A stretch of DNA of 64,000 bases from Verrucomicrobiaceae bacterium (GTDB taxonomy: Bacteria > Verrucomicrobiota > Verrucomicrobiia > Verrucomicrobiales > Akkermansiaceae). The DNA lies in assembly GCA_027487435.1 (NCBI GenBank), contig JAIYDP010000384.1:1-64000 (forward strand), given 5' to 3'. Positions within the stretch are counted from its first letter, which is position 1; every line of letters starts with the position of its first letter. Shown here piece by piece: positions 1-64,000 of the stretch. Below the pieces are notes generated by a model, which worked only from the letters and a program-made list of their open reading frames with translations, did no database searches and was not told where the DNA came from. The position numbers and the translations under genes are program-made.

Positions 1-74
1 GCTCCGCCGCCATGACAATTCATTTGATCTCCCTGTTTCATGAGATAAATAGGGGTTGTCGTTGCTTCCTGAAA

Positions 75-117
75 CGCCAACACCCCAACCTAGCGATAAT
101 GGGTTGGGGTGTTGGCG
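75..117 (-). terminator. Perfect 16-bp inverted repeat overlapping the 3' end of tRNA-Ser; possible terminator/processing hairpin
   Basis: CGCCAACACCCCAACC (75-90) is the exact reverse complement of GGTTGGGGTGTTGGCG (102-117). The right arm contains the encoded CCA end of the minus-strand tRNA. Confidence 0.6.
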
Positions 118-202
118 GAGAAGGTGGGATTTGAACCCACGGTGAGTTTTACCCCACGTCCGATTTCGAATCGGGTGCCTTAGACCACTCAGCCACCTCT
201 CC
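113..202 (-). tRNA. tRNA-Ser(CGA)
   Basis: Reverse complement GGAGAGGTGGCTGAGTGG...CCCGATTCGAAATCGGA...GGGTTCAAATCCCACCTTCTCCGCCA: class II tRNA with long variable arm, anticodon CGA, encoded CCA. Confidence 0.93.
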
Positions 203-256
203 TTTTGTTTGCCAAAAAACCTTCGCGCGGTCTGTGCTTGGTTGTGTTTCTCATGA

Positions 257-346
257 TGGCGGAGCGAGAGGGATTCGAACCCTCGGTACGGTCACCCGTA
301 CGCACCCTTAGCAAGGGTGTGCTTTCGACCACTCAGCCATCGCTCC
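257..346 (-). tRNA. tRNA-Ser(GCT)
   Basis: Reverse complement GGAGCGATGGCTGAGTGGTCGAAAGCACACCCTTGCTAAGGGTG...GGTTCGAATCCCTCTCGCTCCGCCA: anticodon GCT, long variable arm, encoded CCA. Confidence 0.93.
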
Positions 347-473
347 TAGTGATGCATCATTGCGGCGCGAGAAAAAAATCATATTCTGTCGATGTCGTCA
401 ATGATTTGAATGAAAAATCTCTGCATGCGTTGATGTTTTGTTGTTTTGCGGTGCATCGAGGCCATGGAGAGCT

Positions 474-646
474 TAACCAGAAATCCTACGTATAACACCG
501 ACATTCGCAGCCATCATTTGCTGCGCAAGGTATTTCAGACCTTGGGACAGCATCGTTGGATGCTGCCCACTGCGAACATGAAACGCCTTTCACAGCAAAG
601 CCAGGTAGCGTTTTTCTGGCGAGCTACTTCGGGTCTCGAGCTTAGT
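474..646 (+). repeat. MITE-like dispersed repeat, copy 1
   Basis: Shares TATAAC.CCG.CATTCGC, ATTTCAGACCTTGGG.CAGCATC..TGGATGC..CCCACTGCG..CATGAAACGCCTT and TACTTCGG.TCTCG with copy 2 at 44036-44209; central hairpin CAGCATC-gttg-GATGCTG. Confidence 0.65.
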
Positions 647-3095
647 ATTTTTGACTGAGAATGGTTTGCGGTTGCGAGAAAAGTGCTTGGCGAGAGGTTT
701 CGCTTGCGCTGTTCGTGGTGGTTTTGGCATTGCGTGGTTGACGTAGGGCGAGGGCGACTAGCACGAGAGAGATGACAGAACTGATGGGCATGACGATGGC
801 GGCAAGCAGCGGATTCATGAGGCCGATCAGCGACAGAGCGACGACGGTGAGATTGTAGATCACGGCAAAGAGGAATGCATGGCGCACGGCTTTGGCTCGC
901 TGATTGGCGATGGAAAAGAGCGAGGGCAGAAACGACAGCCCAGAGCCGAGGGTGTAGAAGTCGGACTTGGATTCGAGCAATGAGCGGTCGGTCACGGGTG
1001 TGCCAGTGACGTAGGCAGCATCGAAGGCAAGAGAATCGTTGGCACCATCGCCGAGGTAGAGGGTATTTTGTTGATCGATGGCGCGAACGGCATCGGCTTT
1101 TTGTTCAGGCAAAAGCCCGCCGCGTGCTTGGGGGAGAGGGATATTGAGGAGTTTGGCGACCTCATGGACTTTCTCAGGCTGATCGCCAGAGAGGATGTGG
1201 AGTTGCAGGTGAGACTGAGCGAGTTGTGGCAGCACTTGGGTCGCGGCGGGGCGCAGTGAGTCAGCAAAAGGGAAACGCTTGATGAGTTGATTGTCGCAGC
1301 GGAGTTCGGTGAGTCCGTCTTGTTCAGGTGATTCGTCGGCAGAGCCTTGCCAACCTGCACGACCGAGAGACCAGTGGTGGTTTTGTTCGTGAAATTCCAC
1401 GCCGAGGCCCGGATGCTCGATGACTTCCATGGGTGAAGCGGTTTCCAGGAGTTTCTGGCCACGATGGCCGAGGTGTTCCAGCAAGCTGCGGGAAATGGGA
1501 TGTAGTGAGCCTTGGGTGAGGCGGGCTAGCGCAAGGGCGGCGTTGTCGGTCAGAGAGGCAACGCGATGTTCCGCCATGAGGATGGGGCGCTCGATGGTGA
1601 GGGTGCCGGTTTTATCGAAGATGATATGTTTGACGCGGCGGATGCGTGACCAGAAGGTATTGTTGCGGAGGAAGACACCGAGTTTTGCGAGCTTGGAGGC
1701 GGCGAGTTCATCGGCCAAAGGGATGGCAACACCGAGGGCGCAGGGGCAGGAAACGACGAAAACGGAGATCATCACTTGCAGTCCGGTAACCCAGTTTTGA
1801 TGCGCGTAGTGCCAGATGAATCCAGCGATGCCAATGGTGAAAATGACCAGCAACCAGCGGCGGAGTAGCTTGTCAAGAAAGGCATGGCCACGGAGTTGCT
1901 GTTGCGGGGCGGTGAGGCGAGCGAGCAGCGAATCCGTCCATGGTTCCGATGCTCGTAGTGCTACAGGAGCGCGGCTGAGCAAGATGGCTCCTGCGGGGAG
2001 TCGTGAACCAGGAGGGAAGGCTACGGGTGCGGCTTCGCCATTGATCCATTCGAGCGAGAAGCTGGCGTTTTGCGATTGGATGACGGAAGCGACAGGTGAA
2101 GCTTGGCCGGGTTGTTGGTAGTAGAGCGCGCCATCGGTCAGGGTTTCCAAGGGGATGCGGGCGGCTGAAGTGCTGTCCGCCGATTCGTAGTCTTTCGCCA
2201 CGGGTTGCTGGCGCACCAATCGGTGGCGATTTTTTTCCACGGCGGAGCTTTGTAGCGCGCGCCCCACCAGCATCAAGAAGACAAAGGTGGCGACAAAGTC
2301 AAAATACATCAGGCCTTCCACCTTGCAGAGAAGTCCGACGATGGATCCGATGTAGGCGAGAATGAGTCCGAGGGCGATGGGCAGATCGATATGAATCACG
2401 CCGATGCGCAGCGCCGACCAGGCTTTTTTGATGAACCATGTTCCGCCGACGAGCATGGCAAAAGTGGCGGAGAGAAAGGCGATGAGGCGGAAAATTTCGG
2501 CGTAAGCGAAATCGTCTGGCATATCGAGATAGACCGGCAGGCTAAAGGCCATGGCATTGAGCATAAATGCGCCGCAGAGGCCGACGCGGATCATGATTTT
2601 TTGCTGTTCGCTGGTGCCTTTCGCTGCATCGCGGGGGACGGCTACGTAACCGAACTTGGCGATTTCTTTAAAAAACGGCGCGATGTCGCATCGGCCGGGA
2701 ACCCATTCGAGGTGGAGAAGTCCTTGGGCAGGATGTGCTGCGGCGCGGATGGCACCGGGATGTTTCGCGAAGAGGGTTTCGATCAACCAAACGCAGCCAA
2801 CGCAGGATATGCCATCGAGCGAGACATCGAGGTGCGCTTCGCCTTGGGAATGTTGTTGAGCATGGGCTTCGGCCTTGGCGACTTGCTCGGGCAGCCATGG
2901 CCAATCGTGCTCCTCGAAGGGCCGGCTTTGCACGGGCATGGTGGCAAGGCCTTGTTTGAGTTTGTAGAATTGTTCTAGGCCTTGATCCTGAATGATGTGA
3001 TGAACGTATTCGCAGCCGTTGCAGCAGAATTGTTGCTCGGCATGGCGTGGGCTGAATACGGTATTGCAGTGCAGGCAGGACTTCATTCCCGCCAT
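642..3095 (-). CDS. Heavy-metal (copper) translocating P-type ATPase, CcoI/FixI-like
   Basis: 817 aa; N-terminal Cys-rich CxxC...CCNGCEYV domain, HMA GISCVGC, SCPCALG, DKTGTLT and GDGANDS motifs. Confidence 0.9.
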   Translation of the reverse strand: MAGMKSCLHCNTVFSPRHAEQQFCCNGCEYVHHIIQDQGLEQFYKLKQGLATMPVQSRPFEEHDWPWLPEQVAKAEAHAQQHSQGEAHLDVSLDGISCVGCVWLIETLFAKHPGAIRAAAHPAQGLLHLEWVPGRCDIAPFFKEIAKFGYVAVPRDAAKGTSEQQKIMIRVGLCGAFMLNAMAFSLPVYLDMPDDFAYAEIFRLIAFLSATFAMLVGGTWFIKKAWSALRIGVIHIDLPIALGLILAYIGSIVGLLCKVEGLMYFDFVATFVFLMLVGRALQSSAVEKNRHRLVRQQPVAKDYESADSTSAARIPLETLTDGALYYQQPGQASPVASVIQSQNASFSLEWINGEAAPVAFPPGSRLPAGAILLSRAPVALRASEPWTDSLLARLTAPQQQLRGHAFLDKLLRRWLLVIFTIGIAGFIWHYAHQNWVTGLQVMISVFVVSCPCALGVAIPLADELAASKLAKLGVFLRNNTFWSRIRRVKHIIFDKTGTLTIERPILMAEHRVASLTDNAALALARLTQGSLHPISRSLLEHLGHRGQKLLETASPMEVIEHPGLGVEFHEQNHHWSLGRAGWQGSADESPEQDGLTELRCDNQLIKRFPFADSLRPAATQVLPQLAQSHLQLHILSGDQPEKVHEVAKLLNIPLPQARGGLLPEQKADAVRAIDQQNTLYLGDGANDSLAFDAAYVTGTPVTDRSLLESKSDFYTLGSGLSFLPSLFSIANQRAKAVRHAFLFAVIYNLTVVALSLIGLMNPLLAAIVMPISSVISLVLVALALRQPRNAKTTTNSASETSRQALFSQPQTILSQKY

Positions 3096-3189
3096 GGTGG
3101 AGAAATAGGGTGGGGGATGCTACGCGTATTTTGTCGATGACTCATCGTGGTTTGCGGGGAAGGCCACGATTGGCAAATTTTAGCAAATG

Positions 3190-3284
3190 AATGATCTCCA
3201 GATGCTCCATCAGGCGATGAAACATCTTGCTCATCAAAGCCTAGCTGCGATTTTTCTGTCGCGCTCCATCGGATCTCGGGCCTA
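3190..3284 (+). repeat. MITE-like dispersed repeat, copy 3 (partial/degraded)
   Basis: GATGAAACATCTTGCTCATCAAAGCCTAGCTGCGATTTTTCTG...CATCGGATCTCGGG aligns with CATGAAACGCCTTGCACATCAAAGCATGGCAGCGACTTTCTGG...CTTCGGATCTCGGG of copy 2. Confidence 0.55.
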
Positions 3285-3333
3285 AACTTCACAAGGCTTA
3301 CGTGGATCATTCGCATTGAGGGAAATCAATCGC

Positions 3334-6300
3334 TCATGAAGCATCGTAGCCAAGCCAGGGCCCCAGCCATTTTTCAGCTTCGGCGAGGGGTATGCCTTTG
3401 CGTTTTGCGTAGTCGGTTACCTGGTCTTTTTGCAGCTCGCTGATGGCGAAGTAGTGGCTATCGGGATGCGACAGATAGATGCCGCTGACGGCGGATGCGG
3501 GATGCATGGCGCAGGACTCGGTGAGGGTAACTCCGCAAGCATTTGTGGCATCTAACAGAGAAAATAGAATCGGTTTCTCTGTGTGGTCGGGCTGGGCTGG
3601 ATAGCCAGGAGCCGGGCGAATGCCGCGATAGAGTTCTTTGATTAGTTCGTTGTGATTGAATTCATGTGGGCGCTCGTAGCCCCATTCCACTCGTGCACGG
3701 TGGTGAAGCAATTCGGCGAATGCTTCAGCGAAGCGGTCAGCTACAGCCTTGACCATGATGGCAGTATACGGATCGTTCGCTTTTTCCAGCTCTAACGCAA
3801 ATTCATCGGCGCCATGGATGCCAATGACAAAGCCGCCGATGTAGTCCGTGGCGGCGCTTTCCAAGCGCCATGCCATTGTTTTATACTTGGAACAAAACTC
3901 CCAATCTTCCAAGCGTGCGGCCATAGGATTTCTCTCAATATAGTTGGTCTGGTTCCAGAAATCATCTTCATCGCGGATGATATGATCGTAAGACTCTTTT
4001 TGCCAGAAGGCTCCTTCTCTACCGAGTGCTTTATTGGCCATCAAGGCGGTATGACGTTTGATGGAATGCAGAATATCAGGAAGCGCATGATCCCCTAAAG
4101 GGCGGACAATCATGTGGACATGGTTGGGCATAACGCACCAAGCGCCTAGTTCGTAACGCTCACCTGCGAAGTGTTGAATTGCATCTGCGACTATGGCTGC
4201 AATCTCTGCTTTTTTCATCCAGTTTTCGCCAAAGCCTTTGTCTAGTGCGGTTTCAATGTGTTCTTGATAAAGTTCGCGCAGACGATCATCGCAGATGTTG
4301 ATAAGTGCTAGGTCATTTATTTCTAAGGCCTTCAATCTTTTGGCGATGAGATCTTTTTTTGCGGATTGGTAGTGAAGCAGGACAGACTGGGGAATGGAGT
4401 CGTGTAGTCGGAAAGTTACACCGTATGTACCACCTTTTTGGAACCAATGTGGTAGGTGCCCCCACTTCTCGCGATCTACCGGAGTATGTTCTTTGAAGTA
4501 GCTGGGGTGAAGTGAAGAGTTGGCATGGCGCTTGGAAAGCGCCGCCACGGGCTTGACAAAATCCGCGAGCGCGTAGTGCGGTTTGGAGGTGGTTTTGTCG
4601 ATTTGCTGACGCAAGGTGTGGAAGCGAGTGATTTCTTGTGAGCCAGTAGGATCGAAGACTTTTATGTCATCGCCGTCAGCGAGGGCGGGGAAAAATCCGT
4701 AGGTGCCGCGAGCGACAAAACGCTTTTCGGCGATGATTCGTTCGATCAGCGCGAGTGCATCAAGATAGAGTTTTTGCGCTTCATCGGCACCACCCGCGTT
4801 TTGGGTCTTGAGAGTTTTAGTGTCCGGTTGCCAAACGCCGCGAATTTCCCATGCGTGGAAGAACGGCGTCCAGTCGATGTAATTGGCCAGTTCGCGCAAG
4901 GATTGATCCGCAATGACGCGAGTGCCGAGAAACGAAGGCACGGCGGGTTGGTAATTTTCCCAATCGCAGGTGAATTTATTGGCGCGTGCTTTTTCTAACG
5001 AGACAGTTGGTTTTTTGTTAGCTCCTTTGAGATAATCGATGCGGATTTTCTCTTGTTTTTCGCGGTTGGCGGCGGCAAAAGCATCGCGTTGTTCTGCTGA
5101 GATCAGCGATGTCGTCACAGGAACGGAGCGCGATGCATCGAGCACGTGGACGACAGGACCGGAGTAGTGTTGGGCGATTTTGATGGCTGTGTGTGCTGCG
5201 GATGTCGTAGCTCCACCGATGAGCAGAGGCACGGTCATGCCAGCTTTTTCCATTTCTTTTGCAACGGTCACCATTTCATCGAGCGACGGCGTGATCAACC
5301 CGGAAAGGCCGATGACATCGGCACCGATTTCTTTGGCTTTGGCGAGGATTTTATCGCACGAAACCATGACGCCCATGTCGGTGACTTCGAAACCGTTGCA
5401 GGAAAGAACGACACCGACGATGTTCTTGCCAATGTCATGGACATCGCCCTTGACGGTGGCGATGAGAAATTTCACCACGGAACTTTCTTCGATCTCAGAG
5501 GGATCTTGCTGGGCTTGTTTGAGGAGCTTTTCTGCTTCCATGAACGGCTCCAGCCATGCGACGGATTTTTTCATTACGCGGGCGGATTTCACGACTTGAG
5601 GAAGAAACATTTTTCCTGCGCCGAAAAGATCGCCGACAACGCCCATGCCGTCCATCAGCGGACCTTCGATGACTTTCAAGGGCACTCCATACTTGACTCG
5701 CGCGGCCTCGGTGTCCTCGTCGATGAATTTATCGATGCCTTTCAGAAGGGCATATTCGAGTCGTTTTTCTACAGGATCATTGCGCCAGGAAAGATCCTCT
5801 TCCACTTTCTTACCGCTGACGTTTTTGAAGGTTTCAGCGAGATCGAGCAAACGCTCCGTGCTATCGGGGCGTCGATTGAGAATCACGTCCTCGCATTTCT
5901 CTAACAACTCCGGTTGGATTTGATCATAGACTTCGAGCATGCCGGCGTTGACGATTCCCATGTCCATGCCAGCGTTGCAGGCGTGATAGAGAAAAACACT
6001 GTGCATCGCTTCGCGGACGACGTTATTGCCGCGAAAGGAGAAGGAGATGTTAGAAACGCCACCAGAGATTTTGGCGAAGGGGAGATTTTCTTTGATCCAA
6101 CGAGTGGCGTTGATGAAATCTAGCGCGTAGTTGTTGTGTTCCTCGATGCCGGTGGCGACCGTCAAGATGTTTGGGTCGAAGATGATGTCCTCGGGCGGGA
6201 AATGGACTTCGTTGGTGAGAATGTCGTATGCCCGTTTGCAGATGCGGATTTTGTCCTCGTAGGTGGCAGCTTGGCCTTGTTCATCAAAGGCCATAACAAC

Positions 6301-6744
6301 CACGGCGGCGCCAAATTTCTTGACGATTTTCGCGCAGCGGATGAAGGGCTCTTCGCCTTCCTTGAGCGAAATGGAATTGACGATGCCTTTGCCTTGAAGG
6401 TGCTTGAGGCCTTCTTCAAGAATTTCCCACTTCGAACTATCGACCATGATCGGCACCTTGGCGATGCTTGGCTCGGCTTGGAGGAGATCGAGAAAACGAG
6501 CCATCATCGCCTTGCCCTCGATCAGTCCGTCATCGAAGCAAATGTCAATGACATTGGCGCCGTTTTCGACTTGTTGTCGTGCGACTTCGATGGCTTCTTC
6601 TAGCTTGCCGGCACGGATCAGTTTTGCGAATTGTGGTGATCCAGCAACGTTCGTGCGTTCACCAATGATGAGGAAATTTTTATCCGGAGTATGATTGTAT
6701 GGAAGCGATCCAGAGAGGCGAAGGATGCGAGGAATGGTAGGCAT
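3334..6744 (-). CDS. metH: Methionine synthase C-terminal polypeptide (pterin-binding, cobalamin-binding, reactivation domains) with embedded RAYT/Y1 transposase domain
   Basis: [26 protein letters not shown] (pterin domain), [30 protein letters not shown] (B12 domain), [18 protein letters not shown] and [13 protein letters not shown] (reactivation domain). The ORF is open through a roughly 235-codon insertion. Confidence 0.93.
3846..3875 (+). repeat. REP-like terminal inverted repeat, left (30 bp)
   Basis: CCGTGGCGGCGCTTTCCAAGCGCCATGCCA; internal hairpin GGCGCTT-TCC-AAGCGCC. Confidence 0.9.
4521..4550 (-). repeat. REP-like terminal inverted repeat, right (30 bp)
   Basis: TGGCATGGCGCTTGGAAAGCGCCGCCACGG, exact reverse complement of 3846-3875. 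Confidence 0.9.
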
Positions 6745-6758
6745 GGTTGAAAAGAGAT

Positions 6759-7856
6759 CTACGATGCAAGAGTGGGAACGATGCGAGGTGCAATGCCGCG
6801 CACGGCTTGAGCGATGGCTGCTACGTGCTCGGGAGTATTGCCACAGCAACCACCGGCAAAATTGAGCAAGCCTGCTTGCGCAAATTCCCCGAGCCAACGA
6901 TGCATGTCATCGGGCGACATGTCAAAGCCGGTAGGCGACAACGGATTTGGCAAGCCCGCGTTAGGATAACAAGAAATGTTGGTGGTGCAGCACTGCGAAA
7001 GTTCTAACAAAAAAGGCTTCATCAAATCGGGACCAAGCGAGCAATTCAGTCCAATGGCCAGCGGTTGAACATGAGCGACTGAGTTCCAGAGAGCCTCCGA
7101 CGTTTGTGCGGAGATCATCGTTTCGCCACCACGTCCTACGGCGGCACTGATGATGATGGGTAGGTTCACATGATCCTCATCGAACACATCCTGGATGGCA
7201 ACGAGAGCCGCTTTGGCATTGAGAGAATCGAAGATGGTTTCGACCATCAGTAGATCAGAACCGCCTGCGATGAGTGAGCGCACTTGCTGTTTGTAGGCGA
7301 CGAGAACTTGGTCAAAAGTAATGACACGGAATCCCGCATCATCGGGATCGGGCGAATTCGTCAGCGATACCGTCAACGGCCCGATGGCACCGGCGACGTA
7401 GCGCTTGATGCCGGTATCCGAGCCAATATTGTCAGCCCAGTGTCGCGCCAGACGAACCGATTGAAAATTGATTTCATGTGCGAGTTCGACGAGAAACGGG
7501 TCTTCGATGATGCTTTGAAAAAATTCGGGGTCTTTTTTCCCGCCATGCTCGCGGGGATCATCGACGAAAAACTCCGATTGCGAAATCGAGGTGGCGGAAA
7601 AATTATTTGTCTCAACGATGTCAGAGCCTGCCTCGTAGAAGCGTTTGTGGATGTCGCCTATGACATCGGGATTGGTCAGCGTAAGGATGTCACCGTTGTT
7701 GAGAATGTCCTTTTTGCTATCGGCAAAACGTTTGCCCCGAGCTTGTTCCTCGCTCAGGCCGTAGGTGCGGATGGTCGTCCCCATCGCTCCATCAAGAACC
7801 ATGATGCGCTCTTTGAGAGTGGTTTCGAGTTCTTTTCTGCAATCCTGTGGCGGCAT
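6759..7856 (-). CDS. metH: Methionine synthase N-terminal polypeptide (homocysteine S-methyltransferase domain), encoded separately
   Basis: [25 protein letters not shown] and [15 protein letters not shown] motifs; ends ..[12 protein letters not shown], directly upstream of the pterin/B12 ORF. Confidence 0.9.
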
Positions 7857-7991
7857 GGCGCAAACAAAGCATTCGCCATAGACTTTGGCAAGTACATATC
7901 AACGCATCTCGATTTGTTGATGCGTAATATGCAGAAGCTGCAAGAAGCGCTACTTGCCAAAGTAGGAAAATCGATTACCTTGCCGCAGCCG

Positions 7992-8789
7992 ATGAGCAAA
8001 ACAACCACAACAACTCGCGTAAAAGAGGGCATGGAACCCGCGGAAAGAGACCCGGCGAAGCTCCGCAAAACGGCGTTTTATATCGTGTTGTTTGGTGTGA
8101 TCAGCGCGATCGTGGTGTTGTGGAATTATTCGATTGCTTCAGGCAAACAGAATACCAGTGATCGGCCATCGTATCACGGCAATGTGTTTTTCAACCTGAA
8201 GTTCTTGCGTCAGGATGGCAAAATTGGTGGTTTTGATGATTTGAAAGGAAAGGTTTGGATCATTCAGCCCTACAGTGCCACACAGCCGGAAACGTGTGAG
8301 CTGAGCACCGCAGCTTTGAAGCGATTGCTTGAAAAGTATCAAGACAATGATGACATCGCCTTTGTCTCCTTGGTCATCGATCCAGGACTAGCGGAAGGGG
8401 CGCTGAAGTTGGTGCAGCAAGCGGCAGATCAGCAGTCCGCGAAGTTGCCTAAGTGGTGGTTTGGCACGACCGAGCCGGCGGTATTGCACAAGTACTTGAA
8501 GGACAAATGCAGGCTCGGAACTTTGCCTCATTTTCATGAAGGAAAGTGGCTCTATGATAGCAGCTTGATCGTTGTTGATCGAGACATGAAGTTGCGTCGC
8601 GCAGTAATTCCCCAGCAAAAAGGCGGCAGGCCTTATGTTACCGGCTTTGACTTTGTGCAAGCTGCGGAATGGGATCAGAAGAACATCAAAACTGGCACGG
8701 ATTTGAGCAATCAGCAAGAAATGCAGCAGCTTCTTGAAAAAACGATCGAGCGCCTTCTCGCAGAAAAACCTATCGATGCAGCACCATGA
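7992..8789 (+). CDS. SCO1/SenC-like thioredoxin-fold membrane protein, degenerate metal site
   Basis: N-terminal TM; GKVWIIQPYSATQPETCELSTAALKRLL resembles the Sco fold but only one Cys of the CxxxC site remains. The listed ORF 7284-8789 is longer; ATG at 7992 (or 7920) is the more plausible start. Confidence 0.7.
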   Translation: MSKTTTTTRVKEGMEPAERDPAKLRKTAFYIVLFGVISAIVVLWNYSIASGKQNTSDRPSYHGNVFFNLKFLRQDGKIGGFDDLKGKVWIIQPYSATQPETCELSTAALKRLLEKYQDNDDIAFVSLVIDPGLAEGALKLVQQAADQQSAKLPKWWFGTTEPAVLHKYLKDKCRLGTLPHFHEGKWLYDSSLIVVDRDMKLRRAVIPQQKGGRPYVTGFDFVQAAEWDQKNIKTGTDLSNQQEMQQLLEKTIERLLAEKPIDAAP

Positions 8790-9484
8790 ATCATAAGACG
8801 AAAATTGTCCTAATCTATCTAGCGACGGCAGTGTTTTGTGCCGGAATCATCAAAACGGCATTTTGGGTGCGTGATGGTTTGTCTGATCGCGCCAAGCCCT
8901 ACGTGACAAATGTTGGCGCGGAAAAAGTAGCGGTTTTTTTCCCCATTTCACAAGACTTCAGCGCCAAAAATCAAAAGGGTGATGAAGTGCAACTCTCTTC
9001 GCTCAAAGGCAAGGTTTGGGTGGTATGCGAATTCTTTGCCGTTTGCCCTCAATGCGCCATGCGAAACGGAGCAGAACTTCGTCAACTCATTGAGACTTTC
9101 GGCTCAGATCCTGATTTTCAACTGGTTTGTGTTTCCATCGATCCCATGGAGGACTCGGTTGAGAAAATTGCCGAATACGCCTCCTTGTTGAATGCCGATG
9201 CAAAAAATTGGTGGTTTCTCACCAATGGCGATACGGCATCGACGCATAAATTCATGGAGAAAAGCATGAAATTTTTCACCCCTAAGCTGCGCACCGATCC
9301 GGCGGACATCGAGAGCAATGGGAAGTATCAACATGACCTTGGGTTAGCTCTTGTGAATTCGAATTACGAAGTCGTTGGGAAATGGCCATTGGCGGAGTCT
9401 CGTGATTTGAGTCCTGCCCGCTATGAGGAGGTCAAACAAAATATGTATCAACGCATTCGCCAAGAATTAGATCGCAAGCCATGA
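8786..9484 (+). CDS. SCO1/SenC family protein with CxxC site
   Basis: N-terminal TM, LSSLKGKVWVVCEFFAVCPQCAMRN, VCVSIDPMEDS, downstream His in YQHDLGLALV; start overlaps the stop of the preceding gene. Confidence 0.8.
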   Translation: MNHKTKIVLIYLATAVFCAGIIKTAFWVRDGLSDRAKPYVTNVGAEKVAVFFPISQDFSAKNQKGDEVQLSSLKGKVWVVCEFFAVCPQCAMRNGAELRQLIETFGSDPDFQLVCVSIDPMEDSVEKIAEYASLLNADAKNWWFLTNGDTASTHKFMEKSMKFFTPKLRTDPADIESNGKYQHDLGLALVNSNYEVVGKWPLAESRDLSPARYEEVKQNMYQRIRQELDRKP

Positions 9485-10023
9485 GTCAGTTATCACCACA
9501 AAAATTAATCGTTCTACGTCGAGTCGTATGGGGTCTCACCGTTGTTGTTTTGCTCCTCGTCGGAATGATGCGACGTCCCGAATTCAAAATCTCGCTACCC
9601 GATGGCATATCGTTGGCATTTTTGCCTGCCGTTCACGCGGTGCTCAATACGTTCGTCGCTGTATGCCTGATTCTCGGATTGGTCGCCATCAAGCGAGGTG
9701 CCATTCATGCCCACAAACGATGGATCACCGCAGCGATGTGCCTTTCTATCGTTTTTTTGCTTTGCTATGTCAGTTATCATTTCACCAACGAAGCCACTCG
9801 TTATGGCGGGGTCGGCTTCAACCGTGCCGTCTATTTTTTCTTACTGATTAGCCACATCTCCTTCGCGGCACTTAGTTTTCCATTCATCCTTTTCACCTAC
9901 CTTGAGGGATGGGCGAATCGCCGTGAAGCACACAAAAAGCTCGCCAAGTTGACATTTCCCATGTGGTTGTATGTTGCGGTCACTGGCCCAATTTGTTACA
10001 TGATGCTTCGCCCCTATTACTGA
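9481..10023 (+). CDS. DUF420 family membrane protein (cytochrome oxidase assembly-associated)
   Basis: Multiple TM segments with HAVLNT, AHKRWI and YHFTNEATRYGG; overlaps the stop of the preceding Sco-like gene. Confidence 0.8.
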   Translation: MSQLSPQKLIVLRRVVWGLTVVVLLLVGMMRRPEFKISLPDGISLAFLPAVHAVLNTFVAVCLILGLVAIKRGAIHAHKRWITAAMCLSIVFLLCYVSYHFTNEATRYGGVGFNRAVYFFLLISHISFAALSFPFILFTYLEGWANRREAHKKLAKLTFPMWLYVAVTGPICYMMLRPYY

Positions 10024-10033
10024 TTTTCTTTCC

Positions 10034-11338
10034 ATGAAATTACTCTCTTACAAAGAACCAAACTTCGCTGACTTTGCTGCTACGATGAAACGCCGCGCCG
10101 TGCCGGCAAATGACCTGCGCGAAACTGTCGCCACCATCATCGAAAATGTTTCTCTCAACGGTGATGCAGCACTCATTGAATACACCGAAAAATTTGACCG
10201 TTGCAAGCTCTCTGCTGATGGATTGTTCGTAACCAAAAAAGAACGTCTCGCAGCTCGCAAGTCAGTTTCCGCATCCACGCACGAAGCTATTGCTGCGAGT
10301 TTGGCAAACATCCATGCTTTTGCCGCGCGCAGTATGAAAAAAGACTGGAAGTACAAAAACGTTCAAGGTGCCGAATGTGGCGAACGTTTTCGTCCATTTG
10401 ATCGCGTCGGTGTCTATGTTCCAGGCGGAAAAGCTCCACTCGTTTCTACCGCACTGATGACCGCTGGCTTTGCCCAAGCAGTAGGCGTGCCGCAGATCCT
10501 TGCGGCTACTCCTTGTGGTGCGGATGGTTCGATCAATCCGGCACTGCTTGCTGCGCTAGACGCTGCTGGCGTTACCGAAATCCTCAAGGTCGGTGGGGCA
10601 CAAGCCATCGCGGCGATGGCTCTAGGAACCGCATCAGTCAAGCCGGTGGATCGGATCTTCGGTCCAGGGAATCGTTTCGTTGTCGAAGCGAAACGCCAAA
10701 TGGTGGGTGCCGTCTCGATCGATTTACTGCCTGGGCCCAGTGAGATTTTGATTTTATCGGATGCGACGGGTGACCCACGGTGCATTGCCGCAGACATTCT
10801 CGCGCAAGCCGAACACGGTGGCGATAGTCAAGTCGGATTGCTCTGCACCTCGATGCCATTGATTCGTGCAGTGATGAGTGAAATCGAAGTTCAACTCGCT
10901 TCGTTAGGTCGCTCATCCATCATCCAAGAGGTGTTAGATCAAGGCACCTTTATGGTGCACGTGAAAAACATGAAGCAAGGCATACAGCTCTGCAATGACT
11001 ACGCGCCGGAGCACTTGTCATTGTTGAGCGAAAATGAAGACGCGGTGTGCGAAGCGATTTCCACAGCAGGTGCGATTTATCTAGGCAATCGATCTCCCGT
11101 AGCCGTTGGTGACTTTCTTGCTGGCCCAAGTCACACGTTGCCAACTGGTGGCGCTGGTCGCTCGTTTTCTGGGCTGCGTGCGGATCAATTTCAACGCCGC
11201 ACCAGCATCGTCAAGCTTACCGCTTCTGCGGTGAAGAAGTCCTTGCCCTTTGTAGAAGAATTTGCGCGCATCGAAGGTCTCGACGCCCACGGGAAATCGG
11301 TAGCAATCCGCCTCGACAAGGAATCCGCTCGCTACTAG
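10034..11338 (+). CDS. hisD: Histidinol dehydrogenase
   Basis: 434 aa; RVGVYVPGGKAPLVSTALMTA, VDRIFGPGNRFVVEAKRQ, DLLPGPSEILILSD, AEHGGDSQ, YAPEHLSL, AGPSHTLPTGGAGRSFSGL. Confidence 0.96.
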   Translation: MKLLSYKEPNFADFAATMKRRAVPANDLRETVATIIENVSLNGDAALIEYTEKFDRCKLSADGLFVTKKERLAARKSVSASTHEAIAASLANIHAFAARSMKKDWKYKNVQGAECGERFRPFDRVGVYVPGGKAPLVSTALMTAGFAQAVGVPQILAATPCGADGSINPALLAALDAAGVTEILKVGGAQAIAAMALGTASVKPVDRIFGPGNRFVVEAKRQMVGAVSIDLLPGPSEILILSDATGDPRCIAADILAQAEHGGDSQVGLLCTSMPLIRAVMSEIEVQLASLGRSSIIQEVLDQGTFMVHVKNMKQGIQLCNDYAPEHLSLLSENEDAVCEAISTAGAIYLGNRSPVAVGDFLAGPSHTLPTGGAGRSFSGLRADQFQRRTSIVKLTASAVKKSLPFVEEFARIEGLDAHGKSVAIRLDKESARY

Positions 11339-11348
11339 GATTTCCTTC

Positions 11349-11984
11349 GTGAAGCCCCCGCTACATAGACACAAAAAGTCCTATTCCTCACGGAGTATCA
11401 GCCGTAATGGCATTTTCTGTCCCTCATGCAAAGTCAAATTGGATGCATCACTCGATAGTTGTCCATCTTGTGGCTTCACTGGCCAACACACCATAACCAT
11501 GTTTGGTCTCCAGGCTCCAGCAATGGAAGCAATCGTAGATCCAAAGGATTTTTGGACGACCCAGCAGAAAAAAAGCATCTTGCAATCCATTGCTCGCTTC
11601 CAAAAGAAATTCCCGCAACTTCGTCTCGCCTTCCTCTTTACTGATGTTCCGGCTCACTACGATTTTCATTTGTATGCCTACTGGTATTGCAATGTGGCAC
11701 CACTGGGGCCAGACGAGCAGACCGAAGATCGCTTATGGACGATTCTTTTTGCCTACGATACCAAAATGCACCGCATGGCGGTAGTGCCCTGTTACAAAAT
11801 CGAGCCTTTTGTTTCTGAGGATCAATGGGATACCTTATTGCGTGCGACACAAAACAGTTGGAAGCTACGAGATACCTGTGGCATCGAGTGTTTTATTTCA
11901 TTGCTTCGTGAATGTTTGATCGACGTTAGCCAAAGATTCAAAAGGGTTGTCAATCGTGGTAAGGGAAACGTGATAGGATCATGA
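11349..11984 (+). CDS. Zinc-ribbon + TPM-like domain protein
   Basis: CPSCKVKLDASLDSCPSCGFTG zinc ribbon followed by a TPM-like region; overlaps the following TPM-like ORF by 4 nt. Confidence 0.55.
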   Translation: MKPPLHRHKKSYSSRSISRNGIFCPSCKVKLDASLDSCPSCGFTGQHTITMFGLQAPAMEAIVDPKDFWTTQQKKSILQSIARFQKKFPQLRLAFLFTDVPAHYDFHLYAYWYCNVAPLGPDEQTEDRLWTILFAYDTKMHRMAVVPCYKIEPFVSEDQWDTLLRATQNSWKLRDTCGIECFISLLRECLIDVSQRFKRVVNRGKGNVIGS

Positions 11985-12754
11985 ATCTGGTTTTTTCTCT
12001 ACTTGTGGTGCTTCTTGTGACCTTTCCGCTTCGCGGTGAAAGAATGTTAGAAAAATTGCCGCCGCGTCCTTTGTCGGGAGTCAGTGATGTGAGCAACTGG
12101 TTAACAAAAATGGAAAAAAAATCATGGAAATCTCGGATCGATGCTTTACTAGCGGAGTCGGACATCGAAATGATTATCATGATCGTGCCGATGGCAAACG
12201 CCAACGATATTCCCGTTGATGTGCTGCTTCAACGTATTGCGCAGAATTGGGTCACCAAGAGTTGTTGTGGCATCATCGTTCATACACCCGGGCGTGCTGA
12301 TAGTCCTCGGGTCTTGATGACAGGCTCAGCCATTCAGGCAACCGAAAATACTCCAGCGGAGATTCGCGAAATGATCATAAAGATTGAACAGTTTTCGCAG
12401 CTAGAAAGCACGGATGATAAGCGCCTGAATGCTGCCTTTGAGGCATTAAAAGAGCAACTTCTGCCGTTTCGCGAAAACCTGACTCAGCTTGAAGTAATGA
12501 TCGACGAACAAAAAATCAATGCCTACTCCATCAATACTTCCATCGTCTTAAAACGAAAAATGAAGCTGATTGCGATAGGCTTTGGTGTCCCGTTGTTTCT
12601 CGCCGCTCTTGGTTATGGTTTTTACCGATGGCGTAAATATCATCAACCAGTGACTTTTCTTTCGACATCGCCACGCAAGCGATTTTGCTCCCCCTATGCT
12701 GGCGGGGGAGGCAGTTCCCTTTCATTCATTCGAGGAAAAAAACCAAGTCGATGA
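11981..12754 (+). CDS. TPM domain-containing secreted/membrane protein (YgcG-like)
   Basis: Signal peptide, ..LPPRPLSGVSDVSNWL.. TPM-like start, C-terminal TM segment. Confidence 0.6.
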   Translation: MNLVFSLLVVLLVTFPLRGERMLEKLPPRPLSGVSDVSNWLTKMEKKSWKSRIDALLAESDIEMIIMIVPMANANDIPVDVLLQRIAQNWVTKSCCGIIVHTPGRADSPRVLMTGSAIQATENTPAEIREMIIKIEQFSQLESTDDKRLNAAFEALKEQLLPFRENLTQLEVMIDEQKINAYSINTSIVLKRKMKLIAIGFGVPLFLAALGYGFYRWRKYHQPVTFLSTSPRKRFCSPYAGGGGSSLSFIRGKKPSR

Positions 12755-12761
12755 GCTTTGT

Positions 12762-13766
12762 TTATGGCAAAAAACCACGCGCTTGGAGGTTGTTCAAACG
12801 CCTTGTTACATCGACCAAGCCATCAATGACCGTTTCTGTGTAAGTGCGACCATTGAGGGTATCGATGCCATGACCGGGCTCGATCTCGCGCAGTGCTCCG
12901 AGCGCCACATCTTCGTGATGAAATAGTTCGACAAATACTGTCTCTAACGAACCTGTTTTTGCTGCTGCTGCAAGAGTCGCGCCGATCCAACCGTCGTCTG
13001 TACTTAAGCAACCGCGTGTTGTTTTTGCCGACGCATGGAAAATACCGAGGTCGCCGGCGGCAGCAATGTCTGCGATCAGTTTTTCGTTCTCAGGAATGCT
13101 CAAGCCCGAATCACCACAGTGCGCTGCATCGACGAGAAGCTTGAAAAAATTTCGGCCAAGTTGCTGATTCGCCGCTCTCACGAACGACCATGCTTTGCCG
13201 AGATTTGTAAAGGTCTTGAACTCTCCTGGGCGCAGGAATTCGATGTGCCATGAGTCGATCGAGGAGTCGAGCAATCCGGACTCTTTGGCCGCGCGAATGT
13301 GAACTTTGACGTTTTGTGCTACCGCGGCATCGAAGTCGATGTCCACTGGGCCATTCATCCACTCTTCAATGGAGGTGGACGACACCGATACGGCGCCGTG
13401 AGTAAGCGCGGCACCGATGGATGATTTCAACTGAGCTACTACCGCATCTTCATCGGCAGGATTCATCGGGTTCGCACCACCTACCATCATGATCAAGTGG
13501 ACATCGAGCCCCAGAGCTTTGAGTCCAGCGATCATTTCGGCTGTTTCGGCCTCATCGGCACCTGGAAAAACCGAGATTTGTGTGCAAGTCGGACGAACGG
13601 GCGAGAGTTGGCAAATGCGATCCATTTCCGCGACGGATATCAAACGTCCGTCGGCTTCACGAGGAAATTTCCCGTCTTGATCAGGCAAGAGACCTCCCAC
13701 AAATTTGATGTGTGTGGGAACGACTCCTAACGCGATGCTTGGCAGAACCTTCAATGATGTATCCAT
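12762..13766 (-). CDS. Sugar phosphate isomerase/epimerase-like TIM-barrel protein
   Basis: 334 aa; alternating beta-alpha pattern, VDAAHCGDSGLS, VFVELFHHEDVALGAL. Family-level call only. Confidence 0.5.
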   Translation of the reverse strand: MDTSLKVLPSIALGVVPTHIKFVGGLLPDQDGKFPREADGRLISVAEMDRICQLSPVRPTCTQISVFPGADEAETAEMIAGLKALGLDVHLIMMVGGANPMNPADEDAVVAQLKSSIGAALTHGAVSVSSTSIEEWMNGPVDIDFDAAVAQNVKVHIRAAKESGLLDSSIDSWHIEFLRPGEFKTFTNLGKAWSFVRAANQQLGRNFFKLLVDAAHCGDSGLSIPENEKLIADIAAAGDLGIFHASAKTTRGCLSTDDGWIGATLAAAAKTGSLETVFVELFHHEDVALGALREIEPGHGIDTLNGRTYTETVIDGLVDVTRRLNNLQARGFLP

Positions 13767-13843
13767 GCGCTAGAAATACGCAAGCATGCAAAACTCGTCA
13801 AGCAATGCCTCATCGATTGCTAGAAAATTCCTTCACCCGGCGA

Positions 13844-15454
13844 TCACAGAGGCTGGATTTGGAAGGCATAGTCTTCATTTCGTTGCTCTAGCAAGTTGAG
13901 TAACCACGTATCTGAAAGGAAAACCACCCAATGTCCCAAGCCGTCTCGTGCGACCACTCCGCCCGAGGGAACTTGCAATTTCGGGTCTTCTTCTAGAGGT
14001 TCACCATCCTTGCGAGTGATCCAGCGCAGGCAATTCCACGGGGAAGACTCGATCCGGCATGGTGCGCCGTATTCGGTTTCGAGCCGATATTGCAAAACCT
14101 CAAATTGCAATGGCCCCACGGCGCCCAGTAGTGGCACGCGCTGCATGCTTGACGGAATCTCAAAGGCTTGGGCGAGCCCCTCTTTAAGCAGTTGGTCAAG
14201 ACCTTCACGGAAACGCTTGAATTTTTCTGTGCCGATGCATTGCACGTAACTGAAGCACTCCGGCGGAAAGCGCGGGATTTCCCGATACTGCAAATTTGCA
14301 TCCACCGCGATGGTGTCGCCAACGTGAAAATCGTAGTTTCCTACGAGTGCCACCACGTCACCAGGAAACGCATCATCCACCGTCTCGCGATCTTGTGCAA
14401 ACATTCGCTGGCTGTTCGAAAGTCGAATCTTTTTCCCAATCCGCGTGTGCGTGACGTTCATATCGCGCTCAAAAACGCCGGAAACCACTCGCACAAATGC
14501 AGCACGGTCGCGATGCTTGGGATTCATGTTCGCCTGGATCTTGAAGACGAAACCGGAAAAATTTTCATCCTCTGGTGTGACCTCGCGTTCACCCGCAAAG
14601 CGCGACGCCGGGGCGGGTGCGAGCTTCAAGAAGGCATCCAACATAAACTGCACGCCAAAGTTATTCATCGCAGATCCGAAGAAAATCGGCATCTGTTTGC
14701 CATCTAACACATCCTGCATTTCCAATGGCTGCGTCACCATATCGAGCAGTTCAATGTCGGCGCGTGCTTGCTCTAACACCAGATCATCCACCGTCCCGGT
14801 CAACGCCGCGTCATCGATGCCACCCGTTTTCACCGGGGATCGATAGGCTCCATGCGCGGTTCGCTCGAAGAGGTGAACTTCGCGCTTTTCGCGATCATAA
14901 ATCCCACGGAAGCGCGGCCCGTCGCCGAGCGGCCAATTGATGGGACAGGGGGCTAGACCAAGCACTTTTTCTAATTCATCGATCAATTCTAACGGCGGAC
15001 GCGAGGGTCGATCCATCTTATTGATGAAAACAAAAATGGGCACGCCGCGTTTGCGACAAACCTCAAAGAGTTTCAGCGTTTGCGCCTCGATGCCTTTCGC
15101 CGCATCCACCACCATCACTGCCGAGTCCACCGCAGTGAGCACTCGGTACGTATCCTCAGAAAAGTCTTTGTGACCGGGCGTGTCTAACAAATTTACGCAA
15201 CAGCCGCCGTATTCGAACTGCAATACCGTGGACGACACCGAGATGCCGCGTTGTTTTTCTAAATCCATCCAGTCACTCGTCGTGCTGCGTTGCGAGGCCC
15301 GCGCTGTCACACTACCTGCCAATTGCAAGGCGCCCCCGTAAAGCAGAAGCTTTTCCGTTAGGGTCGTTTTCCCTGCATCGGGGTGGGAGATGATGGCAAA
15401 GGTGCGACGCCGTGCAGTTTCGCGGAGTCGGGTGGTGGAATCAATTTCTGACAT
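13844..15454 (-). CDS. prfC: Peptide chain release factor 3
   Basis: SHPDAGKTTLTEKLLLYGGALQLAGSV, SDWMDLEKQRGISVSSTV, DTPGHKDFSEDTYR, NKMDR. Start placed at MSEIDSTTRLRE. Confidence 0.95.
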   Translation of the reverse strand: MSEIDSTTRLRETARRRTFAIISHPDAGKTTLTEKLLLYGGALQLAGSVTARASQRSTTSDWMDLEKQRGISVSSTVLQFEYGGCCVNLLDTPGHKDFSEDTYRVLTAVDSAVMVVDAAKGIEAQTLKLFEVCRKRGVPIFVFINKMDRPSRPPLELIDELEKVLGLAPCPINWPLGDGPRFRGIYDREKREVHLFERTAHGAYRSPVKTGGIDDAALTGTVDDLVLEQARADIELLDMVTQPLEMQDVLDGKQMPIFFGSAMNNFGVQFMLDAFLKLAPAPASRFAGEREVTPEDENFSGFVFKIQANMNPKHRDRAAFVRVVSGVFERDMNVTHTRIGKKIRLSNSQRMFAQDRETVDDAFPGDVVALVGNYDFHVGDTIAVDANLQYREIPRFPPECFSYVQCIGTEKFKRFREGLDQLLKEGLAQAFEIPSSMQRVPLLGAVGPLQFEVLQYRLETEYGAPCRIESSPWNCLRWITRKDGEPLEEDPKLQVPSGGVVARDGLGHWVVFLSDTWLLNLLEQRNEDYAFQIQPL

Positions 15455-15560
15455 TGGCGCGCGCAGGCTGCTCGTTTCTGGAAAAAATGGCAAGGCGAAT
15501 GCGCGAGCACGTTTTCAGAGTTGCACGCGCGAAGTTGTCAGGTAGAATGAAGCACTAGCC

Positions 15561-17699
15561 ATGCGCGGAATCCGAATCATCACTTCACTTGCGTTTGCAG
15601 GCTCCTTGGCCGCGCAACCTTCCGCGGTGTCGCCTGCTCCTGCGACGGAAGCCGCTGCGGATGCATCGATCACCAATCTAAAAAATGCCCGTGTCATCAG
15701 CTTGGCGATCCCAGCACCACGAGGGCAAATCCTCGCTCGCGATGGCGAAGCCTTTGCGCAAAATCGTGTCGCCTTTCACCTCGCGTTGATGTTTCCCCAA
15801 TTTGAAAATGCCGATCAAAGCTTCGTGGTCGATTGGGCGCGCAAACGCTTGGCTGAACTGCGCGTCATTTTTCCGAAATGTGCTGAGAAAAGTGATGAAG
15901 AGTTATGGTCGCACTACCGACATCGCCGCTGGCTGCCGCTTTACCTTTCAGGCTTTCAAAACCGTAGCCAAGCCACCGAGCTCGCCAAAAAACTCGGACA
16001 GCGCAAAGACCTGGTGCTTTACCCGGTTTATGCCCGACATTACCCCGAAGATAGCCTCGCTGCCCACATCGTCGGTTACACGGGCAGCGTTGGCAAATTG
16101 CCCACCGGCCCGATCAATTTTAATGAGCCATTGTGGGAGCTTACCGAAGGCCGTTCTGGCTTAGAAATGCTCTACAACAAAAATCTCGCCGGCACTCCTG
16201 GCATGAAACGCCTTCTCTATAACAACGAGGGCGTGCAGCTCGCCGATGAAATGGTGCGCCCTGCCATCGCCGGCACCAACGTCGTTACGACCCTCAGCAT
16301 GAAGTGGCAACGCCATGCCGAAAAAGTCCTACGCGAGGGCAGTCAACGATCCGCGATGGTCGTTATTGATATTCAAACTGGCGAAATTCTGGTGATGGCC
16401 TCTCGGCCGTCGTTTGACTTGAATGAATTCGTCGGTGGGATCAATTCGGCTCGCTACAAGGAGCTCAACGAAGATCCCGCAGCGCCTTTATTTGGCCGTG
16501 CTTTTTCCGCTCAATACCCACCCGCTTCCACGTTCAAGTCTGTCGTTGCCTTAGCGGGCTTGCAATCTGAGGCAATCACCGAGAATAGCACCATCGATGC
16601 ACCGGCCTTCATTGAATTTCCGGGTCACAAAATCCGTAACGCTTCTGGTCGCGCGGAAGGCAGCATCGCCGTGCGCTTCGCCATGGCTCGCTCGACGAAC
16701 ACTTGGTTTGCGAAGTTGGGCATCGAGATCGGCCCTACGACTTTTCTCTCCATGGCGCGTCGCTGTGGTTACGGCGAACGCACAGGACTTCCCTTGATCG
16801 GCGAAGCCCCAGGCTTGTTGCCCACCAGAGAATGGATGCAGCAACATCACAAACGCGGATTCATGAATGGCGATACCGCCAACATGTCCATTGGCCAAGG
16901 CGTTTTGCTCGCTACCCCGCTACAAGTTTGCCAAGGCATGGCTGCGATCGGCAATGGCCGTGCGCTTCCTCGGTTGCATCTGATTCGCCAAGTCCAAGAC
17001 ACCCGCGGTAGAGTGGTGTTTCAGGCCATGCCGGAAACCCGCACACCGCTTGAACTAAGCGAAGCCGCTGTCACTGCGGTTCATCGCGGCATGCGCGATG
17101 TCATCAATGAAGGCTACGGCACCGGTCGCGCTGGCGGCTTAAGCTGGACAACGAATTGCGGGAAAACTGGCACCGCACAATGGGGGCCACCGTCGAAAAA
17201 TCAACGTCTTGCTTGGTTTGCGGGCTATTTTCCTTTCGAGAATCCTCGTTTTGCCTACGCTGTCGTCTATGAAGGCCGCCCAGGGCAAGTCATCAGTGGC
17301 GGACGCTACGCAGCTCCCTTGGTGAAAAATTTCTTTGATCCGCTCCGCAAGGAAATCGAAGAAATCATCGCACCACCGAAAAAAGCGATTGTGGTAAGTG
17401 CTGATTCTGGCGAAAGCAAAGATCCTTTGGTTCCTTCGACCATTGATCCGATTTCTCCTCCACAGGTCGCCATACCATTGCCAGAAGTCGATGGAGTATT
17501 GCGTGCTGTTCCTGTGCAAGTGGATCCACCGATCGTTGAAACCGTGGTGAATCCGCCTGCGAACAAAGAACCTGCTGGTTCCATCCCAACAACTGATTCG
17601 CAAGCGATGTCGGATCCTGACCCCGCTGCGCCACCACGAGTGAACATCGTCGAAGAAGTTGAAGAAACTGGTGACGAAATCGAATACGAAAACGAGTGA
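15561..17699 (+). CDS. Penicillin-binding protein 2-like transpeptidase (class B PBP)
   Basis: PRGQILARDG, QYPPASTFKSVVAL (SxxK), ARSTNTWF (SxN), CGKTGTAQW (KTG); acidic/proline-rich C-terminal extension. Confidence 0.9.
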   Translation: MRGIRIITSLAFAGSLAAQPSAVSPAPATEAAADASITNLKNARVISLAIPAPRGQILARDGEAFAQNRVAFHLALMFPQFENADQSFVVDWARKRLAELRVIFPKCAEKSDEELWSHYRHRRWLPLYLSGFQNRSQATELAKKLGQRKDLVLYPVYARHYPEDSLAAHIVGYTGSVGKLPTGPINFNEPLWELTEGRSGLEMLYNKNLAGTPGMKRLLYNNEGVQLADEMVRPAIAGTNVVTTLSMKWQRHAEKVLREGSQRSAMVVIDIQTGEILVMASRPSFDLNEFVGGINSARYKELNEDPAAPLFGRAFSAQYPPASTFKSVVALAGLQSEAITENSTIDAPAFIEFPGHKIRNASGRAEGSIAVRFAMARSTNTWFAKLGIEIGPTTFLSMARRCGYGERTGLPLIGEAPGLLPTREWMQQHHKRGFMNGDTANMSIGQGVLLATPLQVCQGMAAIGNGRALPRLHLIRQVQDTRGRVVFQAMPETRTPLELSEAAVTAVHRGMRDVINEGYGTGRAGGLSWTTNCGKTGTAQWGPPSKNQRLAWFAGYFPFENPRFAYAVVYEGRPGQVISGGRYAAPLVKNFFDPLRKEIEEIIAPPKKAIVVSADSGESKDPLVPSTIDPISPPQVAIPLPEVDGVLRAVPVQVDPPIVETVVNPPANKEPAGSIPTTDSQAMSDPDPAAPPRVNIVEEVEETGDEIEYENE

Positions 17700-17762
17700 G
17701 GGTTGCCCAAGTTTATAGGAGAATGCTAGGTTTTGAAATACAGCACTTTCCTGAAAACAGCG

Positions 17763-20700
17763 CTAGTCATTCTTCGAGACCGAGATGGGATTGGTTGTCA
17801 TAGCGAGTTCCACAGCAGAAAATTTTTCGGCAAGCTCGTGCATGGCTTGTTCAAGTGCGTGGGATGTTTCGGCCTTGGCCAATAGTTCGATTTGCAAGGC
17901 TGCGTCGCGCAGTTGTTCTGCGGACATGGCGGAGGCAACACCCTTGATGGTGTGTGCTTCACGGGCAATACCTGCCATATCCCCCGCGGTGAAGTTGAGC
18001 TTGAGAGCCTCAATCAAACTGGGTGTCTCCAGCAGAAATTCTTCGATAATTTCCTGTGCCAAATCTTCATCCTGCATCATCCGGTTCAGCATTTCTTCTC
18101 GATCCCAGATGGGCATTGGCCGTGAATTGTCTTCTGCGTCGTTTGCTCTTGTTTCGGTAGGCGGGAGATCGAGACCATCGGTCGTGGAGTTCAACCATTT
18201 CTCCAGCATCTCCGCTAAGATTTTTGGCGATACCGGCTTGGAAATATGGTCGTTCATCCCGGCATCGAAGCATTTGATTTTGTCACTTTGCATCGCATGT
18301 GCAGTCATGGCGAGAATCGGGATTGTCCGATTTTCGAGGATCTTGCATGAGTGGCGAATTTCCATCGTGGCTTCGATTCCGCCCATGACTGGCATTTGCA
18401 AATCCATCAACACGAGGTCGAAAAGCGAGGCATCAAGCGCTTCAAGAGCCTCGCGTCCATTGAGCACGGTTATTGCAGAAATGCCCATTTTTTTCAACAT
18501 TCCCACAGCCACTTGCTGATTGGTGAGATTGTCTTCTGCTAGCAAGATTCGTAGATTTCGTGAGGAAAAATCTGGCAGACGCAGCTTGTTTTTCTCATGA
18601 ACTGGAACCGAAGGCGAAGGAGAGATTCTTCCCAAGATTTGATGGAGAATTTTTCGCAAGTGTTGGCTTTGAACAGGTGTAGTCGTATATGCAGCAATAC
18701 CAAGACCGCGCAAACGGTCTGCGTCATCGGAATTATCGACAGGTGACAGCAATATGACCTCGATTCTAGCGAGCGAAGGTTGTGCCTTGACCCTTTGGCA
18801 AAATTCCTCGCCGTCCATGGAAGGCATGTATCTATCGACGATGACAAAATCAAAAGGCATATTCTCGGCAACAGATCTCTCTAACGCCACAAGTCCAGCA
18901 TCTGCATCGTTGACGGCTTGTGCTTGAACTTGCCAAGAATCCAGTAATTTCAATAGCGTTTCGCCATTCGTTGCATTGCCATCGACAATCAAAGCACGCA
19001 GTCCAGCGAGATCGTAGGCATGATCTTCAATTTGCTCGATTTCTGTAGGTAGGATCCCGAACTGCGCGGTGAACCAGAATTCGGAACCTATTCCGAGTTC
19101 GCTTTCTACACCGATGGTTCCGCGCATCATTTCGGCAAGCTGCTTCGATATAGCTAAGCCAAGACCTGTGCCGCCGTATTGACGAGTATTGGAGGCATCC
19201 ACTTGGGTAAACTGGTGAAATAGCGAGTCGATTTTATCTTGCGGAATCCCAATGCCCGTATCTTTGACCTTAAACCGTAGTTGGCAAAGGGATGGATCTT
19301 CGCTTGGGGTGTTTTTTTCCCGTGTTACTACGATGGAGATATTTCCTTGATGGGTAAATTTGATCGCATTTCCTAGCAGGTTGGTGAGGATTTGTCGGAG
19401 ACGACCGGCATCACCTAACAAGTTTGTGGGAACATCGCTGCTGATCTGGCTGAAAAGTTCGATGCTTTTTTCATGGCCGCGTGGAGCCATGGCATCGGTA
19501 AGTTCGTCTAACAGGCTGCCTAAGGAAAAAGGTTCGGATACGAGGTCGAGCTTGCCAGCTTCGATTTTTGAGAAATCGAGAATATCATCGATGATCGAAA
19601 GCAGAGAATCAGCACTGCCTTTCACAAGTTCAGCGTAATGGCGTTGTTCCTTGGCGAGAGGTGTATCTAACAGTAGCCCGGTCATGCCGATGATGCCATT
19701 CATGGGCGTGCGGATTTCGTGGCTCATGTTCGCTAAGAACTCGCTCTTTGCAATGTTGGCCATCTCCGCGCGGGTGGCGAGTTCTTTCGTTTGTGCCGTG
19801 GCACGTTCAAGCTGTAAATAGGACTCTGCCAAGTTGCTTTGCTGTGCCATGATGCCTGCATCGGTGCGCCGTAAGGTGATGAAGAGGAGCGCCAGCATGA
19901 TGATAAAAATCATCACGCCAAAGGTGCTACCAAGAGTGACATCCCGAGAAAGATCCGCCTTGAGGTCGGTGATGTCGTTCAAGATTAGCATACTGCCGAT
20001 CTCACTATCCGATGCATCAGTGAAGGGTTCGACATGGGTTTGATAACTACGTCCTTCCACAGTGATCGGCTTGCGGGAAAGTTGCTGGAAGAATGCTGCG
20101 GTGCTTTGTTCCTTGGGGAAATCCGTAAAAGCGGTGGGTAAAATGCTTTTGCTGGAATAAATCATCACCGTGTCAGGGAGGCGATCCCAGTGAACTTGGC
20201 GGTTGCGCAATTCAAAGTTTTTTTCCAAATCGGTGCGCTTAAGTCGATTTTTATTGATAAATATAGCGAAATCGACTTTGGGATTTTGCTTGTGGATAAA
20301 ATCCAGATTGTTCTCCACATTGTTCTTCACTTGGGCATATCCCGTGACTTTTTTACCTTCGAATATTGGCGCAACCACAGTGAGTTGAACGACTCCTATG
20401 TTGTCCAATTCGATGCCACATCGAAGCTCTTGCGCATGTATTGCATCGCGTGACGTATATGTTTTCACCGTGTCGCCATACCTTTCAGGCTTGTGCATGC
20501 GCGCTATGCACTTGCGCTGGGGATCCATGAATAAGAGTTGATGGATTTTTTTTTCGTTCCACAAATCTCGATACAAAAGTTGCCAACGAGAAAGGAGCTG
20601 ATCGCGATCTCCAGCAGCTACTGCTTTTCGCGTTTCTTCATCTTTTGTCATAAGCTGGAGAATCATCGACAAGCCATCACTTTGTAATATGAGGGAATTT

Positions 20701-21650
20701 TGATATTGTTCTACGACCGATTTGCTTGTTCCAGAGGTTTTTTGATCAAGGAACGCGTGATATTGAGAATGCAACAAATAGCCGAAAATCGAAAAAATTG
20801 CCAAAAGAAAGACAGTGAGAAGTGGCAAAAACTTTCGCAATATCGGCTTTACGGTGACTTTAGCGCGACCTCTCGCAATGATGATTGCGAGTAAGCCTAT
20901 GGTAAAAGCAAAAATGAAAGCGGCGGGAAAAGCGATATCTTCAGCTACAGTCCATCTCCACTGAGATGCATCGCGATCAATCCCTAGTATGGCAATGGCA
21001 CGACTCGAACTTGGAGCAAAGATCGGCACTGAAGCTGAGATCCATGTTCCCCAGTCATCCTTCAAGGGGCCTTCGATCAATCCCGTTTTTGTGTCACTGG
21101 CTCGCGTAAACAGAGTGCTTGATTCATCGTAGTTTGACCCAGGAGGACTATAATCTTCAGAAAACTTAGGTTCGCTATCGAGAAAGAAGAAAGCAGAGCC
21201 ATCCTCACGCGAACCAAGAAGATAGACGAATCGGAACGTTGGCTCTGCTTCGCGTATGGCAATAAACTGCTCTTTGAGTTTTCGATAGTGCTCGGTAGTT
21301 AGATCGTCGGCGTTCCCTGCGAGTTTTACGATCTCGTTGGTGTCCACCGATGCAGCAATAATGCGTGCTTCTTCAAGGAATCGGGTTCGTTTTTTGCGAT
21401 CCGCATGTTCAAAAAGTGCCCATATACCTAGAATGCAAACGATGATCGCGGCTAGGGTAGTCGCTATTTTGTAAGCAAGGGGGCTCGATAGCGCATTGCG
21501 CCATGCCCGTTGCGCTTCCTTTGACACCTCATGATGATCTTTGCTTTTGTCCATGTCGCAGTTTGACAACGGATAGCTTATAGAATACTTCCCCGAAATA
21601 TGGAGACAAATTTCCGCATTTTTCCATTTTTTTGCCGTTTTACCTCTCAT
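17763..21650 (-). CDS. Hybrid sensor histidine kinase (sensor-TM-HisKA-HATPase-REC-REC-Hpt)
   Basis: [44 protein letters not shown], two REC domains (second [17 protein letters not shown]), Hpt [13 protein letters not shown]. Probable start MDKSKDHH (about 21552). Confidence 0.92.
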
Positions 21651-21686
21651 TTGACAATTGTGTCAGAGAAAATCGTGTTTTCATGA

Positions 21687-23021
<1,335 letters not shown>

Positions 23022-23049
23022 GAATCTGCCACAGCGCCTATTCCTCGAA

Positions 23050-23081
23050 AAAAAACCGTCACCTCACCGTGGCGGTTTTTT
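23050..23081 (+). terminator. Rho-independent terminator downstream of eno
   Basis: AAAAAACCGTCAC-CTCACC-GTGGCGGTTTTTT: 8-bp stem plus T tract. Confidence 0.8.
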
Positions 23082-23152
23082 GCTACATTCGTGCAATACC
23101 TCAGAAACAGAAGTTGCCAAAGTTCGCCGTTTATGACAAACAATCTTCGCAC

Positions 23153-25090
23153 ATGAACACTTTTGATGGATCGCTCGATGTCGCTGTAACGGAAGGGAAA
23201 TTGCTACCGAATGCGCGGAAAAATATTCAAAACTTTCTCCACGGCGCCTCGTCGGATCTAGCATCGCGGGTGATCGCAGAATTGGTCGATCGCGAAGAAT
23301 GGGCGGAAATCAACGATCGCTTCTTTAAGACGCTCGCCTTCGGCACCGGCGGCTTGCGCGGACGAACCATTGGGCGAGTGATTACCAGTGTGGAGCAGGG
23401 GAGTGGCGGTCCGAATGGTCGCCCGCAACATCCATGCGTTGGCACCGCTACGATGAATTTTTTCAATCTCAGCCGCGCAGTTCGTGGACTCATCGCTTAC
23501 GCGAAACAACACGTCGGCAGCGAGCGCAAGCCGCGCATCGTCTTCGCTCACGATACCCGACATTTCTCGCGCGATTTCGCCGAGTTCTGCGCGCGCGTCG
23601 CTACGGAACTCGGTTGCGATGCTTGGCTCTTTGAAGGCGCTCGCAGCACGCCGCAGTTGTCGTTTTCGATTCGTGAATTGAATGCCGACGCCGGTGTCGT
23701 GCTGACCGCATCCCACAATCCTGCGCACGACAATGGCTTCAAGGCCTACTTCAATGACGGCGGACAAATTGTGGAACCTCACGCCACCAACATCATCGCC
23801 GAGGTGAATGTGTTAGATTCGGAAATTTACCAAGCTCTGCCTGCGGAGCAACACGGCACACTCCACATGATGGGCCAGGAAATGGACCAGCGCTACTGCG
23901 ATAAATTGCGCTCGTTGCTGATGCGGCCCGAACTTTTGCAGGGCGCTAAAGCCAAGGTTGTTTTCACCAATCTTCATGGAACGGGTGGAACCATCGTTGT
24001 GCCGATGATGCGTGCCTTGGGATTTGATGTCGTGACGGTTCCTGAACAAGACATTCAGGACGGTCGATTCCCCACCGTGGATTCGCCGAATCCCGAGAAT
24101 GCTCCTGCCTTGCGCATGGCCATCGAGCTGGCGGAAAAAACCGCCGCAGACATCGTCATCGGCACCGATCCCGATAGCGACCGCATGGGCGTCGCTGCTC
24201 GTAATGCGGCTGGCGAAATGGTTTTGCTCAGTGGCAACCAAATCGGCTCCTTGATGGCATGGTATCGAGTGAAAACTGCGTTTGAAATCGGCTGGGTGAC
24301 AGATGCCACACGCTCCCGTGCGGTTTTGATCAAAACCTACGTGACCACCGAGTTGCAGCGTGCCATCGCGGATCACTTCGGCATTCGCACCGTGGATACA
24401 CTCACGGGCTTCAAGTACATTGCCGAAAAACTTCGCAAGTATGAGGAAACCATTCCCGCCGAAAAAATTTCTGCCCATTCCGCTGCGGGGTATCGATCCC
24501 TGACCGAGGAACAGACGCGCAGCTTGCGACTGGAGTATTCCCGCTTCTTTATTTTCGGTGGCGAAGAAAGCTACGGCTATCTCGGCTGCGACTTCGTTCG
24601 CGATAAGGATGCGAATGGCTCTGCGGTGATGTTTGCCGAGGTCGCGGCGTATGCGCGCAGCCAAGGTCTGACTTTGCCCGATTTGTTAGATCAAATTTAC
24701 GCCCAGTTTGGCTACTACCTCGAGCATGGGAAATCGCTAGTGATGGAAGGCGCCGATGGTGCGGCCCGCATCGCCGCGCTTGCCGCATCCTACGGCGACA
24801 ATCCGCCGGAAGAAGTCGATGGCTCCGCCGTAGTGCGGGTGCGCGATTTCTCGAAGCAGGATTTGTTCGACGATGAAGGCGACGCCATCCCGAAAGAAAA
24901 GATGCTCTTTGTCGAACTGGCCGACGGTCGGAAATTTGCGGTTCGTCCCAGCGGCACCGAGCCGAAAATCAAGTTCTACCTCTTTGGCAGCGGCGCACCG
25001 GGTGTGGCTCTGGAGCAAACCAAAGCCGATGTGACATCTCGCTTGGAATCCTTATGGAAATGGATCGAAGCTGACGCCAAAGCGCGATGA
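23153..25090 (+). CDS. Alpha-D-phosphohexomutase (phosphoglucomutase/phosphomannomutase)
   Basis: VVLTASHNPAHDNGFKAYFNDGGQI, GTDPDSDRMGVA, FGGEESYGYLGCDFVRDKD, RPSGTEPKIKFY; start at MNTFDGSLDV. Confidence 0.93.
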   Translation: MNTFDGSLDVAVTEGKLLPNARKNIQNFLHGASSDLASRVIAELVDREEWAEINDRFFKTLAFGTGGLRGRTIGRVITSVEQGSGGPNGRPQHPCVGTATMNFFNLSRAVRGLIAYAKQHVGSERKPRIVFAHDTRHFSRDFAEFCARVATELGCDAWLFEGARSTPQLSFSIRELNADAGVVLTASHNPAHDNGFKAYFNDGGQIVEPHATNIIAEVNVLDSEIYQALPAEQHGTLHMMGQEMDQRYCDKLRSLLMRPELLQGAKAKVVFTNLHGTGGTIVVPMMRALGFDVVTVPEQDIQDGRFPTVDSPNPENAPALRMAIELAEKTAADIVIGTDPDSDRMGVAARNAAGEMVLLSGNQIGSLMAWYRVKTAFEIGWVTDATRSRAVLIKTYVTTELQRAIADHFGIRTVDTLTGFKYIAEKLRKYEETIPAEKISAHSAAGYRSLTEEQTRSLRLEYSRFFIFGGEESYGYLGCDFVRDKDANGSAVMFAEVAAYARSQGLTLPDLLDQIYAQFGYYLEHGKSLVMEGADGAARIAALAASYGDNPPEEVDGSAVVRVRDFSKQDLFDDEGDAIPKEKMLFVELADGRKFAVRPSGTEPKIKFYLFGSGAPGVALEQTKADVTSRLESLWKWIEADAKAR

Positions 25091-25107
25091 TTCAGGCCTC
25101 GTAGTTT

Positions 25108-25887
25108 ATGCCGATATTCCAACGATACATCGGCATTGACTATTCTGGTGCGGCAACGGCGAATCACAGTTTGAAAGGACTTCGTGTCTATTCCGCGGCA
25201 GATGGTGCGTTGCCGAAAGAAATTCTTCCACCGCTAAGGAGTAAGAAGTACTGGACTCGACGAGGTATCGCGGAGTGGCTCGTGGGCGTGCTTCTTGACG
25301 GCATACCGACCTTTGTCGGCATCGATCATGCGTTTTCGTTTCCGTTGCAGTATTTTCAGGAGCATCGGTTGTCGTCTCATTGGTATGATTTTCTCGATGA
25401 TTTTCAAGCACACTGGCCTACGGATCTCGACAACATTTCTGTGGAAAACATTCGGCAGGGAGTTGTAGGCAACGCCGCACAGCGCATGGGAAATGCTCGT
25501 TGGCGACGACTTACCGAAGAACGCTGCCGCGCGAAATCGGTGTTTCATTTTGATGTGCAAGGCAGCGTTGCAAAATCGACACATAGCGGCTTGCCATGGC
25601 TGCGCTACTTGCATCAACAACTGGGTGAGCGGATTCATTTCTGGCCGTTCGATGGCTGGAAACCGCCGCGTAGTAGCTCAGTGATTGCCGAAGTTTATCC
25701 CGCATTGAGCAACAAAACCTTTCCTCGCGATGATCGCAGTCCCGACCAGCACGATGCCTACAGCGTTGCTCGTTGGTTGCAAGAGTCAGACGATGCCGAT
25801 GAACTCGAAGCGCATTTTTCGCCATCGCTGAGCGACGAAGAACGAATCAGGTGCCATCGCGAAGGATGGATTTTCGGTGTTTGTTAG
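25108..25887 (+). CDS. Hypothetical protein, DUF429-like (RNase H-fold)
   Basis: IGIDYSGAATAN...VGIDHAFSFP...VIAEVYPALSNK...DQHDAYSVARWL. Confidence 0.5.
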   Translation: MPIFQRYIGIDYSGAATANHSLKGLRVYSAADGALPKEILPPLRSKKYWTRRGIAEWLVGVLLDGIPTFVGIDHAFSFPLQYFQEHRLSSHWYDFLDDFQAHWPTDLDNISVENIRQGVVGNAAQRMGNARWRRLTEERCRAKSVFHFDVQGSVAKSTHSGLPWLRYLHQQLGERIHFWPFDGWKPPRSSSVIAEVYPALSNKTFPRDDRSPDQHDAYSVARWLQESDDADELEAHFSPSLSDEERIRCHREGWIFGVC

Positions 25888-25966
25888 ATGTGGTCATGAT
25901 TTCGACTACTGCCTGACGGCAAAGATGCAGAATCGCCACTTGTCGCAAGTCTCTTGAGCGGGTAGT

Positions 25967-27118
25967 TTGCGGAGCGAAGTGATGGGAAAGATGGAACATG
26001 TCCGTATGGTAGGCACGGGGGCCTTGTCGGCGATGGGTGAGGATGCCGCCGCGCATCGTCGCTCCATGGATGCGGGGCGTTGTGCGTTTCAGCCGATCGG
26101 AAATTTGGTGCCGTTTTCTCGTCCTGACCTTCTTGCCTCGTGGATTGAGGATCGAGGGCTTTTGCGGCATCGCAAGTGGTCGCCAACGGCGATGGCGGCA
26201 TTGCATGTGGCGAGACAAGCAGTTCACAACGCGGGCTGGACTCGTGCCGACTGTGCGGATGCGGTGCTGATGTTTGGGACATCGCGCGGCGGTGCGGCAG
26301 GTTGGCTAGAACCATGGCCGGAGCGCCGTGGTTTTCCTTTGATGGCCGCTAGCAATGCCATGCATGGCGAGGGTGCTGCGGCGGTATCGATCGAGCTTGG
26401 CATCAAAGGCGCGTATCAAGTCATTTCTACGGGCTGTTCCGCAGGAGTGGATGCCCTTGGCATGGCGATGATGCATTTGCAGGCAGAAGTGGCCAAAAAA
26501 GCCTTGGTGGTAGCGGCAGATTTGCCCTTGGTGGGTGCTTTGCTAGATAGCTATGAGGCGACAGGAATCCTATCCAAGGATGGCACCAATGATCCGTTTC
26601 ACCAGCAAACGACAGGGATTTTCCCAGCGGAGGCAGCAGCGGCGATCGCGCTAGAAATGGGCGAGGGGGAGGGGGTGTCGATGTGTGGTTATCTCGCGAA
26701 CTCGGATGCGGCAGATCCTCTCGGGCTAAGCTTTGCCTCGGGACAATTGGTGGCGCTGATGCGAAATGCGTTGCAAAAATTCGGACAGCCCGCAGCGATT
26801 TGCCCGCATGCGACAGGCACGGCAGCCCACGCGATAGCGGAGGCTCGTTGTTTGCACGAGGTGTTTGTCGGCCAGGAAAAGCCGAGTTTGCATTTGCTCA
26901 AACCGTATCTAGGGCACGGGATCGGTGCTGGATCATTGTTAGAAACGGTGGTGCTTGCGGAATATTTGAAAGAAGGCCTGATGCCACAAAACCTGCCAAA
27001 AAAAGCAGCACCGAGTGGATTTTCGATGCCGGAAGTAGCGACTGCAGTTCAAGGCACAATCTGGAAAATCGCCGCAAGTCTAGGCGGCCATAATGCGCTG
27101 GTTGTCATGCAAAGGTGA
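25967..27118 (+). CDS. Stand-alone beta-ketoacyl synthase (KAS)-like protein
   Basis: STGCSAGVDALGMA (Cys), CPHATGTAAH (His), LKPYLGHGIGAGSLLE (Lys/His). Confidence 0.75.
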   Translation: MRSEVMGKMEHVRMVGTGALSAMGEDAAAHRRSMDAGRCAFQPIGNLVPFSRPDLLASWIEDRGLLRHRKWSPTAMAALHVARQAVHNAGWTRADCADAVLMFGTSRGGAAGWLEPWPERRGFPLMAASNAMHGEGAAAVSIELGIKGAYQVISTGCSAGVDALGMAMMHLQAEVAKKALVVAADLPLVGALLDSYEATGILSKDGTNDPFHQQTTGIFPAEAAAAIALEMGEGEGVSMCGYLANSDAADPLGLSFASGQLVALMRNALQKFGQPAAICPHATGTAAHAIAEARCLHEVFVGQEKPSLHLLKPYLGHGIGAGSLLETVVLAEYLKEGLMPQNLPKKAAPSGFSMPEVATAVQGTIWKIAASLGGHNALVVMQR

Positions 27119-27199
27119 CTCAAATCGATAAGCTTCCCGGGATTTTTGAATATGATATCGTATATTGCAAGAGCTCCCGACCACCAGTCATCGAAAACA

Positions 27200-27274
27200 T
27201 GGTGCGCGCTGCAGGGTTCGAACCTGCGACCCCATCCGTGTGAAGGATGTGCTCTACCACTGAGCTAAGCACGC
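27200..27274 (-). tRNA. tRNA-Val(CAC)
   Basis: Reverse complement GCGTGCTTAGCTCAGTGGTAGAGCACATCCTTCACACGGATGG..GGTTCGAACCCTGCAGCGCGCACCA; anticodon CAC. Confidence 0.93.
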
Positions 27275-27357
27275 TTGCGGGGTGGGGAGTGAAACACTCG
27301 GACTTACGAGTTGGCAAGGAGAAATGTAAAATTTCTCGGATTTATGACGAACGCTTG

Positions 27358-28173
27358 CTACGAGACTTTGCGCGGGCGGGTTGCCATGAGCAGACGCAAT
27401 AGCGCTAAGGGGACAAGGGAGATTCCTGCGGCAGCAAGGCAAACTTGCCATCCAGGATAGACCCGCGCAAGGTTGCGATCCATCGCTTGAATGGCTTCAG
27501 CGACGACTTGCTCTTTGTTGACGTAAAACCACTCGCGCATGTTGGCGGCTATCGGTGTGCCATTTCTTGCTGCGACTTGTCCGAATTCCGTTTTGATCGG
27601 GCCGGGGCAGACAGCAAGCACGTTGATGCCGAATTCTTTGAGTTCGATTTTGAGCGCTTCCGAAAAACTGCTGACATACGCTTTGGTTGCTGCATAAACG
27701 GCAAAGTCGGGAATCGGCAAAATACTAGCCAGCGAGCTGATGTTGATGATTTGGCCACTGCCTGCCGCAATCATTGGTGGCAAAAAGAGATGCGTGAGGT
27801 GGGTCAGGGCTTCCATGTTCAGTCGGATCATCGCTTCCGTTTTTTCCCACGACGATTCATGAAACGTGCCGTAATCGCCCATGCCGGCATTGTTGATCAA
27901 GCCATCGGGCTGCCATCCTTTTTCTTCTAGCGAGGCATGAAGTTGCACACGTGCGGATTCGTTGCAGAGATCCGCTTCGTAACAGCAGACCTCGACGTCA
28001 TGCGTTTGCATCAATGTTGCAGCGAGGGTGGCAAGTCGGTCACCGCGGCGTGCGACGAGTACCATTTTCTTGCAGCGTGCCGCAAGTTGCTTAGCAAATT
28101 CTTCGCCCAACCCCGCAGACGCACCTGTAATCAAAAGACATTCCATTGGTTTCACGGGCGTAGTATCGATCAT
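27358..28173 (-). CDS. Short-chain dehydrogenase/reductase
   Basis: LLITGASAGLGEEFAKQLA, NNAGMGDYG, NISSLASILPIPDFAVYAATKAYVSSFSEAL (YxxxK). Confidence 0.88.
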   Translation of the reverse strand: MIDTTPVKPMECLLITGASAGLGEEFAKQLAARCKKMVLVARRGDRLATLAATLMQTHDVEVCCYEADLCNESARVQLHASLEEKGWQPDGLINNAGMGDYGTFHESSWEKTEAMIRLNMEALTHLTHLFLPPMIAAGSGQIINISSLASILPIPDFAVYAATKAYVSSFSEALKIELKEFGINVLAVCPGPIKTEFGQVAARNGTPIAANMREWFYVNKEQVVAEAIQAMDRNLARVYPGWQVCLAAAGISLVPLALLRLLMATRPRKVS

Positions 28174-28290
28174 GTGACCCGCTCGTCAAGACAAGGTCGG
28201 CATGAAAAAAATGGCTCTGAAACATTCGTGTGACAAAATTAAAGATTTTTCGTGGATTTTTTCCAATCATGTGTAGTCTGTCGCACGCAC

Positions 28291-29658
28291 ATGCCGGATA
28301 GTCTTCTGGAACAAACGATTCTTATCATCGACCCTGAGATTGAATATCTCGATTGGGCTACAAAGCATTTGCAGGCGAAAGGCTTAAATATCCTGCGTTC
28401 CGATAACGCCGACAAGGCCTTGAAGATCTGCAAGAAGACCCAAGTTGACTTGCTGCTAAGTTCTATGGATTTGCAGCCCTTCGATGGCATGGAATTGCTT
28501 AGCCGCATGATGGCAGAAAGTCCCAACACCTTGGTGATTTTGATCGGCGGATTTCCCACGACAGGACAAATCATCGAGGCGACGCAGCGCGGAGCGCATG
28601 ATGTATTGCGCAAGGAGTCCTTGCCGTTTGAATTGCGCTCGGTGGTAGAAAGTGCCTTGCAAACAGCGGAAGATCGACGCAGTGCGGACACCAGTGTTGC
28701 CGTCGGCCCATCGAATGACGGTCGAGTGAAAATCATTGGCGTATCGCGTTCCTTGCAAGATGTGTTTAAAATTGTCGGACGCGTGGCACGCACTGACGCT
28801 CCCGTTTTGGTATCTGGTGAAAGTGGCACTGGCAAAGAATTGATTGCAAAAGCCATTCACGAATATTCGCCGCGTAGAATGAAGGAATTGATTCCTATCA
28901 ATTGCGGCGCGATTCCGGAAAATTTGTTAGAGTCCGAGCTGTTCGGGCATGAAAAAGGTTCGTTTACTGGTGCGATAGCACGTCGGGCAGGACGCTTCGA
29001 ACAGGCAGATGGCGGCACCTTGTTTCTCGATGAAATCGGCGATATGCCCTTGTCGATTCAGGTTAAGCTCTTGCGCGTGCTGCAAGATGGCACCTATTCG
29101 AGAGTTGGTTCCAATGAGACATGCAATAGCGATGTGCGCATCGTGACGGCGACGCACAAAGACCTTGCGGCCGAGGTTTCCGCAGGGCGTTTCCGCGAGG
29201 ATCTCTACTACCGATTGAACGTCGTGGAAGTGAAAATTCCGCCGCTTCGGCACAGGCTTGAAGATATTCCGTTGTTAGCAGAATTTTTCCTTCAGCGGAT
29301 CACACGCAAGAATGGCATGGCTCGAGTTAAGCTATCGCAAGAGGCCATCACCGCTATGCAAATGCATCACTGGCCAGGAAATGTGCGGGAATTGGAAAAT
29401 ACGATTGCGCGCGCCTGTGCTTTGGCGAATTCGCCGATTCTCTTGGCAGCCGACATTCCGCTTGCAGTAGCACCTGTGATGCGAGGCGGTCTCGATGAAA
29501 TTATCGATAAATTGCTCTTGCACGCTCCCTCTGGACAAGTCGTTCCATGGATTCTTTCGCAAGTTACCCAGCGTGCCATGGAAGGCGCGGATCACGACAT
29601 CAAGCAGGTCGCGGCACAACTCGGCATGAAGGCGGAAGAAATCAAACAATACTTATAG
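28291..29658 (+). CDS. Sigma-54-dependent AAA+ regulator with atypical receiver domain (NtrC family)
   Basis: [63 protein letters not shown]-like N-terminus; short Fis-like C-terminus. Confidence 0.9.
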
Positions 29659-29667
29659 AGTTGAGGT

Positions 29668-30288
29668 ATGGCATTTCATGAACTACGTCATCCGTTGATC
29701 GAACAAGAGCTTGGCATCTTGCGCCAAAAGGATTGTCCTTCCCATTTGTTTCGTCAGGCAGTTCGTCGGATAGCCATGCTGATGACGCCGTATCTGACGC
29801 AGGACTTTGAAACGAGCACCCAAGACGTAGAAACGCCTTTGGAAAATGTGGCTTGCCGTTTTCTCGCCGCGCCTGTGGTGCTCGTGCCGATTTTACGAGC
29901 AGGCCTTGGGTTTCTCGATGGATTCTTGGAGGTCATTCCTCAAGCATCTGTCGCGCACATCGGCCTGAAACGAGATGAATTCACGCTTCAGCCGTTGACC
30001 TACTATTCGAACTTACCTGCCAACATTGCCGACTGCGAGATTCTTTTGTTAGACCCGATGCTAGCAACTGGTGGATCGGCGATAGAGGCGGTGCGCTTGC
30101 TGCGTGCTGCGGGAGCCAAACGCATCCGCTTTGCTTGTTTGGTCGCCGCCCCGGAGGGAGTCGAGGCCTTTGCTCATGCGTGGCCCGATGTTGCGATCTA
30201 CGCAGCGGCATTGGATCGATGCTTGAATAAGCATGGCTACATTTTACCTGGTCTGGGAGATGCGGGCGATCGCCTATTTGGAACTTGA
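29668..30288 (+). CDS. upp: Uracil phosphoribosyltransferase
   Basis: VPILRAGLGFLDG, LLDPMLATGGSAIEAVRLL, ALDRCLNKHGYILPGLGDAGDRLFGT. Confidence 0.95.
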   Translation: MAFHELRHPLIEQELGILRQKDCPSHLFRQAVRRIAMLMTPYLTQDFETSTQDVETPLENVACRFLAAPVVLVPILRAGLGFLDGFLEVIPQASVAHIGLKRDEFTLQPLTYYSNLPANIADCEILLLDPMLATGGSAIEAVRLLRAAGAKRIRFACLVAAPEGVEAFAHAWPDVAIYAAALDRCLNKHGYILPGLGDAGDRLFGT

Positions 30289-30347
30289 TTCGCTATGAGT
30301 CGAGCATCATTCTCGCTAGCTTGGTATTGGAATCGGAGCAAACGCGA

Positions 30348-31736
30348 TTAATCCTGCTCAAACATGCCTCGGGCGTTCATGTATTTCAGTAGCGCCTCGA
30401 TTCGCTTGCGAGTTGAGGCTTCGTGCCGCAGCAAGAGTTCCTCATAGCTCAAAGATCCATCACATTGAGATAAAATTACAGCATCTGCCGCCGCGACAAC
30501 GCAAGGCTTGTGCAGGCGATCGATCACGGTGCGGTTGTCGCGCAAGTAGAGTTGGTTGAGCGGGTTGAGTTTCGGTCTTTCTGGCAAGTCCGCGGTAGGC
30601 AGGAATTCGTGGGATGTGAAACGCAGCGAAGCGAGTGCAACTTGCTGCGAGAGGTAGCTAAGAAATGTTTTGTGATCGACTCCTTCGATGGATTGGTAGA
30701 GGCGTTCCACACGAACGGATCCATGATCAAATGGAGCAAGAGCGGCGGAAATTTTGTCTGCTGCCGTCTCGCCAGAGATTGCGATGGGAAGGCTTTGCTC
30801 CACACATAGCTGCATCACTTCGGCGACAGTAGGAGCACGCATCTCTGCATCTGGGTGGCAAATCAAGCTCGTGCGGAAACAGCGCCCCGTCATGAAGTCC
30901 ATGGCCTGCTGTTGCAGCAAAGGATCTTCATGCAGCATGGACGTCTGCTCCAGCATTTCGGGGGTCAAGGTGTCGGGATGTTCCAGTCCCATATCGCTTT
31001 CGCCAAGGTAGCGTAAGCCGCATTGGGAAATCCACTGGATGAATTGCGTAAAGTAGCAAGGATCATTGATCGGGCCAAGGTCGTCAAATTCGATGGCTCG
31101 CGGTCCTTTTTTGGTGGTCGCGATGACGATGCTACGAAGATATTGGCCATACGGATCGATCCGATTTTTCAACGCATGATCGAAGAACTCCAGCGCCGCC
31201 ATGGTTGATCCTTGGCAAAGGCTGGTATTTTTCAAAGCACGGGTCATTTGCGCCAATGATTGACGCGCCGTCCAGCCCGGTAGCACATTGTAGCTGATCA
31301 TCGCAACCCCTTGCGGCGATAGCGCATCGCGACAAAGCCGCAGCAATGCCGCCTTGCAAACATCATCCACCCAAGAAAGCACGCCGTGAGCGATCACATA
31401 GTCGTAGCGACCGGCCTCGACTTGCCAGTCGCGCACATCAGCTTGGATGAATTCTACGTTGTTGATGTTGGTCTCCGAGGCGACCCGTTTGGCTACGGCG
31501 ATGGCTGAGGATGAATAATCGATCGCCGTGAACTGGGCATCAGGCCAGCGCCGAGCAATGGGCAAAATATGATGCCCTTGCGAACATCCGACTTCCAAAA
31601 CTCTAGCGTTGTGCAGGGCAGGGGTGCGAAGTCCAGAGAGCAACGCCGAAGCGGCCATCGCCGACGGATGAGCCACCGGATGGCTCATCGCAGGGTATTC
31701 CGAACTTTCATACAGGGATTCTACTGTCTCATTCAT
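30348..31736 (-). CDS. Class I SAM methyltransferase with methyltransferase-regulatory domain
   Basis: RVLEVGCSQGHHILPIARRWPDAQFTAIDYSSSAI; long C-terminal regulatory-type domain. Confidence 0.8.
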   Translation of the reverse strand: MNETVESLYESSEYPAMSHPVAHPSAMAASALLSGLRTPALHNARVLEVGCSQGHHILPIARRWPDAQFTAIDYSSSAIAVAKRVASETNINNVEFIQADVRDWQVEAGRYDYVIAHGVLSWVDDVCKAALLRLCRDALSPQGVAMISYNVLPGWTARQSLAQMTRALKNTSLCQGSTMAALEFFDHALKNRIDPYGQYLRSIVIATTKKGPRAIEFDDLGPINDPCYFTQFIQWISQCGLRYLGESDMGLEHPDTLTPEMLEQTSMLHEDPLLQQQAMDFMTGRCFRTSLICHPDAEMRAPTVAEVMQLCVEQSLPIAISGETAADKISAALAPFDHGSVRVERLYQSIEGVDHKTFLSYLSQQVALASLRFTSHEFLPTADLPERPKLNPLNQLYLRDNRTVIDRLHKPCVVAAADAVILSQCDGSLSYEELLLRHEASTRKRIEALLKYMNARGMFEQD

Positions 31737-31886
31737 CTCTTCGCTTCATCGATTTCCACAGCGTCACATGCTCCCGCACGATATCCTGCTCCACCGATGC
31801 TGCACCTAGCATGAGCAGAAAAAAAGCAAAAATCCGACTCTCTTCGCGATTGACCGCAGCGTATCCCACGGCATGCTGCTTCGGCC

Positions 31887-32387
31887 ATGCCGGCACCTCT
31901 ATCAGTCAAGTCTCCAGAAAAAGAATTACGCTTCACACGTTCGGCGCAAGGATTGCAATTCATTGCGGTGTGCGTGAGTTGCGTCGTAGCCTCTCTTGCG
32001 CTTTGGGTTTTGGCCACGCAAGGCACTGAATTTGAAAGGCCGAGGCTGGATGGTCTATCGTGGACGGCGTTGTTGCCGCTGCCGTTTGCTTACATTTCCT
32101 TTCGTCTCGCGATGCGCTGCATTCGCCACGCCTACTTGATTCTCACCCCACTAGGCGTCGAAATCTTTCCCTTGTTTCGACCAGAAAAAAACATGGCATT
32201 GATCACTTGGCAGGAAATCCATACCATGGAGCTGCGCGATGAACAAACATTGGTGCTTCACCACGACGAAGCAAAGACTTCCGGCATCGTTCTCTCCTTA
32301 AAGCCGATCCTTTCGGCCCGAAGACGTTTACTCCATCACACCATCGAAGGCATCATCCGCAGACAAAACACCTCCACCATTCCATGA
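31887..32387 (+). CDS. Hypothetical membrane protein (two TMs, PH-like C-terminal half)
   Basis: 166 aa; LTPLGVEIFPLFRPEKNMALITWQEIHTMEL; overlaps the start of the next ORF by 4 nt. Confidence 0.5.
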   Translation: MPAPLSVKSPEKELRFTRSAQGLQFIAVCVSCVVASLALWVLATQGTEFERPRLDGLSWTALLPLPFAYISFRLAMRCIRHAYLILTPLGVEIFPLFRPEKNMALITWQEIHTMELRDEQTLVLHHDEAKTSGIVLSLKPILSARRRLLHHTIEGIIRRQNTSTIP

Positions 32388-32899
32388 AACCACCATCACT
32401 CCAAATTCTCTCCGTGCAAAACGCCTTCGGCCAAAATGGCTGGCATTGTGAACTCGTGGAAGGCCGCGATGTTGTTCGCGCCTCCTTTTCAGCGCACCAC
32501 ACACGCATCCAGATTCACGCGCAGTCCTACACTCCCATCAATGCCCTAGCCGTCGTCGGCGAAACCCCCATGCGGATTACCAAAGCGCACCTCGCGCCGA
32601 TGCTGGAGTTGCTCAATCGCGCCAATCACCAATTGAATCTTGGAGCTTTCGAGTTCGACATCGAGCGCAACGTGCTAGCCTTTCGCACCACCAACGTCTT
32701 TGTCCGCGAGCAATACGATGCCGATATCATTTCCTCGATGGTTCACTGTGCCATAGCCGAATTGGATCGCATCACGCCCTACGCCGCCATCATCCAACGC
32801 ACCCCCGAAACAGGCCTTGCCAAAATCAACGTGCGCCGCCTGCTCGAACGCGAAGACCTAATCCCCCCCGTCCCCGGCGACGAAGACGATCTCCCCTAA
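32384..32899 (+). CDS. Hypothetical protein, YbjN-like/chaperone-fold
   Basis: 171 aa; overall pattern only. Confidence 0.4.
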   Translation: MKPPSLQILSVQNAFGQNGWHCELVEGRDVVRASFSAHHTRIQIHAQSYTPINALAVVGETPMRITKAHLAPMLELLNRANHQLNLGAFEFDIERNVLAFRTTNVFVREQYDADIISSMVHCAIAELDRITPYAAIIQRTPETGLAKINVRRLLEREDLIPPVPGDEDDLP

Positions 32900-33000
32900 A
32901 TTCCATACCCCCGTAAGACTCAGATGCGTCCTTCAATGATTTCTTCGGCACTAAGGAAAAATACCCAATCAAAAGGGGTAAGCGGGCAAAAAATCCAGTA

Positions 33001-33188
33001 AATCAATTTGCTCACCTGTTGAATCGGGTTGCTCACCTGTTGAATCGGATTGCTCACCTAATGAATCGGATTACTAACCTAATGAATCGGATTGCTCACC
33101 TAATAAATCGGATTGCTCACCTAATGAATCGGATTACTCACCTAATGAATCGGATTACTTACCTAATGAATCGGGTTGCTCATAAAAT
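33001..33188 (+). repeat. Tandem array A: 21-bp unit, 8 full units plus a partial
   Basis: Consensus AATCGGATTGCTCACCTAATG, contiguous with no spacers, transition-type variants between units. Confidence 0.95.
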
Positions 33189-33194
33189 TTTTTT

Positions 33195-33397
33195 GTTTGC
33201 TTTCCAACTTACAAAGTTAGCTTCCCAATCTGCAAGGTAAGCCTACCAATTCGCAAGGTAAGCCTACCAATTCGCAAGGTAAGCCTACTAATTCGCAAGG
33301 TAAGCCTACCAACTTGCAAGGTGTGCTACCCAACTTGCAAGGTGCGCTACCCGACTTGCAATGTAAGCTTTCCTATTTGCAAAGTAAACAGACCGAA
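33195..33397 (+). repeat. Tandem array B: 21-bp unit, 9 full units plus a partial; inverted relative of array A
   Basis: Consensus GTAAGCCTACCAATTCGCAAG; reverse complement CTTGCGAATTGGTAGGCTTAC shares GAATyGG...GCTyACCT with array A. Confidence 0.93.
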
Positions 33398-33632
33398 TGA
33401 CCAGATAGAACCGACGACTCTTCAGGCGGGTAAAATCGTTTCTCTGATTTGCCAACCCATTCATTTTTTACCTTCCCCTACCTCCAGCCTAAGCTTGGGA
33501 TTTCCGGATTATTCAAAGTGTTGAGCGTAACACCTAATCCCACTAAGACGATTTCCCGGGATTGACTCTCCTAAAATTGGCTCTTGCGGGCTTGTGGCAA
33601 TGCGCTACACCTGCTGCGTCAATTTCTTGATT

Positions 33633-35060
33633 ATGAAACATACTTCGATTCAGCGTCGGCGCAGTGGAGCGTCCTTTTTGTTATCTTCGGTTCTTGGACT
33701 GGTGGGTTTGTCTTTTGCGGCGGAAAAACCCGTGAAGGTCTATATTTTAGCAGGGCAGTCGAATATGGTGGGCATCGGCCAAGTCACCTCTGGCACGACC
33801 CGCTGGACTACGGAGTTTACCGATTGCGTGGCATCCCTCTACGAAGGTGCTTACGATGCTAAGGTAGATTACGATGCCCTCAAGCCCAAGCAAGAAGTCA
33901 AGCTCGTTGAATTCGGCGGGCTTAAGCCCACCCCTTATCCTAAAGGTGGCACCGTGGTGGTGCGCGGGAAATTTCAGCCGAAACAAACGGGCATCTATCA
34001 GTTCAGCCCCGGCTACGGCGCATCTACCGTAAATGTCATGAACGTAAATGGCATCGAAGTTTACCGCATGGAAGTCGGCGGTCAGCCCATCAACAAATCC
34101 ATCAAACTCAGCGAGACAGAGAAGGTGGCATTCAAGGTCACCTATTTTACCGAGAGCGCCGACAGCGTCGGCTGGTACACCAGAATGGATGTTCCTGGAA
34201 CCTTGCACACCATCGTCAATGAGGAAAAACAATATCCCTACTTGATCGACAACAATGGCAACTGGGTGGTGCGCGATGATGTGTGGTACAAAGGCGTGGT
34301 CACAGCGGGAGCCAACAAATGGCTCAGTGTCGGCTGCGGCGCGACTCCATCGCAGATTGGACCAGAATTGGCGATTGGTCACATTTTGGGCAATCATCAT
34401 GAAGAGCCGGTGTTGATTTTGAAAGCGTCGCAGGGGAATCGTTCGCTAGGATGGGACTTTTTGCCGCCGGGTAGCGAGCGTTTTGAATATGAGGGCAAGA
34501 TGTTTGCGGGGTACAAAGATGTGCAAGCTTCTTGGGCGAAAGGCGAAGAGCCAAAGGGCGAGGGGTGGTATGCTGGTAAGCAGTATGACGATTGCTTTTT
34601 TGGGGCGAAAGATGTGCTGAAAAACTTTGCAACATCATTCCCTCACTGGAAAGGTCGGAGCTATGAAATCGCTGGCTTTGTCTGGTTTCAAGGGCACAAG
34701 GATCAGTATGAGCCTGCGGCAAGTCGCTACGAAGGGAATTTGGTGAATCTGATCAAGAGCCTGCGCAAAGAATTCGATGCTCCCAACGCACCTTTCGTGG
34801 TTGGCACGGGCTGCGGGAATCCGGGGCGTGTCGGGCCAGGATTGATCATCGCCGAAGCCCAGCTTGCGGTGGATGGCAGCAAGGGAAAATACCCTGAATT
34901 CAAGGGCAATGTAAAGAGTGTGGATCTGCGTTTTGTCGATCCAGATCCTGCTAAGTCGCCTAGGGAGCAAGGTTTCCACTACCATCAAAATGCTGGTGCC
35001 TACATGCAAATTGGCGAAGCCTTAGGCAAGGGCATGATGGAGTTGCTGCAAGCGAAATGA
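33633..35060 (+). CDS. Sialate O-acetylesterase-like (SASA) hydrolase with internal PA14-like segment
   Basis: VKVYILAGQSNMVGIGQ (Ser block), KFQPKQTGIYQFSPGYGASTVNVMNVNG (PA14-like), GFVWFQGHKDQ, EQGFHYHQNAGAYMQIGEALG. Confidence 0.75.
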   Translation: MKHTSIQRRRSGASFLLSSVLGLVGLSFAAEKPVKVYILAGQSNMVGIGQVTSGTTRWTTEFTDCVASLYEGAYDAKVDYDALKPKQEVKLVEFGGLKPTPYPKGGTVVVRGKFQPKQTGIYQFSPGYGASTVNVMNVNGIEVYRMEVGGQPINKSIKLSETEKVAFKVTYFTESADSVGWYTRMDVPGTLHTIVNEEKQYPYLIDNNGNWVVRDDVWYKGVVTAGANKWLSVGCGATPSQIGPELAIGHILGNHHEEPVLILKASQGNRSLGWDFLPPGSERFEYEGKMFAGYKDVQASWAKGEEPKGEGWYAGKQYDDCFFGAKDVLKNFATSFPHWKGRSYEIAGFVWFQGHKDQYEPAASRYEGNLVNLIKSLRKEFDAPNAPFVVGTGCGNPGRVGPGLIIAEAQLAVDGSKGKYPEFKGNVKSVDLRFVDPDPAKSPREQGFHYHQNAGAYMQIGEALGKGMMELLQAK

Positions 35061-35068
35061 GCTGCGGC

Positions 35069-36415
35069 TCAGGAGGCGTCCGACGTTTCGGCAACGGGGA
35101 GATCCATGATTTTTTTCTCCCAGATGTAGCGTCGGAAGAGCACTTTCACCGCGGCAGTGAGGGGGACAGCGAGCAAAGCACCCACGAAGCCGCCAAGAAT
35201 CACTGACCAGAAGAGCATCGAGAAAATGACGGTCATCGGGTGCAGTCCTACCGAATCGCCGACGATTTTTGGCGCAGTTGCCAGCGAGTTGATTTGTTGC
35301 ACCACGACGAAGATCGCCACGACGCCGAGCATGTAGGGAACCGGCTCGAGGCCAAAGGGCGTGGAGGTTTTTGCATGGAACCAGGCAATCATGCAGGCGG
35401 GGATGAGGCAGATGATATTGCCTACGTAGGGAATGATGCCGAGAATGGCCATAAAGATGCCGATGAGGAATCCGTATGGCAGACCGTAGAAGGTCAGGGC
35501 GATACCGACGAGGATGCCATCGATGAAACCGACGAGCACTTGGCCACGGAAGAAGGAGATCAGGTAGCCATTGATCTCGTGCAGGGTATCGATGAGTTCG
35601 CTTTTGAAGCGGGAAGCTTTGAGTGGGACGTAGTCGTGCCAATGTTTTTGGATGCTATCGCTGTCCTTAAGGAAGAAGAATAGGTAAATGGGAACCATGG
35701 CAAGGCCGATGCTAAGGCCGACGAAGCCAAGGATCATGTTGGTGCCGGAAGACGCGATGGACATGATTTTGTCCTTGTAAGTCACGAAGGTTCGACCGAG
35801 GCGGCTTTCGAGAAAAACATAAGGCCGTTCTTTGGTAAGGGGGGTGACTTCTTTGCTGGTGTCATCGACCATGGTCAGAGCCCAGCCGACGATGTTGGAT
35901 CGATTGTCGATGCTATGGGCTTCAGCGAATTGGTTGATGCTGTCCGAGAGGCTTTTTTCCTCGGCAGCATCGGTTGAGTTAGGGGCTTTTGAGGAGGACG
36001 GTGATGCTGTAGCTGCGTTAGTCGATTTTGGTTTGGTAGGATCAGATGGATTGGTGTCTGAAGTGGAAATGGCATTTGGCGCGAATGCGGCTGCGGCCAT
36101 TTTTCGAGCTTGATTGACACCCGGAAGAATGGCGAGCAAGAGCAGCAACAGCGAGACGAGTATCGCAATAAAAACGGTGATGACGGAATTGAGTCGGCTC
36201 ATGCCCCATTTTTGCAATCGGCGAACGACGGGATCGAGCAAGTAGGCGACGATTCCCGCCACAATCACGGGAATGAGTACCGGTTGCAGATAGCCGAAGA
36301 TTTGCCCCACGAGCCAAATCAGCCCGACGAGTAGCAAACCAAGAACGAGAATGGAAACGCCCGTAGCAGCGTTCCAGAGAGTGCGGACTTGAAAGGAGGT
36401 GGGATGATTTCTCAT
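35069..36415 (-). CDS. AI-2E family transporter / PerM-like permease
   Basis: Multiple TMs; FFRGQVLVGFIDGILVGIALTFYGLPYGFLIGIFMAILGIIPYVGNIICLIPA. Start at MRNHPTSFQVRTL rather than the longer ORF start. Confidence 0.85.
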   Translation of the reverse strand: MRNHPTSFQVRTLWNAATGVSILVLGLLLVGLIWLVGQIFGYLQPVLIPVIVAGIVAYLLDPVVRRLQKWGMSRLNSVITVFIAILVSLLLLLLAILPGVNQARKMAAAAFAPNAISTSDTNPSDPTKPKSTNAATASPSSSKAPNSTDAAEEKSLSDSINQFAEAHSIDNRSNIVGWALTMVDDTSKEVTPLTKERPYVFLESRLGRTFVTYKDKIMSIASSGTNMILGFVGLSIGLAMVPIYLFFFLKDSDSIQKHWHDYVPLKASRFKSELIDTLHEINGYLISFFRGQVLVGFIDGILVGIALTFYGLPYGFLIGIFMAILGIIPYVGNIICLIPACMIAWFHAKTSTPFGLEPVPYMLGVVAIFVVVQQINSLATAPKIVGDSVGLHPMTVIFSMLFWSVILGGFVGALLAVPLTAAVKVLFRRYIWEKKIMDLPVAETSDAS

Positions 36416-36675
36416 GTGCGGAAGAGGAAGTAGCAGGAATGATCTGAGAGTTCGATGGGAAAATGATGGGATTTTTCTATGAGTGGGTGAGGGGAGTAAT
36501 GGATGGTGGAAGTTGCACCATAGCTGACACAGAGGTCGCGGAGTTTTTTGCGATTTTGGATAGGGAAGGAGCGTTTTTCCGAGGAAAAGCAGCAAAGCAG
36601 AAAGGAAGAGCTAAAAATAGGTGCATTTTTCCGGGAAAATGATGGGAAGGAACGTTTTAGAGCTTGGGATTTTTG

Positions 36676-36760
36676 CACTTTGCTTTGTAGAAGGCCGACC
36701 GCTGGTGCTGGGAGCGTTGGGAGAGCCAGATATTGGGCATTTTTTCCCCTCCGAGCGATA
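36676..36760 (+). pseudogene. ispF remnant with internal deletion
   Basis: CTTTGTAGAAGG..GACCGCTGGTGCTGGGAGCGTTGGGAGAGCCAGATATTGGGCATTTTTTCCCCTCC matches two non-adjacent parts of ispF at 44.3-44.5 kb joined at a GGTGCTGGGAG repeat. Confidence 0.8.
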
Positions 36761-36841
36761 GCTCTAGATGATCCCAGCTTCCCCACCGGCAGCTATCGCC
36801 GCCGCCTTCTGCGTAACTACACTACCTCGCATGGCATATAA

Positions 36842-36935
36842 GGAGTCGCAGTATTCTGCTGCATTTATAACTGGTTTCGTATCAGCATGTAGCGACTCCT
36901 TGATGGGGAAGAACGAAGCAAAATGCTGCGACTTC
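36842..36935 (+). repeat. 94-bp inverted-repeat element (MITE-like)
   Basis: GGAGTCGCAGTATTCTGCT (36842-36860) versus the reverse complement of AGCAAAATGCTGCGACTTC (36917-36935): 16/19 identical; a further AAGGAGTCGC/GCGACTCCTT inverted pair at 36840/36892. Confidence 0.55.
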
Positions 36936-37130
36936 TGAAAGCTTGACCTCCGTTGACCAATGATGGGGGCTGTGCACCTTCCACCGATCTGTGTCAGATC
37001 GCCTGATCGCGTTTCCTCATGTCCGTCGCCGCTAGTCGAATGAACAGGCGTAGGTCAGTAACTGTCTGAGACTCCCCAGCCAAAAAAACGCGCAAAAACT
37101 TATTGACCTGTGCGTCTCCGTAATAAATTA

Positions 37131-37160
37131 TTGACCCGCATTTAAGCTATGGTTTATAAT
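37131..37160 (+). promoter_or_regulatory. Sigma70-like promoter upstream of the adhesin/OMP locus
   Basis: TTGACC (37131-37136), 18-bp spacer, TATAAT (37155-37160); a second TATTGACC lies 28 bp upstream. Confidence 0.5.
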
Positions 37161-37247
37161 AATATGTTAGATGCAGAGATTAATCCATCGCTCCTGTCAT
37201 ATCCACTCATTTTATAATCGTCCAAAACATCCCACACCTAGCAAACC

Positions 37248-37568
37248 ATGATACCCACGCTTTCCCTACAACCGATAGCACCATCGGCACCGCATACCGG
37301 TTCCATCCTTGATCGTTCATCCTTACCCACTTTCGCACCGGTTGCCCACCCTAGGCCGAACGTTCGATTCGGTTTCAGCCCACCAGGTGCTATCGCGCTT
37401 GTTTTCAGCCTGCTGCTTCTCCTTCTCGCCGCCGTACCGTCTGTGATGGCTCAGGTTTTCATGCATAACTACCGCACGGCTACTTTCAGCACGGCGGTGA
37501 CGGGCTTTCCTACCAATACCCTCATCAACGTACGCGCCTATGCCATCAACAACGTGGGCACCCACTAA
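37248..37568 (+). CDS. Short secreted/TM ORF ending in an FN3-like fragment (possible gene remnant)
   Basis: 106 aa; hydrophobic segment IALVFSLLLLLLAAVPSVMAQ then FSTAVTGFPTNTLINVRAYAINNVGTH. Confidence 0.4.
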   Translation: MIPTLSLQPIAPSAPHTGSILDRSSLPTFAPVAHPRPNVRFGFSPPGAIALVFSLLLLLLAAVPSVMAQVFMHNYRTATFSTAVTGFPTNTLINVRAYAINNVGTH

Positions 37569-37639
37569 GGGTCATTGATTGATCTTCTTTCCTCGCTTGA
37601 CTTTCTCAACTTACTTTAATTCCCTTCTCTTACACTGTT

Positions 37640-40600
37640 ATGAAAAATTTGACATTATCCCGCATCATCGGTGCTTTCGCCATCTTCCTCATTGGGCTCG
37701 CCGCTTCGGGCACGCGTGCTTCCGCAGCTGGCTCGGAAATTACCATCAAAGGGAACAACTTTGAAATTGCTATCGGGGACACTACGCCTGACGCAAATGA
37801 TGATACTGACTTCGACTCCATAACGGCGATCGATGGGGTGGGCATGGTGAAGCGGACTTTTACGATTTTCAATACCGGCACAAGCCCACTTACGCTCACC
37901 GGCACGCCGAAGGTAAGCATCACTGGTGCGACCAATTTCACTGTCACGGCCGAGCCATCTGGTACGATTGCACCCAATAGCTCCACAACGTTTCAAATTG
38001 CATTTGCCAGCACCGTGGGAGGGACGTTCACTGCTTCCGTTGCCATTCCGAATGATGATGCAGACGAAAGCAATTACACCTTTGCCATTTCCGGTGTGGC
38101 CGTTAGTGGCAGCCTGAGTCCGCTGCCCGCTCAAACAAGCACGTTTAGCGGCAATGTTCGTGGGTATTATTTCGTGTCCCCAATTGACGTGCTGATCACG
38201 GGTTTGCGAGTTCCCACGGATGCCTCCTCCGGCAACCAGAGTATTGCGATCCTGCGTTTGGATAGCACTCCACCAAATTTTTCGGCTACGACGAACTCGT
38301 TTACGACTCTGTTCTTGACCCAGAACAACCCCGAATCCGGAATCCTTCCCGTGTCCATTCCCATCTCAGCGGGTGACATTATCGGGGTGATGGGCAACAG
38401 GGGCGGCGTCAACTCCTACACCAGCTCCGCAGGGTCAACGATACTCGGGGTGCCAGTTGAGTTCCGAAGGCTAGGAATGCAGTTTCCGCTGGCTACGACC
38501 GCCCCAAGGGACCTCTGGACCGAACCTGGTCAAACCTCGAGTATCAGCCGAGTGGAGATTTATGCCGGCTTTGGAAATCCAGGGGAAATCGAGGTAAGTG
38601 GTAACGGCGCCGTCATACACAACAATGACAGCACACCCAGCCTAGGAGACCATACCGACTTCGGCAGTGCTCCCCCCGGCGGTGGCACTGTGGAGCGCAC
38701 CTTCACCGTCGCCAATCCTAGCAGCGGTTCTTTGCTTTTGACCAAAACACCTGCACGGGTGGAACTATCAGGCTCCGCCACCTTCACGCTGACGCAGGAC
38801 GCCACAACCCCCATCCCCGCTAATGGGACGAGCACCTTTAAGGTCACCTTTACCCCAGTCGCAAATGGTCCGCAGACCGCCACTGTTATGATTCAGAATG
38901 GCGACCGAAATGAAACGAACTACACATTCAGTATATCGGGTGTCGGTGGGGAAGCTCCCGCCCCAACCGTCACCGGCATCTCCCCTGCCACCGGCAGCAC
39001 GCTGGGCGGCACGCCTGTGACCATCACCGGCACGGGCTTCACTGGAGCCACTGGCGTGACCATCGGCGGCACAGCGGCAACGGGAGTCAGCGTGACTAAT
39101 GACACCACACTCACCGCCACCACTCCAGCGGGCACGGCAGGAACGGCCAGCGTGGTCGTCACCACGCCCGGCGGCGCGAATGCGGCGAACACGCTCTACA
39201 CGTACGCGGCTCCCGCCCCAGCGGCTACGCATTGGAAAGGTCAGACCAACGCCACCTGGTCCGGCACGAACTGGGCCAGCGACTCAGCCGGCACCGCCAC
39301 CACCGCGATCCCCACCAGCACGAGCGACATCACCTTCTCCGCCACGGGCGCGCAGAACCTCACCACCACACTCGACCAAGATTTCACCATTCAGAGCCTC
39401 ACGGTCAACTCCACAGCGGGCATCGGAGGCATCAATGCACTGACCATCACTGGTGCCACCAATGTAGCAAACGGCACCTTAACGTTGAGCAACGGCGTGA
39501 CCGTCACCTCCCAATCCAACAGCCGCGTCGAAGCCACGGGAGCCGGAGCTACCTCAATCGTCACCGGAGCGAACAGCAAGTGGAACACCACGGGCGCGCT
39601 CAGCGTGGGTTTCAACGCCTCTAGAACCGGCACGCTAAATGTTCTCAATGGCGGCAGCGTCACTTCCTCAAGCCTCAGCGCCGGAGCCAATTCTGGTGCC
39701 ACCGGGACCGTCACCGTCAGCGGCGCAGGCTCAATGCTGACTTCGAGCACCACCTCCATCGGCAGCAGTGGCAACGGAACTCTCAACATCGAGTCCGGCG
39801 GCGTGCAGACGACCAACGGATCTGCCAGCATTGGCGAATACGACGGCTCTGTCGGGGTCGCAACAGTCACCGGAGCCGGATCAAAATGGACGATCCGCGA
39901 AAACCTCATTATTGATAGCGGCGGCGATGGAACGCTCAAAATCCTCAATGGCGGGGTGGTTTCGAACGTGAGTGCGTACCTAGCAACCTCGAGTTCTCTC
40001 AAAGCGACAGCGATCGTCAACGGTTCTGGCTCCAAATGGGAAAATTCCGGCACCATCATTATCGGTCAGGTTGGCCCAGCAACTCTCGACATCCAAAACG
40101 GCGGCCTCGTCAGCAGTGGATCATCCATCATCGGGCAATTCAACGGCAGCACTGGCAAAGTCACGGTCACTGGTTCGGGCTCGAAGTGGACAAGCAATAG
40201 CTTCGTCTCGGTCAGCAGCGTAGGCCCCGGCACACTTGACATCAAAGCGGGTGGAGTAGTCACCAGCGTTAGTGGCTATGTGGGCCTTACCTCCGTCTCG
40301 GACGGCAATGTGACCGTGGACGGATCCGGTTCTACATGGGACGCCACATCCGGAGAAATTCAAGTCGGCAGGAACGGTAAAGGTGCGCTGCAGATCACGA
40401 ACGGTGGGCAAGTAAAAAACAACGAGCAACTGATTGTAGGAACTGAGAACGGAGCCAATGGCATAGTCAGTGTTGCGACATTTGGCCAGTTGAAAACCTC
40501 CGGTGCGGTGATCGGCAACGATGTCTCGGCCATAGGCCGCGTCAGCGTGGATGGGTCAGGCTCCCTCTGGGATGCCGGCGCACGGGAAATCCGACTCGGC

Positions 40601-42649
40601 AAGCTCGGTACGGGCGTGTTGACTCTCTCAAATGGAGCGCAAGTGACTACGACGGCGACAGTGGTTGTGGCTGGAGAGTCGGGCAGCAAGGGTACACTCA
40701 ACATCGGAGCTTTTGTGGACGGCTCAAACGTGACAGCCGCCACAACCGGCGGCACGTTCACGGCTTCCGAAATCTCCGCTGGCGTAGGCAACGCAACACT
40801 GAATTTCAATCAAAGCAACGACACCACCTTTGCCCCGAAGCTCACCGGCAGTGTCAAAGTCAACCAACTCGGTAGCGGCACTACCACGCTCACCGGCGAC
40901 AGCACCTACCAAGGCGTGACTACCGTCTCCGCAGGTGCGCTTTACGTTAATGGCAACAACCCCACTGCGTACGGAGACATCACCGTCACTGGCGGAACCC
41001 TCGGCGGCAGCGGGGTAATCGGCGGCCCCGTCGCCGTCCAAAGCGGCGGCACGATCACCGCAGGCAGCAATGCCACCTCCACGGGTCTGCTCGTTGTCGG
41101 CGGTTTTTCCCTCAACTCCGGCAGCACGGCACTTTTCCAATTGGCGGGCACGAGTTCCTTCGACCAGATCCGCTCACCGGGCATCATCGCATATTCTGGC
41201 ACCCATACACTGAACCTGCAGCTCACCGGAGACTACACAGGCAACGCAGGCGACACTTTCAAAATCTTCGATGCCAATAGCTACACTCTCGACGCAGCGA
41301 CCTTCAATGTCACCTCGAACCTCGGCAGTCAATTCAAGTGGGATCTGAGCGACCTCAAGTCCAAGGGCGAGGTCAAGATTGCCTTTGTGATACCACCCCC
41401 CACCGTCACTGGCATCTCGCCAAACACCGGAGGCACACTTGGTGGCACAACGGTCACCATCACCGGCACGGACTTTACGGGCGTCACAGCCGTGACCATC
41501 GGCGGCACGGCGGCGACGAATGTGAACGTGGTCAACGCCACCACCCTCACTTGCACCACCCCGGCTGGAGCAGCGGGCACGGCTAGCGTGGTGGTCACTA
41601 CTCCTAGTGGTAGCAATGCGGCAAACACCTTGTTCACCTATGAAGTTCTCGCCGATTTGGCTGTGACCTTGACGAGTTCGCCCAATCCGGTGCTTGCCTC
41701 GGGAAATCTGACCTTCACCCTATCTCTGACAAACAATGGCCCAAGCGCTGCGGTGAACCCCACCGTGTCATTGCCGCTACCAGCAGCATTGACCTTTGTT
41801 TCCGCCAATGCCCCCGATGGCTGGCAGATCAGCAATCCTGCCGTCGGTGCAGGCGGTACGGTCACGATCTCCCATTCCACCTTGGCGAATGGTGCCACGG
41901 CCACCTTCACCGTGATTTCCAAGGTGATCGCTGCTACGCCTAACGGCACGCAGTGGAATGCCGTGGCCACCTGCGGCAGCAGCAGCAGGGATCTTACTAG
42001 CACCAATAACAGCAGCTCCTCCCCAACTGCGGTCGGCACGGTCAACCCCACCAGCTTCCAACTCACCGCCATCGGCGTGATCAACCGCCAGAACGGCATG
42101 TTTGATTTCACGGTAAATGTCACCAACACCACGCCTTACCCGATCAATGGCTTCCGCTTGCGCATCGACTTCTCCAGCTACCTCGTAGCTCATCCGAGCC
42201 TGCGACTCTACAACGCCTCCAGTGCGCCGGGTAGTGCGGATGTTTTTGTCAACTATCCCTATCCCGTCCCAGTCGATGGCGTGATTCCGGTGAAACTCTC
42301 CTTCTACACTGTGAACCGCGCCTTCCCGAATCCGTTCGCTCCGGTGTTAACGGTAGAAGCCCTGCCGACTTCCGCTGTGTCTAACACCGATGGCTCCGGC
42401 GTCCAGCCCCGCATGGTTGGCCTTAGCGATAACAATGTGCTCCTCGAGTTCCCCTCTACACCGGGGCGTTGGTATCGCATCCGCTACAGCTCAGACATGG
42501 TGAATTGGTTCGAGTGCCCCGTCCCCATCCAAGCTGCCAACAATCGCATGCAGTGGATCGATAGTGGTGCGCCATTTACCAATGCCCCGCCCTCCAGCGT
42601 GCCGAGCCGCTTTTACCGCGTCAACGAAATCGCCACCCCTACCCCATAA
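37640..42649 (+). CDS. Large secreted repeat protein: choice-of-anchor D-like, two IPT/TIG domains, T5SS/PEP-CTERM-associated beta-helix repeats, DUF11-like domain
   Basis: 1669 aa; signal peptide; repeated GxGTLxIxNGG and GSGSKW motifs; TIG copies PTVTGISPATGSTLGGTPVTITGTGF and PTVTGISPNTGGTLGGTTVTITGTDF. Confidence 0.85.
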   Translation: MKNLTLSRIIGAFAIFLIGLAASGTRASAAGSEITIKGNNFEIAIGDTTPDANDDTDFDSITAIDGVGMVKRTFTIFNTGTSPLTLTGTPKVSITGATNFTVTAEPSGTIAPNSSTTFQIAFASTVGGTFTASVAIPNDDADESNYTFAISGVAVSGSLSPLPAQTSTFSGNVRGYYFVSPIDVLITGLRVPTDASSGNQSIAILRLDSTPPNFSATTNSFTTLFLTQNNPESGILPVSIPISAGDIIGVMGNRGGVNSYTSSAGSTILGVPVEFRRLGMQFPLATTAPRDLWTEPGQTSSISRVEIYAGFGNPGEIEVSGNGAVIHNNDSTPSLGDHTDFGSAPPGGGTVERTFTVANPSSGSLLLTKTPARVELSGSATFTLTQDATTPIPANGTSTFKVTFTPVANGPQTATVMIQNGDRNETNYTFSISGVGGEAPAPTVTGISPATGSTLGGTPVTITGTGFTGATGVTIGGTAATGVSVTNDTTLTATTPAGTAGTASVVVTTPGGANAANTLYTYAAPAPAATHWKGQTNATWSGTNWASDSAGTATTAIPTSTSDITFSATGAQNLTTTLDQDFTIQSLTVNSTAGIGGINALTITGATNVANGTLTLSNGVTVTSQSNSRVEATGAGATSIVTGANSKWNTTGALSVGFNASRTGTLNVLNGGSVTSSSLSAGANSGATGTVTVSGAGSMLTSSTTSIGSSGNGTLNIESGGVQTTNGSASIGEYDGSVGVATVTGAGSKWTIRENLIIDSGGDGTLKILNGGVVSNVSAYLATSSSLKATAIVNGSGSKWENSGTIIIGQVGPATLDIQNGGLVSSGSSIIGQFNGSTGKVTVTGSGSKWTSNSFVSVSSVGPGTLDIKAGGVVTSVSGYVGLTSVSDGNVTVDGSGSTWDATSGEIQVGRNGKGALQITNGGQVKNNEQLIVGTENGANGIVSVATFGQLKTSGAVIGNDVSAIGRVSVDGSGSLWDAGAREIRLGKLGTGVLTLSNGAQVTTTATVVVAGESGSKGTLNIGAFVDGSNVTAATTGGTFTASEISAGVGNATLNFNQSNDTTFAPKLTGSVKVNQLGSGTTTLTGDSTYQGVTTVSAGALYVNGNNPTAYGDITVTGGTLGGSGVIGGPVAVQSGGTITAGSNATSTGLLVVGGFSLNSGSTALFQLAGTSSFDQIRSPGIIAYSGTHTLNLQLTGDYTGNAGDTFKIFDANSYTLDAATFNVTSNLGSQFKWDLSDLKSKGEVKIAFVIPPPTVTGISPNTGGTLGGTTVTITGTDFTGVTAVTIGGTAATNVNVVNATTLTCTTPAGAAGTASVVVTTPSGSNAANTLFTYEVLADLAVTLTSSPNPVLASGNLTFTLSLTNNGPSAAVNPTVSLPLPAALTFVSANAPDGWQISNPAVGAGGTVTISHSTLANGATATFTVISKVIAATPNGTQWNAVATCGSSSRDLTSTNNSSSSPTAVGTVNPTSFQLTAIGVINRQNGMFDFTVNVTNTTPYPINGFRLRIDFSSYLVAHPSLRLYNASSAPGSADVFVNYPYPVPVDGVIPVKLSFYTVNRAFPNPFAPVLTVEALPTSAVSNTDGSGVQPRMVGLSDNNVLLEFPSTPGRWYRIRYSSDMVNWFECPVPIQAANNRMQWIDSGAPFTNAPPSSVPSRFYRVNEIATPTP

Positions 42650-42690
42650 AACCTCAGTCAGAACCTGCAACCTTTTTCCATTTCACCGCT

Positions 42691-43755
42691 ATGAACTTTC
42701 GCATCCTTCCATTACTTGCTTTTTCCGCATCCTCCGCCCTCGCGGGGGACGAGGATCTTGCCAAACTCGTCACCCCTACCAGCTCCCCATCGCCATGGCG
42801 CATCGGCGGGGGCTATGCTCAGATCTTGGGCTTGAAAGCAGAATTCAAAGGCTTGGGAGCCTATAATAACCCCAATACTCTCCAGCCCCTTGGCAGCGGC
42901 CTCAATCGAGATTACGACAATGGCTTCGTGCGCCTCGACTCCTCGAACAACAGCGGTGGCCAAACATGGAACTGGTCTTATGCGAACAACGCCCAGTATA
43001 ACGCCGCTGGAACTGGCTCGATCGATTTCTCCATCACCAATAGCCTCGCCAACGCCCAGACCGATGAGGATGGCGCGGCGCAGCCTGGCTTCGAGTTCTT
43101 TGCCCTCTATGACATGGGCGCAGCAGGCTTCTCGGGACGCGGCAACCGCCCGGCCACATGGGGTTTCCGCGCCGGATTGCAATACGCTCGCATCGACCTG
43201 AACAACACCGATCAGTTATCCACAGGTCTCACCACCACCACCGATCGCTTTGATCTCAGTGGCGCCATTCCTCCTCTAGCCCCTTATACCGGCTCCTTCG
43301 CCGGCCCTGGCCCGCTACTGGGTGACACCCCTACCCGCAGTACCCTCGTCGCCGGCAGCGCATTGGTCAACGGCAGCCGCGATCTTGACGTGGACATGAC
43401 CATGCTCAACCTCGGCTCCTATCTCGAGATTCCGTTGACGGAAAAGCTCGCCCTCCTTACCGAAGCTGGCCTGAGCCTTGGCGTGGCCAATGGCAGCTAC
43501 GACTTCAGCTCCTCCACCGCGATCACTGGACTTGGCACTCAGAGCACAAGCGGCAGCAACTCCAGCACCGAAGTCCTCCCTGGCGCCTATCTTGGTCTCG
43601 GTGCCTCGTACCAGATCACCGATGAATGGGCGATACTCTCCAGTGCGCGCTACCAGTATCTGCGGAGCTACGACCTCTCGGCCAATGGCTCCCAAGCATC
43701 CCTTCCCTTCAATTCGTCGTATGTCATCTCCCTTGGTGCCGTCTTTTCGTTCTGA
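42691..43755 (+). CDS. Outer-membrane beta-barrel protein
   Basis: Signal peptide FSASSALAGDE; aromatic-alternating strands; C-terminus SYVISLGAVFSF. Confidence 0.75.
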   Translation: MNFRILPLLAFSASSALAGDEDLAKLVTPTSSPSPWRIGGGYAQILGLKAEFKGLGAYNNPNTLQPLGSGLNRDYDNGFVRLDSSNNSGGQTWNWSYANNAQYNAAGTGSIDFSITNSLANAQTDEDGAAQPGFEFFALYDMGAAGFSGRGNRPATWGFRAGLQYARIDLNNTDQLSTGLTTTTDRFDLSGAIPPLAPYTGSFAGPGPLLGDTPTRSTLVAGSALVNGSRDLDVDMTMLNLGSYLEIPLTEKLALLTEAGLSLGVANGSYDFSSSTAITGLGTQSTSGSNSSTEVLPGAYLGLGASYQITDEWAILSSARYQYLRSYDLSANGSQASLPFNSSYVISLGAVFSF

Positions 43756-44035
43756 GGAACCTCGCGTCCGCAGTTGAGATGAAAGCTGAGAAGCGCAAGT
43801 AATGATCCTGACTCCTTGGAGGAAGTATCTATGGGGGGGCGAGTATTGTTACATTTTCGACCTTGGATTCCGAGCAGGTAGGGTTATTGCAGAGCTCGTC
43901 GGTCTACTGTTTCTGTGTGTAAGTGCTGCTGACCGCGTGGTGAATCTCGGGAAAGGGGAAATAGCTTCGTTATCTTGCTCTACAACAGCAGATGAACAAA
44001 ATGGCTCCATCTCTACTGATTCCCGCAATTCTATG

Positions 44036-44209
44036 ATTATCCCGAAATCCGAAGTATAACGCCGCCATTCGCTATCTTCATTTGCCGTGCAAGGCATTTC
44101 AGACCTTGGGGCAGCATCTTTGGATGCAGCCCACTGCGGCCATGAAACGCCTTGCACATCAAAGCATGGCAGCGACTTTCTGGCACTGTACTTCGGATCT
44201 CGGGATTAT
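44036..44209 (+). repeat. MITE-like dispersed repeat, copy 2 (174 bp, terminal inverted repeats)
   Basis: Left end ATTATCCCGAAATCCGAAGTA versus the reverse complement of right end TACTTCGGATCTCGGGATTAT: 19/21. Internal TGCAAGGC/GCCTTGCA and GCATC-tttg-GATGC pairings. Confidence 0.75.
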
Positions 44210-44293
44210 TTCATCAACTCACCGAAAACACATGACAGGCTTCGCCGATTGGGATTGCACCGCTTGGTGCTAGAGTTCATGGTTGGCGGTGAT

Positions 44294-44779
44294 ATGGTAG
44301 GTATTGGATATGATGTGCATCGCTTTGTAGAAGGTAGGCCGCTGGTGCTGGGAGGGGTGACGATTCCTCATTCCCATGGTTTGGATGGGCATTCGGATGC
44401 GGATGTTTTGTGCCATGCGGTGGCGGATGCGGTGCTGGGAGCGTTGGGTGAGCCGGATATTGGGCATTTTTTCCCTCCGGGTGATCCAAATTGCTTGGGG
44501 ATTTCCTCGTTGAAGATTTTAGAGTTGGCGGCGCAGCGTTGTCGTGACTTGGGCTTTGTGTTGGTAAATGTGGATGCTTCGTTGGTCGCTGAGGCTCCAA
44601 AGGTGTTGCCGCATCGGCTTGCTATGCAGGAAAATATCGGAAAAGCCTTGGGTTTGGCGGCGAATCGAGTGGGAATTAAGGCCACGACCAACGAACGAAT
44701 GGGGTTTGTCGGTAGATCTGAAGGCATAGCAGCGATGGCAGTGGCAATGGTGCGTGCCGCCAGCGAAGGGCATGGGTAA
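44294..44779 (+). CDS. ispF: 2-C-methyl-D-erythritol 2,4-cyclodiphosphate synthase
   Basis: MVGIGYDVHRFVEGRPLVLGGVTIPHSHGLDGHSDADVLCHAVADAVLGALGEPDIGHFFPP. Start 44294 or 44279; the listed ORF start (44087) lies inside the MITE-like repeat. Confidence 0.95.
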   Translation: MVGIGYDVHRFVEGRPLVLGGVTIPHSHGLDGHSDADVLCHAVADAVLGALGEPDIGHFFPPGDPNCLGISSLKILELAAQRCRDLGFVLVNVDASLVAEAPKVLPHRLAMQENIGKALGLAANRVGIKATTNERMGFVGRSEGIAAMAVAMVRAASEGHG

Positions 44780-44854
44780 GGATTTTTTCGGCGAGGAAGG
44801 GCAGGAAGGTGATTTTGTTTTTGTCAATTCCTGCGGAGTCGTTACATTCGGCAT

Positions 44855-45877
44855 GTGATAGAATCTCAGGAGTTAGTGATGCAGCGATCCGGAAGAGATT
44901 ACGTGCAGGCGATGTATCATGCCATGGTGCGTGCCCGGGCGATGGAAAATAAGCTATCGAGCTTGTACAAAGCGGGCAAAATTGTCGGCGGAGTGTACTT
45001 AGGAAAGGGACAAGAAGCAGTGAGCGCGGCGGTAGGCACGGCGCTGATCCCAGGGCGCGATATTTTTGCGCCATTGATTCGCGATCAGGCGGGGCGGACG
45101 GGATTTGGCGAGGATTTGTTGGATTGTGCGCGGGCGTACTTGGGCTCTGCGCTAGGGCCAATGCGGGGTCGGGATGGAAATATTCATCGCGGTCGCCCAG
45201 CTGAAGGGATGTTTGCCATGATTAGCCATCTGGGATCTGCGGTAGCTGCGGTGACGGGTGGGCTTTTGGCACGACGTTTGCAAGGTCGGCTGGCTGGTGT
45301 GGTGGGTGCTACGTGCGTCGGCGATGGCGCGACTTCGACGGGAGCATTTCATGAGGGCTTAAATGCCGCAGCGGTGGAGAAGCTGCCGTTGGTGGTGATT
45401 GTGGCAGATAATCAATTTGCCTACAGCACTCCGGTGAGTCGTCAGTATGCATGCGAGAATTTGATTGATCGGGCGAAAGGTTACGGCGTCAAGGGTCACA
45501 GTGTGGACGGCACGGATTTTATGGCCTGTGCAGCTGTGATTGGCGATGCGGTGCGCGATGCGCGCGAGGGTGGGGGACCTCAGATGGTGGTGGCGCGATT
45601 GCTGCGCTTGTGCGGCCATGGCGAGCACGATGATGCGTTTTATGTGCCGGATGTGGTGAAAGCAGGGATGTATGGGCGTGATTGTCTCGATGTGGCAGAG
45701 GAACAGTTGGTGGAATATGGTATTATGACGGAGGAAGAGATTTCGGCATTTCGGGTGCAAGCGGCAGAGGAGGTGCAGGCGGCGGTGGCGAAGGCGCAGC
45801 AAGAACCTGTGCCGGATCCTTACACGGAGGAATGGCAGGCGTTTGCCTCGAAGCAACTGACGGAGGGACTCGTTTAA
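44855..45877 (+). CDS. pdhA: Pyruvate (2-oxo acid) dehydrogenase E1 component, alpha subunit
   Basis: GDGATSTGAFHEGLNAAAVEKLPLVVIVADNQFAYSTP ThDP motif region. Confidence 0.9.
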   Translation: MIESQELVMQRSGRDYVQAMYHAMVRARAMENKLSSLYKAGKIVGGVYLGKGQEAVSAAVGTALIPGRDIFAPLIRDQAGRTGFGEDLLDCARAYLGSALGPMRGRDGNIHRGRPAEGMFAMISHLGSAVAAVTGGLLARRLQGRLAGVVGATCVGDGATSTGAFHEGLNAAAVEKLPLVVIVADNQFAYSTPVSRQYACENLIDRAKGYGVKGHSVDGTDFMACAAVIGDAVRDAREGGGPQMVVARLLRLCGHGEHDDAFYVPDVVKAGMYGRDCLDVAEEQLVEYGIMTEEEISAFRVQAAEEVQAAVAKAQQEPVPDPYTEEWQAFASKQLTEGLV

Positions 45878-45880
45878 GTT

Positions 45881-46849
45881 ATGAGCGTAACCTACATTGA
45901 CGCGATTCGTCAGGGCATGGAAGATCTGCTGCGTGATGATCCACGCGTTTTCCTGTATGGACAGGATATTTCGACCTTTGGCGGGGCATTTAAGGCGACG
46001 AAAGGTCTAAGCGAGATGTTTCCCGGACGTGTATTGGATGCTCCGATTAGCGAGGATGCCATGGCAGGAATGGCGGTGGGCGCGGCACTCGAGGGGATGC
46101 GTCCTATCGTAGAAATGCAGTTTGCGGACTTTTCGTCAATCGCCTTCAATCAGATTGTCAATCATGCGGCTTCTCATTATTTCCGCACAGGAGTTCCGGT
46201 TCCTTTGACCATGCGTTTGCCCTCTGGTGGCACGGCTGGCTCGGGCCCATTTCATAGCCAAAGTATGGAGACGATCTACGCTCACTATCCCGGCGTGGTG
46301 GTCGTGACCCCTGCGACGGTGGCCGATGCCTACTCGATGCTTGTGGAATCGGTCCATTTGGATGATCCGGTGGTGTATTGCGAGCACAAGTTTTTGTATC
46401 GATGGCTCAAAGCGAAGGATTTCCACGGCGATGGATTGCCCATCGGTCGTGCGCGCATCACGCGAATGGGATGTCATGCCACAGTGGTGGCCTACAGCGC
46501 GATGGTTCATGAAGCCGTTCGTGCGGCGGAACAATTGCAAAAAGAATCGGGATGGGAGATCGAGGTCGTTGATCTGCGTTCGGTGAAGCCATTGGACATC
46601 GATACGGTGCTTGCGAGTGTGGCACGAACGGGTCGATTGCTTGCCGTGGGTGAAGCATTTCCTTGGGGTGGAGTGACGGCAGAGGTGGTATCGCGTGTGG
46701 CGGCGGATGGTTTTCATTTGTTAGATGCTCCGCCGATGCGCTTGAATGCTCGCGACACCCCTGTTCCTTACCATCCACGCTTGTGGGCAGCGCATCGCCC
46801 GACATCCGAGTCCATTTGTGATTCATTGAAAAAATTACTTGCTTACTAA
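45881..46849 (+). CDS. pdhB: Pyruvate (2-oxo acid) dehydrogenase E1 component, beta subunit
   Basis: DAIRQGMEDLLRDDPRVFLYGQDISTFGGAFKATKGL, LRSVKPLDIDTVLASVARTGRLLAVGEA. Confidence 0.93.
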   Translation: MSVTYIDAIRQGMEDLLRDDPRVFLYGQDISTFGGAFKATKGLSEMFPGRVLDAPISEDAMAGMAVGAALEGMRPIVEMQFADFSSIAFNQIVNHAASHYFRTGVPVPLTMRLPSGGTAGSGPFHSQSMETIYAHYPGVVVVTPATVADAYSMLVESVHLDDPVVYCEHKFLYRWLKAKDFHGDGLPIGRARITRMGCHATVVAYSAMVHEAVRAAEQLQKESGWEIEVVDLRSVKPLDIDTVLASVARTGRLLAVGEAFPWGGVTAEVVSRVAADGFHLLDAPPMRLNARDTPVPYHPRLWAAHRPTSESICDSLKKLLAY

Positions 46850-46861
46850 CAAAACGAAACC

Positions 46862-48109
46862 ATGCCTCGCGTAGCCATCATCATGCCCCAGTTAGGCGAA
46901 TCCATCGCTGAAGCCACTGTGATCCGTATTCTTGCAACAGCAGGAAGTCAGGTGATCGCGGATCAGGAAGTCATGGAGGTAGAGACGAACAAAGCAACCA
47001 TGGGAGTTACGGCTCTCTGTTCTGGTGTGTTAGAGGAGTGGCGGGTATCCGAGGGGACGAGTTACGCCGTCGGGACCTTGTTAGGAATCGTAGTGGCGAC
47101 CGATGAAGAGATCGAGCGCACGGGCGTGGATACGCTTGAGTCGCTGGAAAAACAACGCGCGATTTCTGCCGATGCGATGGAGATCAAGCCCAACGATGCG
47201 GAACAAAATCTTCATTTTGCTGTGGATGGAGAAGGGTATGTCGAGTCTGCGCCGCAAGTCAGGCCGAATGTCAAAGGCTTGGCTGTACCGGCAGGAACCA
47301 TGGGAGCGCACTACATTTCTCCGCGGATGCGTGCGCGCATGGATGAGATGGGACTGCGCGAAGCGGATCTTTCTGCCGTGGTAGGAAGCGGCGCGGGTGG
47401 TCGGGTGACGGTGGAGGATCTGGAGAAATTTCTCGATTACATTCAAACATGGCCAAGCAGCAATGCTTCGCCGATGCGCTTGGCTGTGGCCGATGCCATG
47501 CGCCGGAGTTGGACTCGCCCGCTGGCAACAGTGGGGCGTTATGTTACGTTAGATGCGGCTCTTTCTCATCGCAAGCAGCAGGAGAATAAGCCGGGGCTGA
47601 CCTTGTATCTTCTGCGTGCCTTTGCTCTAGCTCTAAAAGAAATGCCCGAGGTGGCGGGATTTTTGATTGGTTCCAAGGTGGTTCATCCACGATCTTTTGA
47701 TATTGGCGTGGCGGTCGCGGTTGATGATGGTGTGGTGGTTCCCGTGGTGAGAAAAGTGGATCAAAAATCGCTCGCCGAACTTGTCGAAGAATACAATGAT
47801 CTGGTGGATCGTTCGCGTCGTCGTAGGCTCACGGAAGCCGATACCCGCGGAGGCATTGCTACGGTGACCAATTTCGGCACCTTTGGCCTCGCCTGGGCTA
47901 CGCCGATTCCCTTGCCGAACGAGACGTTGATTTTAGGGATTGGCTCTGGCGTGAAAAAGCCGGTTTGGAATGAGCAGCGCGGCACATTTTTGCCCGCTAC
48001 GGAAGCAGATCTGGAGCTGACTTTTGACCACCGTGTCGTCGATGGCGGCGGTGCGGGACTGCTTTTGCGTCGCATCGTGGAATTGTTGCAAAACCCTGCA
48101 TTGCTTTGA
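46862..48109 (+). CDS. pdhC: Dihydrolipoamide acyltransferase E2
   Basis: Lipoyl domain VMEVETNKATMGV, E3-binding ISPRMRARMDEMGL, catalytic LTFDHRVVDGGGAG. Confidence 0.93.
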   Translation: MPRVAIIMPQLGESIAEATVIRILATAGSQVIADQEVMEVETNKATMGVTALCSGVLEEWRVSEGTSYAVGTLLGIVVATDEEIERTGVDTLESLEKQRAISADAMEIKPNDAEQNLHFAVDGEGYVESAPQVRPNVKGLAVPAGTMGAHYISPRMRARMDEMGLREADLSAVVGSGAGGRVTVEDLEKFLDYIQTWPSSNASPMRLAVADAMRRSWTRPLATVGRYVTLDAALSHRKQQENKPGLTLYLLRAFALALKEMPEVAGFLIGSKVVHPRSFDIGVAVAVDDGVVVPVVRKVDQKSLAELVEEYNDLVDRSRRRRLTEADTRGGIATVTNFGTFGLAWATPIPLPNETLILGIGSGVKKPVWNEQRGTFLPATEADLELTFDHRVVDGGGAGLLLRRIVELLQNPALL

Positions 48110-48162
48110 GCTCGGTTGCCCCAGCCTGCGTTTCGATTTTGTCGATTTTGTGATAGATTTCG

Positions 48163-51039
48163 ATGCAAAACCGTGTATCTTGCGGGGTGAATCGATGTTT
48201 GATTTTGCTGATATTCGCAACTTCTTTTGCCAACGCGGAAGAACTTCACTTTAATCGCGATATACGCCCGATCTTTACCAAGCACTGCACGGCGTGTCAT
48301 GGTGGAGTGAAAGAGGCTGGAAATATTTCTTTGATCTATCGTGATAAAGCTTTAGCCGAGGGTAAGTCTGGTGAGATTTGTATCGTTCCAGGCGCGCCTG
48401 AATCGTCGGAATTGATGCGCCGCATTACCTCCACGGATCCGGATGAGGTCATGCCTAAACCGAAACATGGACCACCGTTAGGGTCACATGAGGTAGAGAA
48501 GATCCGAAAATGGATCCAGCAAGGTGCGAAGTGGGAAGAGTTATGGTCTTTCACTCCACCGCGAAGCGCTCCTTTGCCGAGCATCAAGAATTCCTCATGG
48601 CCGAAGTCTCTCATGGATCATTGGGTGATGGCAAAAATGGAGGAGCTTTCTTTGATGCCATCGGCCGAAGCCGAAAAAGCAGAATGGTTTCGACGCGCCA
48701 GTTTGGATCTCACGGGGCTTCCTCCAACTTCTGAGGCGTGGCAAATGTTTGCAGCAGATCAATCCCCAGAAGCTTACGAAAATGCCACCAATCGTTTGCT
48801 CGATTCTCCGCATTATGGGGAACGCTGGGCGGTGATGTGGATGGATTTAGCACGTTACTCCGATACCAAGGGCTTTGAAAAAGACCCTGAGAGAACGGTT
48901 TGGCCCTATCGCGATTGGTTGATTCGTTCGTTCAATGCCGATCTCTCGTATGATCAGTTTACCATCAAACAAATCGCTGGAGATCTTGCCGAGAATCCCA
49001 GTGCCGATGATCTTCTTGCAACGGTGTTTCATCGTAATACCCAGACCAATACGGAAGGGGGTACTGATGATGAAGAGTTCCGCACGGCAGCGGTGATTGA
49101 TCGTATCAATACGACATGGACGGCATGGCAAGCCACGACCTTTGCCTGTGTGCAATGTCATTCCCATCCGTATGATCCGTTTCCTCATGAAGATTATTAT
49201 CGTTTCATGGCGTTCTTCGATAACTCGGAAGACTGCGATTTGAATAATGATTTTCCTCTAACGAAAATCACTAACGACCCCGCGCAACAGCTCGATGCTG
49301 TAACGTGGGAAAAGGAGTTGGCATTGCAACGACGTGCCATCAACGACAAAGCTAAGAAAATCGCCTCGGCACTGCAAGGGTTAGAAGTCCCGCGCGTGCT
49401 TGATGCAAAATCCTCGGCAGCATCGGGAAAAATCGAGCAAAAGGACGATGGTTATTTTTACTCAAGTGGCACGAATCCCACCGTGTCTTCGTACACTTTG
49501 CGCTTTCCGATGAAGCCCTTTAGCGCGATACGTTTGGACATTTTGCCCGAATCAGATGATCCGAAAAAATGGTCTGCCTTGGCAGCAGTTTGTGGAGACT
49601 TTCATGTGAATCGGATCAAAGCGGATGGCACAAAGGAAAAAATCAATTTCAAAGAAGTCATTGCGGATTCTTTAGCGGGTCCCTTTGATCCGAATGAAGC
49701 GATCAAGAAAGGCGGCCCTGGGTTCGGAGACTATCCCGCTCAACGAGGACCGCGTTGGTGTGTGTTTGTGCCAGAACAATCCGTCGATGGACAACCTGAT
49801 GAGCAATGGGAAATCACCATCCATCATTCGATTTCTTGCAACTCCGACAACCAACCTAGCATCCTAAAGAAATTTCAGTTGCGCTTTTCGTCTGACCCAT
49901 CGCTCTTGCAACACGTCCTCTCCGCAGATCATCTTGCAAGTTGGCAATCCTACAACACACTCAAGAAAAAGTATGATGCGCTCGGCGGCAAATTGGTGCC
50001 AGTGATGAGTGAGCGCTCGCCCGATGCGCGGCGCGATACCAGTGTTTTCTCTCGCGGCAATCGTATGACCAAAGACCGAAGCGTGCAGGCAGGCATTCCT
50101 GAAATTTCTCGCCCTCCGCAACTGGATCGAGCTCTAACTCGTGTCGATCTGGCGAATTGGTTAGTCGGTAAAGAAAACACTCTTACTGCGAGGGTTTTAG
50201 CCAACCGCCTGTGGGCAGAGCTTTTTGGCATGGGATTGGTAGAGACCTTAGAGGACTTTGGTTCTTCGGGATTACCTCCTAGCAATCAAGAATTGTTAGA
50301 TCACTTGGCTTTGCGTTTGAGTCAGCATCATCAATGGCGCATCAAGCCGTTTTTGCGAGAAATCGTCCTCTCGGCGACGTATCGGCAAACGGCAAAAGTC
50401 TCGTCGGAGCATCTTGCAAAAGACCCTCGCAATGTCTGGCTAACACGCGGCCCTCGTCAACGGCTCACCGCTGAAATGGTGCGCGATCAATCCTTGCTCG
50501 TCTCTGGTTTAATGTCACGAAAAGCCTTCGGACCACCAGTGTTTCCTCCTCAGCCAGAAGGCATTTGGAAGTCTGTTTACAACGGCGCGAAATGGACTAC
50601 CTCAGAGGGCGAAGATCGCTATCGCAGAGCCATTTATACCTACAGCAAACGCACCAGTGGCTATCCCTCTTTCTTGACCTTCGATGCTCCATCGCGCGAT
50701 GTTTGTAGCCCTCGTCGCATCAATTCCAACACGCCCTTGCAGGCATTAGTGACGCTCAACGACCCCGCCTACATGGAAATGGCTTCATCCTTTGCGAACC
50801 GCATGAAACAAAGTGCTGCCGATCTTCCCACGCAGTTGCGCCAAGGTTATCAATGGCTAACCCTGCAAGAATTACCAGCCTCTGCGCTGCAAGCACTCGT
50901 CGATTTGTATGCCGATGCTGTCACAGAGTATCGCTCACAACCCGATGAAATGAAAATCCTCGCCGCGACTCCCGAGGATGCTGCCATGATCCTCGTCGCC
51001 AATACCATGCTGAACCTCGACTCAGCTCTCAATCGTTAG
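48163..51039 (+). CDS. PSD1 / DUF1549-DUF1553 domain protein with planctomycete-type cytochrome c motif
   Basis: IFTKHCTACHGGVKEAGN (CxxCH), WAVMWMDLARYSDTKGFEKD, LVETLEDFGSSGLPPSNQELLDHLA, TRGPRQRLTAEMVRDQSL. Confidence 0.92.
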   Translation: MQNRVSCGVNRCLILLIFATSFANAEELHFNRDIRPIFTKHCTACHGGVKEAGNISLIYRDKALAEGKSGEICIVPGAPESSELMRRITSTDPDEVMPKPKHGPPLGSHEVEKIRKWIQQGAKWEELWSFTPPRSAPLPSIKNSSWPKSLMDHWVMAKMEELSLMPSAEAEKAEWFRRASLDLTGLPPTSEAWQMFAADQSPEAYENATNRLLDSPHYGERWAVMWMDLARYSDTKGFEKDPERTVWPYRDWLIRSFNADLSYDQFTIKQIAGDLAENPSADDLLATVFHRNTQTNTEGGTDDEEFRTAAVIDRINTTWTAWQATTFACVQCHSHPYDPFPHEDYYRFMAFFDNSEDCDLNNDFPLTKITNDPAQQLDAVTWEKELALQRRAINDKAKKIASALQGLEVPRVLDAKSSAASGKIEQKDDGYFYSSGTNPTVSSYTLRFPMKPFSAIRLDILPESDDPKKWSALAAVCGDFHVNRIKADGTKEKINFKEVIADSLAGPFDPNEAIKKGGPGFGDYPAQRGPRWCVFVPEQSVDGQPDEQWEITIHHSISCNSDNQPSILKKFQLRFSSDPSLLQHVLSADHLASWQSYNTLKKKYDALGGKLVPVMSERSPDARRDTSVFSRGNRMTKDRSVQAGIPEISRPPQLDRALTRVDLANWLVGKENTLTARVLANRLWAELFGMGLVETLEDFGSSGLPPSNQELLDHLALRLSQHHQWRIKPFLREIVLSATYRQTAKVSSEHLAKDPRNVWLTRGPRQRLTAEMVRDQSLLVSGLMSRKAFGPPVFPPQPEGIWKSVYNGAKWTTSEGEDRYRRAIYTYSKRTSGYPSFLTFDAPSRDVCSPRRINSNTPLQALVTLNDPAYMEMASSFANRMKQSAADLPTQLRQGYQWLTLQELPASALQALVDLYADAVTEYRSQPDEMKILAATPEDAAMILVANTMLNLDSALNR

Positions 51040-51060
51040 AATCTTTTGCCGTCCCACTTT

Positions 51061-52536
51061 ATGAATGATATTTTCCAACAAACACGTCTGCAGCACCTGA
51101 CTCGACGGCATTTTCTCAATCGATGCTCCATCGGTCTCGGTGGTGTGTGGCTCACTTCACAAGGCGATCTCTGGGGGGCTTCATCGTCGATCGTCAAGAA
51201 TCCATCTCAGCCGCTCTTGCCGGAAATCACTCAATTCGCTCCGCGCGCCAAGCAAGTCATCTACCTCCACATGGCCGGAGCACCTAGCCAGTTGGAGTTG
51301 TTCGATTACAAGCCTGAGTTGGAAAAGCTCGATGGCAAGGACTGTCCCCAGGAGTTTCTTGCTGGGAAACAATTTGCCTTCATTCAAGGCGTGCCAAAAA
51401 TGCTCAGCAGTCGATTCCCTTTCCATAAAGCCGGAAAAAGTGGCACGTGGATTTCGGATCGTTTGCCGCACATGGAAAAGGTCATCGATGAGCTATGCAT
51501 CATCAAATCGATGCACACCGATCAATTCAATCATGCACCTGCGCAGCTACTTCTTCATACGGGTTTTCCTCAACTCGGATGGCCTAGTGCTGGTGCTTGG
51601 GCCACCTATGGCCTTGGCTCCGAAAACCAAAACTTGCCGGGCTTCATCGTCCTCACATCGGGCGGCGTGAATCCCGATGCCGGGAAATCAGTCTGGGGAA
51701 GCGGCTTTTTGCCATCGGTGTATCAAGGTGTGCAATGCAGATCGCAAGGAGAGCCTGTGTTGTTTTTGCAGAACCCTAAAGGCGTTAGCCAAAAGCTGCG
51801 TCGCCGCACCTTGGATGCTTTGAGCGACATCAATCAATCCATCGCCCAAGAAGTCGGTGATCCCGAAACGGTGACGCGCATCGCCCAATATGAAATGGCT
51901 TACCGTATGCAAATCCACGCATCGGATGCTTTTGACATTCGCCGCGAACCTGAGGCAGTTCATAAGGCTTACAACACCCAGCCTGGGCAAGAATCGTTTG
52001 CCAACAATTGCCTCTTGGCTCGCCGACTCGTCGAACGGGGTGTGCGCTACGTGCAGCTCTTTGACTGGGGCTGGGACTCGCATGGAACCGGTCCTAATAC
52101 CGATCTCACCAAGGGCTTTGTCACCAAATGTCAGGAAATTGACCAACCCATTTCCGCGCTCTTACAGGATCTGAAACAGCGCGGATTGTTAGATGAGACC
52201 CTCGTGATTTGGTCTGGCGAGTTTGGGCGAACGCCCATGCGCGAAAATCGTGGCGGCGTGGAAATGTCATCGGTTGGACGCGACCACAATCCTGGTGCCT
52301 ACACCTTGTGGATGGCTGGCGCTGGTGTCAAAGGTGGCTTCTCCTACGGCGAGACTGACCCCATTGGCTACGAGGCGATGACAGATAAAGTTTCCGCCCA
52401 TGACCTTCATGCGACTATGCTTCATCTCCTCGGTTACGACCATGAGCGCTTCACCTATCCGCACTCGGGGGCATTGCATCGATTGACCAACATCACCAAA
52501 TCAGGCACCAAGGTCATCAAGAACATTCTTGCGTAA
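51061..52536 (+). CDS. DUF1501 domain-containing protein
   Basis: TRRHFLNRCSIGLGGVWL, HMAGAPSQLELFDYKPEL, TLVIWSGEFGRTPMRENRGGVEMSSVGRDHNPGAYTLWMAGAGVKGG. Confidence 0.92.
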   Translation: MNDIFQQTRLQHLTRRHFLNRCSIGLGGVWLTSQGDLWGASSSIVKNPSQPLLPEITQFAPRAKQVIYLHMAGAPSQLELFDYKPELEKLDGKDCPQEFLAGKQFAFIQGVPKMLSSRFPFHKAGKSGTWISDRLPHMEKVIDELCIIKSMHTDQFNHAPAQLLLHTGFPQLGWPSAGAWATYGLGSENQNLPGFIVLTSGGVNPDAGKSVWGSGFLPSVYQGVQCRSQGEPVLFLQNPKGVSQKLRRRTLDALSDINQSIAQEVGDPETVTRIAQYEMAYRMQIHASDAFDIRREPEAVHKAYNTQPGQESFANNCLLARRLVERGVRYVQLFDWGWDSHGTGPNTDLTKGFVTKCQEIDQPISALLQDLKQRGLLDETLVIWSGEFGRTPMRENRGGVEMSSVGRDHNPGAYTLWMAGAGVKGGFSYGETDPIGYEAMTDKVSAHDLHATMLHLLGYDHERFTYPHSGALHRLTNITKSGTKVIKNILA

Positions 52537-52573
52537 ATGATTCGCCTTTTACTCTATCGGATGACTCATAAGC

Positions 52574-55500
52574 ATGATAGATCTTCTACTGCGGATCAGT
52601 ATGATTTCGATATTTCCTATGCAGTTTCATTCTCGTCTTTTGCTCGATCGCAAACATTCCGTTAGAGCAGTCGCCTGCGCACTCGCCACCGTTCTCAACG
52701 TGGCTCAGGCTGTGACCGATGAATCATCGCCAAAAATCGAAGGCACTGCGAATCCCGATCCCATTGCTGCGAAAGACCCGCACAAGGCGTTGCTCTCCAC
52801 AGTCACGTATCCCACCGAAATGAAGGCGGCAATCTTTGCCATGCAGCCAGATGTGCAAACGCCTACGGCCATTTCATTCGACGAACAGAATCGACTCTAC
52901 GTCGCAGAGACACATCGCTTCGGACGTGGCATCGAAGACAACCGCCGCAACCCTCATTGGGTGCGCGACGATATCGGGCTGAAATCTCCTGCCGAACGCC
53001 TCGAAATGTATCGCAAGTATGCAAACATCAAGCCGATGGAGCACTACACAAAACATTCTGAAATCATTCGGGTGTTAGAGGACAAAAACGGCGATGGCAC
53101 CTGCGACCATGCACAGGTATTTGCCGATGGATTCAATGATCCGCTCGATGGCACAGCCGCTGGCATTCTCGCCATGAATGGCAATATTTACTTCGCTTGC
53201 ATCCCTCATGTATGGCTGCTCAAGGATACCGATGGCGATGGCAAAGCCGATCAGCGGAAATCACTGCAATCTGGTTATGGCATTAGCGTTAGCCTCAGCG
53301 GTCACGACCTTAATGGCTTCACACCTGGCCCCGACGGACGAATCTATTTCACGATCGGCGACCGTGCTTACAATCTCGATACCGCCGACGGCCGAAATTT
53401 GTATGATCAATACGCTGGTGCCATTTTTCGCATGGAGCCAGACGGCAGCAAATTAGAAGTCGTTCACCGTGGTCTGCGCAATCCTAAAGAACTTGCCTTC
53501 GATCAATACGGGGCGGCATTTAGCGTCGATAACAATGCCGACATGGGAGACAAAGCCCGTGTGGTTTATATGGTGGAAGGCGCGGACTCAGGATGGAATC
53601 GTGGGCATCAAAATTTTAACAATTTCACCAATTCCATCGATGTAGGCAGACAACACACGACCCCATGGCTTAAAGAATCCATGTGGAATATGACCGGCGT
53701 CAACCGCCCCGCTGCCTACCTGCCTCCTGCGGCCTTTGTTAGCACTGGCCCATCTGGGTTAGCATACAATCCGGGCATTGGTCTAGACCCAAAATGGGAC
53801 AATCACTTATTCATCTGCGACTTCCGTGGTGGCGGCAGCGAAGTGATTGGCTTCGAAATGAAACCCCAAGGTGCTGGCTTCGAACTCGCCAAACAAGAGT
53901 CCTTCATCAAAGGTTTCCTCAACACCGATATCGAATTCGGTTACGATGGAAAAGTGTACGTTAGCGACTATACGGGCAGTTGGACCAGCTACGGCCTTGG
54001 CGCGATTTTCACCTTTTACAATCCCATCGAAATCGAAAAGCCCGTTGTCAAAGAAACGCGACAGCTCTTCGCTCAAGGATTCGATCAACGCTCACCGAAA
54101 GAACTTAGCAAATTGCTCGCGCATCCCGATATGCGCGTCCGCCAGCGTGCTCAGTTTGCTTTAGCAAAAGACCCAAAAAATCTTGCGTTGCTCCAGCGTG
54201 CCACGGAGAAATCGAATCGCTTGGTCACCCGCCTTCACGGGCTTTGGGGCATCGGCCAAATCGCTCGCCTCACCGGTAACACGGATGCGATTTCCATTCT
54301 CGTTAGCCTAACTGGCGATTCCGAGGCTCGCATGCGCGGACAAGCTGCCCAAGCGATTGGCGATGCTTCACCGAGCACCCAACGTTCGATTCTCGCACCA
54401 CTTCTCAAGGATTCTGATGCGAATACGGCCATGCTAGCCGCCATTGCTCTCGGCAAAGCAGGAAACCCAGCAGACATTCCGGCATTGGTGGCAGTCTTAG
54501 AAAAAAATGCCGACCATGATGCCTACCTGCGCCATGGTGCCATTCAAGGACTAAAAACCATCGTCGAAAAATCAGGCAAAGTGGATGCCCTAGGCAAGTT
54601 TGCCAAACACTCTTCCTCCGCAGTTCGTCGTGGACTGGTGATCACATTGCGCCAACTCAAACACCGCGCGATTAGCGTTTTCCTTAACGATTCAGATGCC
54701 AGCATCGCAATCGAAGCAATCCAAGCCATCAATGATGCCTACATCGAAGATGCACGCGCCGATCTCGCCAATGCCACGCAATGGCTGGGCAAATCCACCC
54801 CACAGATCGATCAACGCATCATCAATGCCATCTACCGCGTCGGCGGCGATGCCAATTTGAAAAAAATCCTGCAACTCGTCACCGATGAGAAACAAGCCGA
54901 GTCCGTCCGCACCGAATGCTTGTTTGTGCTTCGTCGTTGGGAGAACCCACCCGTCGCTGACCCTACCACGGGTCAAGTGCGGCCCATCAGCGGCAATCGT
55001 TCCATCGCCTCTTCACGCAAAGAACTCTCCCGCACCCTGCAACACCTGCTCGAAACGATTTCGCCCAATCTCTTAGCCGATGTGATCCTCGCCACCGAGA
55101 CGCTAAACGTCCCCGTTGACCCCAAAGCGATGCTCATGCATTTCGATAATCCGAAAAAGCCCGCCGCGATCCGACTTGCCGCCCTCAAGAATCTACTCCA
55201 TGCCAAAGCACCGCAACTTGCTAGCGCACTTCACAAAGCTGTCGATGACGGCGACCGCGAAGTCCGTGTGCAAAGCTTTGCCGCCATGTGCCAGATCGAC
55301 CCCGATCGCGCTCTACAACAAGCACAAAAAATACTCGCTTCTACCCAGAGTTACGATCGCCAGCAACTGTTCGCTGCTCTTGCTACCATGCCCAGCCCAA
55401 AAGCGGCTTCTTTCATTTTGACTGCCCTGCGCGATCTCAAAAAGCAATCGCCCGATATCCAATTGGACATTCTCGATGCCGCAGAAAAACGCAAGGAGCC

Positions 55501-56020
55501 AGAAATCGTCAAAGCACTCGCCGACTATAACGCAAGCCACGATGTCAATGACCTGCTTGCCAGCTATCGCGTCACCATCGAAGGCGGCGATGTCGTCAAA
55601 GGTCGCAAAATCTTTTACAATCACGGAGCCGCCGAATGCTCACGTTGTCACACCGCAGAAAAGCACCGTGTCGGAGGAAATGCTGGTCCGAACTTGGCCG
55701 ATATTGGTGTCCTTCACGCCCGTGACTACCTCATGGAAGCCTTGGTCAATCCAGGTGCAAAAATTGCTTCTGGCTACGGATTGGTTTCCATCACGCTGAA
55801 AGACGGCAAAACCATTGGCGGCAAGCTGATGAAAGAAGACGATAAGCAAATGGAAATCGCCGATCTCGTCAGCGGGAAATCGCAAAGTTATCCTAAAGCA
55901 GAAATCAAAGATAGCACCCTGCCGATGAGCACCATGCCCCCGATGGGAGGAATGCTCACCAAACAAGAATTGCGCGATGTCATAGCCTTCCTCGCCACCA
56001 TGCGAGACGGGAAAAAATAG
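52574..56020 (+). CDS. PVC-type heme-binding CxxCH protein with beta-propeller and HEAT repeats
   Basis: RLYVAETHRFGRGIEDNR, EDKNGDGTCDHAQVFADGFNDPLDGTAAGI, HEAT-like repeats, AECSRCHTAEKHRVGGNAGPNLADIG. Confidence 0.92.
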   Translation: MIDLLLRISMISIFPMQFHSRLLLDRKHSVRAVACALATVLNVAQAVTDESSPKIEGTANPDPIAAKDPHKALLSTVTYPTEMKAAIFAMQPDVQTPTAISFDEQNRLYVAETHRFGRGIEDNRRNPHWVRDDIGLKSPAERLEMYRKYANIKPMEHYTKHSEIIRVLEDKNGDGTCDHAQVFADGFNDPLDGTAAGILAMNGNIYFACIPHVWLLKDTDGDGKADQRKSLQSGYGISVSLSGHDLNGFTPGPDGRIYFTIGDRAYNLDTADGRNLYDQYAGAIFRMEPDGSKLEVVHRGLRNPKELAFDQYGAAFSVDNNADMGDKARVVYMVEGADSGWNRGHQNFNNFTNSIDVGRQHTTPWLKESMWNMTGVNRPAAYLPPAAFVSTGPSGLAYNPGIGLDPKWDNHLFICDFRGGGSEVIGFEMKPQGAGFELAKQESFIKGFLNTDIEFGYDGKVYVSDYTGSWTSYGLGAIFTFYNPIEIEKPVVKETRQLFAQGFDQRSPKELSKLLAHPDMRVRQRAQFALAKDPKNLALLQRATEKSNRLVTRLHGLWGIGQIARLTGNTDAISILVSLTGDSEARMRGQAAQAIGDASPSTQRSILAPLLKDSDANTAMLAAIALGKAGNPADIPALVAVLEKNADHDAYLRHGAIQGLKTIVEKSGKVDALGKFAKHSSSAVRRGLVITLRQLKHRAISVFLNDSDASIAIEAIQAINDAYIEDARADLANATQWLGKSTPQIDQRIINAIYRVGGDANLKKILQLVTDEKQAESVRTECLFVLRRWENPPVADPTTGQVRPISGNRSIASSRKELSRTLQHLLETISPNLLADVILATETLNVPVDPKAMLMHFDNPKKPAAIRLAALKNLLHAKAPQLASALHKAVDDGDREVRVQSFAAMCQIDPDRALQQAQKILASTQSYDRQQLFAALATMPSPKAASFILTALRDLKKQSPDIQLDILDAAEKRKEPEIVKALADYNASHDVNDLLASYRVTIEGGDVVKGRKIFYNHGAAECSRCHTAEKHRVGGNAGPNLADIGVLHARDYLMEALVNPGAKIASGYGLVSITLKDGKTIGGKLMKEDDKQMEIADLVSGKSQSYPKAEIKDSTLPMSTMPPMGGMLTKQELRDVIAFLATMRDGKK

Positions 56021-56250
56021 CCGGCGGAGCATCTTGATTTCTAATTCTTTTCCCGACAAGGTTTTGCCTGCCTCATCGCTGCTTATCACGAAGCTGGTTG
56101 TTGCGGTTTATGAAGAGTCCGGGGGCGTGATACCTTTCCGAGTGATTCGAATGTAAAAAAAATTCGCAACTTCGTTTCGTGGTTGGCGTTTGCATTCCCA
56201 GACACCTCATGCGGCTCTTGCACGTGAGGTTTGCTCCACCACTCTTCGCC

Positions 56251-56832
56251 ATGAAATCCATCTCAGTCATTCTTGCTGCAAGCTGTGCGACCATCGCAGT
56301 TGGGTTGATCATTCATCGCTCGATGTCTGATCCATCGGCACAAAGTGCTGTGACCCAGGGAGTGAATCTGCCTGCTCGGCAAGAACTTCGTAACCCAAGT
56401 GGGGAGAGAAATCGAAATAGCAGCAAGGGACATCGTGAGTGGCAGAATGTGGAGTCCGTTGATCCGGTGCATGCTCTGGATGTGCAACGATGGAAGTCGG
56501 CAGCGATGAAGCGCGTCGAGAAACTTGATGAAGAACTCAAACTGAATTCTGCCCAACAACATCGCATCTTGGAACAAATCTTGGCCTTCTCGGCACCTGA
56601 AGGAGTCGCCTTGCGCATCGGCGATCGTGCTGTGGATGCTGCTGAAATTTCTCTTCAAGCTGAGAGTCTCGAAGATGCGATTTCCGACGCTCTGGATCCC
56701 GATCGTGCACGCTTGTATCAGCAATCGCTCATGGATCATGCCGCATGGTGGGATCACGCCATCGAGCAAATGGAATCTTCTGCTGCTGAGGAAGAGCAGC
56801 CTGCGAACGACATCCTCAGGGATGACGCATAA
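56251..56832 (+). CDS. Hypothetical periplasmic/membrane-anchored protein
   Basis: MKSISVILAASCATIAVGLIIHR signal/TM; 4-helix-like acidic C-terminal half. Confidence 0.5.
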   Translation: MKSISVILAASCATIAVGLIIHRSMSDPSAQSAVTQGVNLPARQELRNPSGERNRNSSKGHREWQNVESVDPVHALDVQRWKSAAMKRVEKLDEELKLNSAQQHRILEQILAFSAPEGVALRIGDRAVDAAEISLQAESLEDAISDALDPDRARLYQQSLMDHAAWWDHAIEQMESSAAEEEQPANDILRDDA

Positions 56833-56889
56833 ACAATTTCCGCGCGGAAAACCCAAACCCAAACCAAAACCAAAAAACAAACATAAAAG

Positions 56890-57375
56890 ATGAAAACAAA
56901 AACGAAAAACATAGTAGCAGTGGCGATACTCTTTGCCGTCGGTGGCTTGTCCACCAGTATGGCAAAACCAGTGTTGCGTCCTGCAAAGCTTACCTCATTG
57001 TTGAAAATGTTCGACATTGATGGTAACGGCAAGCTCGATGAAGAAGAGCGTCTCGCTGCAAAAGATTACCTCGAGAAAAAACGTGAGGAAATCATCGCAG
57101 AATGGGACAAAGATGGTGATGGCAAACTTTCTCGCACCGAGATGGCTGCCTTCCGCAAGAGTCTTCGTGAGAAGATTCAAGCAAACCGTCTTGCGAAATT
57201 CCTCGAAGCGGCAGGCGAGGATGAGTTGATTTCCGCCGAAGAATTTGCGGCTTTACCAGCATTCGCCGAGCGCGAACCTGAGAGAGTGGCAATGTTGTTC
57301 AGTGGATTGGATCGCGATAAGAGCGGTTCACTCACCTTTGCTGAATTTTCGCGTAGCTTCCGCAGCCACCGCTAA
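56890..57375 (+). CDS. Secreted EF-hand domain protein
   Basis: Signal peptide; EF loops DIDGNGKLDEEE, DKDGDGKLSRTE, DRDKSGSLTFAE. Confidence 0.88.
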   Translation: MKTKTKNIVAVAILFAVGGLSTSMAKPVLRPAKLTSLLKMFDIDGNGKLDEEERLAAKDYLEKKREEIIAEWDKDGDGKLSRTEMAAFRKSLREKIQANRLAKFLEAAGEDELISAEEFAALPAFAEREPERVAMLFSGLDRDKSGSLTFAEFSRSFRSHR

Positions 57376-57386
57376 TTCCGTCTCCA

Positions 57387-57424
57387 CATGCCCCACTCAT
57401 CTTGGGTGGGGCATGTTTTTTTTA
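57387..57424 (+). terminator. Rho-independent terminator
   Basis: CATGCCCCAC-tcatcttgg-GTGGGGCATG followed by TTTTTTTT. Confidence 0.9.
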
Positions 57425-57441
57425 GCAAATCCATCTCAGCC

Positions 57442-58170
57442 TCACAGCAAATGTAAGGCGAGCCATGCGTTGATTTCTTCCGCGAGTTGCGGGTAGGTGC
57501 TTTCATCAAAGGAATGCCCCGCGCCATCGAGAAGACAAAGCTTTTTTTGGCCGACAGTAGCAGCGGCAAAGGCCGATTCGCTATCGTGCGCAGGCACCAC
57601 GTCATCGGCTGTGCCGTGAAGAAGCAACCAAGGAATTTCGATAGCTGCTGCGGCATCGATCAGATCGCGATGTTGGCGCAGGTCATCGGCAAATTCTTGT
57701 GACAGAGGGCAAGATTCTTCCTCCCACATGCATCCTTGTCCTGGCACGATGTCGGCAAACTCGCGTTCGAAAAAATCGGCAGCAAACACCATGCCCGCAA
57801 GGCTGACGAGTACGCGAATTTTTTCATCGCGCACCGCTGTTAATACACCCACGGCAGCACCCATGCTGTGGCCGATGTAGGCAACGTGAGTGCCGTCGGG
57901 AATCACATCGAGCACGGCTTGAAGATCAGCAATTTCCTTGGTGATGGTCGATTGCTCAAAGCTGCCTGTCGAATCGCCGTTGCCGCTAAAGGAAAGACGC
58001 AGACACGGCCAGCCGTTTGCAGCAAGAGACTCTGCCAGAGCGATCAACAAAGGCCGATCTTTGTTGCCAGTAACGCCATGGCCAAGAATGACCAGCGCGT
58101 TGTTTTTTGTGCCGGGGTGAAATGCGAAATCCAGCGTTTCTTGCTGGGTGTTGGTAAGAGTCGTGAACAT
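57442..58170 (-). CDS. Alpha/beta hydrolase
   Basis: VILGHGVTGNKDRPLL, YIGHSMGAAVGVL (GxSxG), LLLHGTADDVVPAHDSE, GAGHSFDE. Confidence 0.88.
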   Translation of the reverse strand: MFTTLTNTQQETLDFAFHPGTKNNALVILGHGVTGNKDRPLLIALAESLAANGWPCLRLSFSGNGDSTGSFEQSTITKEIADLQAVLDVIPDGTHVAYIGHSMGAAVGVLTAVRDEKIRVLVSLAGMVFAADFFEREFADIVPGQGCMWEEESCPLSQEFADDLRQHRDLIDAAAAIEIPWLLLHGTADDVVPAHDSESAFAAATVGQKKLCLLDGAGHSFDESTYPQLAEEINAWLALHLL

Positions 58171-58181
58171 GAGAAATTGTG

Positions 58182-59078
58182 TTAGAGTGGGCTCTGTGCG
58201 CGACCAGGGAAGGTCAGTTCGGCAATCGCCGATTTGTCGAGTTCTCCGCGTCCGATGTCACAGAGTTTGCGATACTGTGCTTCTGTGGCAACAGAGAGCG
58301 GGACATTGATGCCGAGTCCTGCGGCGAGATCGTTGGCGATTCCACTGTCCTTGGCAGCATGAGCGGCGGAGAAATAACAATCATGCTCGCGGCAAACCAT
58401 ATCTGCGCCATCGGTTTCTAGCACACGAGAATTGGCACCTGTTTGGCTGAAAACTTCACGTAGCACATCCAAGTCCACGCCCAGAGCTTGGCCGAGACCT
58501 AAGCCTTCGGCGAGCGCGGCAGTGTTGATGTTCATGACCATGTTGACCAAGGCTTTCACCTTCGCGGCATGCCCGGCGGGGCCAACGTGACGGCGCGAGG
58601 CCGAGAGGTCGGCGAGGATTTCATCACAAGCGGCGATTTCATCTTCATTGCCGCCGAGCATCAAATACAAAGTGCCTTGACGAGCTTGAGTGATGCTGGA
58701 GGCCATGCAAGCTTCCACACATTTTCCGCCCGATTGGTGAATGGCGGCAGCGATCTCGATTTGCACTGCGGGGCTGAGTGTGGCGCAGTTGATAAACGTT
58801 TTCGCCTTGCCGTGTTGAAGCAGGCTATCGCCAGGAGCGAGGAAAATGGCACGCATCGCCGCATCATCGGTGACTACGGTCAAGATGACTTCGGCGCTAG
58901 TCGCAAGATCGGAGAGCGAGGTCGCCGCCATGCAGCCGAGTTCGTCAGCGAGAGCCTCAGCCACAGCATGATTGGCATCATAAACCGCAGTGACGGTGTG
59001 TCCACATTCCTTCAAACGACGCGCCATATTGGCTCCCATTCTTCCCACGCCGACAACGGCAATCAATTGATCTTTCAT
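58182..59078 (-). CDS. NAD(P)-dependent beta-hydroxyacid dehydrogenase (6-PGDH/GarR-like)
   Basis: IAVVGVGRMGANMARRLKECGH Rossmann motif, GPAGHAAKVKALVNMV, GADMVCREHDCYFSAAHAAKDSGIA. Confidence 0.87.
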   Translation of the reverse strand: MKDQLIAVVGVGRMGANMARRLKECGHTVTAVYDANHAVAEALADELGCMAATSLSDLATSAEVILTVVTDDAAMRAIFLAPGDSLLQHGKAKTFINCATLSPAVQIEIAAAIHQSGGKCVEACMASSITQARQGTLYLMLGGNEDEIAACDEILADLSASRRHVGPAGHAAKVKALVNMVMNINTAALAEGLGLGQALGVDLDVLREVFSQTGANSRVLETDGADMVCREHDCYFSAAHAAKDSGIANDLAAGLGINVPLSVATEAQYRKLCDIGRGELDKSAIAELTFPGRAQSPL

Positions 59079-59111
59079 CGGCAGGAATGAACTACGAGCC
59101 GCAGGACAATG

Positions 59112-61388
59112 TCAAGAAAAGACACGAACGCGGAATACTGAGGCTGGGGTGCCGTGTGTGGCGTGGATGCGCAGGGAGAGTTTTGATGTTTGCAGCGTAG
59201 TTGGGAATGTATGCAGGTATCGTGTGGAATGGTTGTTGCGTGCTTCGAACAATACTGCACCCGTTTCGTCGAGAAGATCGAAATCTTTGACGAGGAATGG
59301 CACTGTTTCTTCTGGATGAGTCATGAGGACACTTTCCATGGCGTGATCCCAATCGGGATCGAATTCGACGATGATGCGATTGATCGAAACCGACTCGACC
59401 CAGCTTAGGTGCAACTCGGGAGTGGTGTCGGCGGGGTCGGCAACCCAGGCATTCGGGGTGATGGTCGGGCGAGCGGGGCCGTAAGTGACTTCGCTCGGTG
59501 CGAAACATTGCAATGGTGGATCGATGGTGAGCGCGAGGTTGTGACCTGCGGGACGGCGTTTGGGCAACCAAAACTCGAAGGTGTCGATGCCGATGCCGTC
59601 GGGAGGCGATTGCAAGTTGGAGGTAGCGACTTGCTTGTTGCAGGCGCTGGTCACTGCGATGATGCCGGTGATGCGTTGGTCGCTGAGTCGAACATGGATT
59701 GCGTGATTTTCACAGAGTTGAACGAAGTAGTATCCATCGCGGTCGATTTCTTTGGCGAAATGGACTTGTGCCGCAGATTCGCCTGCGGTGAGATCGAGTT
59801 CGATGACTTCCAGCGTCTCGTCTGGCGTGAAATTGCTCGCCTTTGTCGCACGACGGAGCTCCACGCGGAGTTTGGTCGGGGCTTCAGCATTGCAGAGGAA
59901 GCCGAAGGTCGGGCAGGCACCAGGAGCCAAGGGCAGGAGCATGGCCCAACCACTTTCAAGTTTGATCCATTGGTCGTTGGCCGGAATCTGACTTAGTTGC
60001 AATTCAGAACTGGCGGTGACTGATGCTGTCGATGCGAGGTCGGCGGAGTCGATGACATGGCGATTGGGAAGGTATTGACCACTGCGATCAAGGCGGAGTT
60101 GCAATTCACGCAGACCATCGCCATGGGAAAGAGCGCGAGGAGCGACACCGAGTTCGCGGCAAAGAGCTGCTGCCACGCCGACGGCTTGGCCGCCAGCAGC
60201 GCAGGTTGCCATCACGCGAGTGGAACCGAAGGCCACGTGAGTCGCGCTGATGATACGTCCGGCGAGGAACAGGTTGTTGATGTTTTTGCTGTAATGGCAG
60301 CGATAGGGGATGCCGTAAACGCCTTTGGCGTGCCACTGGGTGCAGCCAGAGCGCTCCGAATAGACGCCATCAGCCGGGTGAAGATCCACTGCCCAGCCGC
60401 CGTGGACGAAAACATCCTCGAACGGCGTTTGCTCGACGACGTCTTGTTGACGGATCATGTAATCGCCCTCGAAGCGGCGGCTTTCGCGCTTGCCAGGAAT
60501 CGTGCCGACCCATTCGAGTTGCATGGTTTCGGCTTCAGGGAATTTGCCGGAATTTTTGAAATAATTCCAAACGCCGTAGATGACTTTCCAGAGTTCCCAT
60601 TTGATCTCCTCCGTTTGATGGATGGTATCGAGACGACCACCGTATTCGAGCCACCAGAAGTTGCAGCCTTGCATGTTGGTGTGAAACTGCCGATAGCGTG
60701 GGATTTTGGTGATATCGTCCAAGGCCCAGCTTGGCGGCACGAACTTCACAGGTGTGCCGATGTCTTTGCTGTAGAAATACATCGAATGCCCTAACAACTG
60801 CCCGTAGGCAGCATCGGGAGCGAAGCCTTCGTCAAATTCTTCTTTGGTTTCTGCGCCCATGCGGAAAGCAGCACCGGACATGAAGCCGATGATGCCATCG
60901 CCCGAGGCATCGCAAAATAGCGGCGCTTGCAGGAGGTAGCGCGTCGAGTTTTGCGAACAGAACGCGTGGACTGCGGAGATGGTATCGGGGTCACTTTTTT
61001 CGACATCCACAGCGGCAGTGTTCAGCAATAAAGTGAGATTGCTTTCCTGCATGCATTTTTCCAGCAAGATGGTATCAAAAATCATCGCATTGCCCTGGCG
61101 GTTACGATAAAGGTTTTCCTCCATGATTTCATTGATGATACCGCCTTCACGCGACCATCGATTGTTGTTGCCCATGTGAGATGTCGCGCCGAGCACCCAG
61201 AGGCGGACTTCGCTCGAAGCATTGCCTCCAAGCACAGGACGGTCTTGCACAAGCACGACCTTCAGTCCCTCGCGGGCGGCAGAGATGGCGCAACAAGCAC
61301 CAGCGAGTCCGCCACCAACGACCACGAGATCGGCTTGGTGAGTGACGCACTTGAGTTCACGACGATGAGTAGGATTTTCGATAATCAT
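59112..61388 (-). CDS. FAD-dependent oxidoreductase (FAD_oxidored family) with C-terminal accessory domain
   Basis: ADLVVVGGGLAGACCAISAAREGLKVVLVQDRPVLGGNASSEVRLW; FCDASGDGIIGFMSGA. Confidence 0.85.
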   Translation of the reverse strand: MIIENPTHRRELKCVTHQADLVVVGGGLAGACCAISAAREGLKVVLVQDRPVLGGNASSEVRLWVLGATSHMGNNNRWSREGGIINEIMEENLYRNRQGNAMIFDTILLEKCMQESNLTLLLNTAAVDVEKSDPDTISAVHAFCSQNSTRYLLQAPLFCDASGDGIIGFMSGAAFRMGAETKEEFDEGFAPDAAYGQLLGHSMYFYSKDIGTPVKFVPPSWALDDITKIPRYRQFHTNMQGCNFWWLEYGGRLDTIHQTEEIKWELWKVIYGVWNYFKNSGKFPEAETMQLEWVGTIPGKRESRRFEGDYMIRQQDVVEQTPFEDVFVHGGWAVDLHPADGVYSERSGCTQWHAKGVYGIPYRCHYSKNINNLFLAGRIISATHVAFGSTRVMATCAAGGQAVGVAAALCRELGVAPRALSHGDGLRELQLRLDRSGQYLPNRHVIDSADLASTASVTASSELQLSQIPANDQWIKLESGWAMLLPLAPGACPTFGFLCNAEAPTKLRVELRRATKASNFTPDETLEVIELDLTAGESAAQVHFAKEIDRDGYYFVQLCENHAIHVRLSDQRITGIIAVTSACNKQVATSNLQSPPDGIGIDTFEFWLPKRRPAGHNLALTIDPPLQCFAPSEVTYGPARPTITPNAWVADPADTTPELHLSWVESVSINRIIVEFDPDWDHAMESVLMTHPEETVPFLVKDFDLLDETGAVLFEARNNHSTRYLHTFPTTLQTSKLSLRIHATHGTPASVFRVRVFS

Positions 61389-61406
61389 AGCTGTAGAAGA
61401 ATGGTC

Positions 61407-62789
61407 TTAGGAGAGTTTTGGGTCTTTGCTGCGCAAGATGCCACCGAGCCAAAGCAGTAGTAGTGCGAGAGGATGCAAGAAGGCCATGGCGAGAAACCAT
61501 GAGCCGTAGCCTTTGCCAGAAACCATTTCGAGCAAACCGCCCATGAGCTTTTGGAAGGCAATGTCCATAAACCCAGGCGGCTTGGTGGATGGGCCGGAGA
61601 CCATCGAAGCGACGATCATGTTCATGATGATCCCACCTATCGTGCTGCCAGCGGCAACGACGCTAAAGATGGTGCCAAGTGAATGCTTGGGTGAAACATC
61701 GACAATCAAGGCGCTGATGTTGATCAACCACGATAGCGAGGCAAACACCACAACGCTGGTAAAAACCATCGCCAAGGGGAGTCCGGAAGCACTCGATATG
61801 AAGGGCGAAATGGGCATCAGTGCCGCGCAACCAAGCATCACCCAAAGGCGGGCTTTGATTGGCGAAACTCCGCGCTTGATGAGCCAACCAGAGAGCCATC
61901 CGCCTGCGAGCGAGCCGACACCTGCTGCGGCATACACGACCCAGGTGATGGAGAGTTCGGATTGCGGCACTTGGCGATCCGCATTGAGGTACTTGGTGAA
62001 CCAAAATTGATAGAAATACCAGACAGGGTCGGTCATCAAGCGAGCGAAGAGCAGCAGCCAAAGCGGTTTGAACGACAGCACTTGGCTCCAACTCCAGGGC
62101 TGAGCGTTGACCACTTCTTGACCTTTTTCATCTTCTTCGATGTGCGCCAATTCTTCGGTTGTGACGTAAGGGCTTTGTTGAGGTTTGCGGAAAAGCAGCA
62201 GCCAAGGAATCACCCAAATCAGGCCTGCAAGTCCAGTGATCAAAAATGCCATGCGCCAGCCTGTGCCGTGACCAAATAGGCCATTCACCCATGGCAATTT
62301 TTCTGCGTAATTGTATTCCGCGAGAGGAATGACGATGTATGGTGCCACTGTAGCACCAATCGTGGCTCCCATGGTGTAGAATCCAATGGCTAGAGCGCGT
62401 TCACGAGAGGGAAACCACTCGGAGACAATCTTCGATGCCGCAGGCCAAACTCCCGCTTCACCAAGCCCGAGAGAAAATCGCATGACACTGATCGATTTCA
62501 TGCCCTGAGCCCAAGCGGTGACGACATTCGAAAGCGACCACCAAAGGACAAAAAGCAGGGTGCTGTTTCTCGTGCCGATGCGATCGACGAGCTTGCCCGC
62601 TAAGAGGTAGGCGATGGTGTAGGCAATGAGGAAAATATTGACGATGTTGGCGTAATCGCGGTCATCGAGACCAAGATCTTTTTGGATTGTAGGGGCAAGA
62701 GCCGACAGCGTTTGACGATCGACATAATTGAGAACCGCAGAGAGAAAAACTAGCACGATGATCCACCATCGCATTCCGGGAATCTTCAT
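61407..62789 (-). CDS. MFS transporter (hexuronate/ACS-family-like)
   Basis: MRWWIIVLVFLSAVLNYVDRQTLSALAPTIQKDLGL, RFSLGLGEAGVWPAASKIVSEWFPSRERALAIGFYTMGATIGATVAP. Confidence 0.88.
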   Translation of the reverse strand: MKIPGMRWWIIVLVFLSAVLNYVDRQTLSALAPTIQKDLGLDDRDYANIVNIFLIAYTIAYLLAGKLVDRIGTRNSTLLFVLWWSLSNVVTAWAQGMKSISVMRFSLGLGEAGVWPAASKIVSEWFPSRERALAIGFYTMGATIGATVAPYIVIPLAEYNYAEKLPWVNGLFGHGTGWRMAFLITGLAGLIWVIPWLLLFRKPQQSPYVTTEELAHIEEDEKGQEVVNAQPWSWSQVLSFKPLWLLLFARLMTDPVWYFYQFWFTKYLNADRQVPQSELSITWVVYAAAGVGSLAGGWLSGWLIKRGVSPIKARLWVMLGCAALMPISPFISSASGLPLAMVFTSVVVFASLSWLINISALIVDVSPKHSLGTIFSVVAAGSTIGGIIMNMIVASMVSGPSTKPPGFMDIAFQKLMGGLLEMVSGKGYGSWFLAMAFLHPLALLLLWLGGILRSKDPKLS

Positions 62790-62792
62790 GGA

Positions 62793-64000
62793 TCAAGGGG
62801 TAGGAACGGATTTGGTGGAAGCATCCCATTTCAGGTATGCGAGGCTGATGCACCAAGAGGCACCGTAGTTGACCCAGCCTTCGGCATGGCGATGCGCTGC
62901 AGTGGGTGTGAAGGGATACATTTCGCTGCCAGGCAAGCTGGAAATGTTGCCGCGGGTCGTTTCTAGGCGTGCGCAAACATTGTCTTTGTGAGACCATGGC
63001 CAGCCTTGTTCGATTTCAGGAAAGCCCATTTGCGGTTTGCTCGGCGCGGCAGCAAGGCGCGGATTGCGACCGAAAACGTGATCGATGGAGCCATAGCATA
63101 CTTGCTGTATGCGCTCTTGTTTTTCAGGGCCGACTACCCATGAAGCGGCGATCAAGCATGCGGGCAAGCTGGCGGAGTTTCCGACATCGTTGATTTTCGG
63201 AATGGTCCAATGTGTCTCCATGTCGTAACGGCGGAAGTCCCAGAGATTATCCGAACGACTTAGAGCGACATCGACCCATGCGCTGATTTTTTCTTTCAGA
63301 CCCGAAGGGGCGTGTTGCGGGTATTTTTGCAAAAGCCAGACGAGGTTCGGAATCGTGCGGTGCTCGCTCATGCGGTGACCTTTGGTGGTGCGAGGGTCAT
63401 TCCAATCGAGGTTTTTGATGCACCACTCTGCTTGCATGATGGCGGCATCGAGGTAGATCTTCGCGTCATCGCGTTTTTCGCGCAGCGCGACTTCATGCAT
63501 GATCAGGTTTGGCACAATCGAATGACCAGGCGCATGGCGACCTTTGTAGGGATGGAGCAAGCCACCCATGGGGTTGCCCTCCTTGAGTTGCTCAGGAGCA
63601 AGATAGGTCTTGGGCTGCCACCACTTGCTGATTTCTAACGAAGGCTTCCAGTTAGCAAAACAGAAATCGCGGCATTTTTTGTAGAATGATTCCGGCAGCC
63701 AAGGTTGCAGTGACGGCCATGCCCAGAGGACATAAGCGACTTGCTCTACGGTCTGCGCGTGGATTTTTCGCTTATCGGGATCGCCACTTGGGTCCTTGGT
63801 GGCTGGGTTGCAGAGATAAAACCCCGTTCCCCAATGGATCAATTTTACTACGTCAGGCGCGTCTGGCTTGGGAGCTTCGAGTTCATAGTAGGCGAGAACG
63901 GCGTCCATGACTCCCTCGGGGTTGGGGTTTTTCGCATCGAAACGGAATGTCGGCGCGGAAACGCGGGCTTTGTCGGATGCCCAATCAATCTGCCGCGGCA
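62793..64000 (-). CDS. Putative glycoside hydrolase-like protein, 5' part beyond the window
   Basis: ORF open to the window edge (upstream codons ..SAPTFRFDAKNPNPEGV before the listed Met); CYGSIDHVFGRNP; C-terminus complete. Confidence 0.5.
   Translation of the reverse strand, partial: PRQIDWASDKARVSAPTFRFDAKNPNPEGVMDAVLAYYELEAPKPDAPDVVKLIHWGTGFYLCNPATKDPSGDPDKRKIHAQTVEQVAYVLWAWPSLQPWLPESFYKKCRDFCFANWKPSLEISKWWQPKTYLAPEQLKEGNPMGGLLHPYKGRHAPGHSIVPNLIMHEVALREKRDDAKIYLDAAIMQAEWCIKNLDWNDPRTTKGHRMSEHRTIPNLVWLLQKYPQHAPSGLKEKISAWVDVALSRSDNLWDFRRYDMETHWTIPKINDVGNSASLPACLIAASWVVGPEKQERIQQVCYGSIDHVFGRNPRLAAAPSKPQMGFPEIEQGWPWSHKDNVCARLETTRGNISSLPGSEMYPFTPTAAHRHAEGWVNYGASWCISLAYLKWDASTKSVPTP

Follow-up and report, generated by a model that had tools for sequence, protein, structure and literature searches.

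The locus lies within the window, by which we mean the whole 64,000-nucleotide stretch of DNA analysed, and consists of two tandem-repeat arrays, A and B, that occupy the gap of about 700 bp between two forward-strand genes. The arrays follow the 3' end of a YbjN-family gene (32384-32899, 171 aa, PF10722), which is conserved in 35 of 38 relatives, and lie upstream of a SASA-type acetylesterase gene (33633-35060, PF03629) whose start, at 33594 or 33633, is uncertain. With an AI-2E transporter and a sigma-54 regulator completing the picture, the gene neighbourhood is ordinary and chromosome-like.

Array A (33008-33182, forward strand), as delimited by Tandem Repeats Finder and the unit layout, comprises eight full 21-bp units and a partial TTGCTCA, with the consensus TTGCTCACCTAATGAATCGGA. 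The program reports period 21, 8.3 copies, 90% matches and 0% indels over this interval; relative to its own consensus the array carries 12 mismatches in 168 positions (7%), and its rows show no net frame slip. Array B (33198-33387, reverse strand), an apparent inverted relative of A, consists of nine 21-bp units with the reverse-complement consensus TACCTTGCAAATTGGTAAGCT. For 33199-33387 the program gives period 21, 9.0 copies, 82% matches and 0% indels, and at 17% mismatch to the consensus all rows stay in register. Between the arrays lies an A/T-rich centre (33183-33197, TAAAATTTTTTTGTT). B starts 190 bases after the start of A, that is 9 x 21 + 1, and the two arrays together measure 380 bp. 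The original prediction of 8 and 9 units is therefore real, with coordinates that agree with the repeat-finder run to within a few bases, and its equation of the 21-bp phase with two turns of B-DNA stands. The locus is also non-coding as proposed, since stops occur in all six frames over A and B (2-15 per frame).

Comparison of the units gives moderate support, at the level of sequence, to B being an inverted relative of A. The consensus TTGCTCACCTAATGAATCGGA and the reverse-complemented and rotated consensus of B, AAGCTTACCTTGCAAATTGGT, are identical at 12 of 21 positions, and the best single unit pairs at 14 of 21 in inverted orientation, where about 13 of 21 had been claimed. The inverted similarity score is 11.6, compared to 8.5 ± 0.85 for column-permuted B (P about 0.0013 inverted, 0.004 in either orientation). 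The inverted kinship thus holds at P about 0.001-0.004, and at P about 0.0013 it withstands the shuffled control against which it had been proposed to be judged. When the observed pairing of A and B units was compared with re-paired units it was not better (P = 0.89), which places the complementarity in the unit consensus, through common descent or consensus constraint. Neither array is significantly palindromic by itself (A, P 0.18; B, P 0.28), and an extragenic palindrome of the REP/BIME type is seen at the window only for the A and B pair taken as blocks.

By sequence, only A-type units recur within the assembly, as three units at C90:9160-9224 (= L056:4161-4225). No B array was found beside them, so that an array standing alone, named earlier as a refutation if found at homologous loci, has in part been observed. 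These three units sit in intergenic DNA with repeated, REP-looking GGACTGACCCCTGAGA and AAAGGGACNGTCACTTTTT motifs. The search of the genome and its relatives for the same 21-mers, suggested with the original prediction, thus succeeded at this contig and failed among 55 relatives, where BLAST with the window array gave no match; plasmid and phage collections gave none either. The A-type pattern, searched in 385 genomes of the taxonomic class, returned its own genome and scattered chance-like hits, two of which fall in a transposase-like reading frame, and a scan of a collection of genome contigs with one strict, exact two-unit pattern returned nothing. The orthologous site next to YbjN in the sister genome G005 carries no array. 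The scarcity of sequence matches and this empty site suggest that the window array is young or fast-moving. Close to the YbjN homologue of another genome (G022, L036) we observed tandem repeats of 20, 83 and 317 bp nested in one another, with AAAAATAATGTCAGGCATTT as their basis.

What the original prediction missed is that the locus belongs to a wider repeat class. In 1.21 Mb of the assembly, a non-random sample in which several contigs were chosen for earlier hits, we counted about 20 arrays with a period of 21 or 42, nearly all intergenic and mostly unrelated in sequence. The lag spectrum of 0.87 Mb peaks at 21 (11 segments), 42 (19) and 63 (7), with most other lags at 0-7. Most of the arrays lie outside substantial reading frames, L118a, L130, L152 and L240 being ambiguous, and several contig breaks of the assembly fall within arrays. 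The contig of the window holds a second array 8 kb past its end (C81:72263-72640 = L103:8263-8640), located between convergent SEC-C and DUF58 genes; its nine 42-bp units, each a 21-mer with its own imperfect inverse, add up to 378 bp against the 380 bp of A and B. Direct-only 21-bp arrays with no palindromy are found at L242:2923-3219 (about 14 units), L244:16735-16921 (about 9) and L137:14720-14944 (about 11), and the L244 array lies between divergent genes, which rules out confinement of the class to gene 3' ends. The modules are therefore arranged in three ways: all pointing the same way (21-bp arrays), each followed by its inverse (42-bp arrays), or as a direct block followed by an inverted one, as in A and B.

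Similar arrays are held by the sister genome G005, and BLAST with the C81:72263 array identified 42-bp relatives in G008, G005 and G002 and in genus g13 (G482, G494, G502), so that members of the 42-bp family occur in two genera, g1 and g13. Small samples of four other genomes of the genus showed no such arrays, the G009 sample yielding a 7-bp repeat only. The assembly itself is a draft, 82% complete, and measures 9.4 Mb compared to roughly 3-4 Mb in the genus. Tracts of telomere-like GGGTTTA (C30), CA (C140), CAATGT and poly-G/C were noted on its contigs C30, C95, C140, C35 and C70; despite an estimated contamination of 0.6%, it probably includes eukaryotic or artefactual contigs.

In most of the 42-bp arrays the unit is a 21-mer paired with its inverse (palindromicity P < 0.015), and each 42-bp unit carries two dyads; no 21-bp array is palindromic by this test (Fisher 8e-8). 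The arms of the 42-bp units differ among 14 arrays from several genomes and two genera, and remain complementary. In an alignment registered by hand from the consensus units, the covariation of the 14 arrays is 0.422 compared to 0.192 ± 0.027 after shuffling (0/500), with slid controls at or below 0.158, and pair 16-25 takes all four Watson-Crick types and is paired in 14 of 14 arrays. Two further measures of covariation, pairs changed on both sides and further pair types, were not above shuffles. Such covariation could also arise without selection on function, through template switching between the quasi-palindromic arms. The units of A and B show no significant sequence similarity to this covarying family; they are placed in the class because of their phase, their inverted logic and their intergenic position.

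In the predicted fold of the minus strand, A (33003-33180) and B (33396-33219) are paired along one register, i + j = 403, with 119 pairs. The predicted rod (33003-33396, minus strand) repeats 8 bp, a 3x3 loop, 7 bp and a second 3x3 loop every 21 nt, with the A/T-rich centre at its apex. Its dG is -149 kcal/mol, with a z-score of -8.6 compared to -1.7 for the plus strand, a gap due to G-U pairs; both scores are relative to dinucleotide shuffles, which break the tandem repeats and thus overstate them. Under a null that keeps the repeats, 0 of 600 arrays fold equally well when the columns of B alone are permuted, and 11 of 600 when both A and B are. The mega-palindrome of the original prediction is hence loosely borne out on the minus strand but not on the plus strand, and the long hairpin it had offered is possible in view of the predicted fold, though the unit-by-unit coupling to be expected under selection for a precise A/B hairpin is absent.

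A transcribed non-coding RNA could make use of this fold, the minus strand forming a rod of about 390 nt that would act as a protein sponge, mRNA stabiliser or terminator. The difference between strands, the failure of every B-permuted array to match the fold, and the predominance of G-U over A-C types in the helix columns (8 against 2) are in line with such a molecule. On the other hand, the 11 equally good folds with both arrays permuted and the absence of co-adaptation between rungs argue against it, no promoter-like site and no terminator above chance was found at the locus, and the predicted folding of direct-only arrays in the class is not out of the ordinary. Rfam matches above the gathering score in the window are tRNAs only, the arrays reaching chance level, and a known Rfam structured RNA is accordingly not supported. 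Altogether we consider a functional RNA rod rather unlikely.

Across the class, phase is kept while the letters drift. Sixteen arrays accumulate 599 substitutions with zero net row slip over 4263 bp, although detection prefers indel-free arrays and somewhat overstates this lack of slippage. The clearest case is the array on contig C10 of G005 (L207), the positional counterpart of that on C414 of the present assembly (L201), with which it shares a downstream gene and a nearby RAYT gene. Its rows are on average 0.495 identical, and its identity at lag 42 is 0.557, where the remaining lags between 36 and 48 give 0.22-0.33. All six frames of this array hold stops, indicating that a reading frame cannot explain the phase. 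Exceptions to the phase are a 41-bp array on C105 and G482 C171, with 4% indels.

Maintenance of phase through drift, across arrays and species, at a spacing of two B-DNA turns would also be expected if a nucleoid or supercoiling protein bound sites that all lie on one face of the DNA, as with gyrase or IHF on enterobacterial BIMEs. However, the arrays hold no common sequence that a specific protein could read, and no candidate protein was found, which leaves phased protein sites, like the RNA rod, on the improbable side. The idea that A and B are the fused remnant ends of an IS21- or Tn7-like transposon that has lost its genes is far less probable and was rejected, as no istA/istB lies between the inverted ends. 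IS21-type elements of the bacterial class do have sub-terminal tandem repeats at 22-25 bp, some of them CTCAC...GA.CG-like. But neither a full IstB element nor a match to Mu-transpos_C (a profile that matched no control either) turned up in the assembly, 30 IstB loci examined were free of A-type units, and 8-9 units per end contrast with about two in IS21-type elements.

Coding for a heptapeptide repeat, with 21 bp as seven codons, is highly improbable and was likewise rejected: one frame of array A stays open for 73 aa with MNRIAHL repeats, but no open frame runs through B or through both arrays, the unit changes of A are mostly non-synonymous, and the array on C10 of G005 is stopped in the same way. 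Plasmid iterons and partition sites consist of helically phased, polar repeats of about 20 bp, and such a locus had been put forward for the two arrays; the class differs in its chromosome-like gene neighbourhood, its roughly 20 mostly unrelated arrays across the assembly and the lack of a plasmid or phage match, and, with no replication or partition gene adjoining the arrays, this identity is not supported.

The closest likeness is to BIME and REP clusters, such as E. coli BIME-2 and the BIMEs of Stenotrophomonas and Xanthomonas, which are also intergenic, regularly spaced imperfect palindromes of alternating orientation. Stems of BIME/REP clusters show complementary changes, and RAYT genes are present in the genome (PMC2817692); the 42-bp arrays share complementary arm changes and occur in genomes with RAYT genes, which we found in 10 of 10 genomes of the genus. 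Unlike BIME/REP clusters, the class holds a strict 21/42-bp phase common to arrays of differing sequence, and includes direct-only and block-inverted arrangements. The GTAG/CGTC-tagged REP superfamilies are palindromic intergenic repeats that extend to Verrucomicrobia, including Opitutus terrae (PMC3733652). The 42-bp arrays are palindromic and intergenic as well, but their dyads have no constant adjacent tag: in the arrays checked we found no conserved GTAG/CGTC at a stem end, and at the window GTAG occurs at six places of B on the minus strand, within the predicted pairing region, and nowhere in A.

At C414, GGGCTTTCAGCCC-type REPs that are unlike the 42-mers flank the one RAYT examined, and the 42-bp array lies further downstream; in both L201 and L207, RAYT genes have GGGCTTTCAGCCC-type REPs nearby and the 42-bp array lies upstream of the common neighbouring gene. 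Judged by the tag and by the RAYT examined, the array does not qualify as a REP, though its proposed working is BIME/REP-like. A weak match to Y1 transposase (PF01797) was seen at 3931-4161 of the window, reverse strand, within a frame of about 1190 aa, and similar matches are seen repeatedly across the genus, in frames of about 1000-1500 aa.

Tandem repeats of Borgs are reported to be pervasive, independently arisen, in many cases intergenic and of similar unit size (PMC9879509). The class resembles them in pervasiveness, intergenic siting and unit size; the repeats of Borgs, however, have units of many lengths in nearly perfect copies and are not known to show dyad covariation, as opposed to the fixed period and diverged copies of the class.

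Taken together, the locus is probably a non-coding intergenic array of 21-bp modules, belonging to a class of structural repeats that is BIME/REP-like and specific to this lineage. Our best reading of the class is one of BIME/REP-like intergenic repeats, predicted to form hairpins and locked to two helical turns; a class centred on hairpins would leave the direct-only arrays L242, L244 and L137 unaccounted for. For these BIME/REP-like repeats we propose that single strands of the arrays (lagging-strand DNA, or minus-strand RNA at the window) would fold up as a rod or as hairpins in phase. Slipped-strand or unequal recombination between whole 21-bp modules would grow and homogenise the arrays, so that phase persists, and arm complementarity may be upheld by template switching between quasi-palindromic arms, by selection, or by both. 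A candidate benefit is binding of a nucleoid or supercoil protein on one helical face, or structure at mRNA 3' ends.

The repeat class of this lineage is little described and apparently maintained for the folding of its DNA or RNA and not for coding, and its arrays may account for contig breaks in metagenome assemblies of this kind. More tentatively, and with doubt outweighing confidence, the arrays could be sequence-independent, phase-locked intergenic structures, in which selection or fixed-step replication retains the 21-bp module and its dyads while the letters drift, and in which phased rods or hairpins would serve a common physical function across the family. Bacterial tandem repeats are commonly classed as slippage noise of arbitrary period. 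If this proposal is true, what is retained here would be geometry and not sequence, with two or four helical turns kept through drift and arms that change together in two genera.
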